64,000 nt of DNA from Phytoactinopolyspora mesophila (GTDB taxonomy: Bacteria; Actinomycetota; Actinomycetes; Jiangellales; Jiangellaceae). The notes under the pieces are model-generated. The model was not told the DNA's origin and ran no database searches. It worked only from the letters and a program-made list of their open reading frames with translations. The translations under genes and the position numbers were made by a program. The DNA is taken from assembly GCF_010122465.1 (NCBI RefSeq), contig NZ_WLZY01000003.1:248001-312000 (forward strand), read 5' to 3'. Positions 1 to 64,000 of the stretch are shown one piece after another (the stretch's first letter is position 1; every line of letters starts with the position of its first letter).

Positions 1-350
1 TCAACGAGCTCGATGACAGCCATCGGTGCGTTGTCGCCCTTGCGGGGGCCGACCTTGACGATGCGGGTGTAGCCGCCGTTGCGGTTCTGGTAGCGCGGCC
101 CGATCTCGGTGAACAGGACGTGCACGATCTCCTTGTCACGGATCGTGCTCGCTACCTGCCGCCGAGCGTGCAGGTCGCCTCGCTTGGCCTTGGTGATCAG
201 CCGCTCCGCCACCGGGCGCAGCCGACGAGCCTTGGTCTCGGTGGTGGTGATGCGACCGTGCTCGAACAGCGCAGTGGCCAGGTTGGCGAGGATCGCACGC
301 TGGTGCGACGGCGAACCGCCCAGGCGAGCACCCTTGGTGGGCGTGGGCAT
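1..350 (-). CDS. rplQ: 50S ribosomal protein L17 (partial, C-terminus beyond window)
   Basis: The minus-strand frame opens with ATG at 350 and reads [20 protein letters not shown], the standard L17 N-terminus, followed by the family's [12 protein letters not shown] segment. About 116 residues are visible and the frame is still open at base 1, so the end is missing. L17 binds 23S rRNA near the exit-tunnel side of the large subunit. It is the last gene of the alpha operon, 60 bp downstream of rpoA, which is its usual bacterial position. Confidence 0.96.
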
Positions 351-410
351 CGTGATCTTCTCTCCTGTGTTGTCAGTAGTCGGCCTCGGCGTCCAGAGGC
401 GTCATGACGG

Positions 411-1424
411 TTAGTACTGCTCGTCCTCGGCAAAGGACTGGTCGTCGTCACCGTAGCTGTCCACAGCCGCGGTGGGGTCGAAGCCCGGGGCACTGTCCTT
501 CAGCCCGAGGCCCATAGTGACCAGCTTGGCCTTGACCTCGTCGATCGACTTCTGCCCGAAGTTGCGGATGTCGAGCAGATCGGCCTCGCTACGCGAAACC
601 AGCTCACCCACGGTGTGGATGCCCTCCCGCTTGAGGCAGTTGTACGACCGGACCGTGAGTTGAAGGTCCTCGATCGGCAACGCGAGATCGGCGGCAAGCT
701 GCGCGTCGACCGGCGACGGGCCGATCTCGATACCCTCGGCCTCGACATTGAGCTCCCGCGCCAGGCCGAACAGCTCGACGAGGGTGCTACCGGCCGAAGC
801 AAGGGCATCACGAGGCCGCAGCGCAGCCTTGGTCTCGACGTCGACGATCAGCTTGTCGAAGTCGGTGCGCCCCTCAACCCGCGTGGCCTCGACCTTGTAG
901 GTCACCTTCAGCACCGGCGAGTAGATCGAGTCGACCGGAATCCGGCCGATCTCGGCGTCGTTGCGCTTGTTCTGAACCGCGGAGACGTAGCCACGGCCGC
1001 GCTCGACCGTCAGCTCCATCTCGAGCTTGCCCTTGCCGTTCAGGGTGGCGATGTGCAGTTCGGGGTTGTGCACCTCGACGCCGGCCGGCGGCGCGATGTC
1101 CGCCGCGGTGACGGCGCCCGGTCCCTGCTTGCGCAGGTACATGACCACCGGCTCGTCGTGCTCCGAGGACACGACCAGACCCTTGAGGTTCAGGATGACG
1201 TCGGTGACGTCCTCCTTGACCCCGGGGATGGTGGTGAACTCGTGCAGCACACCGTCAATCCGGATTGAGGTGATGGCCGCGCCGGGAATCGACGACAGCA
1301 ACGTACGGCGCAACGAGTTGCCGAGCGTGTAGCCGAAGCCAGGCTCGAGTGGCTCGATGGTGAACCGAGAGCGGTAATCCGACAGCGACTCTTCGCTGAG
1401 ATTTGGACGCTGGGTGATGAGCAC
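411..1424 (-). CDS. rpoA: DNA-directed RNA polymerase alpha subunit
   Basis: The 337-residue product has the normal actinobacterial length and starts [12 protein letters not shown]. The N-terminal assembly domain (about 1-230) contains the family block [20 protein letters not shown]. The C-terminal domain (about 250-320) carries the helix-hairpin-helix [13 protein letters not shown] that contacts UP elements and activators. A short acidic tail follows. It dimerises to seed assembly of beta and beta prime. It lies between rpsD (103 bp upstream) and rplQ in the alpha operon. Confidence 0.98.
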
Positions 1425-1527
1425 GGGAACTTCCTTTCCGCGACGCCCGCTATATGACGGCCGCGATCAGGGACGGTGCTGGACGAGCGGCAGCCCGCCC
1501 AGCACCATGACGTTTTCTGGTGGTGCC

Positions 1528-2133
1528 TTACTTAGAGTAGAACTCGACGATCAGCTGTTCCTGCACCGGCGTGTCGATCTGCTGCCGGGTCGGAAGCTGG
1601 TGGACGAGGATCCGCATGGCGTTGGGAATGACTTCGAGCCACGCGGGGACCGGGCGCTCGCCGTGCGTCTCGCGAGCGATGATGAACGGCGTCATCTCCT
1701 TGGACTTGTCCCGAACGTCAATGACGTCGTGTGCGCTGACCTGGTACGACGGGACGTTGACCTTGCGGCCGTTGACCACGAAGTGGCCATGGACGACGAG
1801 CTGCCGGGCGTGCCGGCGGGTACGCGCAAGACCTGCTCGGTAGACGACGTTGTCAAGACGGGACTCAAGAATCTGCAGCAGCCGCTCGCCGGTGCGACCC
1901 TTGGTCTTGTTCGCCTCTTCATAGTAGCGCCGAAACTGCTTCTCCAGGACGCCGTACGTGTAACGCGCCTTCTGCTTCTCGTGCAGCTGGACGCGGTACT
2001 CGCTCTCCTTCTGTCGCGCCCGTCCGTGCTGGCCGGGCGGGTAGGGGCGGCGTTCGTAGGCTTTGTCCTCGCCGAGCAGGTCGACGCCGAGCCGACGCGA
2101 CTTCTTGGTGATAGGACCGGTGTAACGAGCCAT
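1528..2133 (-). CDS. rpsD: 30S ribosomal protein S4
   Basis: The 201-residue protein begins MARYTGPITKKSRRLGVDLL. S4 is a primary 16S rRNA binding protein that starts assembly of the 30S body. In the middle sits the S4-type RNA-binding domain (RLDNVVYRAGLARTRRHARQ, then VNGRKVNVPSYQV). The N-terminal region lacks the four zinc-binding cysteines of the C+ type, so this is a zinc-free S4. It lies between rpsK (32 bp) and rpoA. In enterobacteria S4 is the repressor of this operon; that is not shown for this organism. Confidence 0.97.
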   Translation of the reverse strand: MARYTGPITKKSRRLGVDLLGEDKAYERRPYPPGQHGRARQKESEYRVQLHEKQKARYTYGVLEKQFRRYYEEANKTKGRTGERLLQILESRLDNVVYRAGLARTRRHARQLVVHGHFVVNGRKVNVPSYQVSAHDVIDVRDKSKEMTPFIIARETHGERPVPAWLEVIPNAMRILVHQLPTRQQIDTPVQEQLIVEFYSK

Positions 2134-2165
2134 GGTGGTTCAGATCTCCTCGGGTCTCGTGCGGC

Positions 2166-2564
2166 TCAGACGCGCCGGCGCTTGGGCGGACGGCAACCGT
2201 TGTGCGCCTGCGGGGTCACGTCGGAGATCGACCCGACCTCCAGACCGACGGCCTGCAGCGATCGGATGGCGGTCTCACGGCCTGATCCCGGGCCCTTCAC
2301 CAGGACGTCGACCTTGCGCATGCCGTGCTCCTGCGCCCGGCGAGCCGCTGCCTCAGCGGCCATCTGCGCGGCGAACGGCGTCGACTTGCGCGAGCCCTTG
2401 AATCCAACCTGCCCTGCGCTGGCCCACGAGATGACGTTGCCCTGCGGGTCAGTGATGGACACGATGGTGTTGTTGAACGTGCTCTTGATGTGCGCGACAC
2501 CATGAGCGACGTTCTTTCGTTCCTTACGACGCACCTTCGTAGTGCGCCCCTTTGCTGGCGGCAT
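2166..2564 (-). CDS. rpsK: 30S ribosomal protein S11
   Basis: A 132-residue protein beginning [18 protein letters not shown], with the conserved [18 protein letters not shown] and a [13 protein letters not shown] segment. The basic tail [11 protein letters not shown] is canonical. S11 sits on the 30S platform and shapes the mRNA path near the E site. A 170-bp gap separates it from rpsM and holds a strong hairpin; rpsD follows 32 bp downstream. Confidence 0.98.
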
Positions 2565-2640
2565 TTAGTGATCTCCTGTCAAGAAAAGTCTGTTGTAGTC
2601 AGCGTTCATGCTTCGCACCCGACCGCTTCGAGTGGCAGGT

Positions 2641-2715
2641 ATCGCCTGACGCCGTTCGGGGTTCGGACGGGCATCGGCGAGGAACGAGCCGCGGGCGGGA
2701 ACGGCGTCAGGCGAT
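2641..2715 (-). repeat. 17-bp perfect inverted repeat between rpsM and rpsK
   Basis: Arms at 2641-2657 (ATCGCCTGACGCCGTTC) and 2699-2715 are exact reverse complements with a 41-nt loop. Pairing extends outward by about 7 more positions with two mismatches. It lies inside the 170-bp rpsM-rpsK gap of the transcribed unit. It has no U-tract, so it is more likely a processing, pausing or regulatory structure than a strong terminator. Confidence 0.6.
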
Positions 2716-2734
2716 GCCTGACACACCACGAAGC

Positions 2735-3112
2735 TCACTTACCGGCCTTCTTCTTGCCGGCCACCGTCTTCTTACGGCCCTTGCGAGTACGGGCATTGGT
2801 GTGCGTGCGCTGACCGCGGACTGGGAGACCACGGCGGTGCCGGATGCCCTGATAGCTGCCGATCTCGATCTTGCGGCGAATGTCACCCTGGACTTCGCGG
2901 CGAAGATCACCCTCGGTCTGGTAGTTGGCCTCGATCCAGTCACGAAGCTTCACGAGCTCGTCGTCACCGAGGTCTTTGACACGGAGGTCCGGGCTGATGC
3001 CGGTTGCCTTCAACGTCTCGAGCGAACGGGTACGGCCGATGCCGAAAATGTAAGTCAGAGCGACTTCCAGGCGCTTGTCGCGCGGGAGGTCGACACCAAC
3101 GAGGCGTGCCAT
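2735..3112 (-). CDS. rpsM: 30S ribosomal protein S13
   Basis: The 125-residue product begins [19 protein letters not shown] and has the helix-two-turn-helix [10 protein letters not shown]. The conserved [19 protein letters not shown] is followed by a lysine-rich tail ending KKKAGK. S13 is in the 30S head and contacts the 50S subunit and P-site tRNA. It follows rpmJ after a 210-bp structured spacer and precedes rpsK, which is the normal alpha-operon order. Confidence 0.98.
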
Positions 3113-3186
3113 TGAGTCTCTTGTCTCCTAGATAAACGAAGGTCTGTGCGCGCCGCGTCTCGTATCGAGCCGATGCCGGCCCCGAG

Positions 3187-3247
3187 CCCCGGCCTTCGCT
3201 CCGGGGGTTGGCTATCACCTGACGAGGCTGCCCCCGGTGGTGATAGC
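3187..3247 (-). repeat. Two small hairpins in the rpmJ-rpsM spacer
   Basis: CCCCGG at 3187-3192 pairs with CCGGGG at 3201-3206. GCTATCACC at 3211-3219 pairs exactly with GGTGATAGC at 3239-3247. The second left arm (TATCACCTGACG) resembles the left arm of the rpsM-rpsK hairpin (TATCGCCTGACG), so the two spacers may carry related RNA structures. No function can be assigned from sequence. Confidence 0.45.
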
Positions 3248-3322
3248 TGCTGGCACGCTGTTCATTGAGTATTCAGTTGTGTCAGGCGACTGGCCCGGGT
3301 GAGCGTGGCTGCAGCCTTCTTC

Positions 3323-3436
3323 TCAACCCTGTCGTTGCTTGTGACGCGGGTTGCTGCAGATCACCATCACCCGACGGTGACGACGAATCACTCGGCAGTG
3401 GTCGCACATGGGCTTGACGCTCGGCTTGACCTTCAT
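3323..3436 (-). CDS. rpmJ: 50S ribosomal protein L36 (zinc form)
   Basis: A 37-residue minus-strand frame reads [20 protein letters not shown] and ends in NPRHKQRQG. Cys11, Cys14, Cys27 and His32 form the usual zinc ligand set of C+ type L36. It lies 67 bp after infA and 210 bp before rpsM, exactly where actinobacteria carry rpmJ. The gene is easy to miss because of its length, but the match to L36 is complete. Confidence 0.97.
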
Positions 3437-3503
3437 CAGATCTCTCTCATCAAACGCGTGCTGCGGGGTCGGACAGGGCCCGCGCCTCAACACATGTGGA
3501 TGG

Positions 3504-3725
3504 TTACTTGTAGCGGTAGACGATGCGACCGCGGGTCAGGTCGTACGGACTCAGCTCCACCACAACCCGATCCTGCGGGAGAATCCGGATGTAGTACTGG
3601 CGCATCTTGCCGGATATGTGCGCGAGCACCTTGTGACCGTTGTCGAGCTCGACCCGGAACATGGCGTTCGGGAGAGCCTCGGCCACGGTGCCCTCGATCT
3701 CGATGACCCCGTCTTTTTTCGGCAT
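3504..3725 (-). CDS. infA: Translation initiation factor IF-1
   Basis: Seventy-three residues from the ATG at 3725, [20 protein letters not shown] to [11 protein letters not shown], form a single S1/OB-fold domain. IF-1 occupies the 30S A site during initiation. An in-frame upstream GTG at 3767 would add 14 residues not found in the family. The 3725 start is preceded by GGAGG and gives the standard length. The 239-bp gap upstream, after the DUF1707 gene, is likely to hold its own promoter. Confidence 0.97.
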
Positions 3726-3964
3726 AGCCTCCGCACTTCTTCGGTCTTGGTCGTCTGCCTTTGGCACACTGCTGCCACCGCCATGGATGTTTCCGGCGAT
3801 GAAACCCGATAGTCCCTCATCCCCAACTACCCATTCACCAGGGGATCAGCCGCGAGGGCGCGACCAGGTAGGCCACAGTGGGCCAACGCCAGATTCTACG
3901 CCACCATGCACCGTTACGCCAAACCGTCGGCGCAGCGTACGGCTACCGGCCTATGCGCGTCTCT

Positions 3965-4444
3965 TCACGGGCGAACGGAGCGATCCGGCCACCGCCGACG
4001 GTAAGCGAGCTCGCCGGCGCCAAGCAACACGCCCCAAGGTCCGGCCACCCACAACGGCCAGAAGTACTGAGCCCCGACGTCCGTGGTCGCGAGCACCAGC
4101 AACCAGATCATCATGGACAACGCCACGGTGGCGCCGTACATCCACCAGCTCACCGTGAGCAGCGTCCTGGCCACCCGCTGCACCGTGATCCGGCTAGGCG
4201 GTTTCGGCTCCGAACGAGGACGACGCATGATCTGGCCGGCTATGTCCCCGCCGGGGCGCCGCGCCAGCGGGAGGTCCTCGATCACCTGGTCGAGGTCGTG
4301 GTAGGTCCTGGCTTCATACACGGCGTCCAGCCGTTCCAAGAGCTCCTCTTGGCCAAGGCGCCCGTCACCATGGGCATCACGGAGTATCTCCGACACCCGC
4401 TCCCGGTCGGAATCACTCGCTCGCATATCGGGCCGACTCGCCAT
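3965..4444 (-). CDS. DUF1707 domain membrane protein
   Basis: A 159-residue protein. Residues about 6-60 match the DUF1707 pattern (MRASDSDRERVSEILRDAHG ... GRLGQEELLERLDAVYEART). Residues about 92-150 hold two hydrophobic helices followed by RRRW. DUF1707 is a short helical domain found at the N-terminus of many actinobacterial membrane proteins; its biochemical role is not established. The gene sits between map and infA, interrupting the map-infA adjacency common in relatives. The gap to map is 116 bp. Confidence 0.85.
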   Translation of the reverse strand: MASRPDMRASDSDRERVSEILRDAHGDGRLGQEELLERLDAVYEARTYHDLDQVIEDLPLARRPGGDIAGQIMRRPRSEPKPPSRITVQRVARTLLTVSWWMYGATVALSMMIWLLVLATTDVGAQYFWPLWVAGPWGVLLGAGELAYRRRWPDRSVRP

Positions 4445-4478
4445 GCCTCAAGTATCGGCCTTTCAAGACAGGCTCACC

Positions 4479-4496
4479 ATAGGGGTAGCCCCCTAT
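4479..4496 (-). terminator. Short hairpin between map and the DUF1707 gene
   Basis: ATAGGGG (4479-4485) and CCCCTAT (4490-4496) form a 7-bp stem with a 4-nt loop, 65 bp past the map stop codon. No U-tract follows on the minus strand. It could be a weak terminator for secY-adk-map or part of the leader of the DUF1707 gene, whose start is 35 nt further on. Confidence 0.35.
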
Positions 4497-4560
4497 TCGC
4501 GCCTCGGGGTCCCCGACGTGCGCTCAGGTAAGCGCCGCACTGCGCACTCGGCCAACGATG

Positions 4561-5385
4561 TCAGGCCAGATCGATCGGGGCCGCGATGCCGAACTCGGCC
4601 AGCCGGCTGGCGCCGCCGTCTTCCGCGGTCAGCACAAACGGCCCATTCTCGGTCACAGCCACACTGTGCTCGAAATGAGCCGCCCACCCACCATCGGAAC
4701 TCTTGACCGTCCAACCATCGGCCATGGTGTACGTATCGGCATCGCCGAGAATCATCATCGGCTCGATCGCCAGGCACAGGCCGGGTTCGAGCTTGGGGCC
4801 GCGTTGCCGGGTCCGGTAGTTCATGACATGCGGATCCTGATGCATCGCCGTCCCGATGCCATGCCCGCCGTACTCTTCGACGATTCCGTAGCGGCCACGA
4901 GACCGGATCAGACGCTCGATAGCCGACCCGATTTCACGCAGGCGATCCCCCGCTTGCATCGCGGCGATACCGGCCCAGAGCGCGTCCTCGCAGTCGATCA
5001 GCAGCCGTGAAACGTCGTCGGTCACCTCGCCGACCGGAATGGTCACCGCGGCGTCGCCGTGCCAGCCGTCCAGAACCGCTCCGAAATCGAGCGACACGAT
5101 GTCACCCGGCTCGAAGGGTGTGTCGTTCGGGATGCCGTGCACCACGACGTCGTTGACGGAGACGCAGACCGTGGCGGGGAACCCGTGGTAGCCCAGGAAG
5201 TTCGACGTCGCGCCGCGCGCCGAAAGCTCCCTACGGGCGATCGCGTCCAACTCCAGCCCGGTGGCACCTGGCTGCACCGCCTCGCGCATCACGGCGTGAA
5301 TTTCGGCGACCACACGCCCGGCCGCTCGCATGCCCGCGAGGTCAGCCTCGCTCTTGATCTCCAAGTCCGAACGCCGTGTCCGCAT
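4561..5385 (-). CDS. map: Methionine aminopeptidase, type I
   Basis: The 274-residue protein starts at the ATG at 5385, 16 bp after the adk stop; a longer in-frame extension would run into adk. It removes the initiator methionine from nascent proteins. Metal ligands of the pita-bread fold are visible: Asp in SLDFGAV, Asp in GWHGDAA, His in YGGHGIGTAMH, Glu in AIEPMMI and Glu in EHSVAV. It is transcribed with secY and adk. Confidence 0.96.
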   Translation of the reverse strand: MRTRRSDLEIKSEADLAGMRAAGRVVAEIHAVMREAVQPGATGLELDAIARRELSARGATSNFLGYHGFPATVCVSVNDVVVHGIPNDTPFEPGDIVSLDFGAVLDGWHGDAAVTIPVGEVTDDVSRLLIDCEDALWAGIAAMQAGDRLREIGSAIERLIRSRGRYGIVEEYGGHGIGTAMHQDPHVMNYRTRQRGPKLEPGLCLAIEPMMILGDADTYTMADGWTVKSSDGGWAAHFEHSVAVTENGPFVLTAEDGGASRLAEFGIAAPIDLA

Positions 5386-5401
5386 CAGTCCGGCTGTCCA
5401 G

Positions 5402-5977
5402 CTACCGGCCGTCCGCGGTGATCGCCTTCTCGACCCGGACGGCGACCTCCTCGATCGGACCCGTTCCGTCGACCCGGACCAGCACGCCACGTTCGGCGTA
5501 CAGCGCCGTCAACGGCGCGGTTTGTTCGTTGTAAACCCGGAGCCGGTTGCGGATGACCTCTTCGGAATCGTCCGTGCGGCCTTCGTCGGCCGCACGCTTC
5601 AACAGCCTGGACACGATTTCGTCTTCGTGGACAACCAGTTCGATGGCATGTTCCAGCGAAGCATTCTGCTCGCTCAGCACCGAATCGAGAAAGTCCACCT
5701 GCGCGGTGGTTCGCGGATATCCGTCGAGTAGAAAACCGCCGGCGGCGTCCGGCTGCGAGAGCCGGTCCCGAACCATGTTGTTGGTGACCTCGTCCGGTAC
5801 GTAGTCGCCGGCGTCCATGTATCGCTTCGCTTCGATACCGAGCGGCGTGCCTTCGGAGACGTTGGCTCGGAAGATATTGCCGGTGGAGATCGCCGGAACG
5901 CCGAAATACTCCGCCACCAGCTCGGCTTGGGTCCCCTTGCCGGACCCAGGAGGGCCCATGATCAGTAAACGCGTCAC
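5402..5977 (-). CDS. adk: Adenylate kinase
   Basis: A 191-residue short-type adenylate kinase starting at GTG 5977 (VTRLLIMGPPGSGKGTQ). The P-loop GPPGSGKG is at residues 8-15, with the NMP-binding STGNIFRA and LLDGYPRT downstream. The LID is short with no zinc cysteines. It converts AMP and ATP to two ADP. Its GTG overlaps the secY stop by 4 bp (GTGA, 5974-5977), which points to translational coupling. A much longer open frame upstream is out of frame with secY and not coding. Confidence 0.97.
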   Translation of the reverse strand: MTRLLIMGPPGSGKGTQAELVAEYFGVPAISTGNIFRANVSEGTPLGIEAKRYMDAGDYVPDEVTNNMVRDRLSQPDAAGGFLLDGYPRTTAQVDFLDSVLSEQNASLEHAIELVVHEDEIVSRLLKRAADEGRTDDSEEVIRNRLRVYNEQTAPLTALYAERGVLVRVDGTGPIEEVAVRVEKAITADGR

Positions 5978-7284
5978 TTCAAGAAACCCTCGTAGTTGCG
6001 TTGCTGAAGTTGGCCCTCGATCTGCTGCACCGTCTGGAGGCCCACCCCGACCATAATCAAGATACTGGTGCCTCCGAAGGTATTGCTGAACGCCATACCC
6101 TGGCCCGGATTGATGACGTTGAACGCCATCAGTGGCAACAGTGCCACCAGCCCAAGATAGATCGAGCCTGCGGACGTGATGCGGTTCAGAATGTAGGTCA
6201 GGTATTCCTCGGTCGGCCGGCCTGCCCGGATGCCCGGAACGAAGCCGCCGTACTTCTTCATGTTGTCCGAGATGTCCTTCGGACTGAACGTGATGCTCAC
6301 GTAGAAGAAGGCGAATCCGACGATCATGAAGAAGTAGAACGCCAGGTACAGCGGGTGGTCCCCACGTTGGAAGTGCCGCTCGACCCAGCCTGCCCACGCA
6401 GTATCGGCGTTGAACTGCGCGGCCAGCATCGGTACATAAAGCAGTGACGACGCGAAGATGACCGGGATGACGCCAGCCTGGTTGATCTTCAGCGGAATGT
6501 ATGTGGACGAGCCACCGTACATCTTCCGCCCGACCATCCGCTTGGCGTACTGGACCGGTATTCGACGCTGCGCCAGCTCGACGAAGACAATCAGCGCGAC
6601 CACAACCAGGGCGACCACGAGAACCAGAGAGAAGATGCCCCAGCCGCGAGTGACCTGGATGTTCCAGAACATGCTCGGCACACTGGCCACGATCTGGGTG
6701 AAGATCAGCAGCGACATCCCGTTGCCGATACCCCGGTCGGTGATGAGCTCTCCCAGCCACATGACCACCGCGGTACCGGCCGTCATGGTCAGGATCATGA
6801 TCGCCAGCCACGCAACAGAGTTGTTGACGACGATGTCCTCACCACATTGCGGGAAGAACCGGCCACTCTCCACGAGCGTGACGATGGTGGTGGACTGCAG
6901 AACTGCCAAGCCGATCGTCAGGTATCGCGTGTACTGCGTGATCTGCGCCTGACCGGACTGCCCTTCCTTCTTCAGGGCCTCCAGCTTCGGAATGACAACA
7001 GTCAACAGCTGGAAGATGATCGCGGCTGTGATGTAGGGGATGATCCCGAGCGCGAAGATCGCCAGCTGGAGCAGAGCTCCACCAGTAAACAGGTCAAGCA
7101 TCCCGTATAGCCCGAAGCCCTCTGACTCCCGAGCCTGTTCGGTACAGATCTTGACCGAATTCACGTCGACGTTCGGCGTGGGTATGGCCGAACCAAGCCG
7201 GAACAGCACAATGATGCCCAGCATGAACAGCAGCTTCTGGCGCAGGTCAGGCGTACGGAACGCCTGAGCGAACACTCTGAGCAC
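5974..7284 (-). CDS. secY: Protein translocase subunit SecY
   Basis: A 436-residue polytopic protein beginning MLRVFAQAFRTPDLRQKLLF. It shows the ten hydrophobic segments of SecY, the lumen plug region (GLYGMLDLFTGGALLQLAIF) and the late cytosolic RNQQ-type LQQRNYEGFLK terminus. SecY is the channel of the Sec translocon. It lies 184 bp downstream of rplO and overlaps adk by 4 bp, the usual spc-operon end. Confidence 0.97.
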   Translation of the reverse strand: MLRVFAQAFRTPDLRQKLLFMLGIIVLFRLGSAIPTPNVDVNSVKICTEQARESEGFGLYGMLDLFTGGALLQLAIFALGIIPYITAAIIFQLLTVVIPKLEALKKEGQSGQAQITQYTRYLTIGLAVLQSTTIVTLVESGRFFPQCGEDIVVNNSVAWLAIMILTMTAGTAVVMWLGELITDRGIGNGMSLLIFTQIVASVPSMFWNIQVTRGWGIFSLVLVVALVVVALIVFVELAQRRIPVQYAKRMVGRKMYGGSSTYIPLKINQAGVIPVIFASSLLYVPMLAAQFNADTAWAGWVERHFQRGDHPLYLAFYFFMIVGFAFFYVSITFSPKDISDNMKKYGGFVPGIRAGRPTEEYLTYILNRITSAGSIYLGLVALLPLMAFNVINPGQGMAFSNTFGGTSILIMVGVGLQTVQQIEGQLQQRNYEGFLK

Positions 7285-7468
7285 TTTGGCTGCCTCCTGG
7301 ATGCCGGCGACGCCGCCGGGTCTGGGTGATGAGAAACCGTCAGCGGGCTACCGCCACACGGTTTCCCACTCCCGGGACGATAACCTATCCGGCCGCCCAG
7401 GACCTACTCTGGTTCGCACGGCGATAGCCGCGCGGAGCAAGTTCACCGGGCGCCCGGACAGACGATTC

Positions 7469-7921
7469 CTACAGTTCAGTTGTACTGCCGCCAGCGGCAG
7501 CGATCTTTTCCTTGGCGGAGCCGGAGAACGCGTGCACTGTCACATCGAGCTTGACCGTGACTTCGCCGCTGCCGAGGATCTTCACCGGGTGACCGCTGCG
7601 TACGGCACCATTGGCGACAAGGTCGTCAACTGTGACCGTTCCACCCTCGGGGTACAGCGAGGCCAGCTTGTCCAGGTTGACGACCTGGTACTCGGTGCGG
7701 AAGGGATTCTTGAATCCCTTCAGCTTCGGCAACCGCATGTGCACCGGCATCTGACCGCCCTCGAAGCGAGCAGGTACCTGGTTGCGTGCCTTGGTTCCCT
7801 TGGTTCCGCGGCCGGCGGTCTTGCCCTTGGACGCCTCACCACGGCCGACCCGGGTCTTCGCCTTCTTGGCGCCCGGAGCCGGTCGCAGGTGGTGCGGCTT
7901 GAGCGGGGATGGATTACTCAT
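7469..7921 (-). CDS. rplO: 50S ribosomal protein L15
   Basis: A 150-residue protein starting [20 protein letters not shown]. It shows the glycine/lysine-rich loop ([20 protein letters not shown]) that threads into 23S rRNA. The start at 7921 is preferred over an in-frame TTG at 7933 because the GAGGAGG Shine-Dalgarno abuts that TTG and lies 12 nt before the ATG. It overlaps rpmD by 8 bp. Confidence 0.95.
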
Positions 7922-8108
7922 CGCCTTGGTCAACCTCCTCGACGGTGACGAGGTGCGACACCGTCTTCACCATGCCGCGGATCTCGGGACGGTCGTCTTT
8001 GACGACCTCGTCGCCAATTCGCTTCAGACCTAAAGAACGCAACGAATCGCGCTGCACCGAGGTTCCGCCGATCTTGCTCTTGACCTGTCGGATGCGAAGG
8101 CTGCTCAC
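7914..8108 (-). CDS. rpmD: 50S ribosomal protein L30
   Basis: A 64-residue protein, [20 protein letters not shown], with the family's [20 protein letters not shown] and MVKTVSHLV segments. Its ATG overlaps the rpsE stop by 4 bp (8105-8108) and its end overlaps rplO by 8 bp, so it is translationally coupled on both sides. The acidic C-terminal tail EEVDQGDE is slightly longer than in many homologues. Confidence 0.96.
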
Positions 8109-8722
8109 GAGTTCGCCTCCGCTCTGGCCCGAAGCAGCGCTGCCGGTGCCACCTCTTCCAGCGGCAACCCGCGCCGTGCGGCCACCTGCTCCGGCCGCTC
8201 GAGCTGGCGCAACGCCGCAACCGTGGCGTGCACGATGTTGATCGCGTTGGACGAGCCCAGCGACTTACTCAGAATGTCGCTGATACCCGCCGCCTCCAGC
8301 ACGGCGCGGACCGGACCACCCGCGATCACACCGGTACCGGGAGAGGCGGGACGTAGCAGTACTACGCCTGCGGCCTTCTCGCCCTGCACCGGGTGCGGGA
8401 TCGTGCCCTGAATGCGCGGCACCTTGAAGAACTGCTTCTTGGCTTCTTCGACGCCCTTGGCGATAGCCGCCGGCACCTCTTTGGCCTTGCCGTAGCCCAC
8501 TCCGACCGTGCCGTCGCCGTCTCCGACCACCACAAGCGCGGTGAAGCTGAAACGACGGCCACCGGACACGACCTTGGCGACTCGGTTGATGGCGACGACG
8601 CGCTCGATGTAAGCGGTCTTGTCCGCCCCGCCGTCACCGCGACGGTTGTCGCGGTCGCCACGGCCACGGCGCTCGCGGCGCTCGCCACCCGCACCGCCAC
8701 CGCGGCGCTGTGGTTCAGCCAT
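8105..8722 (-). CDS. rpsE: 30S ribosomal protein S5
   Basis: A 205-residue protein. A long Arg/Gly-rich N-terminal extension (about 1-33) precedes the double-stranded RNA-binding-like domain ([20 protein letters not shown]) and the C-terminal domain ending with ARAEANS. S5 lies near the mRNA entry site and affects decoding accuracy. The extension is typical of actinobacteria. Its stop overlaps the rpmD start by 4 bp. Confidence 0.97.
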
Positions 8723-8774
8723 GATGTCCTCTTTCCTTCGAATTCGTCGTCGATCTCATTGGTCGCCCTCGGAT

Positions 8775-9158
8775 CTAAAGTTCCAGGCCCGACTCACGGG
8801 CGCCGTCGGCCACCGCCGCGACCCGGCCGTGGTACCGGTTGCCTCCGCGGTCGAAAACCACCGACTCGACGCCGGCTGCCTTCGCCCGCTCGCCCACCAG
8901 CTCGCCCACGCGACGTGCCTTCGCACGCTTGTCACCCTCGAGTGCACGCAGGTCGGCTTCCATGCTCGAAGCCGAGGCGATGGTGTGGCCGGTGGTGTCG
9001 TCGACAACCTGGGCCACCATGTGCCTCAGCGACCGGCTGACAACCAGCCGCGGACGCTGGGCCGTTCCGTTGACCTTCTTACGAACCCGCAGGTGACGCC
9101 GCGCCCGCGCGGAAGCTTTGTCGCCCCGCCGTACGCGACCGTTGATCGCGATACCCAT
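8775..9158 (-). CDS. rplR: 50S ribosomal protein L18
   Basis: A 127-residue protein with the basic N-terminus [20 protein letters not shown], the [20 protein letters not shown] core and the conserved ending [21 protein letters not shown]18 binds 5S rRNA in the central protuberance. It starts 3 bp after the rplF stop codon and precedes rpsE by 52 bp. Confidence 0.97.
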
Positions 9159-9161
9159 CGT

Positions 9162-9701
9162 TTACTTACCAGCCTTTCCGACCTTGCGCCGGACATGCTC
9201 GCCCGCGTAGCGGATTCCTTTGCCCTTGTACGGCTCCGGAGGCCGCAGACCGCGGATGCGGGCCGCGATGTGACCAACCCGCTGCTTGTCGATGCCCGAC
9301 ACCGAGAACTTGGTCGGCGACTCCACCGCAAACGTGATGCCCTCCGGGGCCTCTACGAGGATGGGGTGGCTGTAACCCACCGCGAACTCGAGATTCGAGC
9401 CCTTCGCGGTGACGCGGTACCCGACGCCGACGATCTCCAGCTTCTTTTCGTATCCGCTCGTGACGCCTGTGACCATGTTCGCCACCAGTGTGCGGGTCAG
9501 CCCGTGCAGCGCCTTGTTACGACCCTCGTCATCCGGACGCCGCACCTCGAGGGTGCCGTCTTCGGCACGCTCCAGATCGATCGTCTCGGGCAGCGTGTGC
9601 TCGAGCGTTCCCTTCGGTCCCTTGACCGTGACACCACGACCTTCGATGGACACATCGACACCCGCGGGGACGGGAATGGGAAGTTTGCCAATACGCGACA
9701 T
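9162..9701 (-). CDS. rplF: 50S ribosomal protein L6
   Basis: A 179-residue protein beginning [20 protein letters not shown]. Both duplicated L6 domains are visible, and the C-terminal signature [20 protein letters not shown] is complete. L6 lies near the GTPase-associated centre of the 50S subunit. It is placed between rpsH and rplR, as in the standard spc operon. Confidence 0.98.
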
Positions 9702-9723
9702 GTTCCTTCTACACTCCTTCCCG

Positions 9724-10131
9724 CTACCAGACGTAAGCGAGGACTTCCCCGCCTACTCCCTGTTTGGTGGCTGCTCGATCCGTGAGCAAGCCGTGTGATG
9801 TCGAGATGATCGCGACGCCGAGACCACCGAGAACCTTGGGCATGTTGTTCGCCTTGGCGTACACCCGCAGACCCGGCTTACTAACCCGGCGCAGGCCGGC
9901 GATGGAACGCTCCCGCGTGGGTCCGTACTTCAGGGTCAACACGAGCGACTGGCCGGCGACACCCTCGGGGGTGTCTTCAACCTTGAAGCTGCTGATGAAG
10001 CCCTCTTGCTTGAGGATCTCGGCGATGTGCGCCTTGAGCTTGCTGTGCGGCATCGCCACGGTGTCGTGGTATGCCGAATTGGCGTTGCGCAGACGGGTCA
10101 GCATGTCTGCGATGGGATCAGTCATGGTCAT
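9724..10131 (-). CDS. rpsH: 30S ribosomal protein S8
   Basis: A 135-residue product reading [20 protein letters not shown], the common actinobacterial N-terminus. The C-terminus [20 protein letters not shown] ends AYVW. Other in-frame starts are a GTG at 10146 and an ATG at 10125; 10131 was chosen by similarity because no spacing decides it. S8 binds helix 21 of 16S rRNA and in E. coli represses the spc operon. Confidence 0.93.
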
Positions 10132-10238
10132 GGTCGTATGTGCCACTTTCCCGCCGGGGTTTCCGATGCTCGGACCTACGGCGATGGGGGTATGTCACCA
10201 GCTTGGCCAATCAGCTCAGCCAATGACCGGGTTGACGA

Positions 10239-10424
10239 TTACCAGCTTGACTTCGTCACGCCGGGCAATTCACCGCGGTGCGCCATCTCGCGCAGGCACA
10301 CCCGGCACAGACCGAACTTGCGGTACACCGAGTGCGGACGGCCACACTTCTGACACCGTGTGTATGCCCGAACCGCGAACTTAGGCTTCCGCTTGGCCTT
10401 GTTGATCAACGCTTTCTTGGCCAC
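10239..10424 (-). CDS. rpsZ: 30S ribosomal protein S14, type Z (zinc-binding)
   Basis: A 61-residue protein, [20 protein letters not shown], with CQKC and CRVC pairs at about residues 24-43 that bind one zinc ion. This is the short zinc form of S14, located between rplE and rpsH as is usual. Many actinobacteria encode a second, zinc-free S14 elsewhere for zinc starvation; none is in this window. Confidence 0.96.
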
Positions 10425-10454
10425 GTCTAGTTCTCCCTGGTCATGGTCGCGTGG

Positions 10455-11021
10455 TCACTGCTCCTTGAAGGGAAAACCGAGATGCCGAAGCAACGCGCGC
10501 CCTTCGTCGTCGTTCGTAGCAGTGGTGACGACCGTGATGTCCATACCTCGCACCCGGTCGATCTTGTCCTGATCGATCTCGTGGAACATCGACTGCTCGT
10601 TGAGGCCGAACGTGTAGTTGCCTCGCCCGTCGAACTGCTTCGGCGAGAGCCCCCGGAAGTCACGGATACGCGGCAAGGCGATAGTCACGAGGCGGTCGAG
10701 GAACTCCCACATGCGGTCACCACGGAGCGTGGTGTGCGCGCCGATCGGCATGCCTTCGCGCAGCTTGAACTGCGCGATCGACTTGCGAGCCTTGGTCACC
10801 GCGGGCTTCTGGCCGGTGATGTTGGCCAGGTCACGGATGGCTCCATCGATCAGCTTGGCGTCCCGAGCCGCTTCACCCACGCCCATGTTCACCACGACCT
10901 TCGAGACCGTGGGGACCTGCATGATGTTGGCGGTGCCGAACTCGTCCCGCAACGCGGACACGATCTCGTCGCGGTAGCGCTGCTTGAGGCGAGGGATTGT
11001 GGTTGTCGCTGTGTCGTTCAT
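10455..11021 (-). CDS. rplE: 50S ribosomal protein L5
   Basis: A 188-residue protein from the ATG at 11021 ([20 protein letters not shown]); an upstream in-frame start would run into rplX. Family blocks include [40 protein letters not shown] and DFRGL. L5 binds 5S rRNA and contacts P-site tRNA. It follows rplX by 16 bp. Confidence 0.97.
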
Positions 11022-11037
11022 CAGCCTTCCCTGCCCA

Positions 11038-11373
11038 TCAAATCGTCTCGCCGGTTCGCTTCGCATACCGGACTTTCTTGCCGTCGTCGTCGAACCGGTA
11101 GCCGACCCGGGTGCCGACGGTCTTCGTCGTGCCTTCGACGTCGGTTTCCACGGCGAGCTGCACGTTCGACACGTGAATCGGCGCTTCCTGGTGGACTATT
11201 CCGCCACCTTCGCTGCCGCGTGCCGTACGGCTCGGCTTCGTGTGCTTCGTGATCCGGTTCACGCCTTCGACGAGCACTTTCTGCTCGGCCGGGTACGCGG
11301 TGATCACCTTGCCGACAACACCCTTGTCGCGCCCGGCGATCACAATGACTTTGTCGCCCTTCTTGACACGCAT
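11038..11373 (-). CDS. rplX: 50S ribosomal protein L24
   Basis: A 111-residue protein beginning [20 protein letters not shown], the KOW motif that binds 23S rRNA early in 50S assembly. The conserved [14 protein letters not shown] segment follows. It starts 3 bp after the rplN stop, so the two are almost certainly co-translated. Confidence 0.97.
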
Positions 11374-11376
11374 GAT

Positions 11377-11745
11377 CTAAAGCACCTCCGGAGCGAGCGA
11401 GATGATGCGCATGAAGCGCTTATCCCGGAGCTCGCGGCCGACCGGGCCGAAGATACGCGTTCCGCGTGGGTCTCCGCCTTCACGGATGACCACGGCCGCG
11501 TTCTCGTCGAACCGGATGTAGGAGCCATCCGGCCGACGCCGCTCTTTGACCGTGCGTACGATCACGGCTTTGACGACGTCACCCTTTTTCACATTGCCAC
11601 CGGGGATGGCGTCCTTGACGGTGGCCACGACGACGTCGCCGATACCGGCGTAACGCCGGCCCGAGCCGCCGAGAACACGGATGCACAAGAGCTCCTTGGC
11701 ACCCGTATTGTCAGCGACACGTAGTCGCGACTCCTGCTGAATCAT
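11377..11745 (-). CDS. rplN: 50S ribosomal protein L14
   Basis: A 122-residue protein of exact family length, [20 protein letters not shown], ending [17 protein letters not shown]14 sits at the subunit interface and takes part in bridges to 16S rRNA. It lies between rpsQ (76 bp) and rplX (3 bp). Confidence 0.98.
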
Positions 11746-11821
11746 CTCTCTGGCTCCTGTTTGTCGCGCCGGTTCTCAGTCCGTGAGCGGCTGCCCGCGG
11801 GCGAGCCTGGCGGAACGGTCG

Positions 11822-12130
11822 TTACTTCGCCTTCTCGAGGATCTCGACGACACGCCACCGCTTGGTCGCCGACAACGGCCGGGTCTCCATCAGCAGTACC
11901 CGGTCGCCGGTGACGGAGTTGTGCTCGTCGTGGGCCTTCAACTTGCGGGTCCGCCGTACGACCTTGCCGTACAACGGGTGCTTGAATCGGTCCTCGACGG
12001 CCACTACGACCGTCTTTTGCATCTTGTCGCTGACGACGCGGCCCTCGCGAATCTTACGGAACCCGCGGGCCTGCTCGTTCTTCTCAGAGCTTGTGTCATT
12101 CACTGCGGTGTCCTCGTTCGTCGGACTCAT
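11822..12130 (-). CDS. rpsQ: 30S ribosomal protein S17
   Basis: A 102-residue OB-fold protein. A 22-residue polar extension precedes the canonical [20 protein letters not shown] and [20 protein letters not shown]. The C-terminal VVEILEKAK is normal. S17 is a primary 16S rRNA binder. Its start overlaps the rpmC stop by 4 bp (12127-12130). Confidence 0.97.
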
Positions 12131-12399
12131 GCGGCATCACCCTTCGCCGCCTTCTCGGGGGCGGCTTCCGGCTCAACCACCGGGATGATGCCGAGCTCGC
12201 GCTCACGCATGATCGTGTAGAGCCGCGCGATATCACGTCGGACCGCCTTCAACCGGCCGTGGCTTTCCAGCTGCCCGGTGGCAGCCTGGAAACGCAGGTT
12301 GAAAAGCGACTCTTTGGCCTTGCCGAGCTCTTCGGTCAGCTCCTCGTCGGTCTTGTCGCGCAGCGACGCCGCGTCGAGGTTCTTCGAACCGATGGCCAT
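12127..12399 (-). CDS. rpmC: 50S ribosomal protein L29
   Basis: A 90-residue protein, [20 protein letters not shown], with the helical hairpin core [20 protein letters not shown] and RREIARLYTI-like [10 protein letters not shown]. The 3' part adds about 20 residues ([17 protein letters not shown]) beyond the usual end. The ATG at 12399 overlaps the rplP stop by one base (TGATG); an adjacent GTG at 12402 is the alternative. L29 lies at the exit tunnel near the SRP and trigger factor site. Confidence 0.95.
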
Positions 12400-12818
12400 C
12401 ACAGATCACCTGCTTCGCGTGTCACGATCTTGGCCTTCATCGGCAGCTTGTGAATCGCCCGCGTCAGCGCTTCTCGAGCCACGGTCTCGTTCGGATACGA
12501 GAGCTCGAACATGACCCGGCCCGGCTTGACGTTGGCGACCCACCACTCCGGCGACCCTTTACCGGAACCCATGCGGGTCTCGGCCGGCTTCTTGGTCAGC
12601 GGACGGTCCGGGTAGATGTTGATCCACACCTTGCCGCCACGACGAATGTGCCGGGTGATCGCGATACGAGCCGCCTCGATCTGACGGTTAGTGACGTAGT
12701 GTCCCTCAACCGCCTGGATTCCGTACTCGCCGAACGCAAGCGACGTGCCGCCCTTGGCGACACCGCGCCGCTTCGGGCTGTGCTGCTTACGGTGCTTGAT
12801 CTTGCGTGGAATCAGCAT
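12399..12818 (-). CDS. rplP: 50S ribosomal protein L16
   Basis: A 139-residue protein from the ATG at 12818, [20 protein letters not shown], with [20 protein letters not shown] and [21 protein letters not shown]16 organises the A-site tRNA region and completes 50S maturation. It begins 4 bp after the rpsC stop, and its stop is shared with the rpmC start. Confidence 0.98.
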
Positions 12819-12822
12819 GACC

Positions 12823-13683
12823 TCACACCCCCTGCTCGTTCTTCGTCTCGGTCGTGGCCACTGCCTCGGACGCCGCCGTTGGCTCGGTGGTGGGCTCGGC
12901 CTCGGTCGCAGCAGCCGGTGCCTGCTGTTCGGCGCCGCGCTCACCGCGGTCGCCTCGAGCCGGCCGACGGCGCTCCGGACGACGCCGCTCGCGCTGCTGG
13001 GCGCGGGCCTGAGCAGCCTGCTCCGCCGCGCGCTCGGAACGCGATCCCGTGACGTCACCCTTGTAGATCCACACCTTCACGCCGATACGCCCGAAAGTGG
13101 TGCGAGCCTCGTAGAACCCGTAGTCGACATCGGCGCGCAGCGTGTGCAGCGGCACCCGGCCTTCACGGTAGAACTCCGACCGGCTCATCTCGGCACCGCC
13201 CAGACGGCCCGAGCATTGGATCCGGACGCCCTTGGCGCCAGCGCGCATCGTCGTCTGAATCGCCTTACGCATCGCGCGCCGGAAGGCGACACGAGCGGAC
13301 AACTGCTCGGCAACACCCTGAGCCACCAGCTGAGCATCGATCTCAGGCTGCTTGACCTCGAGCACGTTCATCTGGACCTGCTTGCCCGTGAGCTTCTCCA
13401 GCTCGGAGCGCAGCCGGTCGGCCTCGACACCACGACGGCCGATCACGATGCCCGGACGTGCGGTGTGGATGTCGACCCGGACGCGGTCGCGCGTACGCTC
13501 GATCTCCACGCTGGAGATGCCCGCGCGCTCCATGCCCGTGGTCATGAGCTTGCGGATCGCCACGTCCTCGGCCACATAGTCGCGATAGCGCTGGCCCTCG
13601 TTGGTGCTGTCGGCAAACCACCGGCTCTTGTGGTCGGTGGAGATGCCCAGCCGAAACCCGTGCGGGTTGATTTTCTGACCCAC
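12823..13683 (-). CDS. rpsC: 30S ribosomal protein S3
   Basis: A 286-residue protein starting at GTG 13683 ([20 protein letters not shown]). The KH domain contains [20 protein letters not shown], and the S3 C-terminal domain includes [21 protein letters not shown] tail of about 65 residues rich in Arg, Glu, Ala and Thr extends past the E. coli end, as in other actinobacteria. The GTG shares one base with the rplV stop. S3 helps form the mRNA entry channel. Confidence 0.96.
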
Positions 13684-14054
13684 TAGCGGGTCCCTCCCTT
13701 CGTGCCAGCGGCGGCCGGCTGCTTTTCCTCGAGCACAATCGTGATGTGACACGTGCGCTTCTTGATCCGGAAAGCACGTCCCTTGCCGCCCGGCCGGAAC
13801 CGCTTCATGGTCGGTCCCTCGTCGACATACGCCGCCCCGACCACCAGCGTGTCACGCTGAGTTCCGGTGAGGTCGTTCGCGTTCGCCACGGCGCTCTCCA
13901 ACACCTTGCGGACCGGCTCAGCCGCCGCAATGGGTGTATGACGCAACAGCGCCGACGCCTCGTCGACGTCAAGGCCACGGATGACGTCCACCACGCGGCG
14001 CGCCTTCATGGGCGTGACGCGGACGAACCGCGCTTGTGCCCTGGCTGCTTCCAT
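13683..14054 (-). CDS. rplV: 50S ribosomal protein L22
   Basis: A 123-residue protein, [20 protein letters not shown], with the loop segment [20 protein letters not shown] that lines the exit tunnel. L22 and L4 form the tunnel constriction, where macrolide-resistance mutations occur; no obvious loop insertion or deletion is seen. It overlaps rpsC by 1 bp. Confidence 0.97.
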
Positions 14055-14083
14055 CGTTGACTCCTAGATTCCCGTGGTGGATG

Positions 14084-14365
14084 TCACCGGCGCCTGGCGC
14101 GACGGTCGTCCTTCTCGTGGCCCCGGAACGTTCGCGTGGGCGCGAACTCGCCGAGCTTGTGGCCGACCATCGCTTCGGTGATGAACACCGGAACGTGCTT
14201 GCGGCCATCGTGGACGGCGATCGTGTGACCGATCATGTCCGGCACGATCATGGACCGGCGTGACCACGTCTTGATCACGTTCTTGCTGCCTTGGTCGTTC
14301 TGCGCCTGAACCTTTTTGGCCAGGTGCTCGTCGACGAAGGGGCCCTTCTTGAGACTGCGCGGCAT
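14084..14365 (-). CDS. rpsS: 30S ribosomal protein S19
   Basis: A 93-residue protein from the ATG at 14365, [20 protein letters not shown], with [20 protein letters not shown] and [16 protein letters not shown]. The upstream in-frame extension overlaps rplB and does not belong. S19 lies in the 30S head next to S13. It lies between rplB (16 bp) and rplV. Confidence 0.98.
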
Positions 14366-14381
14366 CTTCGTAACTCCCGAC

Positions 14382-15218
14382 TCAGCGCTTCTTACCGGTC
14401 TTGCGACGGCGGACGATCTGACGGTCACTTGGCTTGTTCTTCCGGCGGGTACGTCCCTCAGGCCGGCCGTTCGGGTTGACCGGGTGACGGCCACCCGAGG
14501 TCTTACCCTCACCACCACCGTGGGGGTGGTCGACCGGGTTCATGACGACACCGCGGACGCTCGGGCGCTTGCCCTTCCAGCGCATCCGGCCGGCCTTGCC
14601 CCAGTTGATGTTGGACTGTTCGGCGTTTCCGACCTCACCGACCGTGGCACGGCAGCGGACATCGACGTTTCGGATCTCGCCGGACGGCATCCGCAACTGG
14701 GCGGAGGTGCCTTCCTTGGCGACGAGCTGCACACTGGCTCCGGCCGACCGGGCGATCTTCGCGCCACCGCCTGGGCGAAGCTCGATCGCGTGGATGACGG
14801 TGCCGACCGGGATGTTGCGCAACGGAAGGTTGTTGCCCGGCTGGATGTCAGCCCGTGGGCCCGACTCGACCTTGCGGCCCTGAGTCAGGCGGGTGGGCGC
14901 CAGGATGTATCGCTTCTCGCCATCGGCATAGTGCAAGAGCGCGATGCGCGACGTGCGGTTCGGGTCGTACTCAATGTGCGCGACCTTCGCCGGCACCCCG
15001 TCCTTGTCCGCCCGGCGGAAGTCGATGACCCGGTACTGGCGCTTGTGGCCACCACCCTGATGACGCGTGGTGATGCGGCCGCTACTGTTCCGGCCACCCT
15101 TCTTCGCCAGTGGCCGCAACAGCGACTTCTCCGGCTCGGACCGGGTGATCTCGGCGAAGTCGGCAACGCTGGAGCCACGCCGGCCCGGCGTCGTCGGCTT
15201 GTACTTTCGGATTCCCAT
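14382..15218 (-). CDS. rplB: 50S ribosomal protein L2
   Basis: A 278-residue protein, [20 protein letters not shown]. The conserved [20 protein letters not shown] contains the histidine region near the peptidyl transferase centre. The basic C-terminus ends [10 protein letters not shown]2 is needed for subunit association and peptidyl transfer. It lies between rplW and rpsS in the S10 operon. Confidence 0.98.
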
Positions 15219-15253
15219 TCCAGACCTCGATAACTCGTGTCCGTGTCTGTCTC

Positions 15254-15562
15254 TTACGAGACCGGACCGGAGAAGATGTCGATGCGCTGACCGTCTGCGA
15301 TGGCCACGATCGCCCGCTTGGTGTCCGGCCGCTTGCCCATGCCGAAGCGTGTGCGGCGGCGCTTACCCGGCCGGTTGGCCGTGTTGACACTGACGACCTT
15401 GACGTTGAACACCTTCTCGACCGCGATCTTGATCTCGGTCTTGTTCGCCGAAGGGTCGACGATGAAGGTGTACTTGTTCTCATCGAGAAGGCTGTAGCTC
15501 TTCTCCGAGACAACCGGCTTGAGCAGGATGTCCCGGGGATCTTTACCAGCTGTGCGGCTCAT
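15254..15562 (-). CDS. rplW: 50S ribosomal protein L23
   Basis: A 102-residue protein with the motif [20 protein letters not shown] and [21 protein letters not shown]23 at the tunnel exit docks trigger factor and SRP. Its start overlaps the rplD stop by 4 bp (15559-15562), indicating coupling. Confidence 0.97.
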
Positions 15563-16233
15563 TTGGCTTCCTCCGTCTCAGCGGTCTCGGCCGCGGACGA
15601 CGTGCCCTTCTGCGGGCCCGCCAGGAACGCCTCGAGCGCCGGCTTCGTGAAGACGATGTCGTCGGCGCACAGCACGTCGTAGGTGTTGAGCTGATCGGCT
15701 TGGATCAGGTGGACCTCGGGCACGTTCCGCAGACTGCGGACCGTGACCTCGTCGTCTCGCTCCACCACCACGAGCACGCTGTTGCGCTCAGTGATGGACT
15801 TCAGTGTCGCGAGCGCGGCCTTCGTCGACGGCTGCTCGCCCTCGATGAAACCGTTGACCACGTGTACCCGCTCGTGCCGCGCGCGGTCCGAGAGAGCACC
15901 CCGCAAGGCAGCGGCCTTCATCTTCTTGGGCGTGCGCTGCGAGTAGTCGCGCGGCTGCGGACCGTGGACGATACCGCCGCCGGCGAACTGCGGAGCGCGG
16001 ATCGAGCCTTGCCGGGCCCGGCCGGTGCCTTTCTGCCGGTACGGCTTGGCACCACCGCCGCGGACCTCGCCGCGAGTCTTGGTGGAGTGCGTGCCCTGGC
16101 GCGCCGCGGCAAGCTGGCCGACAACCACCTGGTGAATCAGCGGCACATTGACCTGAACGTCGAAGATCTCGGCTGGCAGCTCGACCGTTCCGGCCGCTTT
16201 GCCACCGACATCCAATACGGACACCGTGGTCAT
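15559..16233 (-). CDS. rplD: 50S ribosomal protein L4
   Basis: A 224-residue protein beginning [20 protein letters not shown]. The exit-tunnel loop [20 protein letters not shown] is intact. In E. coli L4 also represses the S10 operon by binding its leader; whether it does here is unknown. It overlaps both rplC (16230-16233) and rplW (15559-15562) by 4 bp. Confidence 0.98.
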
Positions 16234-16904
16234 TTCGCAGCCCCCTTCGCGGCCGTGCGGACCAGAACCAGGCCGCCGTTCGGACCGGGCACCGCTCCCC
16301 TGATGAGCAGCAGGCCCTTCTCGGCGTCAACAGCCTGAACACCTAGGTTCTGCGCGGTGACCCGCACACCACCCATGCGCCCGGCCATCTTCTGCCCCTT
16401 GAACACACGTCCCGGGGTGGCACAGCCTCCGATGGCGCCAGGCGAGCGGTGCTTGCGCTGAACACCGTGCGATGCGCGCAGGCCGTGGAAGCCGTGGCGC
16501 TTCATCACACCGGCGAAGCCCTTGCCCTTGCTGGTACCGGTCACGTCGACTTCCTGCCCGGCCTCGAACACTTCAGCCGTGAGCTCCTGGCCCAGGGTGT
16601 ATTCGGAGGCGTTGGCGGTGCGGATTTCCACGACATGCCGCCGCGGTGTCACACCGGCCTGGTCGAAGTGGCCCTTTGCCGGCTTCGTCACCTTGCGCGG
16701 ATTCGGCGCACCGAACCCGATCTGCACCGCGTCGTACCCGTCCTTCTCGGGGGTACGGACCTGGGTGACCACACAGGGACCGGCTTTGATCACGGTCACG
16801 GGCACAACCTGCTGGTTCTCGTCCCAGACCTGGGTCATGCCGAGCTTCTCGCCGAGCAGGCCGGATACGACCCGGCTCGAGCCTTGAGTTACGTCGATAG
16901 TCAT
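16230..16904 (-). CDS. rplC: 50S ribosomal protein L3
   Basis: A 224-residue protein from the ATG at 16904 ([20 protein letters not shown]); the longer in-frame version would overlap rpsJ. Signature blocks are [20 protein letters not shown] and the [20 protein letters not shown] loop that reaches the peptidyl transferase centre. L3 starts 50S assembly. It begins 13 bp after rpsJ. Confidence 0.97.
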
Positions 16905-16917
16905 CGCAATCGGCTCC

Positions 16918-17226
16918 TCAGAGCTTGATCTCGATATCGACACCAGCCGGCAGGTCGAGACGCATCAGCGAGTCGACTGTCTTCGGCGTGGGATCGATGA
17001 TGTCGATGAGCCGCTTGTGTGTACGCATCTCGAAGTGCTCGCGGCTGTCCTTGTACTTGTGCGGCGAGCGGATCACGCAATACACGTTCTTCTCGGTCGG
17101 TAGCGGCACCGGGCCCGCAACCTGCGCACCAGTACGCGTCACCGTGTCGACGATCTTGCGCGCCGACGTGTCGATAACCTCGTGGTCGTAGGCCTTGAGC
17201 CGGATGCGGATCTTCTGTCCCGCCAT
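16918..17226 (-). CDS. rpsJ: 30S ribosomal protein S10 (NusE)
   Basis: A 102-residue protein, [20 protein letters not shown], with [20 protein letters not shown] and the closing [12 protein letters not shown]10 is in the 30S head and also acts as NusE, which links NusG to the ribosome. It is the first gene of the long S10-spc unit. A leader of over 200 bp with a conserved element lies upstream. Confidence 0.98.
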
Positions 17227-17282
17227 GGCTGCTAGTCGTCCTTTTCCTTCGTACCGCTTACCGAATACTGCTGCTGCTCGAC

Positions 17283-17308
17283 CGACCCCCGCGGTCGGGC
17301 GTGTCGCC
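17283..17308 (-). promoter_or_regulatory. 26-nt leader element, copy upstream of rpsJ
   Basis: On the transcribed strand this 26-mer starts GGCGACACGCCCGACCGCGG. It is identical over all 26 nt to the element at 22291-22316 upstream of rpsL. It lies 56 nt before the rpsJ start codon. CCGACC and GGTCGG can pair to form a 6-bp stem with a 5-nt loop. Occurrence in the leaders of two ribosomal operons suggests a shared RNA signal or a conserved transcript start region. No protein ligand can be named. Confidence 0.6.
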
Positions 17309-17688
17309 CGGATAACGGGCGCATGGCGCCACGTTCCGATGACGTGCGTCTCGTCGGGGAGTTCGGCTGGACCAGACCCTCCATGCGGGCCGGGCCGCTG
17401 ACGAGGAGGTCTCCGTATCGGCAGCGACCACCCGAATTGACTTTGGGCAGCGCGCCACGGCGGCCTCCGCCGAGCAACCTGAACAGTATGCCAAAGAAAA
17501 CCGGTCTTTGGCCAATCCGGTGATCAGAAGGGGTGCGGCTCCGAATTAACAACCCGGCCGCCAACCTCAACCTGACCTTTTTCACTTATTTACCCCGGCC
17601 AGCTCGCGCGACAAAAATGCCGCCCACGCTCACCGATCGTCGAGTTCTATGGTGTTGACCGACCCCGGACGGAAAGCCGCGCCATCAA

Positions 17689-17810
17689 GGTGGGGCGGGG
17701 ACTTCCCGTCCAGGGCGTGGTCGGGCGCGCGTAGGGCGAGCATTCCAGCCCACGAAGTGGGAGGGAATGCGAGCCCGAAGCGGGCGGGGACGGGAAGTCC
17801 CCGCCCCACC
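17689..17810. repeat. 122-bp near-palindrome with 23-bp perfect arms downstream of tuf
   Basis: In the 625-bp gap between rpsJ and tuf, arms 17689-17711 (starting GGTGGGGCGGGGACTTCCCG) and 17788-17810 are exact reverse complements over 23 nt. Inside, 17734-17754 and 17757-17776 are also largely complementary, closing on CCCAC-GAA-GTGGG. The right arm is 41 bp past the tuf stop, so a terminator or mRNA-stabilising structure for fusA-tuf is plausible. No flanking target duplication is visible. The rest of the gap holds the S10 leader and a possible -10 (CATACT) near 17486. Confidence 0.75.
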
Positions 17811-17851
17811 GGCACGCGAACCCGACCAGCGGTCAATCAAGCAAACGGAAA

Positions 17852-19051
17852 CTACTTGATGATCTTCGTGACGTGGCCGGCACCAACCGTGCGCCCGCCC
17901 TCACGAATAGCGAACTTCAGCTGCTCTTCCATGGCGATCGGCTGGATCAGCTCGACCTTCATGGTGGTGTCGTCACCAGGCATGACCATGGAGTCCGGGC
18001 CGTCGGGAAGCGTGACCACACCGGTCACGTCCGTGGTCCGGAAGTAGAACTGCGGACGGTAGTTGTTGAAGAACGGCGTGTGCCGGCCACCCTCGTCCTT
18101 CGACAGGATGTAGACGGTCGCCTCGAACTCCGTGTGCGGGGTCGTGGTGCCAGGCTTGACGACGACCATGCCGCGCTCGACGTCTTCCTTCTTGGTGCCT
18201 CGCAGCAGCAGTCCGACGTTCTCACCCGCACGCGCCTCGTCGAGCAGCTTGCGGAACATCTCGACGCCCGTGACGGTGGTCTTCTGAGCCGGCCCGGGAC
18301 GGATCCCGACCAGCTCGACCTCCTCGTTGACGTTGAGGTTGCCGCGCTCGACACGGCCGGTGACAACGGTGCCACGGCCGGTGATGGTGAAGACGTCCTC
18401 GATCGGCATCAGGAACGGCTTGTCCGAGTCACGCACCGGGTCCGGCACGTTCTCGTCGACGGCGTCCATCAGCTCTTCGACGGTCTTGACCCACTCGGGG
18501 TCGCCTTCAAGAGCCTTCAGCGCCGAGACCTTGACCACAGGAACGTCGTCGCCCGGGAACTCATACTCGGTGAGCAGCTCACGGACCTCGAGCTCGACGA
18601 GCTCGAGAATCTCTTCGTCGTCGACCATGTCGGCCTTGTTCAGGGCGACCAGGATGTACGGCACACCGACCTGGCGGGCCAGCAGCACGTGCTCCTTTGT
18701 CTGCGGCATCGGGCCGTCAGTGGCCGCGACCACCAGGATGGCGCCGTCCATCTGAGCCGCACCGGTGATCATGTTCTTGATGTAGTCCGCGTGCCCCGGA
18801 GCGTCGACATGCGCGTAGTGGCGCTTGTCGGTCTGGTACTCGACGTGCGCGATGTTGATGGTGATACCGCGCTGCTTCTCTTCCGGAGCCTTGTCGATGT
18901 CATCGAACGGGAACGCTTCGTTCAGGTCCGGATGCTTGTCGTGCAAAACCTTGGTGATAGCCGCCGTCAGTGTGGTCTTGCCGTGGTCGACGTGACCGAT
19001 GGTTCCGATGTTGACGTGCGGCTTCGTCCGCTCGAACTTCGCCTTAGCCAC
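17852..19051 (-). CDS. tuf: Elongation factor Tu
   Basis: A 399-residue protein. G1 is GHVDHGKT (residues 19-26), DAPGH supplies G3 and NKAD supplies G4. Domain 2 contains [17 protein letters not shown], and the protein ends [19 protein letters not shown]-Tu carries aminoacyl-tRNA to the ribosomal A site with GTP hydrolysis. It follows fusA by 118 bp, the usual str-operon end. A large hairpin follows the gene. Confidence 0.98.
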
Positions 19052-19169
19052 TTTAGGTCCTCTCCGTATCTAGGACTCGAAGGTTTTCGTATAGCCGGTA
19101 CACTGCTCGGCTGCCTTGTTTTGTCGGGAACCGGTTGACGACCCCCGAGCGAGATTACTCGCTCGTTGG

Positions 19170-21275
19170 TCACTCTCCCCGAACTTTTTTGATGATCTCC
19201 TCAGCCACGTTCTTGGGAACTTCGGCATAAGAGTCGAAATGCATCGAATAGTTCGCCCGGCCCTGGGTCTTGCTGCGGAGGTCACCGACATAGCCGAACA
19301 TCTCCGACAGCGGAACCAGCGCTTTGACTACGCGCTGGCCTGCACGCTCCTCCATGGCTTGAACTTGACCACGGCGGGAGTTGAGATCGCCGATCACGTC
19401 GCCCATGTATTCCTCGGGCGTGGCTACCTCGACATCGAACACCGGCTCGAGGAGCACGGGGTTCGCACGCCGCGCGGCCTCCTTGAAGGCCATCGATCCG
19501 GCGATCTTGAATGCCAGCTCCGAGGAGTCGACGTCATGGTATGCGCCGTCCTGGAGCGTGACCTTGACATCGACCAATGGGTAGCCGGCCACGACGCCGA
19601 ATTCCATCGCCTCTTGGCAGCCTTCGTCCACCGCGGGAATGTACTCGCGCGGGATCCGGCCACCGGTAACGTTGTTGACGAATTCGTAACCGCCGTCGCC
19701 CTCGCCGCCCGTGGGCTCGATGTCGATGATGACCCGGCCGAACTGGCCGGAACCACCGGTCTGCTTTTTGTGGGTGTACTCGACCTTCTCGACCTTACGC
19801 CGGATGGTCTCCCGGTAAGACACCTGCGGCTTACCGACATTCGCCTCGACCCGGAACTCACGCTTCATCCGGTCGACGAGCACCTCGAGGTGGAGTTCAC
19901 CCATACCCGAGATGATGGTCTGGCCGGTGTCTTCGTCAGTGCGAACCTGGAATGTCGGGTCCTCATCAGCCAACCGCTGGATGGCCGTCGAGAGCTTGTC
20001 CTGGTCGCTCTTGGTCTTCGGCTCGATAGCCACCGAGATGACCGGCGCCGGGAACTTCATGGACTCGAGAATGATCGGCTTCTGCGAGTCGGACAGGGTG
20101 TCGCCGGTGGTGGTGTTCTTCAACCCCATCACGGCGATGATCTGTCCAGCGCTCGCCCGCTCGATCTCCTCACGCTTGTTCGCGTGCATCCGGTAGATCT
20201 TGCCGATCCGCTCCTTGTGACCCTTGGTGCTGTTGAGCACCTGGGTGCCGGCGGTCACGGTGCCGGAGTAAACCCGGACGAACGTCAGCTTCCCGAGATG
20301 CGGGTCGGCCATGATCTTGAAGGCCAGCGACGACAGCGGAGCGTCCTCGTCAGGCTGCCGGGTGATCAGCTCGTCTTCGTTGTCGACGACGTGCCCTTCA
20401 ACGGCGCCGGCGTCGAGCGGCGACGGAAGGTAGCTGACCACGGCATCGAGCATGGGCTGTACGCCCTTGTTCTTGAACGCCGAGCCGCACAGGACGGGGG
20501 TGATGGCGTTGTTGATCGTGGCCCGCCGGATCGCCGCGACCAGCTCGTCCGCCGAGGGCTCCTTGCCCTCGAGGTACAGCTCCATCATCGCGTCGTCGTT
20601 CTCCGCGATGGTCTCCAGCAGCTTGTCGCGGTATTCCGCGGCGAGCTCAAGGTGAGTGTCCGGGATGTCGACGGTGTCGTACATCTCCCCCAGCGGCGTC
20701 TCCGCCGACCAGACCAGAGCACGCATGTGGACCAGGTCGACCAGACCGCGGAAGTCAGCCTCCGCGCCGATGGGCAGCTGGAGCACCAGCGGGGTCGCCT
20801 TGAGTCGCGAGACGATCATGTCGACGCAGCGGTGGAACTCTGCACCGGTGCGGTCGAGCTTGTTGACAAAACAGATGCGGGGCACGCCGTACTTGTTCGC
20901 CTGATGCCAGACGGTCTCGGACTGCGGCTCCACACCGGCAACACCGTCGAACACTGCGACGGCGCCGTCGAGTACCCGTAGGTTCCGCTCGACCTCGACG
21001 GTGAAGTCGACGTGTCCCGGAGTGTCGATGATGTTGATGGTGTGGTCGTCCCACTCACAGGTGGTGGCAGCCGAGGTAATGGTGATACCCCGCTCCTGCT
21101 CCTGCTCCATCCAGTCCATCGTGGCCGCACCGTCGTGGACCTCACCGATCTTGTAATTGATACCGGTGTAGTAGAGGATCCGCTCAGTGGTCGTGGTTTT
21201 GCCCGCGTCAATGTGCGCCATGATCCCGATGTTGCGGACCTTGGCGAGGTCTACCTTGCGGAGGTCGGTCGCCAT
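19170..21275 (-). CDS. fusA: Elongation factor G
   Basis: A 701-residue protein from the ATG at 21275 ([20 protein letters not shown]). G1 is AHIDAGKT (20-27), switch [22 protein letters not shown], and G4 NKLDRTG. Domains II-V are full length, including [23 protein letters not shown] drives translocation and, with RRF, ribosome recycling. It follows rpsG by 60 bp and precedes tuf. Confidence 0.98.
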
Positions 21276-21335
21276 CTTAAGTGTGCGTCTTCCTACGTCG
21301 TCAGTGGCCGGATGCCGGATCACCAGCGCTGGAAA

Positions 21336-21806
21336 TTACCAGCGGTAGTGGGCGAAGGCCTTGTTGGACTCGGCCATCTTGTGGGTGTCTTCGCGGCGCT
21401 TCACGCTGGCACCTAGGCCATTGGATGCGTCGAGAATCTCGTTCATGAGTCGCTCGGTCATGGTCTTCTCGCGGCGCGCACGCGCGTAGTTGACCAGCCA
21501 GCGCAGCGCCAGCGTGGTGCTACGGCCAGCGCGCACCTCGACCGGGACCTGGTACGTCGCGCCGCCGACCCGGCGGCTGCGGACCTCGAGCGTCGGCTTC
21601 ACGTTGTCCAGAGCACGCTTCAGCGTGACGATGGGGTCGGTACCGGTCTTCTCCCGGCAGCCTTCCAACGCGCCGTGCACAATGCTCTCGGCCAACGACT
21701 TCTTGCCGTCCTCGAGGACTTTGTTGACCAGCTGAGATACCAGCGGCGAGCCGTAGACCGGATCGACCACCAGCGGCCGCTTCGGAGCGGGACCCTTGCG
21801 GGGCAT
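21336..21806 (-). CDS. rpsG: 30S ribosomal protein S7
   Basis: A 156-residue protein, [20 protein letters not shown], with [20 protein letters not shown] and a C-terminus ending [10 protein letters not shown]7 starts assembly of the 30S head and contacts E-site tRNA. Its ATG shares one base with the rpsL stop (TGATG), so translation is likely coupled. Confidence 0.98.
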
Positions 21807-22180
21807 CAGCTCTTCTCCTTCTTCGCGCCGTACCGGCTACGAGCTTGCTTCCGGTTCTTCACACCCTGGGTGTCGAGCGAACCGCGGACAATCTTGTAAC
21901 GAACACCGGGCAGGTCCTTCACCCGGCCGCCACGCACGAGCACCATGGAGTGCTCCTGAAGGTTGTGGCCCACACCGGGGATGTACGCCGTGACCTCGAT
22001 CTGGCTGGTCAGCTTGACACGCGCAACCTTACGCAGGGCTGAGTTGGGCTTCTTAGGGGTGGTCGTGTAGACGCGCGTGCACACGCCCCGCCGCTGCGGA
22101 CTGCCCTTGAGGGCAGGCGTCTTCTTCTTCGCGACCTTGTCCTGGCGGCCCTTGCGGACCAGCTGCTGGATCGTGGGCAC
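21806..22180 (-). CDS. rpsL: 30S ribosomal protein S12
   Basis: A 124-residue protein starting at GTG 22180 ([20 protein letters not shown]). Lys43 in [12 protein letters not shown] and Lys88 in [14 protein letters not shown], where streptomycin-resistance changes usually fall, are wild type. S12 lies in the decoding centre. It is the first gene of the str operon and has a 110-nt spacer to the conserved 26-nt leader element. Confidence 0.97.
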
Positions 22181-22290
22181 TACGTCTCCGTCATCCTTGT
22201 TGGTCGGCCGGGGCGCATGCCCCGGAGTTGCTCTATCTGTGTCGACTCGCATCCGGTTAGTGCCGGACCAGAGAAAACCGGAGGTCTTGG

Positions 22291-22316
22291 CGACCCCCGC
22301 GGTCGGGCGTGTCGCC
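22291..22316 (-). promoter_or_regulatory. 26-nt leader element, copy upstream of rpsL
   Basis: This copy is exactly identical to the rpsJ leader copy at 17283-17308 and has the same orientation relative to its operon, 110 nt before the rpsL GTG. The CGACC-N5-GGTCG stem is retained. Upstream and downstream sequences differ between the two operons, so the identity is confined to the element itself. The rest of the 343-bp rpsL-rpoC gap holds the rpoC terminator. Confidence 0.6.
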
Positions 22317-22451
22317 TAGTCTCGGTCCCGCACCCGCTCGGATGAAACCGATCGGCATGATTGGTAATTCAAACTCGCCCGCTGTAGGCAGACAAGGTGG
22401 CCCGGTGGACTCCAGGCACGAAGAGTGAGACTACCCGCTCGGGCAGCCCCA

Positions 22452-22493
22452 GGTCAAAGCGGAGGCACAAAAGGGGGTGCCTCCGCTTTGACC
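22452..22493 (-). terminator. rpoBC terminator
   Basis: GGTCAAAGCGGAGGCAC (22452-22468) and its perfect 17-bp complement at 22477-22493 flank an 8-nt loop, 30 bp past the rpoC stop codon. The stem is very stable. There is no U-run after it, which is common among actinobacterial terminators. It separates rpoBC from the str operon. Confidence 0.85.
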
Positions 22494-22523
22494 ATAGCAG
22501 CTGCCTGGCGACCGACACTAGTG

Positions 22524-25500
22524 TCAGCCGAACGAGCCGAAGTCGTAGTCTTCGAGCCGGACCGCTTCGCCGGAACCTTGACCGAACTGGTACTCAGAGT
22601 AGTCAGCGCCGTAATCGACCATCGAATACATGGCCGCCTTGGCTTCTTCGGTGGGCTCCACCCGCAGGTTGCGGTAACGGGCCAAGCCCGTGCCGGCCGG
22701 GATGAGCTTACCGAGAATGACGTTCTCCTTCAGACCGATCAGAGGATCGGACTTGGCGTTGATCGCGGCCTCGGTCAGCACCCGGGTCGTCTCCTGGAAC
22801 GAGGCGGCGGACAGCCACGAGTCGGTCGCAAGCGACGCCTTGGTGATACCCATCAACTGCGGACGGCCGGACGCCGGCTGCGTGCTCTCGGCCACCACCC
22901 GCCGGTTCTCCTCCTCGAAGCGCGCGCGCTCGACGAGCTCACCCGGCAGCAGGTCCGTCTCACCGCTTTCCAGCACGGTGATCCGGCGCAGCATCTGCCG
23001 CACGATGATCTCGATGTGCTTGTCGTGGATCGACACACCCTGCGACCGGTAGACCTCCTGCACCTGATCAGTCAGGAAGATCTGCACCGCCCGCTGGCCC
23101 AGCACCCGCAGGATGTCGTGCGGATCGGCAGTGCCGGAATGCAACAGCTCACCGACCTCGATGTGGTCGCCATCTTGCACACGCCACTGAGCGATCCCGG
23201 GCGCACGACGGTTGCTCCATTCGTACACACGCCGGCTGATCGGGAAGCTCTGCTCGTCCGTGCCGTCGTCCGGCACGATGACGACCCGCGCTCCCTTGCC
23301 GTCTTCCTCGATGCGAACACGACCGGAGACCTCTGCGATAGGCGCCTTGCCCTTCGGGGCACGCGCCTCGAAGAGCTCGACCACACGCGGCAGACCGTGG
23401 GTGATGTCCTCACCAGCGACACCACCGGTGTGGAAGGTCCGCATGGTCAGCTGCGTGCCAGGCTCACCGATCGACTGCGCCGCGATGATACCGACGGCCT
23501 CACCGACGTCGACGAGCTTGCCACTGGCCAGCGACCGCCCGTAGCACATCGCACAGACCCCGGTCTTGCTCTCGCAGGTGAGCACGCTACGTACCCGCAC
23601 CTGTTCGACTCCGGCCTCGGCGAGCCGCCGGATCTCGACGTCACCGACGTCGTCGCCGGCCGTGGCCACCGTCTTACCGTCCGGATCCTTGGCGTCCTCG
23701 GCCAGTGAGCGCGCGTAGACCGAGGTCTCGACCAGCTCTTCGACCTTGAGGTTGCCGTTGGCGTCCGGCGAAGCGATCGGCAGCATCAGCCCGCGCTCGG
23801 TGCCGCAGTCGATCTCCCGGACGATCACGTCCTGTGAGACATCGACCAAGCGCCGGGTCAGATATCCGGAGTCGGCTGTACGCAGCGCGGTGTCAGCCAG
23901 ACCCTTACGCGCACCGTGGGTGGAGATGAAGAACTCCAGCACCGACAGACCCTCACGGAAGCTGGACTTGATCGGCCGCGGGATGGTCTCACCCTTCGGG
24001 TTCGCGACCAGTCCGCGCATACCGGCCAGCTGCCGGATCTGCATCCAGTTGCCACGAGCGCCGGAGTGCACCATCCGGTGGATGGAGTTGTCCGGCGTGA
24101 AGGCCTCACGCATCGCCTCGTCGACCCGGTTGGTCGCGTCGGTCCAGATGTCGATGAGCTCTTCACGACGCTCACCGTCGGAGATGACACCCCGGCTGAA
24201 GTTCCGCTCGACCTTCTCGGCCTTGCCTTCGAACTCCTCAAGGATCTGCTGCTTGGACGGCGGCGTGATGACGTCGTCGACCGACACCGTGACTCCGGAC
24301 CGGGTCGCCCAGTAGAAGCCCAGGTCCTTCAGCGCATCGAGGGTGTAGCCGACCTCGACCTTCTGGTAACGCTCGGCGAGGTCGTTGACGATCTCTCCCA
24401 GCTTGCGCTTCTCGATCATCTCGTTGACGAACGAGTAGTCCGCGGGCAGAGCCTCGTTGAACATGGCCCGTCCGAGCGTGGTGCTCAGCGTCACCGGCTG
24501 ACCAGGCTCCCAGCCCTCCGGGGCTTCCCACCCAAGCGGTGGGACGGTGTCAGTCAGCCTGATGGTGATCGGCGCCTGCAAGGCCAGTTCACCCTTGTCG
24601 AATGCGCTGACTGCCTCGGCGACCGACGAGAAGGCCCGGCCTTCGCCCACAAGGCCTTCGGTCTGGGTGGTCAGCACATAGATACCCAGGACCATGTCCT
24701 GCGTCGGCATGGTGACCGGGCGCCCGTCGGCGGGCTTGAGGATGTTGTTGCTCGAGAGCATCAGCACCCGGGCCTCGGCCTGAGCCTCGGCTGACAGCGG
24801 CAGGTGAACCGCCATCTGGTCACCATCGAAGTCCGCGTTGAACGCGGTGCAGACGAGCGGGTGAATCTGAATCGCCTTGCCTTCGACCAACTGCGGCTCG
24901 AAAGCCTGAATGCCCAGACGGTGCAGCGTAGGAGCTCGGTTGAGCAGCACGGGGTGCTCGGCGATGACCTCCTCGAGGACATCCCACACCACCGGACGCG
25001 CTCGCTCCACCATCCGCTTGGCGCTCTTGATGTTCTGCGCATGCGAGAGGTCAACCAGCCGCTTCATGACGAATGGCTTGAACAGCTCAATCGCCATGCC
25101 CTTCGGCAGACCACACTGGTGCAGCTTCAGCTGCGGACCGACCACGATCACCGAACGACCGGAGTAGTCGACTCGCTTACCGAGCAGGTTCTGCCGGAAC
25201 CGGCCCTGCTTACCCTTGAGCATGTCGGAGATCGACTTCAACGGCCGGTTACCCGGACCGGTGACCGGGCGACCCCGGCGGCCGTTGTCGAACAACGCGT
25301 CCACGGACTCTTGCAGCATCCGCTTCTCGTTGTTGACGATGATCTCGGGAGCGCCGAGGTCAAGCAGCCGCTTGAGGCGGTTGTTCCGGTTGATCACCCT
25401 ACGGTAGAGGTCGTTGAGGTCGCTCGTGGCGAACCGGCCACCGTCGAGCTGCACCATCGGGCGCAGGTCCGGCGGCATGACCGGGACGGCGTCGAGCACC

Positions 25501-26435
25501 ATCCCCCGGGGATCGTTCCGGGTGGTCAGGAACGGCGAGACCACCTTCAGCCGCTTGAGGGCACGGGTCTTCTTCTGGCCCTTGCCGCTGCGGATGACCT
25601 CGCGCAGCTTCTCAGCCTCCGCGTCGAGATCGAAGTGGTCGAGTCGCTCCTTGATGGCCTGGGCACCCATGCCGCCGCGGAAGTACGTCCCGAAGCGGTC
25701 CCGCATCTCGCGGTACAGCATCTCGTCGCCCTCGAGGTCTTGAACCTTGAGGTTGCGGAAGCGGTCCCAGACGGCATTCAGCCGGTCCAGCTCAGCGTCG
25801 GCGCGCTTGCGTAGCTGGCTCATCTCGCGCTCGGCCGACTCCTTGACCTTGCGGCGGACATCGCCCTTCGCGCCCTCGGCCTGCAGTTCAGCGAGATCGG
25901 CTTCGAGCTTCTTGGCTCGCGTCTCGATGTCGGAGTCGCGACGCTGTTCGATCTGCTTGCGCTCGACATCGATCTGACCTTCGAGCGACGACAGGTCACG
26001 GTGCCGGGCTTCCTCGTCGACCCAGGTGATCATGTAGGCGGCGAAGTAAATGACCTTCTCGAGATCCTTCGGCGCCAAGTCGAGCAAGTACCCAAGCCGC
26101 GACGGCACGCCCTTGAAGTACCAGATGTGAGTGACCGGCGCGGCGAGCTCGATGTGGCCCATCCGCTCCCGGCGCACCTTGGCACGAGTGACCTCGACGC
26201 CACAGCGCTCACAAATGATCCCCTTGAAGCGGACCCGCTTGTACTTGCCGCAGTAGCACTCCCAGTCCCGGGTGGGACCGAAGATCTTCTCACAGAAGAG
26301 CCCATCCTTCTCAGGCTTGAGCGTGCGGTAATTGATGGTTTCCGGCTTCTTGACCTCACCATGCGACCAGTCGCGGATGCTCTCCGCGGTAGCAAGGCCA
26401 ATGCGCAGCTCGTCGAAGAAATTGACGTCGAGCAC
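22524..26435 (-). CDS. rpoC: DNA-directed RNA polymerase beta prime subunit
   Basis: A 1303-residue protein, [20 protein letters not shown]. The first zinc site is Cys60, Cys62, Cys75 and Cys78. The catalytic NADFDGD lies at 533-539, with Asp535, Asp537 and Asp539 holding the active-site magnesium. The second zinc cluster appears near the [16 protein letters not shown] segment. Bridge helix and trigger loop regions ([20 protein letters not shown]) are intact. Length and order are those of actinobacterial RpoC. It follows rpoB by 99 bp and ends before a strong terminator. Confidence 0.98.
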
Positions 26436-26534
26436 GTGGTTCCTTCTCTCAGATCAGTCTGTGTTCCGAATGCGAGTACGTCGGGCTCCAGAGGTCTAGT
26501 GGCCTGCCATGAAGCGTGCAGGCCACTAGCCACC

Positions 26535-30002
<3,468 letters not shown>

Positions 30003-30108
30003 CAGGGGTCCTTCCGAGGGCACACGGTCGGATTAAGTCGAGTCAATCGTTTGGTGCGCAGACCTCAACCCCATACGGGCGACAGGGCAGCGGACAGCGC
30101 AAAGTCGC

Positions 30109-30138
30109 AGTCTAGCCTAAAAGGCTCACTGCTGTCGA
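30109..30138 (-). promoter_or_regulatory. Candidate rpoB promoter
   Basis: Read on the minus strand, TCGACA (30133-30138) and TAGACT (30109-30114) are separated by 18 nt, close to the housekeeping sigma consensus, with an extended GGCTAGACT -10. It lies about 107 nt before the chosen rpoB start. The terminator after rplL makes a separate rpoB promoter likely. Confidence 0.5.
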
Positions 30139-30280
30139 GTGGCGGCCCATCGCTCGTTCAGGACGCTTCCTATCTTGCTTGACTTCATTAAGAAGGATCT
30201 CCCGGACGTATCGCTCACGTCAAGCACCGACGCGGCGATATACCCGTGACCAGCGGTTCGATATGTCCGAAAAATGGGCA

Positions 30281-30310
30281 AGGACCCGGCGAGCCAACTC
30301 ACCGGGTCCT
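30281..30310 (-). terminator. Second hairpin downstream of rplL
   Basis: AGGACCCGGCGAG (30281-30293) pairs with CTCACCGGGTCCT (30298-30310) with one mismatch and a 4-nt loop. It lies beyond the first rplL terminator, in the 406-bp rplL-rpoB gap. It may back up termination or act as an attenuator controlling the rplL to rpoB read-through ratio. Confidence 0.55.
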
Positions 30311-30341
30311 CACCACCGAAGTCGTGCCTGAGCACAAAGAA

Positions 30342-30385
30342 CGGTGCCGGCGTCCCAGGATCTGGCGTCCCGGACGCCGGCACCG
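30342..30385 (-). terminator. rplJL terminator
   Basis: CGGTGCCGGCGTCC (30342-30355) and GGACGCCGGCACCG (30372-30385) form a perfect 14-bp stem with a 16-nt loop, 23 bp past the rplL stop. No U-tract follows. It probably sets the ratio of L10/L12 to RNA polymerase transcripts. Confidence 0.75.
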
Positions 30386-30408
30386 CTCCGCGCTCGATAA
30401 GCGAGCTC

Positions 30409-30798
30409 TTACTTGATGCTCACGCTGGCACCGGCGGCCTCGAGGGCCTCCTTGGCCTTCTCGGCAGCTTCCTTGTTGACCTTCTCGAGCAGCGGCTTGG
30501 GCGCACCTTCGACGAGGTCCTTGGCCTCCTTGAGGCCGAGGGACGTCAGCCCACGGACCTCCTTGATGACCTGGATCTTCTTGTCGCCGGCCGACTCGAG
30601 GATGACGTCGAACTCGTCCTGCTCGGCTTCGGCTTCGGCTTCGCCACCGGCGGGCGCGCCGCCAGCTGCCGCAACGGCAACCGGAGCAGCCGCGGTGACC
30701 TCGAAGGTCTCCTCGAACTTCTTCACGAACTCCGAAAGCTCGATCAAGGACATCTCCTTGAAGGCATCCAGGAGCTCGTCGGTGTTGAGCTTCGCCAT
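30409..30798 (-). CDS. rplL: 50S ribosomal protein L7/L12
   Basis: A 129-residue protein, [20 protein letters not shown]. The N-terminal dimerisation helices are followed by an Ala/Gly/Glu-rich hinge (about 45-62) and the C-terminal factor-binding domain ([20 protein letters not shown]). It forms the L12 stalk that recruits translation GTPases. It lies 57 bp after rplJ, and the large stalk excess probably depends on translation efficiency. Confidence 0.97.
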
Positions 30799-30855
30799 GG
30801 TGGCGGTTCCTTTCTGGTAATTCGGCTGCGTGCCGGATGGATCGGGCTAGGCGGG

Positions 30856-31404
30856 TTAGCCCTCGTTCTGGTCCGTGGTGGCGCCGCCGCTCGCTTCGAC
30901 CTTCTGGCGAAGCGCATCGACCACACGAGCCGTCTGGGACAGCGGTGCGGCGAACAGCGACACCGCGTTCTGCATGGACGCCTTCATCGCGCCGGCCAGC
31001 TTGGCCAGCAGAACCTCGCGCGACTCGAGATCGGCGAGCTTCTTGAACTCGTCAGCGGTGAACGGCTGGCCGTCGAACAGGCCACCCTTCACCGTGAGCA
31101 CAGGATGGTTCTTGGCGAAGTCGCGCAAACCCTTGGCGACCTCGACCGCGTCGCCCTTCACGAAGGCGATGGCCGACGGGCCCGAGAGGTGTTCCTCGAT
31201 GCCCTGCACGCCGGCCTCTTTGGCCGCGAGCTTGGTCAGGGTGTTCTTCACCACGGCGTACGACGCATTCCCGCCGAGCGAACGGCGGAGTTCCGTCAAC
31301 TCCTTGACGGAGAGACCGCGATACTCGGTCAGGACGACGGCGGAGGAACTGCGGAACTCCTCGGCCAGTTCGGTGACCGTGGCTGCCTTGTCAGGCCTCG
31401 CCAT
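30856..31404 (-). CDS. rplJ: 50S ribosomal protein L10
   Basis: A 182-residue protein from the ATG at 31404, [20 protein letters not shown], with [20 protein letters not shown] and the C-terminal L12-binding helix. Frames extending further upstream run into the structured leader. L10 anchors L7/L12 dimers on the stalk base. It is preceded by AAGGAG 6 nt before the start and by a 220-nt leader. Confidence 0.97.
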
Positions 31405-31625
31405 GGGACTCCTTATGACGTACGGATGGGCGTGTTGATTCCGAGGGCCCACCGGCAACGTCTGCCCGCATGGCGACGTCCTGCACATGAAAAGCGCCCC
31501 GGCGCAGGGCACGGGGCGGAGGCCGTGACACACACGGCGCTTCGTCTTACGTACCTGCGCGGGCCGCCCGCATGGATGCGGGACCTTCGTCATGCCTTGC
31601 GGCGTGAAACCGGCGGTCTTCGGCA
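31405..31625 (-). ncRNA. Ribosomal protein L10 leader RNA
   Basis: The region between the promoter and rplJ is highly structured, with several GC-rich stems including CCCGCAUCCAUGCGGG. L10 leaders bind the L10-L12 complex and repress rplJL; position and structure fit that class, but the kink-turn binding site was not resolved by eye. The segment contains an attenuator hairpin (31490-31518). No open frame in it looks like a protein. Confidence 0.7.
31490..31518 (-). terminator. Attenuator in the L10 leader
   Basis: On the transcript, CGCCCC (31513-31518) pairs with GGGGCG (31495-31500) and is followed by CUUUU (to 31490), a classical intrinsic terminator shape, 86 nt before rplJ. It is the only hairpin with a U-run seen in the ribosomal region. 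Control by premature termination in response to L10-L12 is the natural reading. Confidence 0.65.
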
Positions 31626-31631
31626 GGCACC

Positions 31632-31661
31632 ATGCTACGGCCTCGCTGCCCGCATCACCAA
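31632..31661 (-). promoter_or_regulatory. Candidate rplJ promoter
   Basis: TTGGTG (31656-31661) and TAGCAT (31632-31637) on the minus strand are spaced by 18 nt, a fair sigma-70-like match. It starts the structured leader about 220 nt before rplJ and lies 12 nt from the edge of a large inverted repeat. Confidence 0.45.
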
Positions 31662-31673
31662 ACTGGCACTCTC

Positions 31674-31768
31674 CCCGGTGATCGTGAGCGGATTTTAGCT
31701 GCTGGTGACGGCACAAATCAGGGCAAAGAGCATCGGAGAGCAGCTAAAATCCGCTCACGATCACCGGG
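31674..31768. repeat. 30-bp perfect inverted repeat between the hydrolase gene and the rplJ promoter
   Basis: Arms 31674-31703 (CCCGGTGATCGTGAGCGGAT...) and 31739-31768 are exact complements over 30 nt around a 35-nt loop. It lies 46 bp after the hydrolase stop and just upstream of the rplJ promoter. It may terminate the hydrolase transcript and insulate rplJ. The arm length is far beyond a standard terminator and there is no U-tract on either strand. Confidence 0.85.
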
Positions 31769-31814
31769 AGTTGACGGCGGGGCCGGGGTTCCCAATCCAC
31801 TGCGAAGGCGCCTT

Positions 31815-33599
31815 CTACCAGAGCCGGCCCTCGTCGTCGAGATCGAACGACTGCACCATCTCGCGAAGCTCTTCGAGGCGCTCCTCCGGCCAGTCGTAAT
31901 CCGGCGGTACAACCTTCAGCCAAGCGTCGACCAACTCACCACCGTAGTTGTGCGCGTGTCCCTCCGGCATGAGTGCCGAAACCGCCATGTCGGCGGTCAG
32001 CTGCCAGAACGTCACGAACGGATACCAGTTGAGGTGCGGGAGGACGTCAGGTCCCTCCGGCTCGCGCATCCAGTCCGGCTGTGACCAGATCAGTTCAGGT
32101 GACCAGAAGGACACCGGATCGGAGGCGTGCTGAAGGAACAGCACCCGCGGCGGCTCCCAGTCGGAGACATTAAGGGGTTCCAGCCAACCGCCCCAGAACC
32201 GGACGGTCTCCCCGCCTCGATAGACCGGCAACCGTTCATGACTCCCCGGATCCCGGTTCTCGGTCACATATTCCCGCAGCGGATGCCACTCGGGCGACCC
32301 GACCCACAACGCGCCGTCGACCTTGGCCACTAGATCATCGAGATCATCGAACGCGGCCACGCTGCCTACCGCGCCAAAGCTCTCGCCATAAACCACCAAC
32401 CTGGGGCGGTCGGCCTCGGGCAGCCGTGACCAACGTTCGTACACGGCGTCGAACAACTCTTGGCCGGCGATATCGACTTGTTCGTGATCAGCCAGGAAGG
32501 AGAGCCAGCTGGGCAGATAAGAGTATTGGATCGAGACGATCGCCGTATCCCCGTTGTACAGGTACTCCAATGCATCAGCCGCGGCCTCGTCGACCCAACC
32601 GGTACCGGTGGCGGTCACCACGACGAGAACCTCACGCTCGAAGCCGCCGGCCCGCTCCAGCTCCCGGATCGCCAGTGAGGCCAGCCCGGCCAGTGTCTCG
32701 GCAGAATCCAGGCCGATATAGGTCCTGACCGGGTCCAGAGCCGGTCGATTGCTGAACGCTTCGAGGTCCTCGGCTGTTGGACCGTCCGAGATGAACTCAC
32801 GGCCTTTGCGGCCCAGTGAGTCCCATGTCACGAGTGACCCTGGCCCGCCCGCATGTGTGGTGATGGCCGGCGGGCGCTCGCCTGCCTCGGTCTCCTGGTT
32901 GATGGCCGCGAACGCATTGTTGGCCACGCCGAGCATCCATGGATAGAACAATCCTGTCCACGACCAGATCGCGATCCCGGCCACGACCAGTGCGGAGGTG
33001 ACAACCGCTACCGGTATCGGCACCCACCGTGCCAGATGGCTACCGAGCCAGCGTGAAGCACCGCGGAGCAGCCTTCCCAGAGCGAGGAAGGCCGTGAAGA
33101 TGATGAACGAGACGATCAAGATCAGGACATAGTGGATCAAGCGCGGGCTGTCCACGTTCATCAGCTCACGCAAGTCGCTCTGCCATCGGGCCGAGCCGAA
33201 CAGGTACCACGTAGCGGAGCAGGTACCCACGACCCCGAAGATCGTCCACGCGGTTACCACGGTCCGTCGGGACAACCTGTGACCGCGCCGGACCCTTCGG
33301 TAAATGAACCGGACAAGCACGCCGATCAAGCTGCCGATCGCGTAACCGGCAGCCGCGGTCACACCTGTGACCAATGCCTGGTAGAACCAGATGCGAGGCA
33401 GCAACGAGGGCGTCAGCGACCAGCAGAAGAAGAAGGTCCCGACCACCGAACCCGCGAAATCGAGCCGTAGCCAGTCAATGACCCGGCCGAGGACCGGCAC
33501 CTGCCGGACAGCAGAGGCCGTCCTCTGCACGGCGGGCAGCCCACGACGAATCGGGGCCGCCCTTTCGGCCAACGCGGCCATCATGGACATGACAGCCAT
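31815..33599 (-). CDS. Membrane alpha/beta-hydrolase (Abhydrolase_9 family)
   Basis: A 594-residue protein. The N-terminal half (about 45-230) has several membrane helices and the family signature FCWSLTPSLLPRIWFYQALV. The C-terminal half is an alpha/beta-hydrolase with nucleophile Ser407 in YGESFGAVGS. The family is typical of actinobacteria; substrates are unknown, and a lipid or cell-envelope ester is only a guess. It is inserted between rplA (54 bp) and rplJ on the same strand, a position where relatives often carry unrelated genes. Confidence 0.88.
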   Translation of the reverse strand: MAVMSMMAALAERAAPIRRGLPAVQRTASAVRQVPVLGRVIDWLRLDFAGSVVGTFFFCWSLTPSLLPRIWFYQALVTGVTAAAGYAIGSLIGVLVRFIYRRVRRGHRLSRRTVVTAWTIFGVVGTCSATWYLFGSARWQSDLRELMNVDSPRLIHYVLILIVSFIIFTAFLALGRLLRGASRWLGSHLARWVPIPVAVVTSALVVAGIAIWSWTGLFYPWMLGVANNAFAAINQETEAGERPPAITTHAGGPGSLVTWDSLGRKGREFISDGPTAEDLEAFSNRPALDPVRTYIGLDSAETLAGLASLAIRELERAGGFEREVLVVVTATGTGWVDEAAADALEYLYNGDTAIVSIQYSYLPSWLSFLADHEQVDIAGQELFDAVYERWSRLPEADRPRLVVYGESFGAVGSVAAFDDLDDLVAKVDGALWVGSPEWHPLREYVTENRDPGSHERLPVYRGGETVRFWGGWLEPLNVSDWEPPRVLFLQHASDPVSFWSPELIWSQPDWMREPEGPDVLPHLNWYPFVTFWQLTADMAVSALMPEGHAHNYGGELVDAWLKVVPPDYDWPEERLEELREMVQSFDLDDEGRLW

Positions 33600-33653
33600 C
33601 CCAGCACAGCAATCTCCGCGGCCTGCTCATCCCTGAGGGTGAAAAATACCCTC

Positions 33654-34364
33654 CTACACACCGGCTGAGTCGACGGCGCGCACCTTGCCCGGATCCAGGG
33701 GGATGCCCGGACCCATGGTGGACGTCATGGTCGCCTTCTTGATGTAACGGCCCTTGGAGGACGACGGCTTGAGCCGATTGATCTCGTCGAGAGCCGCCGA
33801 GTAGTTCTCCACCAGGGCTTCTTGAGTGAAGGACACCTTGCCGATCACAAAATGGAGATTCGCGTGGCGATCGACGCGGAACTCGATCTTGCCGCCCTTG
33901 ATGTCCGACACAGCCTTCGCCACGTCCATGGTGACGGTTCCGGTCTTGGGGTTCGGCATGAGACCACGGGGGCCGAGGACCCGGCCCAGACGGCCGACCT
34001 TGCCCATCAGGTCCGGTGTAGCCACGACGGCGTCGAAGTCGAGCCGGCCGCCCTGGACCTCTTCGATCAGTTCGTCGCTGCCGACGATGTCGGCGCCGGC
34101 GTCGGTCGCCTCCTGCGCCTTGGCTCCCACGGCGAAGACCAGGACCTTGGCGGTCTTACCGGTGCCGTGCGGGAGGTTGACTGTGCCGCGGACCATCTCG
34201 TCGGCCTTACGAGGGTCGACGCCGAGCCGCAGAGCGACCTCGACGGTGGCGTCGTACTTCGTGGGCGAGGTCTCCTTGACCAGCCGGACGGCTTCGGCGG
34301 CGGGGTAGAGCCGGTTGTGGTCGATCTTCTCAACCGCTGCCCGATATGCCTTGCTGCGCTTCAT
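33654..34364 (-). CDS. rplA: 50S ribosomal protein L1
   Basis: A 236-residue protein, [20 protein letters not shown], with the conserved [18 protein letters not shown] block and a second domain [21 protein letters not shown]1 forms the mobile L1 stalk at the E site and in other bacteria represses rplKA. It follows rplK by 102 bp. Confidence 0.98.
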
Positions 34365-34466
34365 CTGTCTCTCCTTGGAGTGATTCGAGAGGGTGTGGTG
34401 CGGGCAAGCGCTGCCCTTCCACGGGCCGGATCACGGCTCACCAGAGCCGGGCCGGCGGACTACTGT

Positions 34467-34895
34467 TTACTTGACGTCGACGCCCATCTGGCGCGCCGTT
34501 CCAGCGATGATCTTCTCCGCCGCGTCGAGATCGTTGGCGTTCAGGTCCTCGAGCTTCTGCTCCGCGATGGCACGGACCTGATCGCGGCTGATGCTCGCCA
34601 CCTTGACGCGGTGCGGCTCACTAGAGCCTTTCTCGACTCCGGCAGCCTTGAGAATCAAGGTGGCAGCCGGCGGTGTCTTGGTGACGAACGTGAACGAGCG
34701 GTCCTCGTACACGGTGATCTCCACCGGAATGACGTTGCCACGCTGGCTCTCGGTGGCGGCGTTGTAGGCCTTGCAAAACTCCATGATGTTCACGCCGTGC
34801 TGGCCGAGTGCTGGGCCAACCGGGGGCGCGGGTGTCGCCTGACCGGCCTGGATCTGGAGCTTGATCAGGCCAGCGACCTTCTTCTTCGCGGGCAT
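34467..34895 (-). CDS. rplK: 50S ribosomal protein L11
   Basis: A 142-residue protein from the ATG at 34895, [20 protein letters not shown]. The proline-rich thiopeptide-contact region [20 protein letters not shown] and C-terminal rRNA-binding domain are normal. A longer in-frame version would start within nusG. L11 organises the GTPase centre and is needed for the RelA response. It lies 77 bp after nusG. Confidence 0.97.
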
Positions 34896-34972
34896 CTTCT
34901 TCGCAGTCCTCGTCGTCTCGTGTAGTGGGTCGGGATGTGTTCGTGATCGATGTGCCGCAATCGCGGACGCCG

Positions 34973-35794
34973 TCACAGCTTCTGGATCTGGCTGAACGAG
35001 AGTTCGACCGGCGTCTCCCGGCCGAAGATCTCCACCAGGCCCTTTACCTTCTGCGAGTCGGCGTTGATCTCGTTGATAGTCGCGTGCAACGTCGCGAACG
35101 GCCCGTCGACCACCATCACCGAGTCGCCAACCTCGAAGTCGAGCACAGCGACCGGCTTCTTCTCGTCAGGCTGCTTCGCCGGCTCTTCGATCTTGGGGGC
35201 AAGCCAGCGCTCAACCTCGTCCAGCGTCAATGGCAGCGGCTGGTTGCCATGGCCGACGAAGCCGGTGACGGCCGGCGTGTGCCGCACGGCGGCCCAGGAC
35301 TCGTCGGTCATCTCCATGCGGACCAGCACGTAACCAGGGAAACGGTTACGCTTCACCATCCGGCGCTGGCCACCCTTGATCTCTGCCACCTCTTCGGTGG
35401 GCACGACGACCTCGAAGATGTGTTCTTCCATGTTGAGGCTGCTGATCCGGTTCTCCAGGTTGAGCCGGACGCGGTTCTCCATCCCGGAGTACGTCTGGAT
35501 CACGAACCATTCGCCGGGCTTGGCCCGCAAAGCGCGCCGGAACTCTTCAAGCGGACTCGCCTCGGCATCCGCCGCGCCAGGCACTTCGGCGTCGGTAGGC
35601 CCTTCCGCCTCCGCGGCGTCCTCAGCCTCGCCGGTCTCTTCAGCACCGTGGATCTCGTCAGTGGCGTCGTCGGCCACAGCGGATTCGGTCTCGTCGTTCA
35701 TCGCCCGCTCTGGCTCCACTGCGGAAGCCTCATCGAGGGGGGTCTGCTGTTCGGACACGGTGCGGACTTCTTCCTCCTGGTAGCTACTGGACAT
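34973..35794 (-). CDS. nusG: Transcription termination/antitermination factor NusG
   Basis: A 273-residue protein. An acidic low-complexity N-terminus (about 1-90) typical of actinobacteria precedes the NGN domain ([20 protein letters not shown] ... [11 protein letters not shown]) and a C-terminal KOW domain ([20 protein letters not shown]). NusG binds RNA polymerase and links it to Rho or S10. It starts 9 bp after the secE stop. Confidence 0.97.
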
Positions 35795-35803
35795 TGGCGC
35801 GGC

Positions 35804-36052
35804 TCAGCCGAAAATCTCGAACATCGCCCAGCCGAAGCCCAGGTCGAGCATAGAGACGATAGCGATCATGATCGCGACGAACACCAGAACCACCGCGGTG
35901 TACGTCATGAGCTGTGGCCTGGTCGGGTAGACGACCTTGCGGAGCTCGGCCACTACCTGCCGAACCCAGAGCGACAACCTCGAGATCGGCCCACGTCGCC
36001 TTGGCGGGCGCGGGCGATCGGGTGTCGCGGTCTGGCCGCTCGTCTCCGTCAC
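35804..36052 (-). CDS. secE: Protein translocase subunit SecE
   Basis: An 82-residue protein with a basic proline-rich N-terminus, the amphipathic WVRQVVAELRKVVYPTRPQL hinge and a single membrane helix (about 50-75). SecE clamps SecY in the translocon. It lies between tRNA-Trp (103 bp upstream) and nusG, the normal actinobacterial order. Confidence 0.96.
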   Translation of the reverse strand: MTETSGQTATPDRPRPPRRRGPISRLSLWVRQVVAELRKVVYPTRPQLMTYTAVVLVFVAIMIAIVSMLDLGFGWAMFEIFG

Positions 36053-36155
36053 GTGCTACCTCACTTGATACTTGTTCGCCGCCCGGACGGACGGCGTGGC
36101 CGTTGCGGCCACCACTAGCCCGGCGCCGAGTGGCGGCCCGGGCCGAGGTGACCAG

Positions 36156-36228
36156 CAGGGCAGGAGGGACTCGAACCCCCAACCGCCGGTTTTGGAGACC
36201 GGTGCTCTGCCAGTTGAGCTACTGCCCT
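36156..36228 (-). tRNA. tRNA-Trp (CCA)
   Basis: The minus-strand 73-mer folds as a cloverleaf: acceptor AGGGCAG/CTGCCCT, D-arm GCTCAACTGGCAGAGC, anticodon loop CTCCAAA with CCA, T-arm GGGGGTTCGAGTCCCTC. The discriminator is G, as expected for Trp, and CCA is not encoded. Its position upstream of secE-nusG is conserved in actinobacteria. Confidence 0.96.
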
Positions 36229-36473
36229 TCAGTGGACGGGCTTCACCTACTTACCGTAGCGCTGTGGGCACAGTCGAGTAGGGTCAAACGACCACCGAAG
36301 ACAAGAGTGTACGGGGTGAATGCCACGATGGTCGAACTCGCGCGGCAATTGGCCCGTTACATGCGGGCGGACCAGCCGTTCGCCCGATAGCACAACCGCG
36401 GACTAAGGTGCTGTGGTGAGAGCGGTACCACACTAGCTGGACAACATCTATCTTGGTTGGGAGCACACGAGAC

Positions 36474-37085
36474 ATGAGCGGGACAACGCCCGGTGGCGGC
36501 CCCAAACGCGAGCCTGAGCAGGATCCGTTCAGCCAGCCGGACGAGCATGCTGCGCAGGCCCCTCCGCCGTGGCGCGAGAATCAGCCTCCGTCCTGGCCGG
36601 GCGAGGATTCCGGTGCACCGCTGAATCAGCCCGTGCAGCCTACGCCCAAACCCATCATCACCGCGGCCAAGCTGATGTACGTCGGCGCGCTGCTGTCGCT
36701 GATTGGCGGAGTCTTCGCCATTCTCGGCCGCGATGCCGTCCGTGAAGAAGCCATCCGGCAGGACCCGGACGCCACCGCAAGCGACATCGACGCGTTCGTG
36801 AACACGTTCACCGGATTCATGGTGGTGGTGGCGCTGTTCGCAGTCGCGCTGTGGCTGTGGATGGCCTCGGCCAACAAGAAGGGCCGCTCCTGGGCCCGGA
36901 TCGTGGCCACCATCTTGGGTGGCCTGAACATCTTGTTCGGCCTCTGGGGACTCACTGGCGGCGCCTTCGACATCGGCACGCTGATCAATCTCATCTCACC
37001 CGTGCTCGCAGCCGTCATCCTGTACCTGCTGTACCGCCCGGAGTCCAGCGAGTACTACCGGCAGATGTCCGCCAAGCGGTTTTAA
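36474..37085 (+). CDS. Uncharacterised membrane protein with proline-rich N-terminus
   Basis: A 203-residue protein starting at ATG 36474 with GGGAG 10 nt upstream. The first 65 residues are polar and Pro/Glu/Gln-rich. Four hydrophobic segments follow (about 67-90, 112-135, 143-165 and 170-190), separated by short loops. The end is YRPESSEYYRQMSAKRF. I do not recognise a catalytic motif; it resembles small actinobacterial proteins with cytoplasmic Pro-rich tails and a four-helix membrane core. It lies 40 bp before the aminotransferase. Confidence 0.8.
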   Translation: MSGTTPGGGPKREPEQDPFSQPDEHAAQAPPPWRENQPPSWPGEDSGAPLNQPVQPTPKPIITAAKLMYVGALLSLIGGVFAILGRDAVREEAIRQDPDATASDIDAFVNTFTGFMVVVALFAVALWLWMASANKKGRSWARIVATILGGLNILFGLWGLTGGAFDIGTLINLISPVLAAVILYLLYRPESSEYYRQMSAKRF

Positions 37086-37125
37086 GCCTTCGCGCAGGCC
37101 CAGAACGTGATGACAGGATAAGGAC

Positions 37126-38358
37126 ATGACCCTGGCTACTCCGGCGGACGCAGCCGCCGGCACCGCACGCAACCGCATTTCACGTCGAATCGCCTCCATC
37201 ACCGAATCGGCCACGCTCGCCGTCGATGCCAAGGCCAAGGCGCTCAAGGCCGAGGGCCGCCCGGTCATCGGTTTCGGCGCCGGTGAGCCGGACTTCCCAA
37301 CGCCGGATTACATCGTCGAGGCGGCTGTCGCAGCGTGTACCGACCCGAAGAATCACCGGTACACACCGGCGGGCGGTCTGCCGGAGCTGCGCCAAGGCAT
37401 CGCGGCCAAGACCGCCCGAGACTCCGGTTACGAGGTCGAGGCCGCGCAGGTACTCGTCACCAACGGCGGCAAACAGGCCGTGTACGAAGCCTTCGCCACG
37501 ATCATCGACCCAGGCGACGAGGTTCTCCTGCCCGCTCCGTACTGGACCACCTATCCGGAATCCATCCGGCTGGCCGGCGGATCGCCGATCGAGGTGGTGG
37601 CCGACGAATCCACGGGCTACCGCGTCAGCGTGGAGCAGTTGGAAGCGGCCCGCACCGATCGCACCAAAGCGCTGCTGTTCTGCTCCCCTTCGAATCCGAC
37701 CGGTGCGGTCTACTCCCGCGACGAGATCCAGGCGATCGGTCGCTGGGCCCATCAAAATGGCATCTGGGTGATCAGCGACGAGATCTACGAACACCTCGTC
37801 TACGGCGCCGCCACGTTCTCTTCAATGCCCGTCGAGGTTCCCGAACTCGCCGACACGTGCATCGTCGTCAACGGGGTCGCGAAGACATACGCCATGACCG
37901 GCTGGCGGGTGGGTTGGCTGATCGGCCCGAAGGACGTCGTCAAGGCCGCCACCAATCTGCAGTCGCATGCGACGTCCAACGTCGCCAACGTCTCGCAGCG
38001 CGCGGCGCTGGCAGCGGTGAGCGGCGACCTCAGCGCCGTCGCCACGATGCGCGAAGCTTTCGATCGCCGGCGGCAGACCATCGTCTCGATGCTCAACGCC
38101 ATCGACGGTGTTGTCTGCCCGGAGCCTGAGGGCGCGTTTTATGCCTACCCGTCCGTCAAAGGTGTGCTGGGACGCGAGATCGCCGGCCGCACACCGACAT
38201 CCAGCGTGGAGCTGGCCGAGTTGATCCTCGAGGAGGCCGAGGTCGCCGTCGTGCCGGGAGAAGCCTTCGGTCCGAGCGGATATCTCCGGCTCTCGTATGC
38301 CCTGGGCGACGACGACCTCATCGAGGGAGTCTCACGAATCCAGCGGCTGCTGAGCTGA
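37126..38358 (+). CDS. aspC: Pyridoxal-phosphate aminotransferase, aspartate type
   Basis: A 410-residue fold-type I class I aminotransferase. [11 protein letters not shown] near residue 50, SPSNPTGAV near 188, [10 protein letters not shown] near 217 and the Schiff-base lysine Lys253 in [16 protein letters not shown] are all present, as is an arginine near the C-terminus (GYLRLSYAL). It probably transfers the amino group of aspartate to 2-oxoglutarate; a broader substrate range cannot be excluded. A strong terminator follows. Confidence 0.93.
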
Positions 38359-38367
38359 CGCCGTTAC

Positions 38368-38409
38368 AAGAGCCTGTTCCTGCGCCTCGATGGTCAGGAA
38401 CAGGCTCTT
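38368..38409. terminator. Bidirectional terminator between aspC and the SDR gene
   Basis: AAGAGCCTGTTCCTG (38368-38382) and CAGGAACAGGCTCTT (38395-38409) form a perfect 15-bp stem with a 12-nt loop in the 100-bp gap between two convergent genes. It is suited to ending transcription from both sides. Confidence 0.85.
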
Positions 38410-38458
38410 CGCCGTTCAGGGGCGGATCTTGAGACGCGTATACAGCGACCCGGCCTAC

Positions 38459-39379
38459 CTACCCGCCGTCCACATAGCGCGGATCAGCGCCGCGGGCGCG
38501 CCACCGGCCGAAGCCTCCCTCGGTGTTGAGCACCTGCCCGGTGATCCACCGTGCTTCATCCGTGGCCAGCCAGGCGATGAGCCGGGCCGGGTCGTCCGGA
38601 AACCCATAGCGGCCGCCGGGGAACATCGGCGCTACGTAATCCCACATCGCTTGATCAAGATATCCGGTCTGCACCGGTCCAGGATTGATCGTGTTCACGC
38701 AGATCCCGCGGTCGGCTAGATAGTCGGCGATGGTCAGAGTGATCTCCGCCAAGGCCCCTTTGGCCAGCGCATAGGCGATCTCGCCCGGCATGGGACCCAT
38801 CGACTGGCCGGAAGTCATGAAAAACACACGTCCGCCGGGCCGGCCGTCATGCTGAGCGGCGAATGCCTTGGCCAACATGACCGCTGATCGAGCGTCAACG
38901 GCCCAGTGCCCGTCCAGCATGTCCACGTCTACCTCATCCAGCGCGGCGTCGCCTCCGTTGCGAGCGTGATTACACACCAAGATGTCGACGTGACCGAACT
39001 CCGCGACGGCGGCACCGATCACTGCCTGTGGCGCGTCGGGATCGGCCATGTCGGCGCTCACCTCCGCAACCTGGGCCCGGTCCCACCCCAGCGCGGCACG
39101 CACCCCCGTGACGACGGCGGTTATGTCGTCACCACCCCACGGCTGTTGATCGTCATGCGGGCGGAAATGATGGATCATGACGCTAGCCCCGTACGCGGCG
39201 AGGCGACGGGCGATCGCGTAGCCGATACCGTCACGGCGGCTCGCCCCAGTCACCACCGCCACGCGCCCAGCCAGCGGAAACGTCTCCCGCCGCAGCTCGC
39301 CTACGTCGGGGTGATGAACCGGGATCACGGCGTCCGCACGTTGCTCGTGCCCGGTCTGGGCCGGGTTCGCATCTCCCAC
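38459..39379 (-). CDS. Short-chain dehydrogenase/reductase
   Basis: The frame has 306 residues; the first 30 or so look non-conserved, so the true start may be internal. The Rossmann motif VVTGASRRDGIGYAIA and the catalytic TSGQSMGPMPGEIAYALAKG (Ser, then YxxxK) define a classical SDR. The substrate is unknown. It is convergent with aspC and divergent from the deaminase gene. Confidence 0.87.
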   Translation of the reverse strand: MGDANPAQTGHEQRADAVIPVHHPDVGELRRETFPLAGRVAVVTGASRRDGIGYAIARRLAAYGASVMIHHFRPHDDQQPWGGDDITAVVTGVRAALGWDRAQVAEVSADMADPDAPQAVIGAAVAEFGHVDILVCNHARNGGDAALDEVDVDMLDGHWAVDARSAVMLAKAFAAQHDGRPGGRVFFMTSGQSMGPMPGEIAYALAKGALAEITLTIADYLADRGICVNTINPGPVQTGYLDQAMWDYVAPMFPGGRYGFPDDPARLIAWLATDEARWITGQVLNTEGGFGRWRARGADPRYVDGG

Positions 39380-39488
39380 GGGACATCATTCTGGCTCCCG
39401 CCCGCAGGCCGGTCGACCGATTTTCGAGCCGGGAGCCCGGACCAATTCGGCCCTTGCCTCGCACTCGGGGCTCTTTCAGGGGCAGAGT

Positions 39489-40526
39489 ATGACTGTGGCT
39501 CTTCGTGATCTCCGTCTGCTTCCCAAAGCACACCTTCATCTGCATTTCACTGGGTCGATGCGGCATTCGACGCTTGTCGAGCTGGCAGACCGGCACGGCG
39601 TACGGCTTCCCGACGCACTCCGTGAGGACTGGCCGCCGCAGCTGTCCGCCGCTGATGAGAAGGGCTGGTTCCGGTTTCAGCGGCTCTACGACCTCGCCCG
39701 GTCGGTGCTACGCACCGAGGACGATGTCCGCCGGCTGGTGAACGAAGCCGCCGAGGACGACGCCGCCGAAGGATCGCGGTGGCTGGAAATCCAGGTCGAT
39801 CCATCCGGGTACGGCGCGTTGTTCGGCGGCATCACCGCCTTCACCGATCTCGTACTCGACGCGGCTCGCGCCGCCGCGGAGCGCACGGGCATCGGCATCG
39901 CCGTCGTCATCGCCGCGAACCGCACCAGGCACCCACTCGACGCCCGTACGCTGGCACGGCTGGCCAGCCAGTATGCCGACCGTGGCGTGGTCGGGTTCGG
40001 GCTCTCCAACGACGAGCGCCGGGGCGTGACCGAGGACTTCGCGCGCGCGTTTCAGATCGCGAGCCGAGGCGGCCTGCTGGCGGCGCCCCACGGCGGCGAG
40101 CTCCGGGGCCCGGACCACATCCGCACCTGCCTCGACTCGCTGCATGCCCAGCGGCTCGGTCATGGTGTCCGGGTGGTCGAAGATCCAGACCTGCTAAGAC
40201 GCGTCGTCGAGCAAGACGTCACCCTCGAAGTCTGTCCGGCATCGAACGTCTCGCTCGGCGTTTACCAAAGCTTGTCCGATGTGCCGTTGCGCGCCCTTGT
40301 CGACGCGGGAGCCCGGATCGCACTGGGCGCAGACGATCCGCTGCTGTTCGGCTCACGCCTTCTCGATCAGTATGAGAGCGCCCGCACGGTCCACGGCTTC
40401 TCCGATGCCGAGGTCGCCGCATTGGCCCGTTCCTCGATCGATGGCTCGGCCGCGCCATCGGACGTGCGCAAGCAACTCCATGAAGACATCGACACCTGGA
40501 TGAGGAGCACGCCGACGGCCGGCTGA
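39489..40526 (+). CDS. add: Adenosine deaminase-like amidohydrolase
   Basis: A 345-residue TIM-barrel deaminase. Metal ligands are seen in PKAHLHLHF (His17 and His19), the His of RLGHGVRV, and Asp in ALGADDPLLFG. The catalytic Glu appears in APHGGELRG, where most homologues have HAGE. It should deaminate adenosine or a related purine; aminodeoxyfutalosine is another option. Its place between murB and aspC matches other actinobacteria. Confidence 0.87.
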   Translation: MTVALRDLRLLPKAHLHLHFTGSMRHSTLVELADRHGVRLPDALREDWPPQLSAADEKGWFRFQRLYDLARSVLRTEDDVRRLVNEAAEDDAAEGSRWLEIQVDPSGYGALFGGITAFTDLVLDAARAAAERTGIGIAVVIAANRTRHPLDARTLARLASQYADRGVVGFGLSNDERRGVTEDFARAFQIASRGGLLAAPHGGELRGPDHIRTCLDSLHAQRLGHGVRVVEDPDLLRRVVEQDVTLEVCPASNVSLGVYQSLSDVPLRALVDAGARIALGADDPLLFGSRLLDQYESARTVHGFSDAEVAALARSSIDGSAAPSDVRKQLHEDIDTWMRSTPTAG

Positions 40527-40566
40527 TCTCCTGGGAGGCTTCTTCCCCGCCAGCCGAGACTCGACG

Positions 40567-41418
40567 TCACCGGGAGTGAGCTGCGGCCAGCGCCAGCAGC
40601 GACTTCTTCGGTTCAGCCAACACGTCCAGGATTCCCGGTGCGCCGGAACGGAGATACCACTCGAACCCGTAGGCGTCATCGAAGGCCGCGTGGGTGAGGT
40701 CGCCGGGACTGATCTGGCTTGCATGGGCGCCGATCGCCGCCCGCTTCGCCGCCAGCTCGGTCGCGGTGGCGGCGAGTTTGAGTCCGATGTCAGCGGCGGC
40801 CACGCCGTACGGCAACGACGTCGCACGGGCAGCCGCATGGATCAGATGCGGGCGTGCCTCGTGGAGGTGATCCCGGTCGACGGTTGTCTCATACGAGGTG
40901 ATTCCGGTGATCCTGGCCGCCAGCGCGCCGATTCGGTTGACCGCCAGATGATCGGGATGTCCGTAGATACCGGCGGTGTCGTCGTGCACGATCGCTTCGG
41001 CTCCCTCTTCTTCGATCAGGGCGGTCAACCGTCGGGCGAACTGTTCGGCATCCGCGGACACGAGCGCGTCGGGGTGGACGTTGTCGTTCGATCCCGGCAG
41101 CCCGGAATCGCGCCGGCCGAGTAATACCAGGCGCGAGACGCCGAGGAGCTGCGCCGCGGACTCCAGCTCCCGGGTGCGGCGCTGGACAAGCGTCTCGCCC
41201 CGGTGGAGAGGCACACGGGTTTCGCCGAGGTCACCGAGAGTAGCTGTCACCAGCACAATCCGGGCACCAGCGTCGGCGAGACGTCGAATGGTCACCCCGG
41301 TGAAGATGGCTTCGTCGTCGGGGTGTGCATGGAGAACAAGCACCGTACGTCCCTGGAGTGAGGGCGCGGCGGCGATACGGGAGCCCTCGTCGACGAGGGA
41401 CGGAAAGGAGCGGATCAT
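40567..41418 (-). CDS. PIG-L family (LmbE-like) deacetylase
   Basis: A 283-residue protein with the zinc motif VLHAHPDDEAIFTGVTIRRL (HPDD) near residue 32 and the third ligand in IYGHPDHLAVNRIG. The family removes N-acetyl groups from sugar derivatives such as mycothiol precursors or their conjugates. The substrate here cannot be told. It is convergent with the deaminase gene (40 bp). The 223-bp gap upstream to murB shows no clear element. Confidence 0.86.
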   Translation of the reverse strand: MIRSFPSLVDEGSRIAAAPSLQGRTVLVLHAHPDDEAIFTGVTIRRLADAGARIVLVTATLGDLGETRVPLHRGETLVQRRTRELESAAQLLGVSRLVLLGRRDSGLPGSNDNVHPDALVSADAEQFARRLTALIEEEGAEAIVHDDTAGIYGHPDHLAVNRIGALAARITGITSYETTVDRDHLHEARPHLIHAAARATSLPYGVAAADIGLKLAATATELAAKRAAIGAHASQISPGDLTHAAFDDAYGFEWYLRSGAPGILDVLAEPKKSLLALAAAHSR

Positions 41419-41642
41419 TTCTGCCTGCTGTCAGAGTCAGGCCCACTGCGGGGGCCGAGGAATGGGTGTCGGGACCGTCTGGGCTAGGTCAGCGACAACA
41501 ACAGCAGGCAACGCCAGAGCACGCCGAAGTGGCGGGTACGAAGCTCTGCACGTCAATCACGAGGAGAAATTGTGCCACAGCCGCGCGGCATTCTCCACGG
41601 ATTCACCAAATCAGCGGCGACAACCCCGAGGTGAGGTGCCTC

Positions 41643-42710
41643 CTAGAGCGTGCAACCCACCAGCACCGGTTCGTTGACCAGCTCGACACCGAACTTCTCG
41701 TGGACACCCGCGCGGATCTCGCGTGCCAGGGCCAAGAGATCGATCGCCTTCGCGGTGCCGCGATTGGTCAAAGCCAGGGTGTGTTTCGTCGACAGTGAGG
41801 CCGCGGCGTCGGCGTTGGGATAACCCCTGGGGTAGCCGGCGCGCTCGATCAGCCACGCGGCACTCGTCTTGACCCTGCCGTCCGGCTGAGGCCAGCGGGG
41901 CGCGGCGTCCGGCAGCTGAGCCGCGCTCTCGACATCCAGCACCGGGTTGGTGAAGAACGACCCCGCACTCCAGGTGTCGTTGTCCTCCGCCTCGAGCACC
42001 ATGCCTTTGCCCCGCCGCAGCTTCAGCACCGCCGCCCGGACGTCTGGGAGCGGGGCACGCCCCCCGAGTTCTACCCCCAGAGCGGCGGCCAGCTCCCGGT
42101 ACCCGATGGGCGTGCCGAGGCTGCCCTGACGAAGCTGATAGCTGACCGTCAAGATCACATAGCGGTCCGAGCCTTTGAAGCGACTGTTCCGGTACTGAAA
42201 AAGACAATCGGCATTGGCGAACGTCCGGATCCGTTGCTGGGCGCGGTCGTAGGTACGCACCGACCAAACAGTCTGAGCCACTTCCTGACCGTAGGCGCCC
42301 ACATTCTGCATCGGGGTGGCACCAACAGCACCGGGGATGCCCGACAACGCCTCAATACCGGTCCAGCCCTCGGTAACGGCACGCTCGACCAAGGCGTCCC
42401 ATGATTCGCCCGCCGCGGCGGTCACGACAATCCCACCACACGCGGCGATGTCGTCCGCCTCACACGATGCGGAGGCATCAACGTCGACGCCTTGGGTCGA
42501 GATTCTCAGTACCGTACCGTCGAAGCCTTCGTCGGTGGCCAGAACGTTGGACCCGCCCCCGAGCACGAGCAGCGGCTCGTTTCGCGTATCGCAGTCACGT
42601 ACTACTTCGAGGACTTCAGCTTCGGTTTCGGCCTCGACGAGCCGCTTGGCCGGTCCTCCAACCCGCAACGTGGTCAGTTCGGCCAGCATGACGCCGGTCT
42701 TCTCACGCAT
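41643..42710 (-). CDS. murB: UDP-N-acetylenolpyruvoylglucosamine reductase
   Basis: A 355-residue type I MurB. The FAD-binding VLGGGSNVLATDEGFDG starts near residue 49, GIPGAVGATPMQNVGAYGQE follows, then the YRNSRFKGSDRY loop and SAGSFFTNPVL with the catalytic serine. It reduces UDP-GlcNAc-enolpyruvate to UDP-MurNAc with NADPH in the cytoplasm. An internal ATG at 42689 is an alternative start. It lies 43 bp after hadB. Confidence 0.96.
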   Translation of the reverse strand: MREKTGVMLAELTTLRVGGPAKRLVEAETEAEVLEVVRDCDTRNEPLLVLGGGSNVLATDEGFDGTVLRISTQGVDVDASASCEADDIAACGGIVVTAAAGESWDALVERAVTEGWTGIEALSGIPGAVGATPMQNVGAYGQEVAQTVWSVRTYDRAQQRIRTFANADCLFQYRNSRFKGSDRYVILTVSYQLRQGSLGTPIGYRELAAALGVELGGRAPLPDVRAAVLKLRRGKGMVLEAEDNDTWSAGSFFTNPVLDVESAAQLPDAAPRWPQPDGRVKTSAAWLIERAGYPRGYPNADAAASLSTKHTLALTNRGTAKAIDLLALAREIRAGVHEKFGVELVNEPVLVGCTL

Positions 42711-42753
42711 CGGCGCTCCTCGTCACCTTCATGGCCGCTCACTCGGCCCGCGG

Positions 42754-43203
42754 TCAGCCAAGCGGTGCGGCGACGCCTTCGGTGTCGTTCTTCGGGGGGC
42801 GAGTGACCGCCCGGGCTTGAGTGAGAACCTTCTGGTCCTCCACACGCACCGCCAGCTCGACCCCGACGAGACCGTCATCGCCGACATCGGTGACCGTCGC
42901 GGACACGTGCACGGCCACGCCGTCGTCGTCGTCCGGCACGACGACTGGGCGGGAGAATCGGACGCCGTACTCAACCACGGCGGCCGGATCACCTAGCCAG
43001 TCGGTCAGCAGGCGGCTGGCCAGACCCATCGTCAGCATGCCGTGCGCGAGCACCCCGGGCAGCCCGACCGACTCAGCCACGCGGTCGTTCCAGTGAATCG
43101 GGTTGAAATCGCCCGACGCGCCGGCATACCGCACCAGGTTCTCCCTGGTGATCCGGTATTCCTGCGCCGCAACCACTTGCCCGACGGCGAGCGTGTCAGG
43201 CAT
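42754..43203 (-). CDS. hadB: MaoC-like (R)-hydratase, HadB-type subunit
   Basis: A 149-residue hotdog-fold protein. The hydratase 2 motif with catalytic Asp and His is seen in YAGASGDFNPIHWNDRVAES. The ATG at 43203 is chosen over one at 43209 because GGAGGAG stands 6 nt before it. It overlaps hadA by 8 bp. In mycobacteria the HadAB pair dehydrates 3-hydroxyacyl-ACP; in other actinobacteria the function of the conserved pair next to rpmG and murB is less certain. Confidence 0.87.
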   Translation of the reverse strand: MPDTLAVGQVVAAQEYRITRENLVRYAGASGDFNPIHWNDRVAESVGLPGVLAHGMLTMGLASRLLTDWLGDPAAVVEYGVRFSRPVVVPDDDDGVAVHVSATVTDVGDDGLVGVELAVRVEDQKVLTQARAVTRPPKNDTEGVAAPLG

Positions 43204-43645
43204 TCGCATTCTCCTCCGGCCGGATCAGCAGGGTGGCTTGCGCGATGCACACCTGGTCTCCGTCGGCGCCGCGCACATCGTTGACGATGGTGAGCAGATC
43301 GCTCCCAGCCACCTGCCGGATGGCATCCAGCGTGGTGGTGGTCTCCAACCGGTCCCCGACAACGAGCGGCCGGGTGTAGGTGAAGCGCTGGTCGACGTGG
43401 ACCACCCTGGCGAACTCGATGCCGAGGTCGGCCATGAGCAGGTCGAAACCACGCATCACCGGGATCATGGCGAATGTCGGTGGCGCGACCACGTCGCGGT
43501 GTCCGTACTTGCGCGCAACTTCGGCATCGACGTAGACCGCATTCGCGTCGCCGATCGCTTCAGCGAACTCCCGCACCTTTTCCCGGCTGACCTCATAGGG
43601 CTGCGGAGGGTAGATCCGCCCAACGGCGGATGGATCAATGGCCAT
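43196..43645 (-). CDS. hadA: MaoC-like dehydratase partner, HadA-type subunit (UPF0336)
   Basis: A 149-residue hotdog-fold protein of the UPF0336 family, YPPQPYEVSREKVREFAEAI then VVAPPTFAMIPVM. It lacks the Asp/His hydratase pair, consistent with the substrate-binding, non-catalytic partner of HadB. The two genes overlap by 8 bp, so equal synthesis is likely. It follows rpmG by 75 bp. Confidence 0.86.
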   Translation of the reverse strand: MAIDPSAVGRIYPPQPYEVSREKVREFAEAIGDANAVYVDAEVARKYGHRDVVAPPTFAMIPVMRGFDLLMADLGIEFARVVHVDQRFTYTRPLVVGDRLETTTTLDAIRQVAGSDLLTIVNDVRGADGDQVCIAQATLLIRPEENANA

Positions 43646-43720
43646 GATTCGACGTTACCGGCGTGCAAAACCTGCCGCCGACCGGGGCTCGGTTGGTCGG
43701 CGGCTGGCTGCGCTGCATGG

Positions 43721-43891
43721 TCAGCGGGTCTCGCGATGCGACGTGTGCGTACGGCAGCGAACGCAGAACTTCTTCAGCTCGAGCCGGTCGGGGTCGTTCC
43801 GACGGTTCTTCTTGGTGATGTAGTTGCGCTCTTTGCACTCCGTGCAAGCCATGGTGATCTTGGGACGGATGTCAGCGCTCTTGGCGGCCAC
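43721..43891 (-). CDS. rpmG: 50S ribosomal protein L33 (zinc form)
   Basis: A 56-residue protein starting at GTG 43891, [20 protein letters not shown], with the zinc pairs CTEC and CVRC and the typical [16 protein letters not shown]. The longer frame adds residues unlike L33. It lies 100 bp after tRNA-Met, matching the tRNA-Thr, tRNA-Met, rpmG, hadAB, murB order of actinobacteria. Confidence 0.95.
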
Positions 43892-43991
43892 GGGTGCCTC
43901 TCTCCATACAAAGACTACGAACCTGGCAAGGGTAGCCGACCTCGGCCGAGTATCCCAATCGAGCACGGGACGGGCAGGAAGCCGACTGCGG

Positions 43992-44065
43992 TAGCGGGGG
44001 CGGGACTTGAACCCGCGACACCACGATTATGAGCCGTGTGCTCTAACCACCTGAGCTACCCCGCC
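43992..44065 (-). tRNA. tRNA-Met (CAT, elongator type)
   Basis: A 74-mer on the minus strand: acceptor GGCGGGG/CCCCGCT (first pair G-U), D-arm GCTCAGGTGGTTAGAGC, anticodon loop CTCATAA with CAT, T-arm GCGGGTTCAAGTCCCGC, discriminator A. The paired first position and D-arm fit elongator rather than initiator tRNA; an Ile tRNA with modified C34 cannot be ruled out. Confidence 0.93.
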
Positions 44066-44100
44066 AAGGGTGTCCCGTGCCGGGCAGCGGGACAATCCAG

Positions 44101-44173
44101 AGCCCCAATACGGAATCGAACCGTAGACCTTCTCCTTACCATGGAGACGCTCTGCCGACTGAGCTATTGGGGC
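44101..44173 (-). tRNA. tRNA-Thr (GGT)
   Basis: A 73-mer: acceptor GCCCCAA/TTGGGGC, D-arm GCTCAGTCGGCAGAGC, anticodon loop ATGGTAA with GGT, T-arm TACGGTTCGATTCCGTA, discriminator T. It is 35 bp upstream of tRNA-Met on the same strand, so the two are likely co-transcribed. Confidence 0.95.
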
Positions 44174-44198
44174 GCGTGCGCCAGACGAGAGTACACAA

Positions 44199-45440
44199 TC
44201 ACAGGGCGTTGACGCGAATCGTGACGGGCTCCGTTCCGGCGGCCGGCCGGGAGCGTCCCCACCACCCGGCCATCACAGCTGCCAGGATCAGCCACAGCAT
44301 CACCGCGCCTACCAGCCAGCTCCAGCCCGCTACTCCGAACACAACGCTTCCCGCGGTGCCGCCCAGGCTGCTGCCGAGGTAGTAACACGTCGTATAGAGC
44401 CCGGATGCCTGGCCTCGAGCTTCGCGGCTGGCCGCTGCCGCGGTCCAGCCGTTGGCGACCGCATGTGCGGCGAAGAAGCCGATGGTGAGCACCCCGAAGC
44501 CGGCCACCACCAACGGCAGCGCATCCGGAACGGTGAGGGCGGTTCCGGCAGCGGTGACGAACAGGGCCCCGATCAGCACCCGGCGCCGGCCGGCCCGCCT
44601 GGTGAGCACACCGGTCACCGCCGAAGAAACGGCGCCCAGCGCATAGGTGAGGAACACCAGCGAGGCCAGACCTGGAGACAGGTCGAACGGCGCGCCGGTC
44701 AGCCGGAACCCGACGACGTTGTACAGAGCGACGAACGCTCCCATCGCCAGAAAAGCCACGGCGTACTGCACACCCAACTCCGGATGCCGCATGGCCGCAC
44801 GCATACCTGCCCAGACGCTGGGCCGGCGCCCGTGGGGCTCAACGGCGGCGTCGGCCGCGGGCGCCGCCGGCAAAGCGATGATGGTGACGACGACACAAAT
44901 AAGGGAGAAGCCCGCGACGACGGCTAGCGCGCCACGCCATCCAAGTGAGTCCACGCTCAGGCCCGACAACAGCCGGCCGAGCATGCCGCCGAGCGTGTTA
45001 CCGGCGATCATCGCGCCAACCGCGGCTGCCACTCCCGCCCTGCCGAGCCGATCCGCCAGGAGCGCGGCGCCGATGCCGGCCAACCCGGCGATCGCGGCAC
45101 CTTGGAGTGCACGCATAGCCAGTAGCACTGAGTACGAGGGCGCGAGCGGAAGCAGCAGGCCGATGGCTACCGATACACAAATCGACACCACGATGAGGCG
45201 CCTCCGGCCGACGAAGCCCGCTAACAGCGCCATCGGCAGCACCGCCAGTGCCAGCGCACCAGTCGCCACGCCGACCGCCAGTGACGCTCCCCCGGGCTGG
45301 AGGCCGTAGTCGGCCGCTAACTGCGCGAGCACCGGCTGCGGCGCGTAGAGCAGTGCGAACGACGCCGTTCCCGCCGCGGCTACCCCGATGGTCAGGCGCG
45401 TCGTCTCGGTTCGCGGCTGGGCGTCTGAGTTAGCTGGCAC
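44199..45440 (-). CDS. MFS transporter (drug-efflux type)
   Basis: About 413 residues from the GTG at 45440; a GTG at 45482 would add 14 residues but leave only 21 bp to the divergent regulator. Twelve hydrophobic segments are seen. The early LLYAPQPVLAQLAADYGLQP and LAGFVGRRRLIVVSICVSVA resemble YtbD/AraJ-type DHA1 exporters. It is divergent from a LysR gene, its probable regulator. The substrate is unknown. Confidence 0.87.
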   Translation of the reverse strand: MPANSDAQPRTETTRLTIGVAAAGTASFALLYAPQPVLAQLAADYGLQPGGASLAVGVATGALALAVLPMALLAGFVGRRRLIVVSICVSVAIGLLLPLAPSYSVLLAMRALQGAAIAGLAGIGAALLADRLGRAGVAAAVGAMIAGNTLGGMLGRLLSGLSVDSLGWRGALAVVAGFSLICVVVTIIALPAAPAADAAVEPHGRRPSVWAGMRAAMRHPELGVQYAVAFLAMGAFVALYNVVGFRLTGAPFDLSPGLASLVFLTYALGAVSSAVTGVLTRRAGRRRVLIGALFVTAAGTALTVPDALPLVVAGFGVLTIGFFAAHAVANGWTAAAASREARGQASGLYTTCYYLGSSLGGTAGSVVFGVAGWSWLVGAVMLWLILAAVMAGWWGRSRPAAGTEPVTIRVNAL

Positions 45441-45466
45441 GTTCTCGACGCTAAGCCGGTCAAACT

Positions 45467-45487
45467 GATTCGTCCAATACACTAATC
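45467..45487. promoter_or_regulatory. Possible LysR operator in the divergent gap
   Basis: GATT (45467-45470) and AATC (45484-45487) form a short dyad around 13 nt between the MFS and LysR starts. It resembles an interrupted LysR-type box but the T-N11-A core spacing is not exact. Position is the best evidence. Confidence 0.3.
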
Positions 45488-45503
45488 TGGCAAAATCTAT
45501 CCA

Positions 45504-46448
45504 ATGACGTATGAGAATGAGCTTCGCAACGCTGACCAGCTACTCGCGGGTCAGGCGGCGCCGACACTCGCTCTACTCGCCGCGCTTGGTGAGACACAGA
45601 GTGTCACCCGCACGGCGGAGCACATCGACATACCGCAGCCGACGGTGAGCCGGCGGCTGGCGTCTATCGCCGAGGCGTTGGGCGCGCCGCTCACGCAGCC
45701 AGCCGGCAGAGGCATCCGGCTGACTCGAGTCGGACGAATCCTGACCGAGGCGGCCGCCCAGGCATTGGCCACACTCGAGGCAGGGGCACGGCAAGCCCGC
45801 GAAGAGGTCGAGCCTTCCAGCGGACACGTCGTCATAGGGTTCCTGCATCTGCTGGGCCGCTCGCTCGTGCCGGGCTTGCTACGCGGCTTTCGGCGTGAGC
45901 ATCCTTCGGTGCGTTTCAGCCTCGTACAAGGCTCGAGGCAGCAGATACTCGAACGTCTCGACGGCGGTGAACTCGACCTGGCGCTGGTTGCGCCACTGCC
46001 CGCCGAAGACTCCGCACTGACCAGCTTTCCGGTGACCGTACAAGAACTATTGCTCTCCGTCCCCGATGACCATCGTTTCGCCGCACGGCGCCGGATCCGG
46101 TTCACCGAACTCGCCGACGAAGAGTTCGTGATGCTAGAACACGGCTACGGCCTCCGGCAGATCACCGATGCGCTGTGCTCAGCTGCGGGCTTCACTCCCA
46201 AGATCGCTTTCGAGGGGCAGGAATCCGACACCGTCCGCGGCCTGGTAGCGGCCGGGCTAGGAGTCTCCCTCCTGCCTCGGTTTGATCCCGGGAAACCAGC
46301 TGGGGTGGCCGAAGTCCCCCTCGCCCCCAAAGTCACCCGGACTGTGGGTCTGGCCTGGCCCAGAAGTCAGTGGTCCACCCCCGCCGTCCGCGCGTTCCGC
46401 GAGTATGTGCGCAACTCGACGACGCTTGACCGGCCGCCGGGAGGATGA
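45504..46448 (+). CDS. LysR family transcriptional regulator
   Basis: A 314-residue protein. The N-terminal winged helix-turn-helix is seen in QSVTRTAEHIDIPQPTVSRR followed by LEALGAPL-like ALGAPLTQPAGRGIRLTRVG (about 30-75). A two-lobed effector domain follows from residue 110 (VVIGFLHLLGRSLVPGLLRG). It is divergent from the MFS transporter and probably controls it and itself. The effector is unknown. Confidence 0.92.
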   Translation: MTYENELRNADQLLAGQAAPTLALLAALGETQSVTRTAEHIDIPQPTVSRRLASIAEALGAPLTQPAGRGIRLTRVGRILTEAAAQALATLEAGARQAREEVEPSSGHVVIGFLHLLGRSLVPGLLRGFRREHPSVRFSLVQGSRQQILERLDGGELDLALVAPLPAEDSALTSFPVTVQELLLSVPDDHRFAARRRIRFTELADEEFVMLEHGYGLRQITDALCSAAGFTPKIAFEGQESDTVRGLVAAGLGVSLLPRFDPGKPAGVAEVPLAPKVTRTVGLAWPRSQWSTPAVRAFREYVRNSTTLDRPPGG

Positions 46449-46569
46449 TCTTCCGCTGGATAGGATGACCGGGGACGACGCCCGTCACCGCCCTGAGCAC
46501 AAGGCCCGTGACAACTCTTCGTCGCGAAGGGTTGCTCGATGTCACGAAACAGACCAAACTCACTCCAGC

Positions 46570-47814
46570 ATGTCTGAGTCCCCAGCGTCGTATCGCGAGG
46601 TCTTCGCGATCTCCGAGTTCCGCCGCCTCTGGGCGGCGCACACGCTGTCCGTCATCGGCGACCAACTGGCCCGGATCGCTATCACCCTCCTGGTCTACCA
46701 GCGGACTCAGTCGGCCGGGTTGACGGCGCTGACCTACGCCCTGACCTTCCTGCCCGACTTCATCGGCGGCGCGGCCCTGGCGGGGCTGGCCGATCGGTTT
46801 CCGCGGCGCACGGTGATGGTCGCCAGCGACCTCGGGCGCGCCGGCCTGGTGGTGCTCATGGCGCTGCCGGGCATGCCGCTGGCCGTTCAGGCGGGTCTGC
46901 TGTTCTGCGTGCAACTGATCGCCGCGCCCTTCTCCACCGCACGACAAGCGGCCCTGGCCGACATGCTTCCAGGCGATCGCCTAACCGTAGGCCTCGGCGT
47001 GATATCGATCACCTATCAAGCTGGCCTGGTCCTCGGGTTCGGTGCCGGTGCGGCCCTCGTGGCGCAAGTCGGAGTCTCCACCGCATTGGTGATCAATGCC
47101 TGCACCTTCGTCCTGTCTGCGCTCATCATTCGCTACGGCATCCACCATTACCGGCCAGCGCGACCCGCAGCCGGCGAACCCGCCCCGGGGCAATGGGAGA
47201 CGATCCGCGCGGGATGGGCCATCGTGGCTCGAAGCGCGCAACTACGCACGCTGCTCGCCATCGCGTGCTGCTCAGGCTTCTATGCCGTGCCGGAAGGCCT
47301 TGCCGTGCCGTATGCCGACCAAATCGGCAGTGGCACCGTCGCCGTCGGCTGGCTGCTGGCGGCGAATCCGGTGGGAACGGTCATCGGCATGACCCTGCTG
47401 CGGGTGATCCGGCCCGACCGGCGGCTTGCGATTCTCGGGCCCATGGCCGTGCTCAGCAGCCTGATATTGCTTCCTACCGCCTGGGCGCCGGGCCTCGCGA
47501 TTACGCTGGTGCTGTGGACCCTCAGCGGAGTGTTCTCAGCCCATGACATCGTCACCCAGGCGACATACGTGCGGCTCGTTCCCACACACCGCCGCGGCCA
47601 GGCCATCGGCGTCGCGATCGCCGCACTCCGTGCCGCTCAGGGCCTCGGTATCGTCCTGGCGGGCCTTTTAGCCCAGTTCTTGACGCCGGCAGCCATCATC
47701 GCTGGGGCAGCCGCCCTGGGAACCGTTGTCACGGCCGTAGCAGCGACAAGATGGCTGCGAGCAGTCTCGTCCAACCCCAGTTTCCCCGCCCATGACGAGA
47801 CCGACAACGCTTAG
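46570..47814 (+). CDS. MFS transporter
   Basis: A 414-residue protein from ATG 46570 (MSESPASYREVFAISEFRRL). About twelve membrane segments and the loop motif GLADRFPRRTVMVASDLGRA place it among MFS exporters of the MdtH/enterobactin-exporter-like type (YxxVFxxxEFRxLWxxxxxS start). The longer in-frame start overlaps the LysR gene. It follows that gene by 121 bp on the same strand, so the two may share a transcript. The substrate is unknown. Confidence 0.88.
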   Translation: MSESPASYREVFAISEFRRLWAAHTLSVIGDQLARIAITLLVYQRTQSAGLTALTYALTFLPDFIGGAALAGLADRFPRRTVMVASDLGRAGLVVLMALPGMPLAVQAGLLFCVQLIAAPFSTARQAALADMLPGDRLTVGLGVISITYQAGLVLGFGAGAALVAQVGVSTALVINACTFVLSALIIRYGIHHYRPARPAAGEPAPGQWETIRAGWAIVARSAQLRTLLAIACCSGFYAVPEGLAVPYADQIGSGTVAVGWLLAANPVGTVIGMTLLRVIRPDRRLAILGPMAVLSSLILLPTAWAPGLAITLVLWTLSGVFSAHDIVTQATYVRLVPTHRRGQAIGVAIAALRAAQGLGIVLAGLLAQFLTPAAIIAGAAALGTVVTAVAATRWLRAVSSNPSFPAHDETDNA

Positions 47815-47885
47815 CTGGCCACAAAGGCACCCGACTCAACCGTCACAGGACCGCTGGCTGTAGCCACTCCGTCCAAGGCCGTCCG

Positions 47886-48125
47886 ATGACTCTCTTAGTA
47901 CGTCACGAATCAACGGCTCCACTTGTTGTCACGCATCCAAATCACCACCTCTCACCCCACGGACCACCAACACCACCATCAACGGCTCCACTTGTTGTCA
48001 CGCATCCAAATCACCACCTCTCACCCCACGGGCCACCAACACCACCATCAACGGCTCCACTTGTTGTCACGCATCCGAATCACCACCTCTCGTTGCCGAA
48101 ACCTCGCCCGGGACGCACCTCATGA
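47886..48125 (+). CDS. Possible small repeat protein (79 aa) spanning the 69-bp repeats
   Basis: An ATG at 47886, with AAGG 7 nt upstream, opens a frame made of 2.5 copies of a 23-residue unit containing APLVVTHPNHHLSPHG. The repeat period of 69 bp keeps the frame in every copy, but other frames stay open too, so coding is uncertain. The peptide is rich in Pro and His. No homology is recognised. Confidence 0.2.
   Translation: MTLLVRHESTAPLVVTHPNHHLSPHGPPTPPSTAPLVVTHPNHHLSPHGPPTPPSTAPLVVTHPNHHLSLPKPRPGRTS
47910..48091 (+). repeat. 69-bp direct tandem repeat, 2.6 copies
   Basis: Units begin at 47910, 47979 and 48048 with TCAACGGCTCCACTTGTTGT; the third stops at 48091. Copies 1 and 2 differ at one base (GGACC versus GGGCC) and copy 3 has one change (CCGAAT for CCAAAT). 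The plus strand is C/A-rich and very poor in G. It lies in the 447-bp gap between the MFS and GGDEF genes. Near-identity shows recent amplification. Confidence 0.9.
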
Positions 48126-48261
48126 GAGATTGGTACCACTACTGGACCTATTGTCCTTGTTTGTCGAAGAATGCCTTCACTGTCCTCCGGGCATATGAGA
48201 GACTTGCGCGCAGCGTGTGGGGGCACGGGTGAGGTCGACCGGCGGAGGCAGGGGGCCACAT

Positions 48262-49617
48262 GTGATAGGCCGCGCACGACGATGGTGCCAGGAGTGGGCG
48301 CTCTGGCAACTGCCGCGACCTGCCCTGATTCTTGTACTGGTCGTAAATGCCAGCGCAGTCATCGTCACGGCGGCAACGGCGTTTCTGGTCGATATCGACC
48401 GGGGCGATCTAGCTCGCTTCGCGCTCTTAGCTGGTTGCGCATGGGCAGCGATCGAACTCACGCGCCATATCGAACGGATCCGTTCCTACCAGCCGGCCGC
48501 TACGGTCGCTTACGTCGACAGCACAACTGTCTGGTCCTTCGCGGCGATAATCATCCTTCCGCCTGCTCTTGCCTCAGGAATGGTTGCCGTCACTTACATC
48601 CTGTCCTGGGCGCGGGTCAAGACGCGCAGGGCAATCCCGTATCGCTGGACATACTCCGCAGCTACCGTGCTGCTAGGAACACATGTAGCCGGGCTTGTGC
48701 TCGCAGCTGGCATGAGCAACTACCCAGGCGTGCCCGATCCAACGTCGATGACAGGCTTCAAGGATCTGGGCGTTGTCGTGTTGGCCGCCACCGTGCGGTG
48801 GGTATTTAACACAGGCCTAGTCATGACAGCGATCGCACTCGCGAATCCGACTGCACGGAGCAAGGACCTGTTCAACAACTTCAGCGAACAATTTCTCGAA
48901 GCCGGCGCGTTGGGACTTGGGCTTGCGGTCGCGGTGATCGTCACAGCCAACCCCTTCGCGCTCCCAGGCATCTTGATCGCCATCATCGCGCTCCACCGAA
49001 GTCTTCTCGTCAGTCAATACCGGCAAGCGTCCCGCGTCGATGCCAAGACTGGACTCGCGACGGCGGGACGATGGCACGAGTTTGCCGAGGGCATGCTGAA
49101 GGTCGCTCAACAGCGGAATGCGCCCTTGGGCTTGCTCATCATCGACCTAGACCGCTTCAAAGCGGTCAACGACACTTACGGTCACCCGTTCGGCGATAAG
49201 GTTCTCCGAACTGTCGCGGATGAACTCCGGGCTGAAGTCCGCGAGCTTGACGCGTGCGGCCGATGGGGCGGCGAAGAGTTCACAATCCTGCTTCCGGACA
49301 TCGGGACCCGCGAGGCCCTCTACCGGGTCGCGGAACGCATTCGCCTGCGCATCCAGTCCGTTGCAGTTGACGCACCCGACAACGACGGCACCGGGACCCC
49401 CGTGTACCTCAGCGTTTCGATCGGGGGCACGCTCTATTCCGCGAAAGACCACGGCACACTCGATGATCTCCTGCTCGCCGCAGATACCGCGCTGTACAAA
49501 GCGAAGAACAGCGGTCGAAACACCGTCCGCCTGAGTGCGAACCAATTGGCCGCGCCGACCGAGCCCACGGAAACCGACCCGCCGGCGACGAATCTGCCGC
49601 ATGCCGACTCGGCCTAG
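48262..49617 (+). CDS. Membrane diguanylate cyclase (GGEEF domain)
   Basis: A 451-residue protein from GTG 48262; a GTG at 48217 is possible. Six or so membrane segments occupy residues about 15-250, followed by the GGDEF domain (RVDAKTGLATAGRWHEF, then DLDRFKAVNDTYGHPFGDKV). The active site GGEEF is at 336-340, with an RELD inhibitory site five residues before it. It should make cyclic di-GMP from GTP, with feedback control. The membrane sensor domain is of unknown input. A decayed paralogue follows directly. Confidence 0.9.
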   Translation: MIGRARRWCQEWALWQLPRPALILVLVVNASAVIVTAATAFLVDIDRGDLARFALLAGCAWAAIELTRHIERIRSYQPAATVAYVDSTTVWSFAAIIILPPALASGMVAVTYILSWARVKTRRAIPYRWTYSAATVLLGTHVAGLVLAAGMSNYPGVPDPTSMTGFKDLGVVVLAATVRWVFNTGLVMTAIALANPTARSKDLFNNFSEQFLEAGALGLGLAVAVIVTANPFALPGILIAIIALHRSLLVSQYRQASRVDAKTGLATAGRWHEFAEGMLKVAQQRNAPLGLLIIDLDRFKAVNDTYGHPFGDKVLRTVADELRAEVRELDACGRWGGEEFTILLPDIGTREALYRVAERIRLRIQSVAVDAPDNDGTGTPVYLSVSIGGTLYSAKDHGTLDDLLLAADTALYKAKNSGRNTVRLSANQLAAPTEPTETDPPATNLPHADSA

Positions 49618-49818
49618 CAAGTTGGTCGGGTCAGCACGCTGGGGAAGCCGGAATCAGCTCCGTCATGTCATCACCCGATCGGCAATGGGGAGGCGACCTT
49701 TCGCCGAGATGCGCCAAGTGCGCAGCGACCTGGTTGGCCTCAGGCGGCGAACCCGGCGCAGGCCAGACCGTCAGAAGATCGAGAGGCCAAGGCCCTCCGC
49801 CAGATGATGGAGCGCGAC

Positions 49819-50871
49819 ACCTCCGCGGTGTAGTCGTTCGCAGCGCTCATAGTCTTACCCCCTGCCTTGGCGTCAGCGATGGTCGTGATCACGTTCATCA
49901 TCTGCTGGATCAGGGTCAAGCACGACAACGGCTTCCCCTACCGATGGGTCTATTCGTGCGCAACCGTCTTGCTTGGCACCCACGCGGCGATACTCCTGCT
50001 GTCCGTCGCGGCGAGCAGCTACCCTGGCGTGCCCTCCGCACAGGCCCCGACCAACTTGATCGACCTGAGCATCATCGTGCTGGCAGGGACCATACGATGG
50101 TCCTTCAACGCCGGACTGATCATGGCGGCGATAGCCTTGGCGGATCCGATGTTGCGGACGAAGGATCTCTTCGAGAACTTCAGCGACCAAACTCTGGAAG
50201 CGGGTGCGCTGGGGCTCGGGCTCGTCTCGGCGATCCTGCTCATCGTCAACCCCATCGCGCTACCCGGTGTCGTCATCGCCATCGCGGCGCTCGCACGCAG
50301 CGCATTGGTCAACCAGTACCAACATGCGACACATATAGACACAAAGACAGGCCTGGCAACCGCCGAGCACTGGCATGACTGCGCCGAGAGCATGCTGAAG
50401 CGAGCCCGCCTTCGGGGCGACAACTTCGGCATCCTGCTCGTTGACTTAGACAACTTCAAGGCCATGAACCGCATCCATGGGTCGGCGCACGGAGATCGAG
50501 TATTGCGCGCAGTCGCGGATGATCTCTTGCGCGGAGTTCGCGAAACGGATACTTGTGGCCGCTGGGGTGGCGACAAATTCTCCGTGATGGTCGCCGAGGT
50601 CACGGCCATGCACGACGTCCGCCGGGTAGCGGATCGCATACGCCGGTGCATTCAGTCAGTGGTCGTGGAACCCCTCCAAGGCAGCGCCATCACAGCACCG
50701 CTTGACATCAGCGCGCCTGTCGGAGGTGTCCTTCATGTGCCGGGCAACGAATCGACGCTCGACGAACTCATCCTCGCCGCCGAGTCCGCCCTTTACGAAG
50801 CGAAAAACGACGGACGAAACACCGTTCGCTTGACCTCCGCACGCACCGACCTGCCCACCGACTCCGCGTGA
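49819..50871 (+). pseudogene. Decayed duplicate of the membrane GGDEF protein (TAG stop, GGDKF)
   Basis: This region is paralogous to the gene just upstream. Reading in frame from 49819, TSAV-stop-SFAALIVLPPALAS aligns with STTVWSFAAIIILPPALASG, so a Trp codon is TAG at 49831-49833. The N-terminal third upstream is not recognisable. After the stop, a 334-residue frame (TTG 49867 or ATG 49879) runs to 50871 with several membrane helices and a GGDEF domain whose signature is GGDKF; the RETD inhibitory site is kept. Either it is a pseudogene or it is expressed as a truncated, catalytically dead cyclic di-GMP binder. Confidence 0.75.
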
Positions 50872-50973
50872 ACCAACCCCACGATGAGACCCCGGCAGCC
50901 TGACTCGGCCCAATCCGTTCATCACGAGATGGCCGGTTTCGCCCAGGCGCCGAGGACGCCCGGGAACTCTGGG

Positions 50974-51258
50974 CTATCGACGATTGATGCACGCGGCCTG
51001 CCAGCCACGGACTACAGCATCGAGAACGCTACCCTCCGCCGGGCGCCGGGCGAGACGCCGCCCGAGTTCAGAGATGCCGAGCGCCACGATGCGGATGCCA
51101 CCGGAATTGTCAGCCAGCACGCCCGCGGCGACGTTGCCCACGGCATCCGCCACGCCACCGGTGAACACTGCAGCGGCCAGCGTGAGGCTGCTGCCCGCCG
51201 TCGCGGGCGCGAAGATCACTCCGATGTAGGTGTACGGGATGAATACGGCCGGACTCCC
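50974..51258 (-). pseudogene. Remnant of an MFS transporter
   Basis: The minus-strand frame from a TAG at 51259-51261 down to 50974 reads AVFIPYTYIGVIFAPATAGS, then FTGGVADAVGNVAAGVLADN. That is the TM7-8 pattern (YTYI ... G..GN...G..AD) of DHA1 drug exporters. Both ends are missing, so it is a fragment. The 726-bp gap between the GGDEF remnant and the polysaccharide locus has no other recognisable gene. Confidence 0.5.
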
Positions 51259-51382
51259 CTACTGCTCCGGAGAATCGCTTCCTTCGATTGCCAACGCTGG
51301 GCGCCACGGTCCGGACGCCTGATCGAACCCATTCTGGGTCGCTGACCACAGCCTATAAGGAATCTTTCGCACATTTTCGTCT

Positions 51383-51411
51383 TTGACTCTCAAGTTGACC
51401 CCTGATATGCG
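51383..51411 (+). promoter_or_regulatory. Candidate promoter of the polysaccharide operon
   Basis: TTGACT (51383-51388) and TATGCG (51406-51411) are 17 nt apart, in an AT-richer stretch that includes a run of eight T (51414-51421). The operon start is 187 nt further, so a long leader is implied. The -10 is poor, hence low confidence. Confidence 0.3.
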
Positions 51412-51597
51412 ATGCTTTTTTTTGGTGTGGGTTTATAGGGCTGGTCGCAAATGCGAAGAAAGGGCGATTTGGTAAATTATGCGTCGTAGTGGAAATACAA
51501 GATCGATTAACGGGCTCCGCGCCATTATTGCCGGCGGACCCCATGGGTCGCAGCGGCCTGCGGTCACCCTCGCCAGAGCACCAGACATCGTGGGGTT

Positions 51598-52842
51598 GTG
51601 ACGGTGCGACTCGGCGTCGTCAGTCAGGTGTACGACCCAGAGACCGGATCCGCCGCGGTCCCCGGTGCGATCAGTCGCGCGCTGGCCGGGCACGGACACG
51701 ACGTTCACGTGCTCACTGGCTTCCCCAACTATCCCACAGGGAGGATCTACCCGGGCTACCGCATACGCCCCTACCAATACGAGTTCCGCGCGGGAATCCA
51801 CGTCCACCGAATCCCCCTCGTGCCCAGTCACGACAGTTCGGCGGTGCGACGCGCGATGACCTACCTGTCATTCGGCGCATCGGCGGCACTGAGGTGGCGA
51901 ATCCTGCGATCAGTCGACGCCTGGCTGGTCTACTCGACACCCGCGACCGTCGCCATGCCGGCTCTCGTCGCCAAAACCCTCTTCGGACGCCCGTACGTGT
52001 TGCTGATCCAGGACCTGTGGCCCGACACAGTGGTGAACAGCGGCTTCATGCACGATGGCCGGCTTCTCAATGCCGCTGTGCGAGGTTTGCACGCATTCTG
52101 CAACATCGCCTACCGGCGGGCGTCGTCGGTGATGGTCACCGCTCCAAGCATGGCGGACGTGATCAGTGAGCGAGGCGTGCCCACTGACAAGTTGTCGCTC
52201 GTTCCGAACTGGATCGACGAATCGGTGTTCCGCCCGGTGCCACGGAACCCGGACTTGGCGAGAAAGCTGGGGCTCGACGGTTTTGTCGTGATGTACGCCG
52301 GCAGCCTGGGCGGTCTGCAAGGGCTGGACACCGCAATCGAAGCGGTCCAGTTGCTGACGGACGTCGCCGATCTGCGGTTGGTATTCGTTGGGACCGGGGT
52401 CGCAGAGGACCGGTTGAGAGCCGCGGCCGACGGTATGCCGAACGTACATTTCCTGGGTCAGCAGCCGGTCGAGCAGATGGCCGACCTGATGGCCCTGAGC
52501 GATGTCCAGCTCGTCAGTCTGCAAGATCTGCCGATGTTCCGGGCAACCCTGCCCAGCAAGGTGCAAGCAACCCTGGCGGCCGCTCGGCCGATCGTCGGCG
52601 CGGTGGCGGGCGACGCCGCGCGAATCATCACCGAGTCCGGCGCGGGCGTCGTCGTGCCTCCAGGGAATCCGCACGAGCTTGCCGCCGCCTTGCGGCGGCT
52701 GTACTCACTCAGCCAGGGCGACCGGGAGTCGATGGGATACGCCGGGCGCCAATTCTATGAGGACACGTTGTCCGCGCGCGTCGGCAGTGCAGCTCTCGCT
52801 GCGGCACTCGAGCGCGCGGCGATGAACGGCGAGGGGGCTTGA
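51598..52842 (+). CDS. Glycosyltransferase family 4, WbuB-like
   Basis: A 414-residue GT-B protein starting at GTG 51598 (VTVRLGVVSQVYDPETGSAA). Typical WbuB/WcaI-like segments are VLTGFPNYPTGRIYPGYR and IQDLWPDTVVNSG. The donor half contains MYAGSLGGLQGLDTAIEAVQ and VPPGNPHELA. Because CapE, CapF and CapG follow, it probably transfers L-FucNAc to a lipid-linked sugar in the cytoplasm. It is the first gene of the operon, 21 bp before capE. Confidence 0.88.
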   Translation: MTVRLGVVSQVYDPETGSAAVPGAISRALAGHGHDVHVLTGFPNYPTGRIYPGYRIRPYQYEFRAGIHVHRIPLVPSHDSSAVRRAMTYLSFGASAALRWRILRSVDAWLVYSTPATVAMPALVAKTLFGRPYVLLIQDLWPDTVVNSGFMHDGRLLNAAVRGLHAFCNIAYRRASSVMVTAPSMADVISERGVPTDKLSLVPNWIDESVFRPVPRNPDLARKLGLDGFVVMYAGSLGGLQGLDTAIEAVQLLTDVADLRLVFVGTGVAEDRLRAAADGMPNVHFLGQQPVEQMADLMALSDVQLVSLQDLPMFRATLPSKVQATLAAARPIVGAVAGDAARIITESGAGVVVPPGNPHELAAALRRLYSLSQGDRESMGYAGRQFYEDTLSARVGSAALAAALERAAMNGEGA

Positions 52843-52863
52843 GGCCGGCAAGGAGGGGAATGT

Positions 52864-53898
52864 ATGACCGATCAGGTATCCGGTACCAGCATTTTGATCA
52901 CAGGGGGGACGGGCTCGTTCGGCAGCGCCATGACCCGTCGCATGCTGAACAGGGGCTGCGCAGAGGTCCGCGTGCTGAGCCGGGACGAGGCCAAACAAGA
53001 CGGCATGCGCCGCCGGTTCAACGAAGACCGACTGCGCTTCTATCTCGGCGACGTCCGCGATCCTGCCGCCGTCGCCAGTGCCTGCCGTGACGTTGACTAC
53101 GTGTTCCACGCCGCAGCGCTGAAACAAGTGCCCTCGTGCGAGTTCTTTCCGGTAGAGGCGGTGCGCACGAACGTGCTCGGAAGTGCCAACGTGGTGGAGG
53201 CGGCACGAGCGAACGGGGTGCGCACGGTCGTGTGCCTCAGCACCGACAAGGCCGTCTACCCAGCGAACGCGATGGGCATGTCCAAGGCCTTGATGGAGCG
53301 GGTCGCGATGGCTTATTCACGTGGCCGGAACACAGGAGACACGGTGGTTTGCACCGTGAGGTACGGGAACGTGCTCTGCTCGCGAGGCTCCGTGGTTCCC
53401 CTGTTCATCGAACAGGTGCGGAACGGAGCTCCGCTTACTGTCACCGACCCCCGGATGACGCGATTCCTCATGTCGATGGACGATGCGATCAGCCTGGTGG
53501 AACGCGCGTTCACCTTCGCCCAGACAGGCGACCTCTTCGTCCGAAAGGCACCGGCCAGCACGGTGGACATCCTCGCCCGGACCGTCGCTCGGCTCTTTGG
53601 CGTGGAACCAGTGGTGAACACGATCGGTGCAAGGTTCGGAGAGAAGTTCCACGAGACCCTGGTCGCGCGAGAGGAACTCGCCCGAGCCGAAGACCACGGC
53701 GAGATGTTCCGGATTCCGCTGGACGCTCCAGACCTGGATTACCACCTGTACTTCGATGAGGGCGACGAAGGTGCCGAGCCGGTCGAACCGTATACCTCAG
53801 ATAACGCCGAACAATTGGACGCGGACGCCGTCGCCAAGATCTTCCAGCAGACGCCTGAGATCCGAGCCCTCCTGGAGGAAGATGGGATCGGCGGATGA
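52864..53898 (+). CDS. capE: UDP-GlcNAc 4,6-dehydratase/5-epimerase, CapE (WbjB)-like
   Basis: A 344-residue extended SDR. The nucleotide-binding GGTGSFG is at 14-20. Instead of YxxxK, the catalytic site reads NAMGMSKALMER with Met137 and Lys141, as is characteristic of CapE and relatives. VRYGNVLCSRGSVVPLF follows. It starts UDP-N-acetyl-L-fucosamine synthesis from UDP-GlcNAc. It overlaps capF by 4 bp (ATGA). Confidence 0.88.
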   Translation: MTDQVSGTSILITGGTGSFGSAMTRRMLNRGCAEVRVLSRDEAKQDGMRRRFNEDRLRFYLGDVRDPAAVASACRDVDYVFHAAALKQVPSCEFFPVEAVRTNVLGSANVVEAARANGVRTVVCLSTDKAVYPANAMGMSKALMERVAMAYSRGRNTGDTVVCTVRYGNVLCSRGSVVPLFIEQVRNGAPLTVTDPRMTRFLMSMDDAISLVERAFTFAQTGDLFVRKAPASTVDILARTVARLFGVEPVVNTIGARFGEKFHETLVAREELARAEDHGEMFRIPLDAPDLDYHLYFDEGDEGAEPVEPYTSDNAEQLDADAVAKIFQQTPEIRALLEEDGIGG

Positions 53899-55004
53899 CA
53901 ATAGCCGTCACCGGAGCCACCGGGTTTCTGGGCTGGCACGTGCTGTGCCGGGCGTTCGCGAGCGGCGTCACGACCGCTCCGGTCGATCGCTCCACGCTGA
54001 CCAGTCCGGAACGCCTGGCCGACGTCCTCCGGAACGTGCACGCAGTCGTGCATTGCGCCGGGGTGAATCGCGGTTCCGACAGCGACATCCTCGACGGGAA
54101 TCTCGCCGCCGCTCGTGCCCTCGCCGAGGCGGTCAGGCGCGCCAAGCAACCGATCAGGATCGTGTACGCCAACTCGGCCCACTCGCTGGGCGCAACCGCC
54201 TACGGCGTCGCTAAGCGGAAGGCGGGTGAGATGCTTGCCGGTGCGGCGCCCGGCGCGTACTCCGACGTCGTCCTGCCGAACGTATTCGGTGAGCACGGCC
54301 GCCCGTACTACAACTCGTTCGTGGCCACATTCTGTCGGGACGTCGCTGACGGCCGGCGACCGGCGGACGTAAGCGACCGGGACGTAGCGCTGCTGCACGC
54401 CCAGGATGCCGCCAGTGTGCTCGCGGCTGAAGCGCAACGCACAGGCGACCGGACCGTCGCGCCGGACGGTGAGCCGGTGCGGGTCGCCGAAGTGTTGGGC
54501 ATCCTCAGGGAGTTCGAGTCCACATATCGCGGCAGCGAGCTGCCCGATCTCACCGGACGGTTCCGGACCAGCCTCTTCCACACCTACCGCTCACACCTGT
54601 TTCCCGAACGGTTTCCGATTGGACTGACCCGACGGACTGACTCGCGGGGGACTTTGCTGGAGTGCATGCAGTCGGGCGTCACCGGTGGCCAGGCGATGGT
54701 GTCCACCACCGTTCCGGGAGCGGTCCGGGGCGAGCACGTCCATCTTCGCAAGTTCGAACGGTTTGTCGTGCTGGACGGAGAGGCGGAAATCGCAACGCGG
54801 CGTCTCTTCACCGACCGGATCGTCAGATTTCACGTCAGCGGGGACCGGCCGGTAATCGTGGATATGCCGACCATGTGGACCCACAACCTGACCAACATCG
54901 GTAAGCGGCCGATGACGGCCTTCTTCTGGACGAACGAGGTCTTCCGTCCAGACGATCCCGACACCTTCGCCTGCCCGGTCGAGGTCCGAACGGATCCGCC
55001 ATGA
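53895..55004 (+). CDS. capF: Bifunctional 3-epimerase/4-reductase, CapF (WbjC)-like
   Basis: A 369-residue two-domain protein. The N-terminal SDR domain has GATGFLG (7-13) and YGVAK. The C-terminal cupin (from about 245, VPGAVRGEHVHLRKFERFVV, then MPTMWTHNLTNIGKRPMTAF) is the epimerase domain of CapF. Together they convert the CapE product to UDP-N-acetyl-L-talosamine. It overlaps capE and capG by 4 bp each. Confidence 0.88.
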   Translation: MTIAVTGATGFLGWHVLCRAFASGVTTAPVDRSTLTSPERLADVLRNVHAVVHCAGVNRGSDSDILDGNLAAARALAEAVRRAKQPIRIVYANSAHSLGATAYGVAKRKAGEMLAGAAPGAYSDVVLPNVFGEHGRPYYNSFVATFCRDVADGRRPADVSDRDVALLHAQDAASVLAAEAQRTGDRTVAPDGEPVRVAEVLGILREFESTYRGSELPDLTGRFRTSLFHTYRSHLFPERFPIGLTRRTDSRGTLLECMQSGVTGGQAMVSTTVPGAVRGEHVHLRKFERFVVLDGEAEIATRRLFTDRIVRFHVSGDRPVIVDMPTMWTHNLTNIGKRPMTAFFWTNEVFRPDDPDTFACPVEVRTDPP

Positions 55005-56131
55005 CGAAGGTGCTGACCTTTGTGGGGACCCGGCCCGAGCTGATCCGGCTGTCCCGGGTGATCAGCCGGTTGGACCGCCTGCTCGACCACGTGCTCGTGC
55101 ATACCGGACAGAACCATCATCCCTCCCTGCGCGACGTATTCTTCGACGATCTCGGACTGCCCGCGCCCGACCATGAACTAGCGATCGACACATCATCGCT
55201 CGGACGGGCGCTCGGCGCGGTGCTCGCCGGCGCGGAGCGGGTGATCACCGACGAAAAACCCGATGCTGTTCTGGTGCTGGGGGACACGAACAGCTGCATA
55301 TCCGCACTGATGGCGCGTCGGATGGGGGTGCCTGTTTACCACATGGAGGCGGGCAACCGCTGTTTCGACCTCAATGTGCCGGAGGAGACCAACCGTCGGG
55401 TGGTCGACCACGTCTCCGACTTCCACCTTGTCTACACCGAGCATGCTCGCCGCAACCTGCTCGCCGAAGGCATCCATCCGCGGCGCATCCTCCTGACCGG
55501 TTCGCCGATGCGTGAAGTCGTGGACCACTACCACGAGAAGATCATGGGCTCGCACGTGCTCGAACGGATCGGCCTGAGCGCACGAGGTTACTTCATGGTC
55601 AGCGCACACCGGGAGGAGAACGTCGACGATCCGGACCGGCTCGCGTGCCTGCTCCGCTGCCTGCAAGCTGTGAAGAAGCGCTGGAGACTGCCGGTCCTGG
55701 TTTCGACCCATCCCCGCACGCACAAGCGCCTGCACGAGATGGCGGTGGATGTCGACATCGACGGGCTGAGCTTCCATGAACCGTTCGGCTTCTTCGACTA
55801 CGTGCGCCTCCAGGTGGGTGCTCGCTGCGTACTCTCCGACAGCGGCACGGTCAGCGAGGAGTCGGCCATTCTCGGTTTTCCGGCGGTGACACTGCGCGAG
55901 TCGATCGAGCGACCGGAATCGCTCGACGCCGGTTCGATCATCGTGACCGGACTGGAACCCGACGGCGTCCTCGAAGCCGTCCAGACCGCAGTCGACATGG
56001 CGGCGGCCGACGGCGTCCCGTGCCACCAGGAGTACCGGATCCCAGACACGTCGCGACGGGTCGCCGCGTTCCTTCTCTCGACAGTCCGCCGGCACCACGA
56101 ATGGGCGGGCATCCGGACGGGCCAGGGGTGA
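55001..56131 (+). CDS. capG: UDP-N-acetylglucosamine 2-epimerase family, CapG (WbjD)-like
   Basis: A 376-residue WecB-fold epimerase. Motifs are VGTRPELIRLSRVI, HMEAGNRCFDLNVPEETNRR, SAHREENVDDP and SDSGTVSEESAILGFP. After CapE and CapF it should epimerise C2 to give UDP-L-FucNAc. A plain UDP-GlcNAc to UDP-ManNAc role is the alternative, but the context supports CapG. It overlaps the next gene by 4 bp (GTGA). Confidence 0.88.
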   Translation: MTKVLTFVGTRPELIRLSRVISRLDRLLDHVLVHTGQNHHPSLRDVFFDDLGLPAPDHELAIDTSSLGRALGAVLAGAERVITDEKPDAVLVLGDTNSCISALMARRMGVPVYHMEAGNRCFDLNVPEETNRRVVDHVSDFHLVYTEHARRNLLAEGIHPRRILLTGSPMREVVDHYHEKIMGSHVLERIGLSARGYFMVSAHREENVDDPDRLACLLRCLQAVKKRWRLPVLVSTHPRTHKRLHEMAVDVDIDGLSFHEPFGFFDYVRLQVGARCVLSDSGTVSEESAILGFPAVTLRESIERPESLDAGSIIVTGLEPDGVLEAVQTAVDMAAADGVPCHQEYRIPDTSRRVAAFLLSTVRRHHEWAGIRTGQG

Positions 56132-57132
56132 ACGTGGCGGAATACGTGGTAGTCGACGCCGCGGGCGGAGGAATCGGTGGCGCCGCGCGCTGGCGGTCCG
56201 AACTGGAGGCCTTCCTCGAATGGGGTGCCCCAGGCGTCAAGGTCATCGGCCGGGGAACACGGCTGACGCCCAGCTGGCTGCTGCGGCGGGAGTGGCTCGC
56301 GGGGCGGGCGCGTTTGACGGTCGCGGCGAACAACGTGTCGTTCGCGTGCAGAGGCAGGGAGAGGCGCGTGCTGTTGCGCAATGCGCTACATTTCCTGCAC
56401 CCGTCTGAGGACCACGTGCTCCGCAGAATGCCCCGTACGTTCCACGCTCAGATACCGCTGGTTCGCCGACTGCTGAGCCGAGCCGACCTAGTCGTCGTTC
56501 CCTGCACGACGATGGCCGAACGCGTCAGCGTCACCGTACCGTCGGCGGCGAAACGGATCGTGGTCCATGCGCACCCGACGACACCCGCCGGTGCCCGCGC
56601 GGCGTCGCCGAGACCGTTCATCCTGGTGCCGGTCGTCCCCGCACCATACAAGAACCTCGGTGCAGAACTGGCTGCGCTCGTGGCGGCTCTCGACAATGTC
56701 GGCAGCCCCATGGAAGTCCACGTGACCGCCCGACCGGGTGACCTGCCTGGCGCGCTGGCCAGGCACCCCCGGCTCACGATGCTCGGTGTTGTCCCGTATC
56801 ACCGGCTGGCGACGATGTGGCGGCACGCGACGGCGGCGTTCTATCCCTCGAGCCTGGAGGCGTTCGGGTACCCGCTGGCCGAGGCGCGGGTCTACGGTCT
56901 GCCGGTACTGGCTCCGGACAGCGCGCAGGCCAGGGAGATCGCGGGCGGCGCGCTGGTGGCCTACGAAGCAGGTCTGCTGGACAGCCTGGAGGAGGCCCTG
57001 CAGCAGGCCAGCCGGCCGATCGAAGCCGAACCGCACGCCTTCGAACGTGGGCCGTACTTCCGATGGCTGCTCGGCCTGCCCGCCGACCTGCAGCTTCCCA
57101 CCGCTCAGGAGTCCCATGGAATCCCTTCGTGA
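56128..57132 (+). CDS. Glycosyltransferase (GT-B fold)
   Basis: About 334 residues from GTG 56128, which overlaps the capG stop by 4 bp; GTG 56134 is possible. The C-terminal half has VVPAPYKNLGAELAALVAAL and AFYPSSLEAFGYPLAEARVY with the EX7E-like pair of GT4 enzymes. The N-terminal half is short and contains a cluster of Arg. The sugar is unknown. Its end overlaps the methyltransferase gene by 17 bp. Confidence 0.82.
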   Translation: MNVAEYVVVDAAGGGIGGAARWRSELEAFLEWGAPGVKVIGRGTRLTPSWLLRREWLAGRARLTVAANNVSFACRGRERRVLLRNALHFLHPSEDHVLRRMPRTFHAQIPLVRRLLSRADLVVVPCTTMAERVSVTVPSAAKRIVVHAHPTTPAGARAASPRPFILVPVVPAPYKNLGAELAALVAALDNVGSPMEVHVTARPGDLPGALARHPRLTMLGVVPYHRLATMWRHATAAFYPSSLEAFGYPLAEARVYGLPVLAPDSAQAREIAGGALVAYEAGLLDSLEEALQQASRPIEAEPHAFERGPYFRWLLGLPADLQLPTAQESHGIPS

Positions 57133-57847
57133 CCGCCTCTACGACTCATACGTATCCACCCACGCGGGGAGCGCAAGCGGCCCGGCGACACAGCTCGCGT
57201 ACCGGCGTGATCTCCGGCCGCACCTTCGTCGGACTGGTTCGGCAGATCGATTGCGCGTGCTGGACATCGGGTGCGGACAGGGTGAACTTGTCCGGCTGCT
57301 CGTCGCCGACGGTTTCGACGCCCGAGGCGTGGATGTCAGTACAGAACAGGTCAGCCTCGCTCGCGCGGCGGGCCTCGATCGCGTCGAGCACGCTGACTTC
57401 CACGCGTACCTCCGGGCATCCGCCGGCAACTGGGACGCTGTCGTCGCCACGGACGTGTTGGAACACCTGAACAGGGAGGAGGTACTGCAGACGTTCGATG
57501 GCGCCCGCATGGCGCTCCGACCCGGCGGGGTGCTCGTGGCTCGCGTGCCGAACGCGGTCAGCCCGACGGGCGGGCACACGATGTGGAGCGACGTCACGCA
57601 CGAGACCTGGTTCACCCGCAGGAGCGTGGCACAGCTGGCTGCCGTGGCCGGGTTCGCCTCGGTGGAGGTCTTTGCCTGCACTCCGCCCGCGCACGGGCTG
57701 GTGAGCGCAGCTCGGGCGTTGCTGTGGAAGCCGATCAGCGGGATGTTCAAACTCGCGCTGGCAGTTGAGACCGGTGCACTTCGTGGCCACATCGTCACGC
57801 AGAATCTCACGTTCGTCGCGCGCACCACGGAAGTCACCAACTCATGA
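57116..57847 (+). CDS. SAM-dependent methyltransferase
   Basis: A 243-residue class I methyltransferase. Motif I is VLDIGCGQGELVRLLVADGF, then VVATDVLEHLNREEVLQTFD, and GGVLVARVPNAVSPTGGHTM. It probably methylates a sugar of the repeat unit or a lipid-linked intermediate. Overlaps with the glycosyltransferase (17 bp) and the flippase (4 bp) show it belongs to the operon. Confidence 0.87.
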   Translation: MESLRDRLYDSYVSTHAGSASGPATQLAYRRDLRPHLRRTGSADRLRVLDIGCGQGELVRLLVADGFDARGVDVSTEQVSLARAAGLDRVEHADFHAYLRASAGNWDAVVATDVLEHLNREEVLQTFDGARMALRPGGVLVARVPNAVSPTGGHTMWSDVTHETWFTRRSVAQLAAVAGFASVEVFACTPPAHGLVSAARALLWKPISGMFKLALAVETGALRGHIVTQNLTFVARTTEVTNS

Positions 57848-59118
57848 GCCCTATCGTCGACGCCGGGCTGCGCCGCTTTGGGCGGACCGTCGCTCGCACG
57901 TCTGTCTGCAACGCCGTGACCGTGGGCTCCGCGGGTCTGGCCGGGATCTTCATCGCGCGAGCTCTAGGTCCTTCGGTTCGTGGGGAGTACGCCGCCATCA
58001 TGGCGTGGTTCGGCGTCGTGCTCGTCGTCGGGCAACTCGGCCAGACCGCGGCGACCACCTTCTTCGTTGCCCGGGAACGCAACCGGGCGGCCGAGTATGT
58101 GGCTACCTCGCGGAACCTGATGGTGGGCACCGGGATACTGACACTGGGCGTCGGCATGGTGGCCGCGCCACTGCTGTCGTCCGGTAGCGGCGCGGCGACG
58201 GCAGGTTACCGGTTGATGTTCGCCACCTGCCTAGTCAGCTTTGTGGGCGCGAGCTATGTCTTCAGCCTGCAAGCGACCAACTTGGCGTGGTGGAATGTGG
58301 TCCGCATGAGCCAGCCGGTGGCGTACGTGATCACCATTGCGGCGCTGTACCTCGCCGGCCAACTGGAGTTGATGATCGTACTGGCCGTGCTGTCGGGCAC
58401 GACGGTCGCGCAGACTGTGCTGGCGTACTGGCTCTGCACGAGAGAAGGGCTGACTCGCGCCCGCGGCGAGCGCACCCTGACCCGGCCACTGCTCCGCTAC
58501 GGAATGGGCCATGTCGCCTCGACGGCGCCGACTCTGGTCACCACTCGTCTGGGGATGCTAGTGCTGTCGCTCGTCGTCCCATCGGCGGCGCTGGGCCACT
58601 ACGCGGTCGCCGTGTCGGTCACAGCGCTAGCAATACCGGTCGTGTCCGCGGTCGGCAACGTCTCCTTTCCCAGGATCGCGTCCCGGACACTCAGCCAGGC
58701 CCGGCTCGACACGCTGCAGCGGTGGGCGGTGTTGAGCAGCCTGGTCGTCAGCACCATCCTGATACTGCCCGTGGTGGCCGCCGCACCGTGGTTGGTCCCA
58801 CGAGTCTTCGGCGAGGGATTTGACGACGCGGTACCGCTGATCATGCTGCTCGCCCCCGGCGGCATTCTCCTCGCCTGTGGCCGGGTCTGCGCTGACCTGC
58901 TCAAAGGGCATGGACGCCCGTATGCGGTGGCCGGTGCACAGACCATAGCGGCCGCCGTGACAGTCGTCATGCTCGCGGCACTGATACCGCCGTTCGGCGT
59001 CACCGGCGCAGCGATTACCGCGAGTGTGACACCGGGGATCGCCCTCGTCCTCATGTTGCGCTCACTGCGGCGCGGACGCATCGACACCATGCATCCGGCA
59101 ACGGAAGGACCACGATGA
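57844..59118 (+). CDS. Wzx-like polysaccharide flippase
   Basis: A 424-residue membrane protein with about 12-14 hydrophobic segments and few charges. The N-terminal VTVGSAGLAGIFIARALGPS pattern is typical of the MATE/PST oligosaccharide flippase group. It should move undecaprenyl-linked repeat units across the membrane. It overlaps both neighbours by 4 bp. Confidence 0.87.
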   Translation: MSPIVDAGLRRFGRTVARTSVCNAVTVGSAGLAGIFIARALGPSVRGEYAAIMAWFGVVLVVGQLGQTAATTFFVARERNRAAEYVATSRNLMVGTGILTLGVGMVAAPLLSSGSGAATAGYRLMFATCLVSFVGASYVFSLQATNLAWWNVVRMSQPVAYVITIAALYLAGQLELMIVLAVLSGTTVAQTVLAYWLCTREGLTRARGERTLTRPLLRYGMGHVASTAPTLVTTRLGMLVLSLVVPSAALGHYAVAVSVTALAIPVVSAVGNVSFPRIASRTLSQARLDTLQRWAVLSSLVVSTILILPVVAAAPWLVPRVFGEGFDDAVPLIMLLAPGGILLACGRVCADLLKGHGRPYAVAGAQTIAAAVTVVMLAALIPPFGVTGAAITASVTPGIALVLMLRSLRRGRIDTMHPATEGPR

Positions 59119-59990
59119 CGGCCGATGCGATGCAGAGGGCGGCCCGCCGGGCCGCCGGGAGAAGCGTGACCGTGCTGTGCAGCGTCGTGGGGCGCCGGCA
59201 GGTGGTGCGAGTTGCCCGATTCGTGCTTCATCGATCACGTCTAGACCTGCCGAACGATCCGCGTACGAACGGCGAGTACGCGCTACAAGGGTGGGTGCTT
59301 ACAGCGCTCCCGGCGACCACTCCGCTGACGGTGATGGACGTCGGCGCGCACGTCGGAGCGTGGTCGCAGAACCTGCTCGCGCTCGCCGGGAGCTCCGCTC
59401 CCCGGCTGGACCTACACGCGTTCGAACCGTCCCGGCATACGCACCGGTTGTTGGCGGTGAATCTCCCGGAGACGGCACGAGTAAACCGGCTCGCCGTGAC
59501 CGACCGGGCCGGCGATGTCGCGCTGCACACAATCGGGCGTGTCGCCGGCCGGAACTCGCTGCTACCGCAGCGGACGACTTCGGCACAGGTCGAGCAGGTA
59601 GGCGCGACCACTATCGACGACTACCTGGCTCAACAAGACATCGAGCACGTCGACCTGATGAAGATCGACGCCGAGGGCCACGACTGCCGTGTGTTGCGCG
59701 GGGCCGAGCGATCGTTCGAACGGCGGGCAGTATCCATCGCGCAGTTCGAGTACAACCATCGGTGGGTGCATGGTCGATGCTTCCTCAAAGATGTCTTCGA
59801 CCTCCTATCGCCGCTCGATTACCGGATCGGGAAGCTGACCCCCCGGGGCGTGGAGTGGTACCCGGCGTGGGATCCGGACTTGGAAACCTTCGTGGAAGGC
59901 AACTATTTGGCTTGCACACCGGAACTCGCGCGACGGCTTCCCGGCATCCGCTGGTGGAAGGAGGGCACGCCATCGTGCACGTCGGCCTGA
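59115..59990 (+). CDS. FkbM family methyltransferase
   Basis: A 291-residue protein. The SAM site is TVMDVGAHVGAWSQNLLALA, HAFEPSRHTHRLL follows, and VDLMKIDAEGHDCRVLRGAE is the FkbM signature. FkbM enzymes O-methylate polyketides or sugars; in this context a glycan O-methylation is likely. It overlaps the flippase by 4 bp and the next gene by 16 bp. Confidence 0.88.
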   Translation: MTADAMQRAARRAAGRSVTVLCSVVGRRQVVRVARFVLHRSRLDLPNDPRTNGEYALQGWVLTALPATTPLTVMDVGAHVGAWSQNLLALAGSSAPRLDLHAFEPSRHTHRLLAVNLPETARVNRLAVTDRAGDVALHTIGRVAGRNSLLPQRTTSAQVEQVGATTIDDYLAQQDIEHVDLMKIDAEGHDCRVLRGAERSFERRAVSIAQFEYNHRWVHGRCFLKDVFDLLSPLDYRIGKLTPRGVEWYPAWDPDLETFVEGNYLACTPELARRLPGIRWWKEGTPSCTSA

Positions 59991-60958
59991 TCGGCGGCAG
60001 CCGCCCGGACGGGTTCCAGGAGAACATCGGTGACTCCCTGGTGCGTATGGGGCACCGGGTCAGCTACCTCGGTTCCACCGCGCCGACTCGTACCGGGCCG
60101 TTGGACGGCAAGGTCGCGGCACTCGCCAGGTCGGCATTGCCTGGTTTGGCCACGCGCTTTCACCAGCGCCTGGTCAAAGCGGCGCTCGATCTCGAGTGCG
60201 ACGCGGTGATCACGGTGCAGGGGGACCTGTCGCCCGAAGCGGTCTTAGCGCTGCGACGCAACGGCGTTCCGGCGGCACTGTGGTTCCCGGACGCCGTCTG
60301 CAATCTCGGTCGACAACGGATGCTGGTGGCGCCGTATCGGGCGCTGTTCTTCAAAGACCCGTTGCTGGTCCAGCGGTTACGCGACACCCTCGAATTGCCT
60401 GTCTGGTATCTGCCACAGGCATGCAACCCGCGATGGCACCGTCCACTCGGCGAGGCGGGCGCACAGCGCAGCGTCGTCGTTGTCGGGAATGTCTATCCGA
60501 GCCGTCTCATGCTGTTACGTCGCCTGCACGAGTCCGGGATCCCATTGGTGGTGTATGGGGCGCGGGCAGCGGGGTGGCAGGGCGATCTGCTACCCCACCA
60601 ACTACACGCCGGGCACCCCGTATTCCGGGAGGACAAAGCCCGCGTATTCCGCGGCGCCGCCGCGGTGCTCAACAACCTCCATCCCGCGGAGATGCACGGC
60701 GTCAACCTCCGGCTGTTCGAGGCAACCGCCGCAGGGGCAGCCGTCCTGTGCGAGCGGCGGCCCGTCCTGGGGGACCTGTTCGACCTCGACACCGAGGTGG
60801 TGCCGTTCGGTGATGTCGCCGAGTTGGTCGGCCGGGCGCGGGAGCTGCTCGAGAGCCCTGACCGTGCCAGGAAGATCGGGGACGAGGCGAGTTTGCGGGC
60901 GCACGCCGAGCACACGTATGAGCACCGGCTTCCGACGATCCTGGAGAAACTGACATGA
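59975..60958 (+). CDS. Glycosyltransferase, CgeB-like
   Basis: About 327 residues from GTG 59975; AGGAGGG stands 9 nt before it. The C-terminal region AAVLNNLHPAEMHGVNLRLF EATAAG is the pattern of the CgeB-type glycosyltransferase (Glyco_trans_1_2) group; the N-terminal part has FPDAVCNLGRQ. The acceptor and donor are unknown. It overlaps the FkbM gene by 16 bp and the next gene by 4 bp. Confidence 0.82.
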   Translation: MHVGLIGGSRPDGFQENIGDSLVRMGHRVSYLGSTAPTRTGPLDGKVAALARSALPGLATRFHQRLVKAALDLECDAVITVQGDLSPEAVLALRRNGVPAALWFPDAVCNLGRQRMLVAPYRALFFKDPLLVQRLRDTLELPVWYLPQACNPRWHRPLGEAGAQRSVVVVGNVYPSRLMLLRRLHESGIPLVVYGARAAGWQGDLLPHQLHAGHPVFREDKARVFRGAAAVLNNLHPAEMHGVNLRLFEATAAGAAVLCERRPVLGDLFDLDTEVVPFGDVAELVGRARELLESPDRARKIGDEASLRAHAEHTYEHRLPTILEKLT

Positions 60959-62151
60959 CGGTGCCCGCCAGACCGGCGCGAGCCCATCCGGTACGCGCCG
61001 CGGTGCTCATCGACCACCCGAGCCAGCACATCGCTCCAGGGCTGCGGTTGCTGACAGAGCAGATAGAGATCCGCCCCCGGGTGTATTACTGGAATCCCGC
61101 CACGCGCGGTGTCTATGACCGCGGGTTCGGCCGCCACGTCTCGTGGAACGTCGATCTCCACTCCGGCTACGACTGGTGGACGCCGCGGGCCGGCGCATCT
61201 GCGGTGCGCCGCCGGACGGCGGCGTGGCGCAAGCTGTGCCGCGATCGTCCCGAGGTTGTGCTCGCCTTCGGATGGGCGAGTCCGATCGCCCGGGTCGGTA
61301 TCACGTATGCGACCGCCACCAGGACTCCGTTGCTCTACTACGGCGACACCAACGGACACGTCCAGCCGGCCACCTGGCGGCACCGGGTTCGTGGGTTGGT
61401 GCTGCGCCAGCTGTTTCGCCGGGCTGCCGGCGCGGTCTCCACCGGAACTTTCAACCGGGACTTCTATGTCGCGCACGGGCTGCCTCCCGAGCTGGTGTAT
61501 CCCGGGGTCCTTCCCGCCGACGTCATGCAGTTTCACAGCGCCGCCACCCTCCGCCGGTACCCACATGACCAAGAGGCTTCCACCCGGGCGTTGGTGATCG
61601 GTTTCGCCGGGAAATTCACGCCCGTCAAAGGGGTCCTCGATGTGGTGGACGCCGCCGCACTGCTACCGCGGGACCGGTCTTGGGAGCTGCGCCTGATCGG
61701 CGACGGTCCGCTTCGGCCGCAGCTGGAATCCGCCGTCGCTCAGCGCGGCTTGACCGAGCGAGTGCGTTTCCTCGGATTCCGAAACGCCGACGAACTACCT
61801 GCCCTCATGAGCGAGATCGACATCATGGTGATGCCGTCCCGGAAGGAGCCCCGCGGTCTCGTCGCGATCGAGGCCATGGCCGCGGGTGCGGCAGTTGTCG
61901 TCAGCTCCGCAACCGGCCTGTGGGGTCCGGGCGATGTGGTCCAGCACCGGCGGACCGGCGTCGTATACCCGGCCGGTGACGTCGAGGCTCTGGCTACCCA
62001 CATCCGCGAGCTGCTCGGCGATCCATCGCTACGGACCCGCCTGGCAGCGGCGGGGCAGGCCCGATCTCTCAGTTTCGGTCCCGGCGACTTCGCCTCGACG
62101 GTTTCCGACGCCCTGCTGACCACGATCCGAGGGAACGGCGATGGCGGCTGA
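60955..62151 (+). CDS. Glycosyltransferase family 4
   Basis: A 398-residue GT-B protein. The donor-binding half shows GFAGKFTPVKGVLDVVDAAA and LIGDGPLRPQLESAVAQRGL. The EX7E motif is seen in SRKEPRGLVAIEAMAAGAAV. It should add one sugar to the lipid-linked unit. It overlaps the upstream gene by 4 bp and the polymerase gene by 11 bp. Confidence 0.9.
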   Translation: MTVPARPARAHPVRAAVLIDHPSQHIAPGLRLLTEQIEIRPRVYYWNPATRGVYDRGFGRHVSWNVDLHSGYDWWTPRAGASAVRRRTAAWRKLCRDRPEVVLAFGWASPIARVGITYATATRTPLLYYGDTNGHVQPATWRHRVRGLVLRQLFRRAAGAVSTGTFNRDFYVAHGLPPELVYPGVLPADVMQFHSAATLRRYPHDQEASTRALVIGFAGKFTPVKGVLDVVDAAALLPRDRSWELRLIGDGPLRPQLESAVAQRGLTERVRFLGFRNADELPALMSEIDIMVMPSRKEPRGLVAIEAMAAGAAVVVSSATGLWGPGDVVQHRRTGVVYPAGDVEALATHIRELLGDPSLRTRLAAAGQARSLSFGPGDFASTVSDALLTTIRGNGDGG

Positions 62152-63679
62152 CCTCGAGCACAAGCACACGGATGTTCACCACGACGTTTCCGGGGACGCG
62201 CACAGAAGCGCGCGACGGCACCAGATGCTCGCGTTGGTTTTCGCCGCAAGTGCCGTGGCGTTATCACTCCCGGCCGGGTACCGCACCCTCGACCCACGCG
62301 AGCAGCTGGTCCTGGGAGCGCTGTCGGCGACACTGCTATCACTTGCCGCGCTGCAGGTCGTCATAGCGCTCCCCGGGAATCGAGCAAGCATCGCCCGTTG
62401 GCGCATCGGCCCTTGGTATCTCCTGTGGAGCACTCTGACGCTTGGAATCGCACCACTCACCTGGCTGGTGCCACAGACGGGCTCGGCAAGCCGGATCGAG
62501 CTCACCAGCGTGGTGACCGCGCTGGCTGTGTTCGCGGTGTCGCTCGTGCCGTGGACAGTGGGCTACTGCGTCGGCGTGCCGCGGACGGTGGCCGGCGCCG
62601 CTCGGCGCGGATATGCGTTGCTGCTGCGCGGCACGTCGCCCACCGTCCGTGGCGGGAGCTTGCCGTGGGTCCTTTACGGGATCGGTACGGGCGCCCGCCT
62701 GTTGACCGTGGTCCTGAGTGGCCGGTTGGGCTATGTCGGCGACATAGACGGGCTGGTTTCCAGCGCGGGTGCCTTCGACCACCTGTTAAGCCTGGTGGCC
62801 ACCTTCACGCTGTTCGCCATTGCGGCTGCCGCATACCGCGCGTTCAGCGCTCGGACCCGGGGCTGCCTGGTGACACTCGTGGTGCTGCTCGGCATCGAGA
62901 CCGTGGTGGGAGCCCTCGCTGGAGGCAAGCAGCACTTCCTCCTCTCCCTACTGGCTGTCCTGATCCCGTATGGCGCGCTTCGTGGGCGGATGCCACTGCG
63001 GATCCTGCTCGCTGGTGTCATCGTGTTCCTGTGGATCGCAGTGCCGTTCAACACGGCGTACCGCGAGGTTGTCCGCAGTGACGAGAGCACGTTGTCACCC
63101 GAGGCCGCGGTCGCCGCGGCTCCAGAGATCGTTGCGGACGTGACCGCTGCGGACTCGTTCACCGACGCACTGACCGGGTCGACGATTCAGATGCTCAACC
63201 GCGTCCGCATGCTCGACAGCGTCGCCATCATCGTGCAAAAGACGCCCGAGACGATTCCGTACCGGAGCCCGGTCGAATTCGCCTCGGCACCGCTGGTCGG
63301 GGTGATACCCCGAGCGCTGTGGCCGGACAAGCCAGTGCTCGCCACAGGGTACGAGTTCAGCCGGGAGTACTTCGGCACCCCCCGTGACATGTACACCTCC
63401 ACCGGAATTACCCCGCTGGGCGACCTCTACCGGCACGGCGGGATCGTGACGGTGGTGGTGGGGATGGTGTTGCTGGGAATGGGAGCCCGGCTGTTCGACA
63501 CTCTGTTCCGTCCGGACGCGGATCCGCGCGCGATCTGCTACCTCCTTGTCTTCCTTCCGCTGTTCCTGAGATCCGACATCTACACCATGATTACGGGAAT
63601 CCCGAGCGGGATCATCGTGGCCACCGTTGGGGCACGGCTGATCTGTCGCCGTGAACGGACGTCAGGGCCGCAGCAATGA
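62141..63679 (+). CDS. Wzy-like O-antigen/capsule polymerase
   Basis: A 512-residue membrane protein with about 11-12 hydrophobic segments. A large loop between about 300 and 410 contains LVGVIPRALWPDKPVLATGY, typical of oligosaccharide repeat-unit polymerases. It would join repeat units at the outer face of the membrane. The sequence conservation of Wzy is low, so the assignment rests on topology, the IPRALWPDKP block and location. Confidence 0.82.
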   Translation: MAADLEHKHTDVHHDVSGDAHRSARRHQMLALVFAASAVALSLPAGYRTLDPREQLVLGALSATLLSLAALQVVIALPGNRASIARWRIGPWYLLWSTLTLGIAPLTWLVPQTGSASRIELTSVVTALAVFAVSLVPWTVGYCVGVPRTVAGAARRGYALLLRGTSPTVRGGSLPWVLYGIGTGARLLTVVLSGRLGYVGDIDGLVSSAGAFDHLLSLVATFTLFAIAAAAYRAFSARTRGCLVTLVVLLGIETVVGALAGGKQHFLLSLLAVLIPYGALRGRMPLRILLAGVIVFLWIAVPFNTAYREVVRSDESTLSPEAAVAAAPEIVADVTAADSFTDALTGSTIQMLNRVRMLDSVAIIVQKTPETIPYRSPVEFASAPLVGVIPRALWPDKPVLATGYEFSREYFGTPRDMYTSTGITPLGDLYRHGGIVTVVVGMVLLGMGARLFDTLFRPDADPRAICYLLVFLPLFLRSDIYTMITGIPSGIIVATVGARLICRRERTSGPQQ

Positions 63680-64000
63680 GCGGTACGGTTCTGCTACTAG
63701 CGCCGTCGCGCGGGCTCGGCGGGGGAATCGAGCGCTACGTATCGACCGTCGAGGCCGCGTTCCAGCAACGCGACGTGCGCTACCACCGACTGGACCTGGT
63801 TTCGGCCGACCAGCCATTGAGCGTGATCGCCAAGCTCCGCTTCGTCCGGGAAGTGAGTCGGATGGCGCGGCTAAGCAACGGCCCGCTGCGCTTGGTCCTG
63901 GCCCATCGCAACCTGCTGCCAGTGGTCCGCGCGGTGGCATGGCGAACCACCTATGAGGGTGCCACTGTCATCGTGCATGGCAGCGAACTCTGGTCCGGAC
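63676..64000 (+). CDS. Glycosyltransferase, N-terminal part (runs off window)
   Basis: An ATG at 63676 overlaps the polymerase stop by 4 bp and the frame is open to the window end (108 codons). It reads LLLAPSRGLGGGIERYVSTV, the acceptor-side start of a GT4-type glycosyltransferase, and later VIVHGSELWSG. The donor domain is outside the window, so the sugar cannot be judged. Confidence 0.8.
   Translation, partial: MSGTVLLLAPSRGLGGGIERYVSTVEAAFQQRDVRYHRLDLVSADQPLSVIAKLRFVREVSRMARLSNGPLRLVLAHRNLLPVVRAVAWRTTYEGATVIVHGSELWSG

Follow-up and report, generated by a model that had tools for sequence, protein, structure and literature searches.

WhiA, the regulator whose systems lie closest to the locus described here, binds the core GAYACRCY in Mycoplasma gallisepticum (Fisunov et al. 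2024, PMC11701221). There it controls the rpsJ operon through two-domain binding and ATP-sensitive repression, and its use of the core together with an auxiliary motif has been demonstrated by EMSA, thermophoresis and reporters (PMC11701221). Most of the species that have retained whiA, Actinobacteria among them, carry the core ahead of the rpsJ operon according to the same paper, and in some clades it is accompanied by clade-specific motifs further downstream. The Mollicutes site is placed 22–40 nt after the start site; a test of blocked elongation gave a very weak effect only, and WhiA action is placed by the authors at the initiation step (PMC11701221). In Streptomyces venezuelae the reported WhiA consensus is GACAC, and targets that include S10 are expressed at a lower level in the whiA mutant (Bush et al. 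2013, PMC3781837). In vivo WhiA binding in this species depends on WhiB. One chromosome holds 15,116 copies of GACAC, of which only a fraction is bound, and the authors called for further specificity determinants (PMC3781837).

Here we analyse a repeated sequence in a 64,000-nucleotide stretch of the Phytoactinopolyspora mesophila genome, referred to as the window, and propose that it is very probably an operator of WhiA, recognised as duplex DNA within the transcribed leaders of two operons, S10 with rpsJ and str with rpsL. The original prediction, made from the window alone, was of an identical 26-nt repeat upstream of the two operons, and direct search shows the pair to be genuine and unique in window and genome (Table 1). 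On the minus strand, the sense strand of rpsJ and rpsL, each copy reads GGCGACACGCCCGACCGCGGGGGTCG, in gene orientation, and the flanking bases differ, as had been stated. At up to three mismatches the window contains two matches against 0.00 expected from 100 dinucleotide-preserving shuffles, and the same two sites are the sole matches in the whole 6.5-Mb genome, where a reversed control pattern finds 0. Within the repeat, a 24-bp element, CGACACRCCCGACCKCGKGGGTCG, is conserved across the class. Its 3′ end lies 56 nt upstream of the rpsJ ATG and 110 nt upstream of the rpsL start, for which comparison with relatives favours the GTG at 22180 over a listed ATG at 22252. The repeat is limited to these two ribosomal operons and most likely co-ordinates both.

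Table 1. Features of the two leaders, in window coordinates
Feature	Position	Strand	Basis
26-base repeat, rpsJ (S10 operon) copy	17283..17308	minus	direct sequence search
24-bp conserved element, rpsJ copy	17306-17283	minus	within the 26-base repeat
Putative WhiA core GACACGCC (fits GAYACRCY), rpsJ copy	17298..17305	minus	core definition from PMC11701221
Invariant CGKGG of 3′ half, rpsJ copy	17287..17291	minus	inferred candidate contact of second WhiA domain
rpsJ (S10) coding sequence	16918..17226	minus	ATG start at 17226
Predicted rpsJ -10 TACTGT	17483..17488	minus	followed by conserved CAGGTTGCTCGG
-35-like GATTGG of predicted rpsJ promoter	17517-17512	minus	sequence prediction
26-base repeat, rpsL (str operon) copy	22291..22316	minus	direct sequence search
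24-bp conserved element, rpsL copy	22314-22291	minus	within the 26-base repeat
Putative WhiA core GACACGCC, rpsL copy	22306..22313	minus	core definition from PMC11701221
Invariant CGKGG of 3′ half, rpsL copy	22295..22299	minus	invariance among 47 elements
rpsL (S12) coding sequence	21806..22180	minus	GTG start (22180), by comparison with relatives
Predicted rpsL promoter: -35 TTGACC; -10 TAGTCT	22457-22452; 22433-22428	minus	conserved-pattern match
Hairpin GUGCCUGG...CCGGGCCAC at predicted rpsL mRNA 5′ end	22397..22419	minus	separate from the element

The reading as a DNA operator is the better one because the first half of the element matches the published WhiA binding site. In the ortholog-based class set, positions 2–9 fit GAYACRCY in 18/18 rpsJ and 32/35 rpsL elements, these having been chosen at up to four mismatches to the whole element, a choice that biases the set towards the core. 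Of 47 distinct elements, 46 have G or A at the variable seventh base, in keeping with the R of GAYACRCY. A second motif is conserved at a constant distance 3′ of the core: across the 47 distinct elements C16, G17 and G19 are invariant, and position 18 holds either G or T. The sequence of this motif is unlike the GTTGT of Mycoplasma. Some of the invariance in the 265 elements that served the promoter, gap, helix and core-position analyses is built in, because loci found with the motif itself are included, and the ortholog-based set is the fair one. Taken alone, GAYACRCY is short and common, with 14 matches in the 64-kb window. The genome encodes an intact WhiA (L347, 748–1728; TIGR00647, E = 3.6e-108) that carries all three Pfam domains, PF14527, PF10298 and PF02650, and whiA is present in 12/12 class genomes of the whiA search. 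At 25 named Streptomyces loci the centre of the element lies a median of 76 nt before rpsJ, and Table 1 of the S. venezuelae study places a WhiA ChIP–seq peak 75 bp before this gene (PMC3781837).

Conservation was assessed in several samples of differing independence. Scanning public genome contigs for the exact pattern yielded at least 120 stretches; rpsJ or rpsL is the next gene in 118 of the 120 listed, the next gene being identified with seven query proteins only, and the other two stretches fall at a locus end. As these loci had been found by the motif, leaders were also sampled from the positions of the orthologs. Both genes were first located in 118 genomes of the phylum and 138 of the class, and the resulting fair set comprises 41 class genomes (31 families) and 31 genomes from outside the class, with the element counted as present at up to four mismatches. 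Relatives had been named as the place to look, and there the element precedes rpsL in 35/41 and rpsJ in 18/41 class genomes, so that the absence once entertained did not occur. At least one of the two genes is preceded by the element in 38/41 genomes and both genes in 15/41. The three genomes with neither all belong to one family (f31), in which core copies occur near the rpsJ promoter. When each class leader with a match was shuffled 100 times, no shuffle equalled the match. Outside the class, 1/31 rpsL and 0/31 rpsJ leaders match at this threshold, with four further rpsL leaders at five or six mismatches. Whole-genome scans at up to three mismatches found matches in 21/22 genomes of the same order (20/20 of those of good quality), mostly as two copies, and in 279/296 genomes across the class, a count that includes chance hits; single hits at three mismatches are judged partly chance from the reversed control and from five loci (L047–L051) that have no adjacent rpsJ or rpsL.

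The rpsJ copy varies with the arrangement of genes before it. Among 29 genomes with an adjacent tuf, nine carry the rpsJ element, with tuf–rpsJ gaps of 249–411 nt; it is missing from all 15 genomes with gaps of 85–153 nt and also from five with gaps of 210–305 nt. The rpsJ element was found only with a long gap after tuf, or where tuf is not adjacent; in the window the gap is about 0.6 kb. From this pattern of gap lengths, the rpsJ copy seems to be restricted to S10 operons that have room for a promoter of their own, as if the element followed promoters, and where the rpsJ copy is absent the rpsL copy may serve both operons. The rpsL site, its conservation throughout the class, the way it tracks gene order and the longer consensus in two parts look new, and the letters of the element have no match in the open-licence papers searched.

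Where the element lies relative to transcription bears on the suggestion that it is a start-site signal, that is, part of the promoter or of the first transcribed stretch in each operon. A first look at a few leaders had suggested AT-rich hexamers just upstream; as -10 boxes these were dropped when conserved promoters were found further upstream, and the sequence 5′ of the element has no conservation at a fixed distance. Of 113 rpsL leaders, 93 carry a TTGACC/TANNNT promoter no more than 260 nt 5′ of the element, against 1.5 expected after shuffling, and the end of its -10 box is separated from the element by a median of 120 nt (quartiles 105–137). The rpsJ leaders have a separate conserved promoter that ends in GGTTGC, as seen in a thinned list (n = 57); 41/152 rpsJ leaders have no GGTTG[CT] in range. 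No predicted -10 or -35 box falls within the repeat, and the predicted promoters lie upstream of it. In the window, predicted transcript 5′ ends fall at about 22421 for rpsL and at 17476–17479 for rpsJ. Since these promoter-like sequences stand roughly 100–170 nt upstream, the element is probably within the transcribed leader and is not the start site; the start-site idea was not borne out, and we regard it as barely credible, even though a core copy lies in the promoter spacer of one Brevibacterium locus and those of family f31 adjoin the rpsJ promoter. A transcript start downstream of the element, the opposite arrangement, is addressed by the predicted promoters only, and these lie upstream. 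The experimentally determined -10 box of Mycobacterium smegmatis rpsL is reported to fit TANNNT (PMC6529629); a transcript start for rpsJ or rpsL is not spelled out in the passages considered from PMC6599336, PMC2904383, PMC13236596, PMC6448022, PMC10937400, PMC8269248 and PMC6529629 itself.

Several further features of the promoter regions were recorded. The rpsJ promoters of many families share the arrangement GATTTGG...CAYACT...CAGGTTGCTYGG (window about 17517–17466, minus strand), which implies that the first transcribed bases are conserved too. At the end of the rpoC–rpsL gap, a long, perfect-looking hairpin, AAAGCGGAGGCAC...GTGCCTCCGCTTT (window 22457–22499, minus strand), lies just before the rpsL -35 box and overlaps it. 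A hairpin in family f21 was considered as an upstream terminator and dropped once the conserved promoters further upstream had been found. Copies of the core also occur outside the element. Seven f31 genomes have CGACACGCCCGRG by the rpsJ promoter (L043–L046, L306, L307 and L320), twice in tandem in L320; in family f21, GACACGCCCG lies upstream of the rpsL promoter (L297, L323, L324, L326, L329 and L331), some 70 nt 5′ of the -35 box in those that were measured; and the Brevibacterium locus noted above is L083. Being at or upstream of promoters, such copies are probably not in the mRNA and are unlikely to act there. A third GACACGCCCG is present in the window at 59543 (minus strand), with a different downstream sequence.

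Position within the leader also invites an RNA reading, in which a structured or protein-bound 5′ leader would allow a ribosomal or other RNA-binding protein to co-ordinate the two operons after transcription has started. Consistent with this, the element appears inside the mRNA, downstream of the predicted promoters, and, among the loci examined for neighbours with the seven query proteins, it is always in gene orientation where a gene was found. The small GC stem of the original prediction can indeed be drawn, but no compensatory changes hold it or any other of the four helices possible inside the element: over all four there is one doubly changed cell in the 47 distinct variants, and the only helices common to all variants are those whose columns are invariant. 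Rfam 15 at gathering score finds three tRNAs in the window and no match at the element. Nor does the element show similarity or complementarity to its own 16S and 23S loci above that of shuffles, its local alignments to the two being matched by 47–197 of 200 shuffled elements. A pairing scan of 202 non-redundant leaders gives a weak, sliding excess about 45–33 and 23–9 nt upstream of the element; its highest sums are few, some of them long-range, and the lowest sums are nearly as large in size. Table 1 of a survey of new ribosomal leaders has no actinobacterial entry for rpsJ or rpsL (PMC7247131), and the element is common to two unrelated first genes. With neither covariation, Rfam match nor rRNA resemblance, a post-transcriptional signal did not emerge from these comparisons and we consider it very unlikely, notwithstanding the weak predicted pairing some 10–45 nt upstream and the covariation of a distinct hairpin at the rpsL mRNA 5′ end. 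The latter (YGUGCCYGG...CCRGGC, found in other rpsL leaders as well) pairs in 80.4% of cells over 35 leaders and shows doubly changed cells 25 times, against 8.4 expected in shuffles, figures that lean towards the hairpin because these leaders were hand-picked from 64.

A DNA site could also belong to a different owner, either another DNA-binding protein that shares GACAC or WhiA together with a partner, such as WhiB, to which the 3′ half would belong. The CGKGG half is as invariant as the core, no published match to it was found, and the dependence of WhiA binding on WhiB in S. venezuelae would accord with a partner; against this, a single WhiA protein contacts both the core and the downstream auxiliary motif in M. 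gallisepticum (PMC11701221), and we judge such an owner unlikely. Outside the class, genomes with leaders divide into 19 with whiA, one of them by the helix-turn-helix domain only, and 12 without. The two-part pattern ACRCCCGR-N2-4-CGKGG, a weaker form of the element, precedes rpsL in 6/19 of the former and 0/12 of the latter (one-sided Fisher, 0.037), and two looser patterns do so in 9/19 versus 1/12 (0.027) and 7/19 versus 1/12 (0.086), a modest association between rpsL leaders and whiA whose strength shifts with the pattern chosen.

In the operator that we favour, the helix-turn-helix domain of WhiA would occupy GACACRCC in the 5′ half, leaving the 3′ half (CGKGG...) to the LAGLIDADG domain, as shown for the core and auxiliary motif in M. 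gallisepticum. One regulator at the same site would then tune both operons together, probably following growth or energy state. The rpsJ site is of a kind already described for WhiA; for the rpsL copy we infer WhiA binding, with the 3′ half as a second contact and joint control of the two operons. The idea of a shared signal co-ordinating both operons survives, as a WhiA-type DNA site at S10 and str. The sign of WhiA control differs between the published systems, which describe a repressor in M. gallisepticum (PMC11701221) and, in S. venezuelae, targets that are expressed less when whiA is mutated (PMC3781837); for the present actinomycete we favour activation or state-dependent tuning. With the element about 100–170 nt after the predicted start, the initiation mechanism concluded for the Mollicutes may not carry over.

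A wider proposal, which we advance only tentatively and would not yet back over its negation, is that WhiA controls a str and S10 regulon in nearly all Actinomycetes through a two-part site (ACRCCCGNNNNCGKGG overall), whose second half adds the specificity that GACAC lacks. The site would be carried by whichever promoter drives S10 and would act more than 100 bp inside the leader by an undescribed mechanism, which might be an early-elongation gate or bending back to the promoter. If a WhiA-type site does stand at S10 and str throughout the class, ribosome production would count among the long-standing and general roles of WhiA in Actinomycetes. Such a site at both operons would tie ribosome production directly to growth state, and the conserved 3′ half would be a candidate for the specificity determinant, at these two operons, that the S. 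venezuelae work asked for (PMC3781837).

Set against known systems, the element resembles ribosomal leaders (r-leaders) in its position in the leaders of ribosomal-protein operons and differs from them in having neither covarying structure nor resemblance to rRNA. With the S. venezuelae regulon (PMC3781837) it shares the GACAC consensus and rpsJ, a ChIP target there with its peak 75 bp upstream; that consensus is a pentamer only, without further enriched sequence, and its orientation is free, whereas here the orientation is fixed. The main texts of both WhiA papers (PMC11701221 and PMC3781837) leave rpsL unnamed, although their supplementary tables could list an rpsL site, and the element here precedes rpsL too. 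The M. gallisepticum site differs further in its auxiliary motif, GTTGT as against the GC-rich CGKGG... found here, part of which the published Actinobacteria logo may show, and in its distance from the start site, 22–40 nt compared with a predicted 100–170 nt or so (PMC11701221). It is nonetheless a close described counterpart: GAYACRCY precedes rpsJ there as well, another motif follows this core, the site comes after the transcript start, and it serves the transcription of ribosomal-protein genes.
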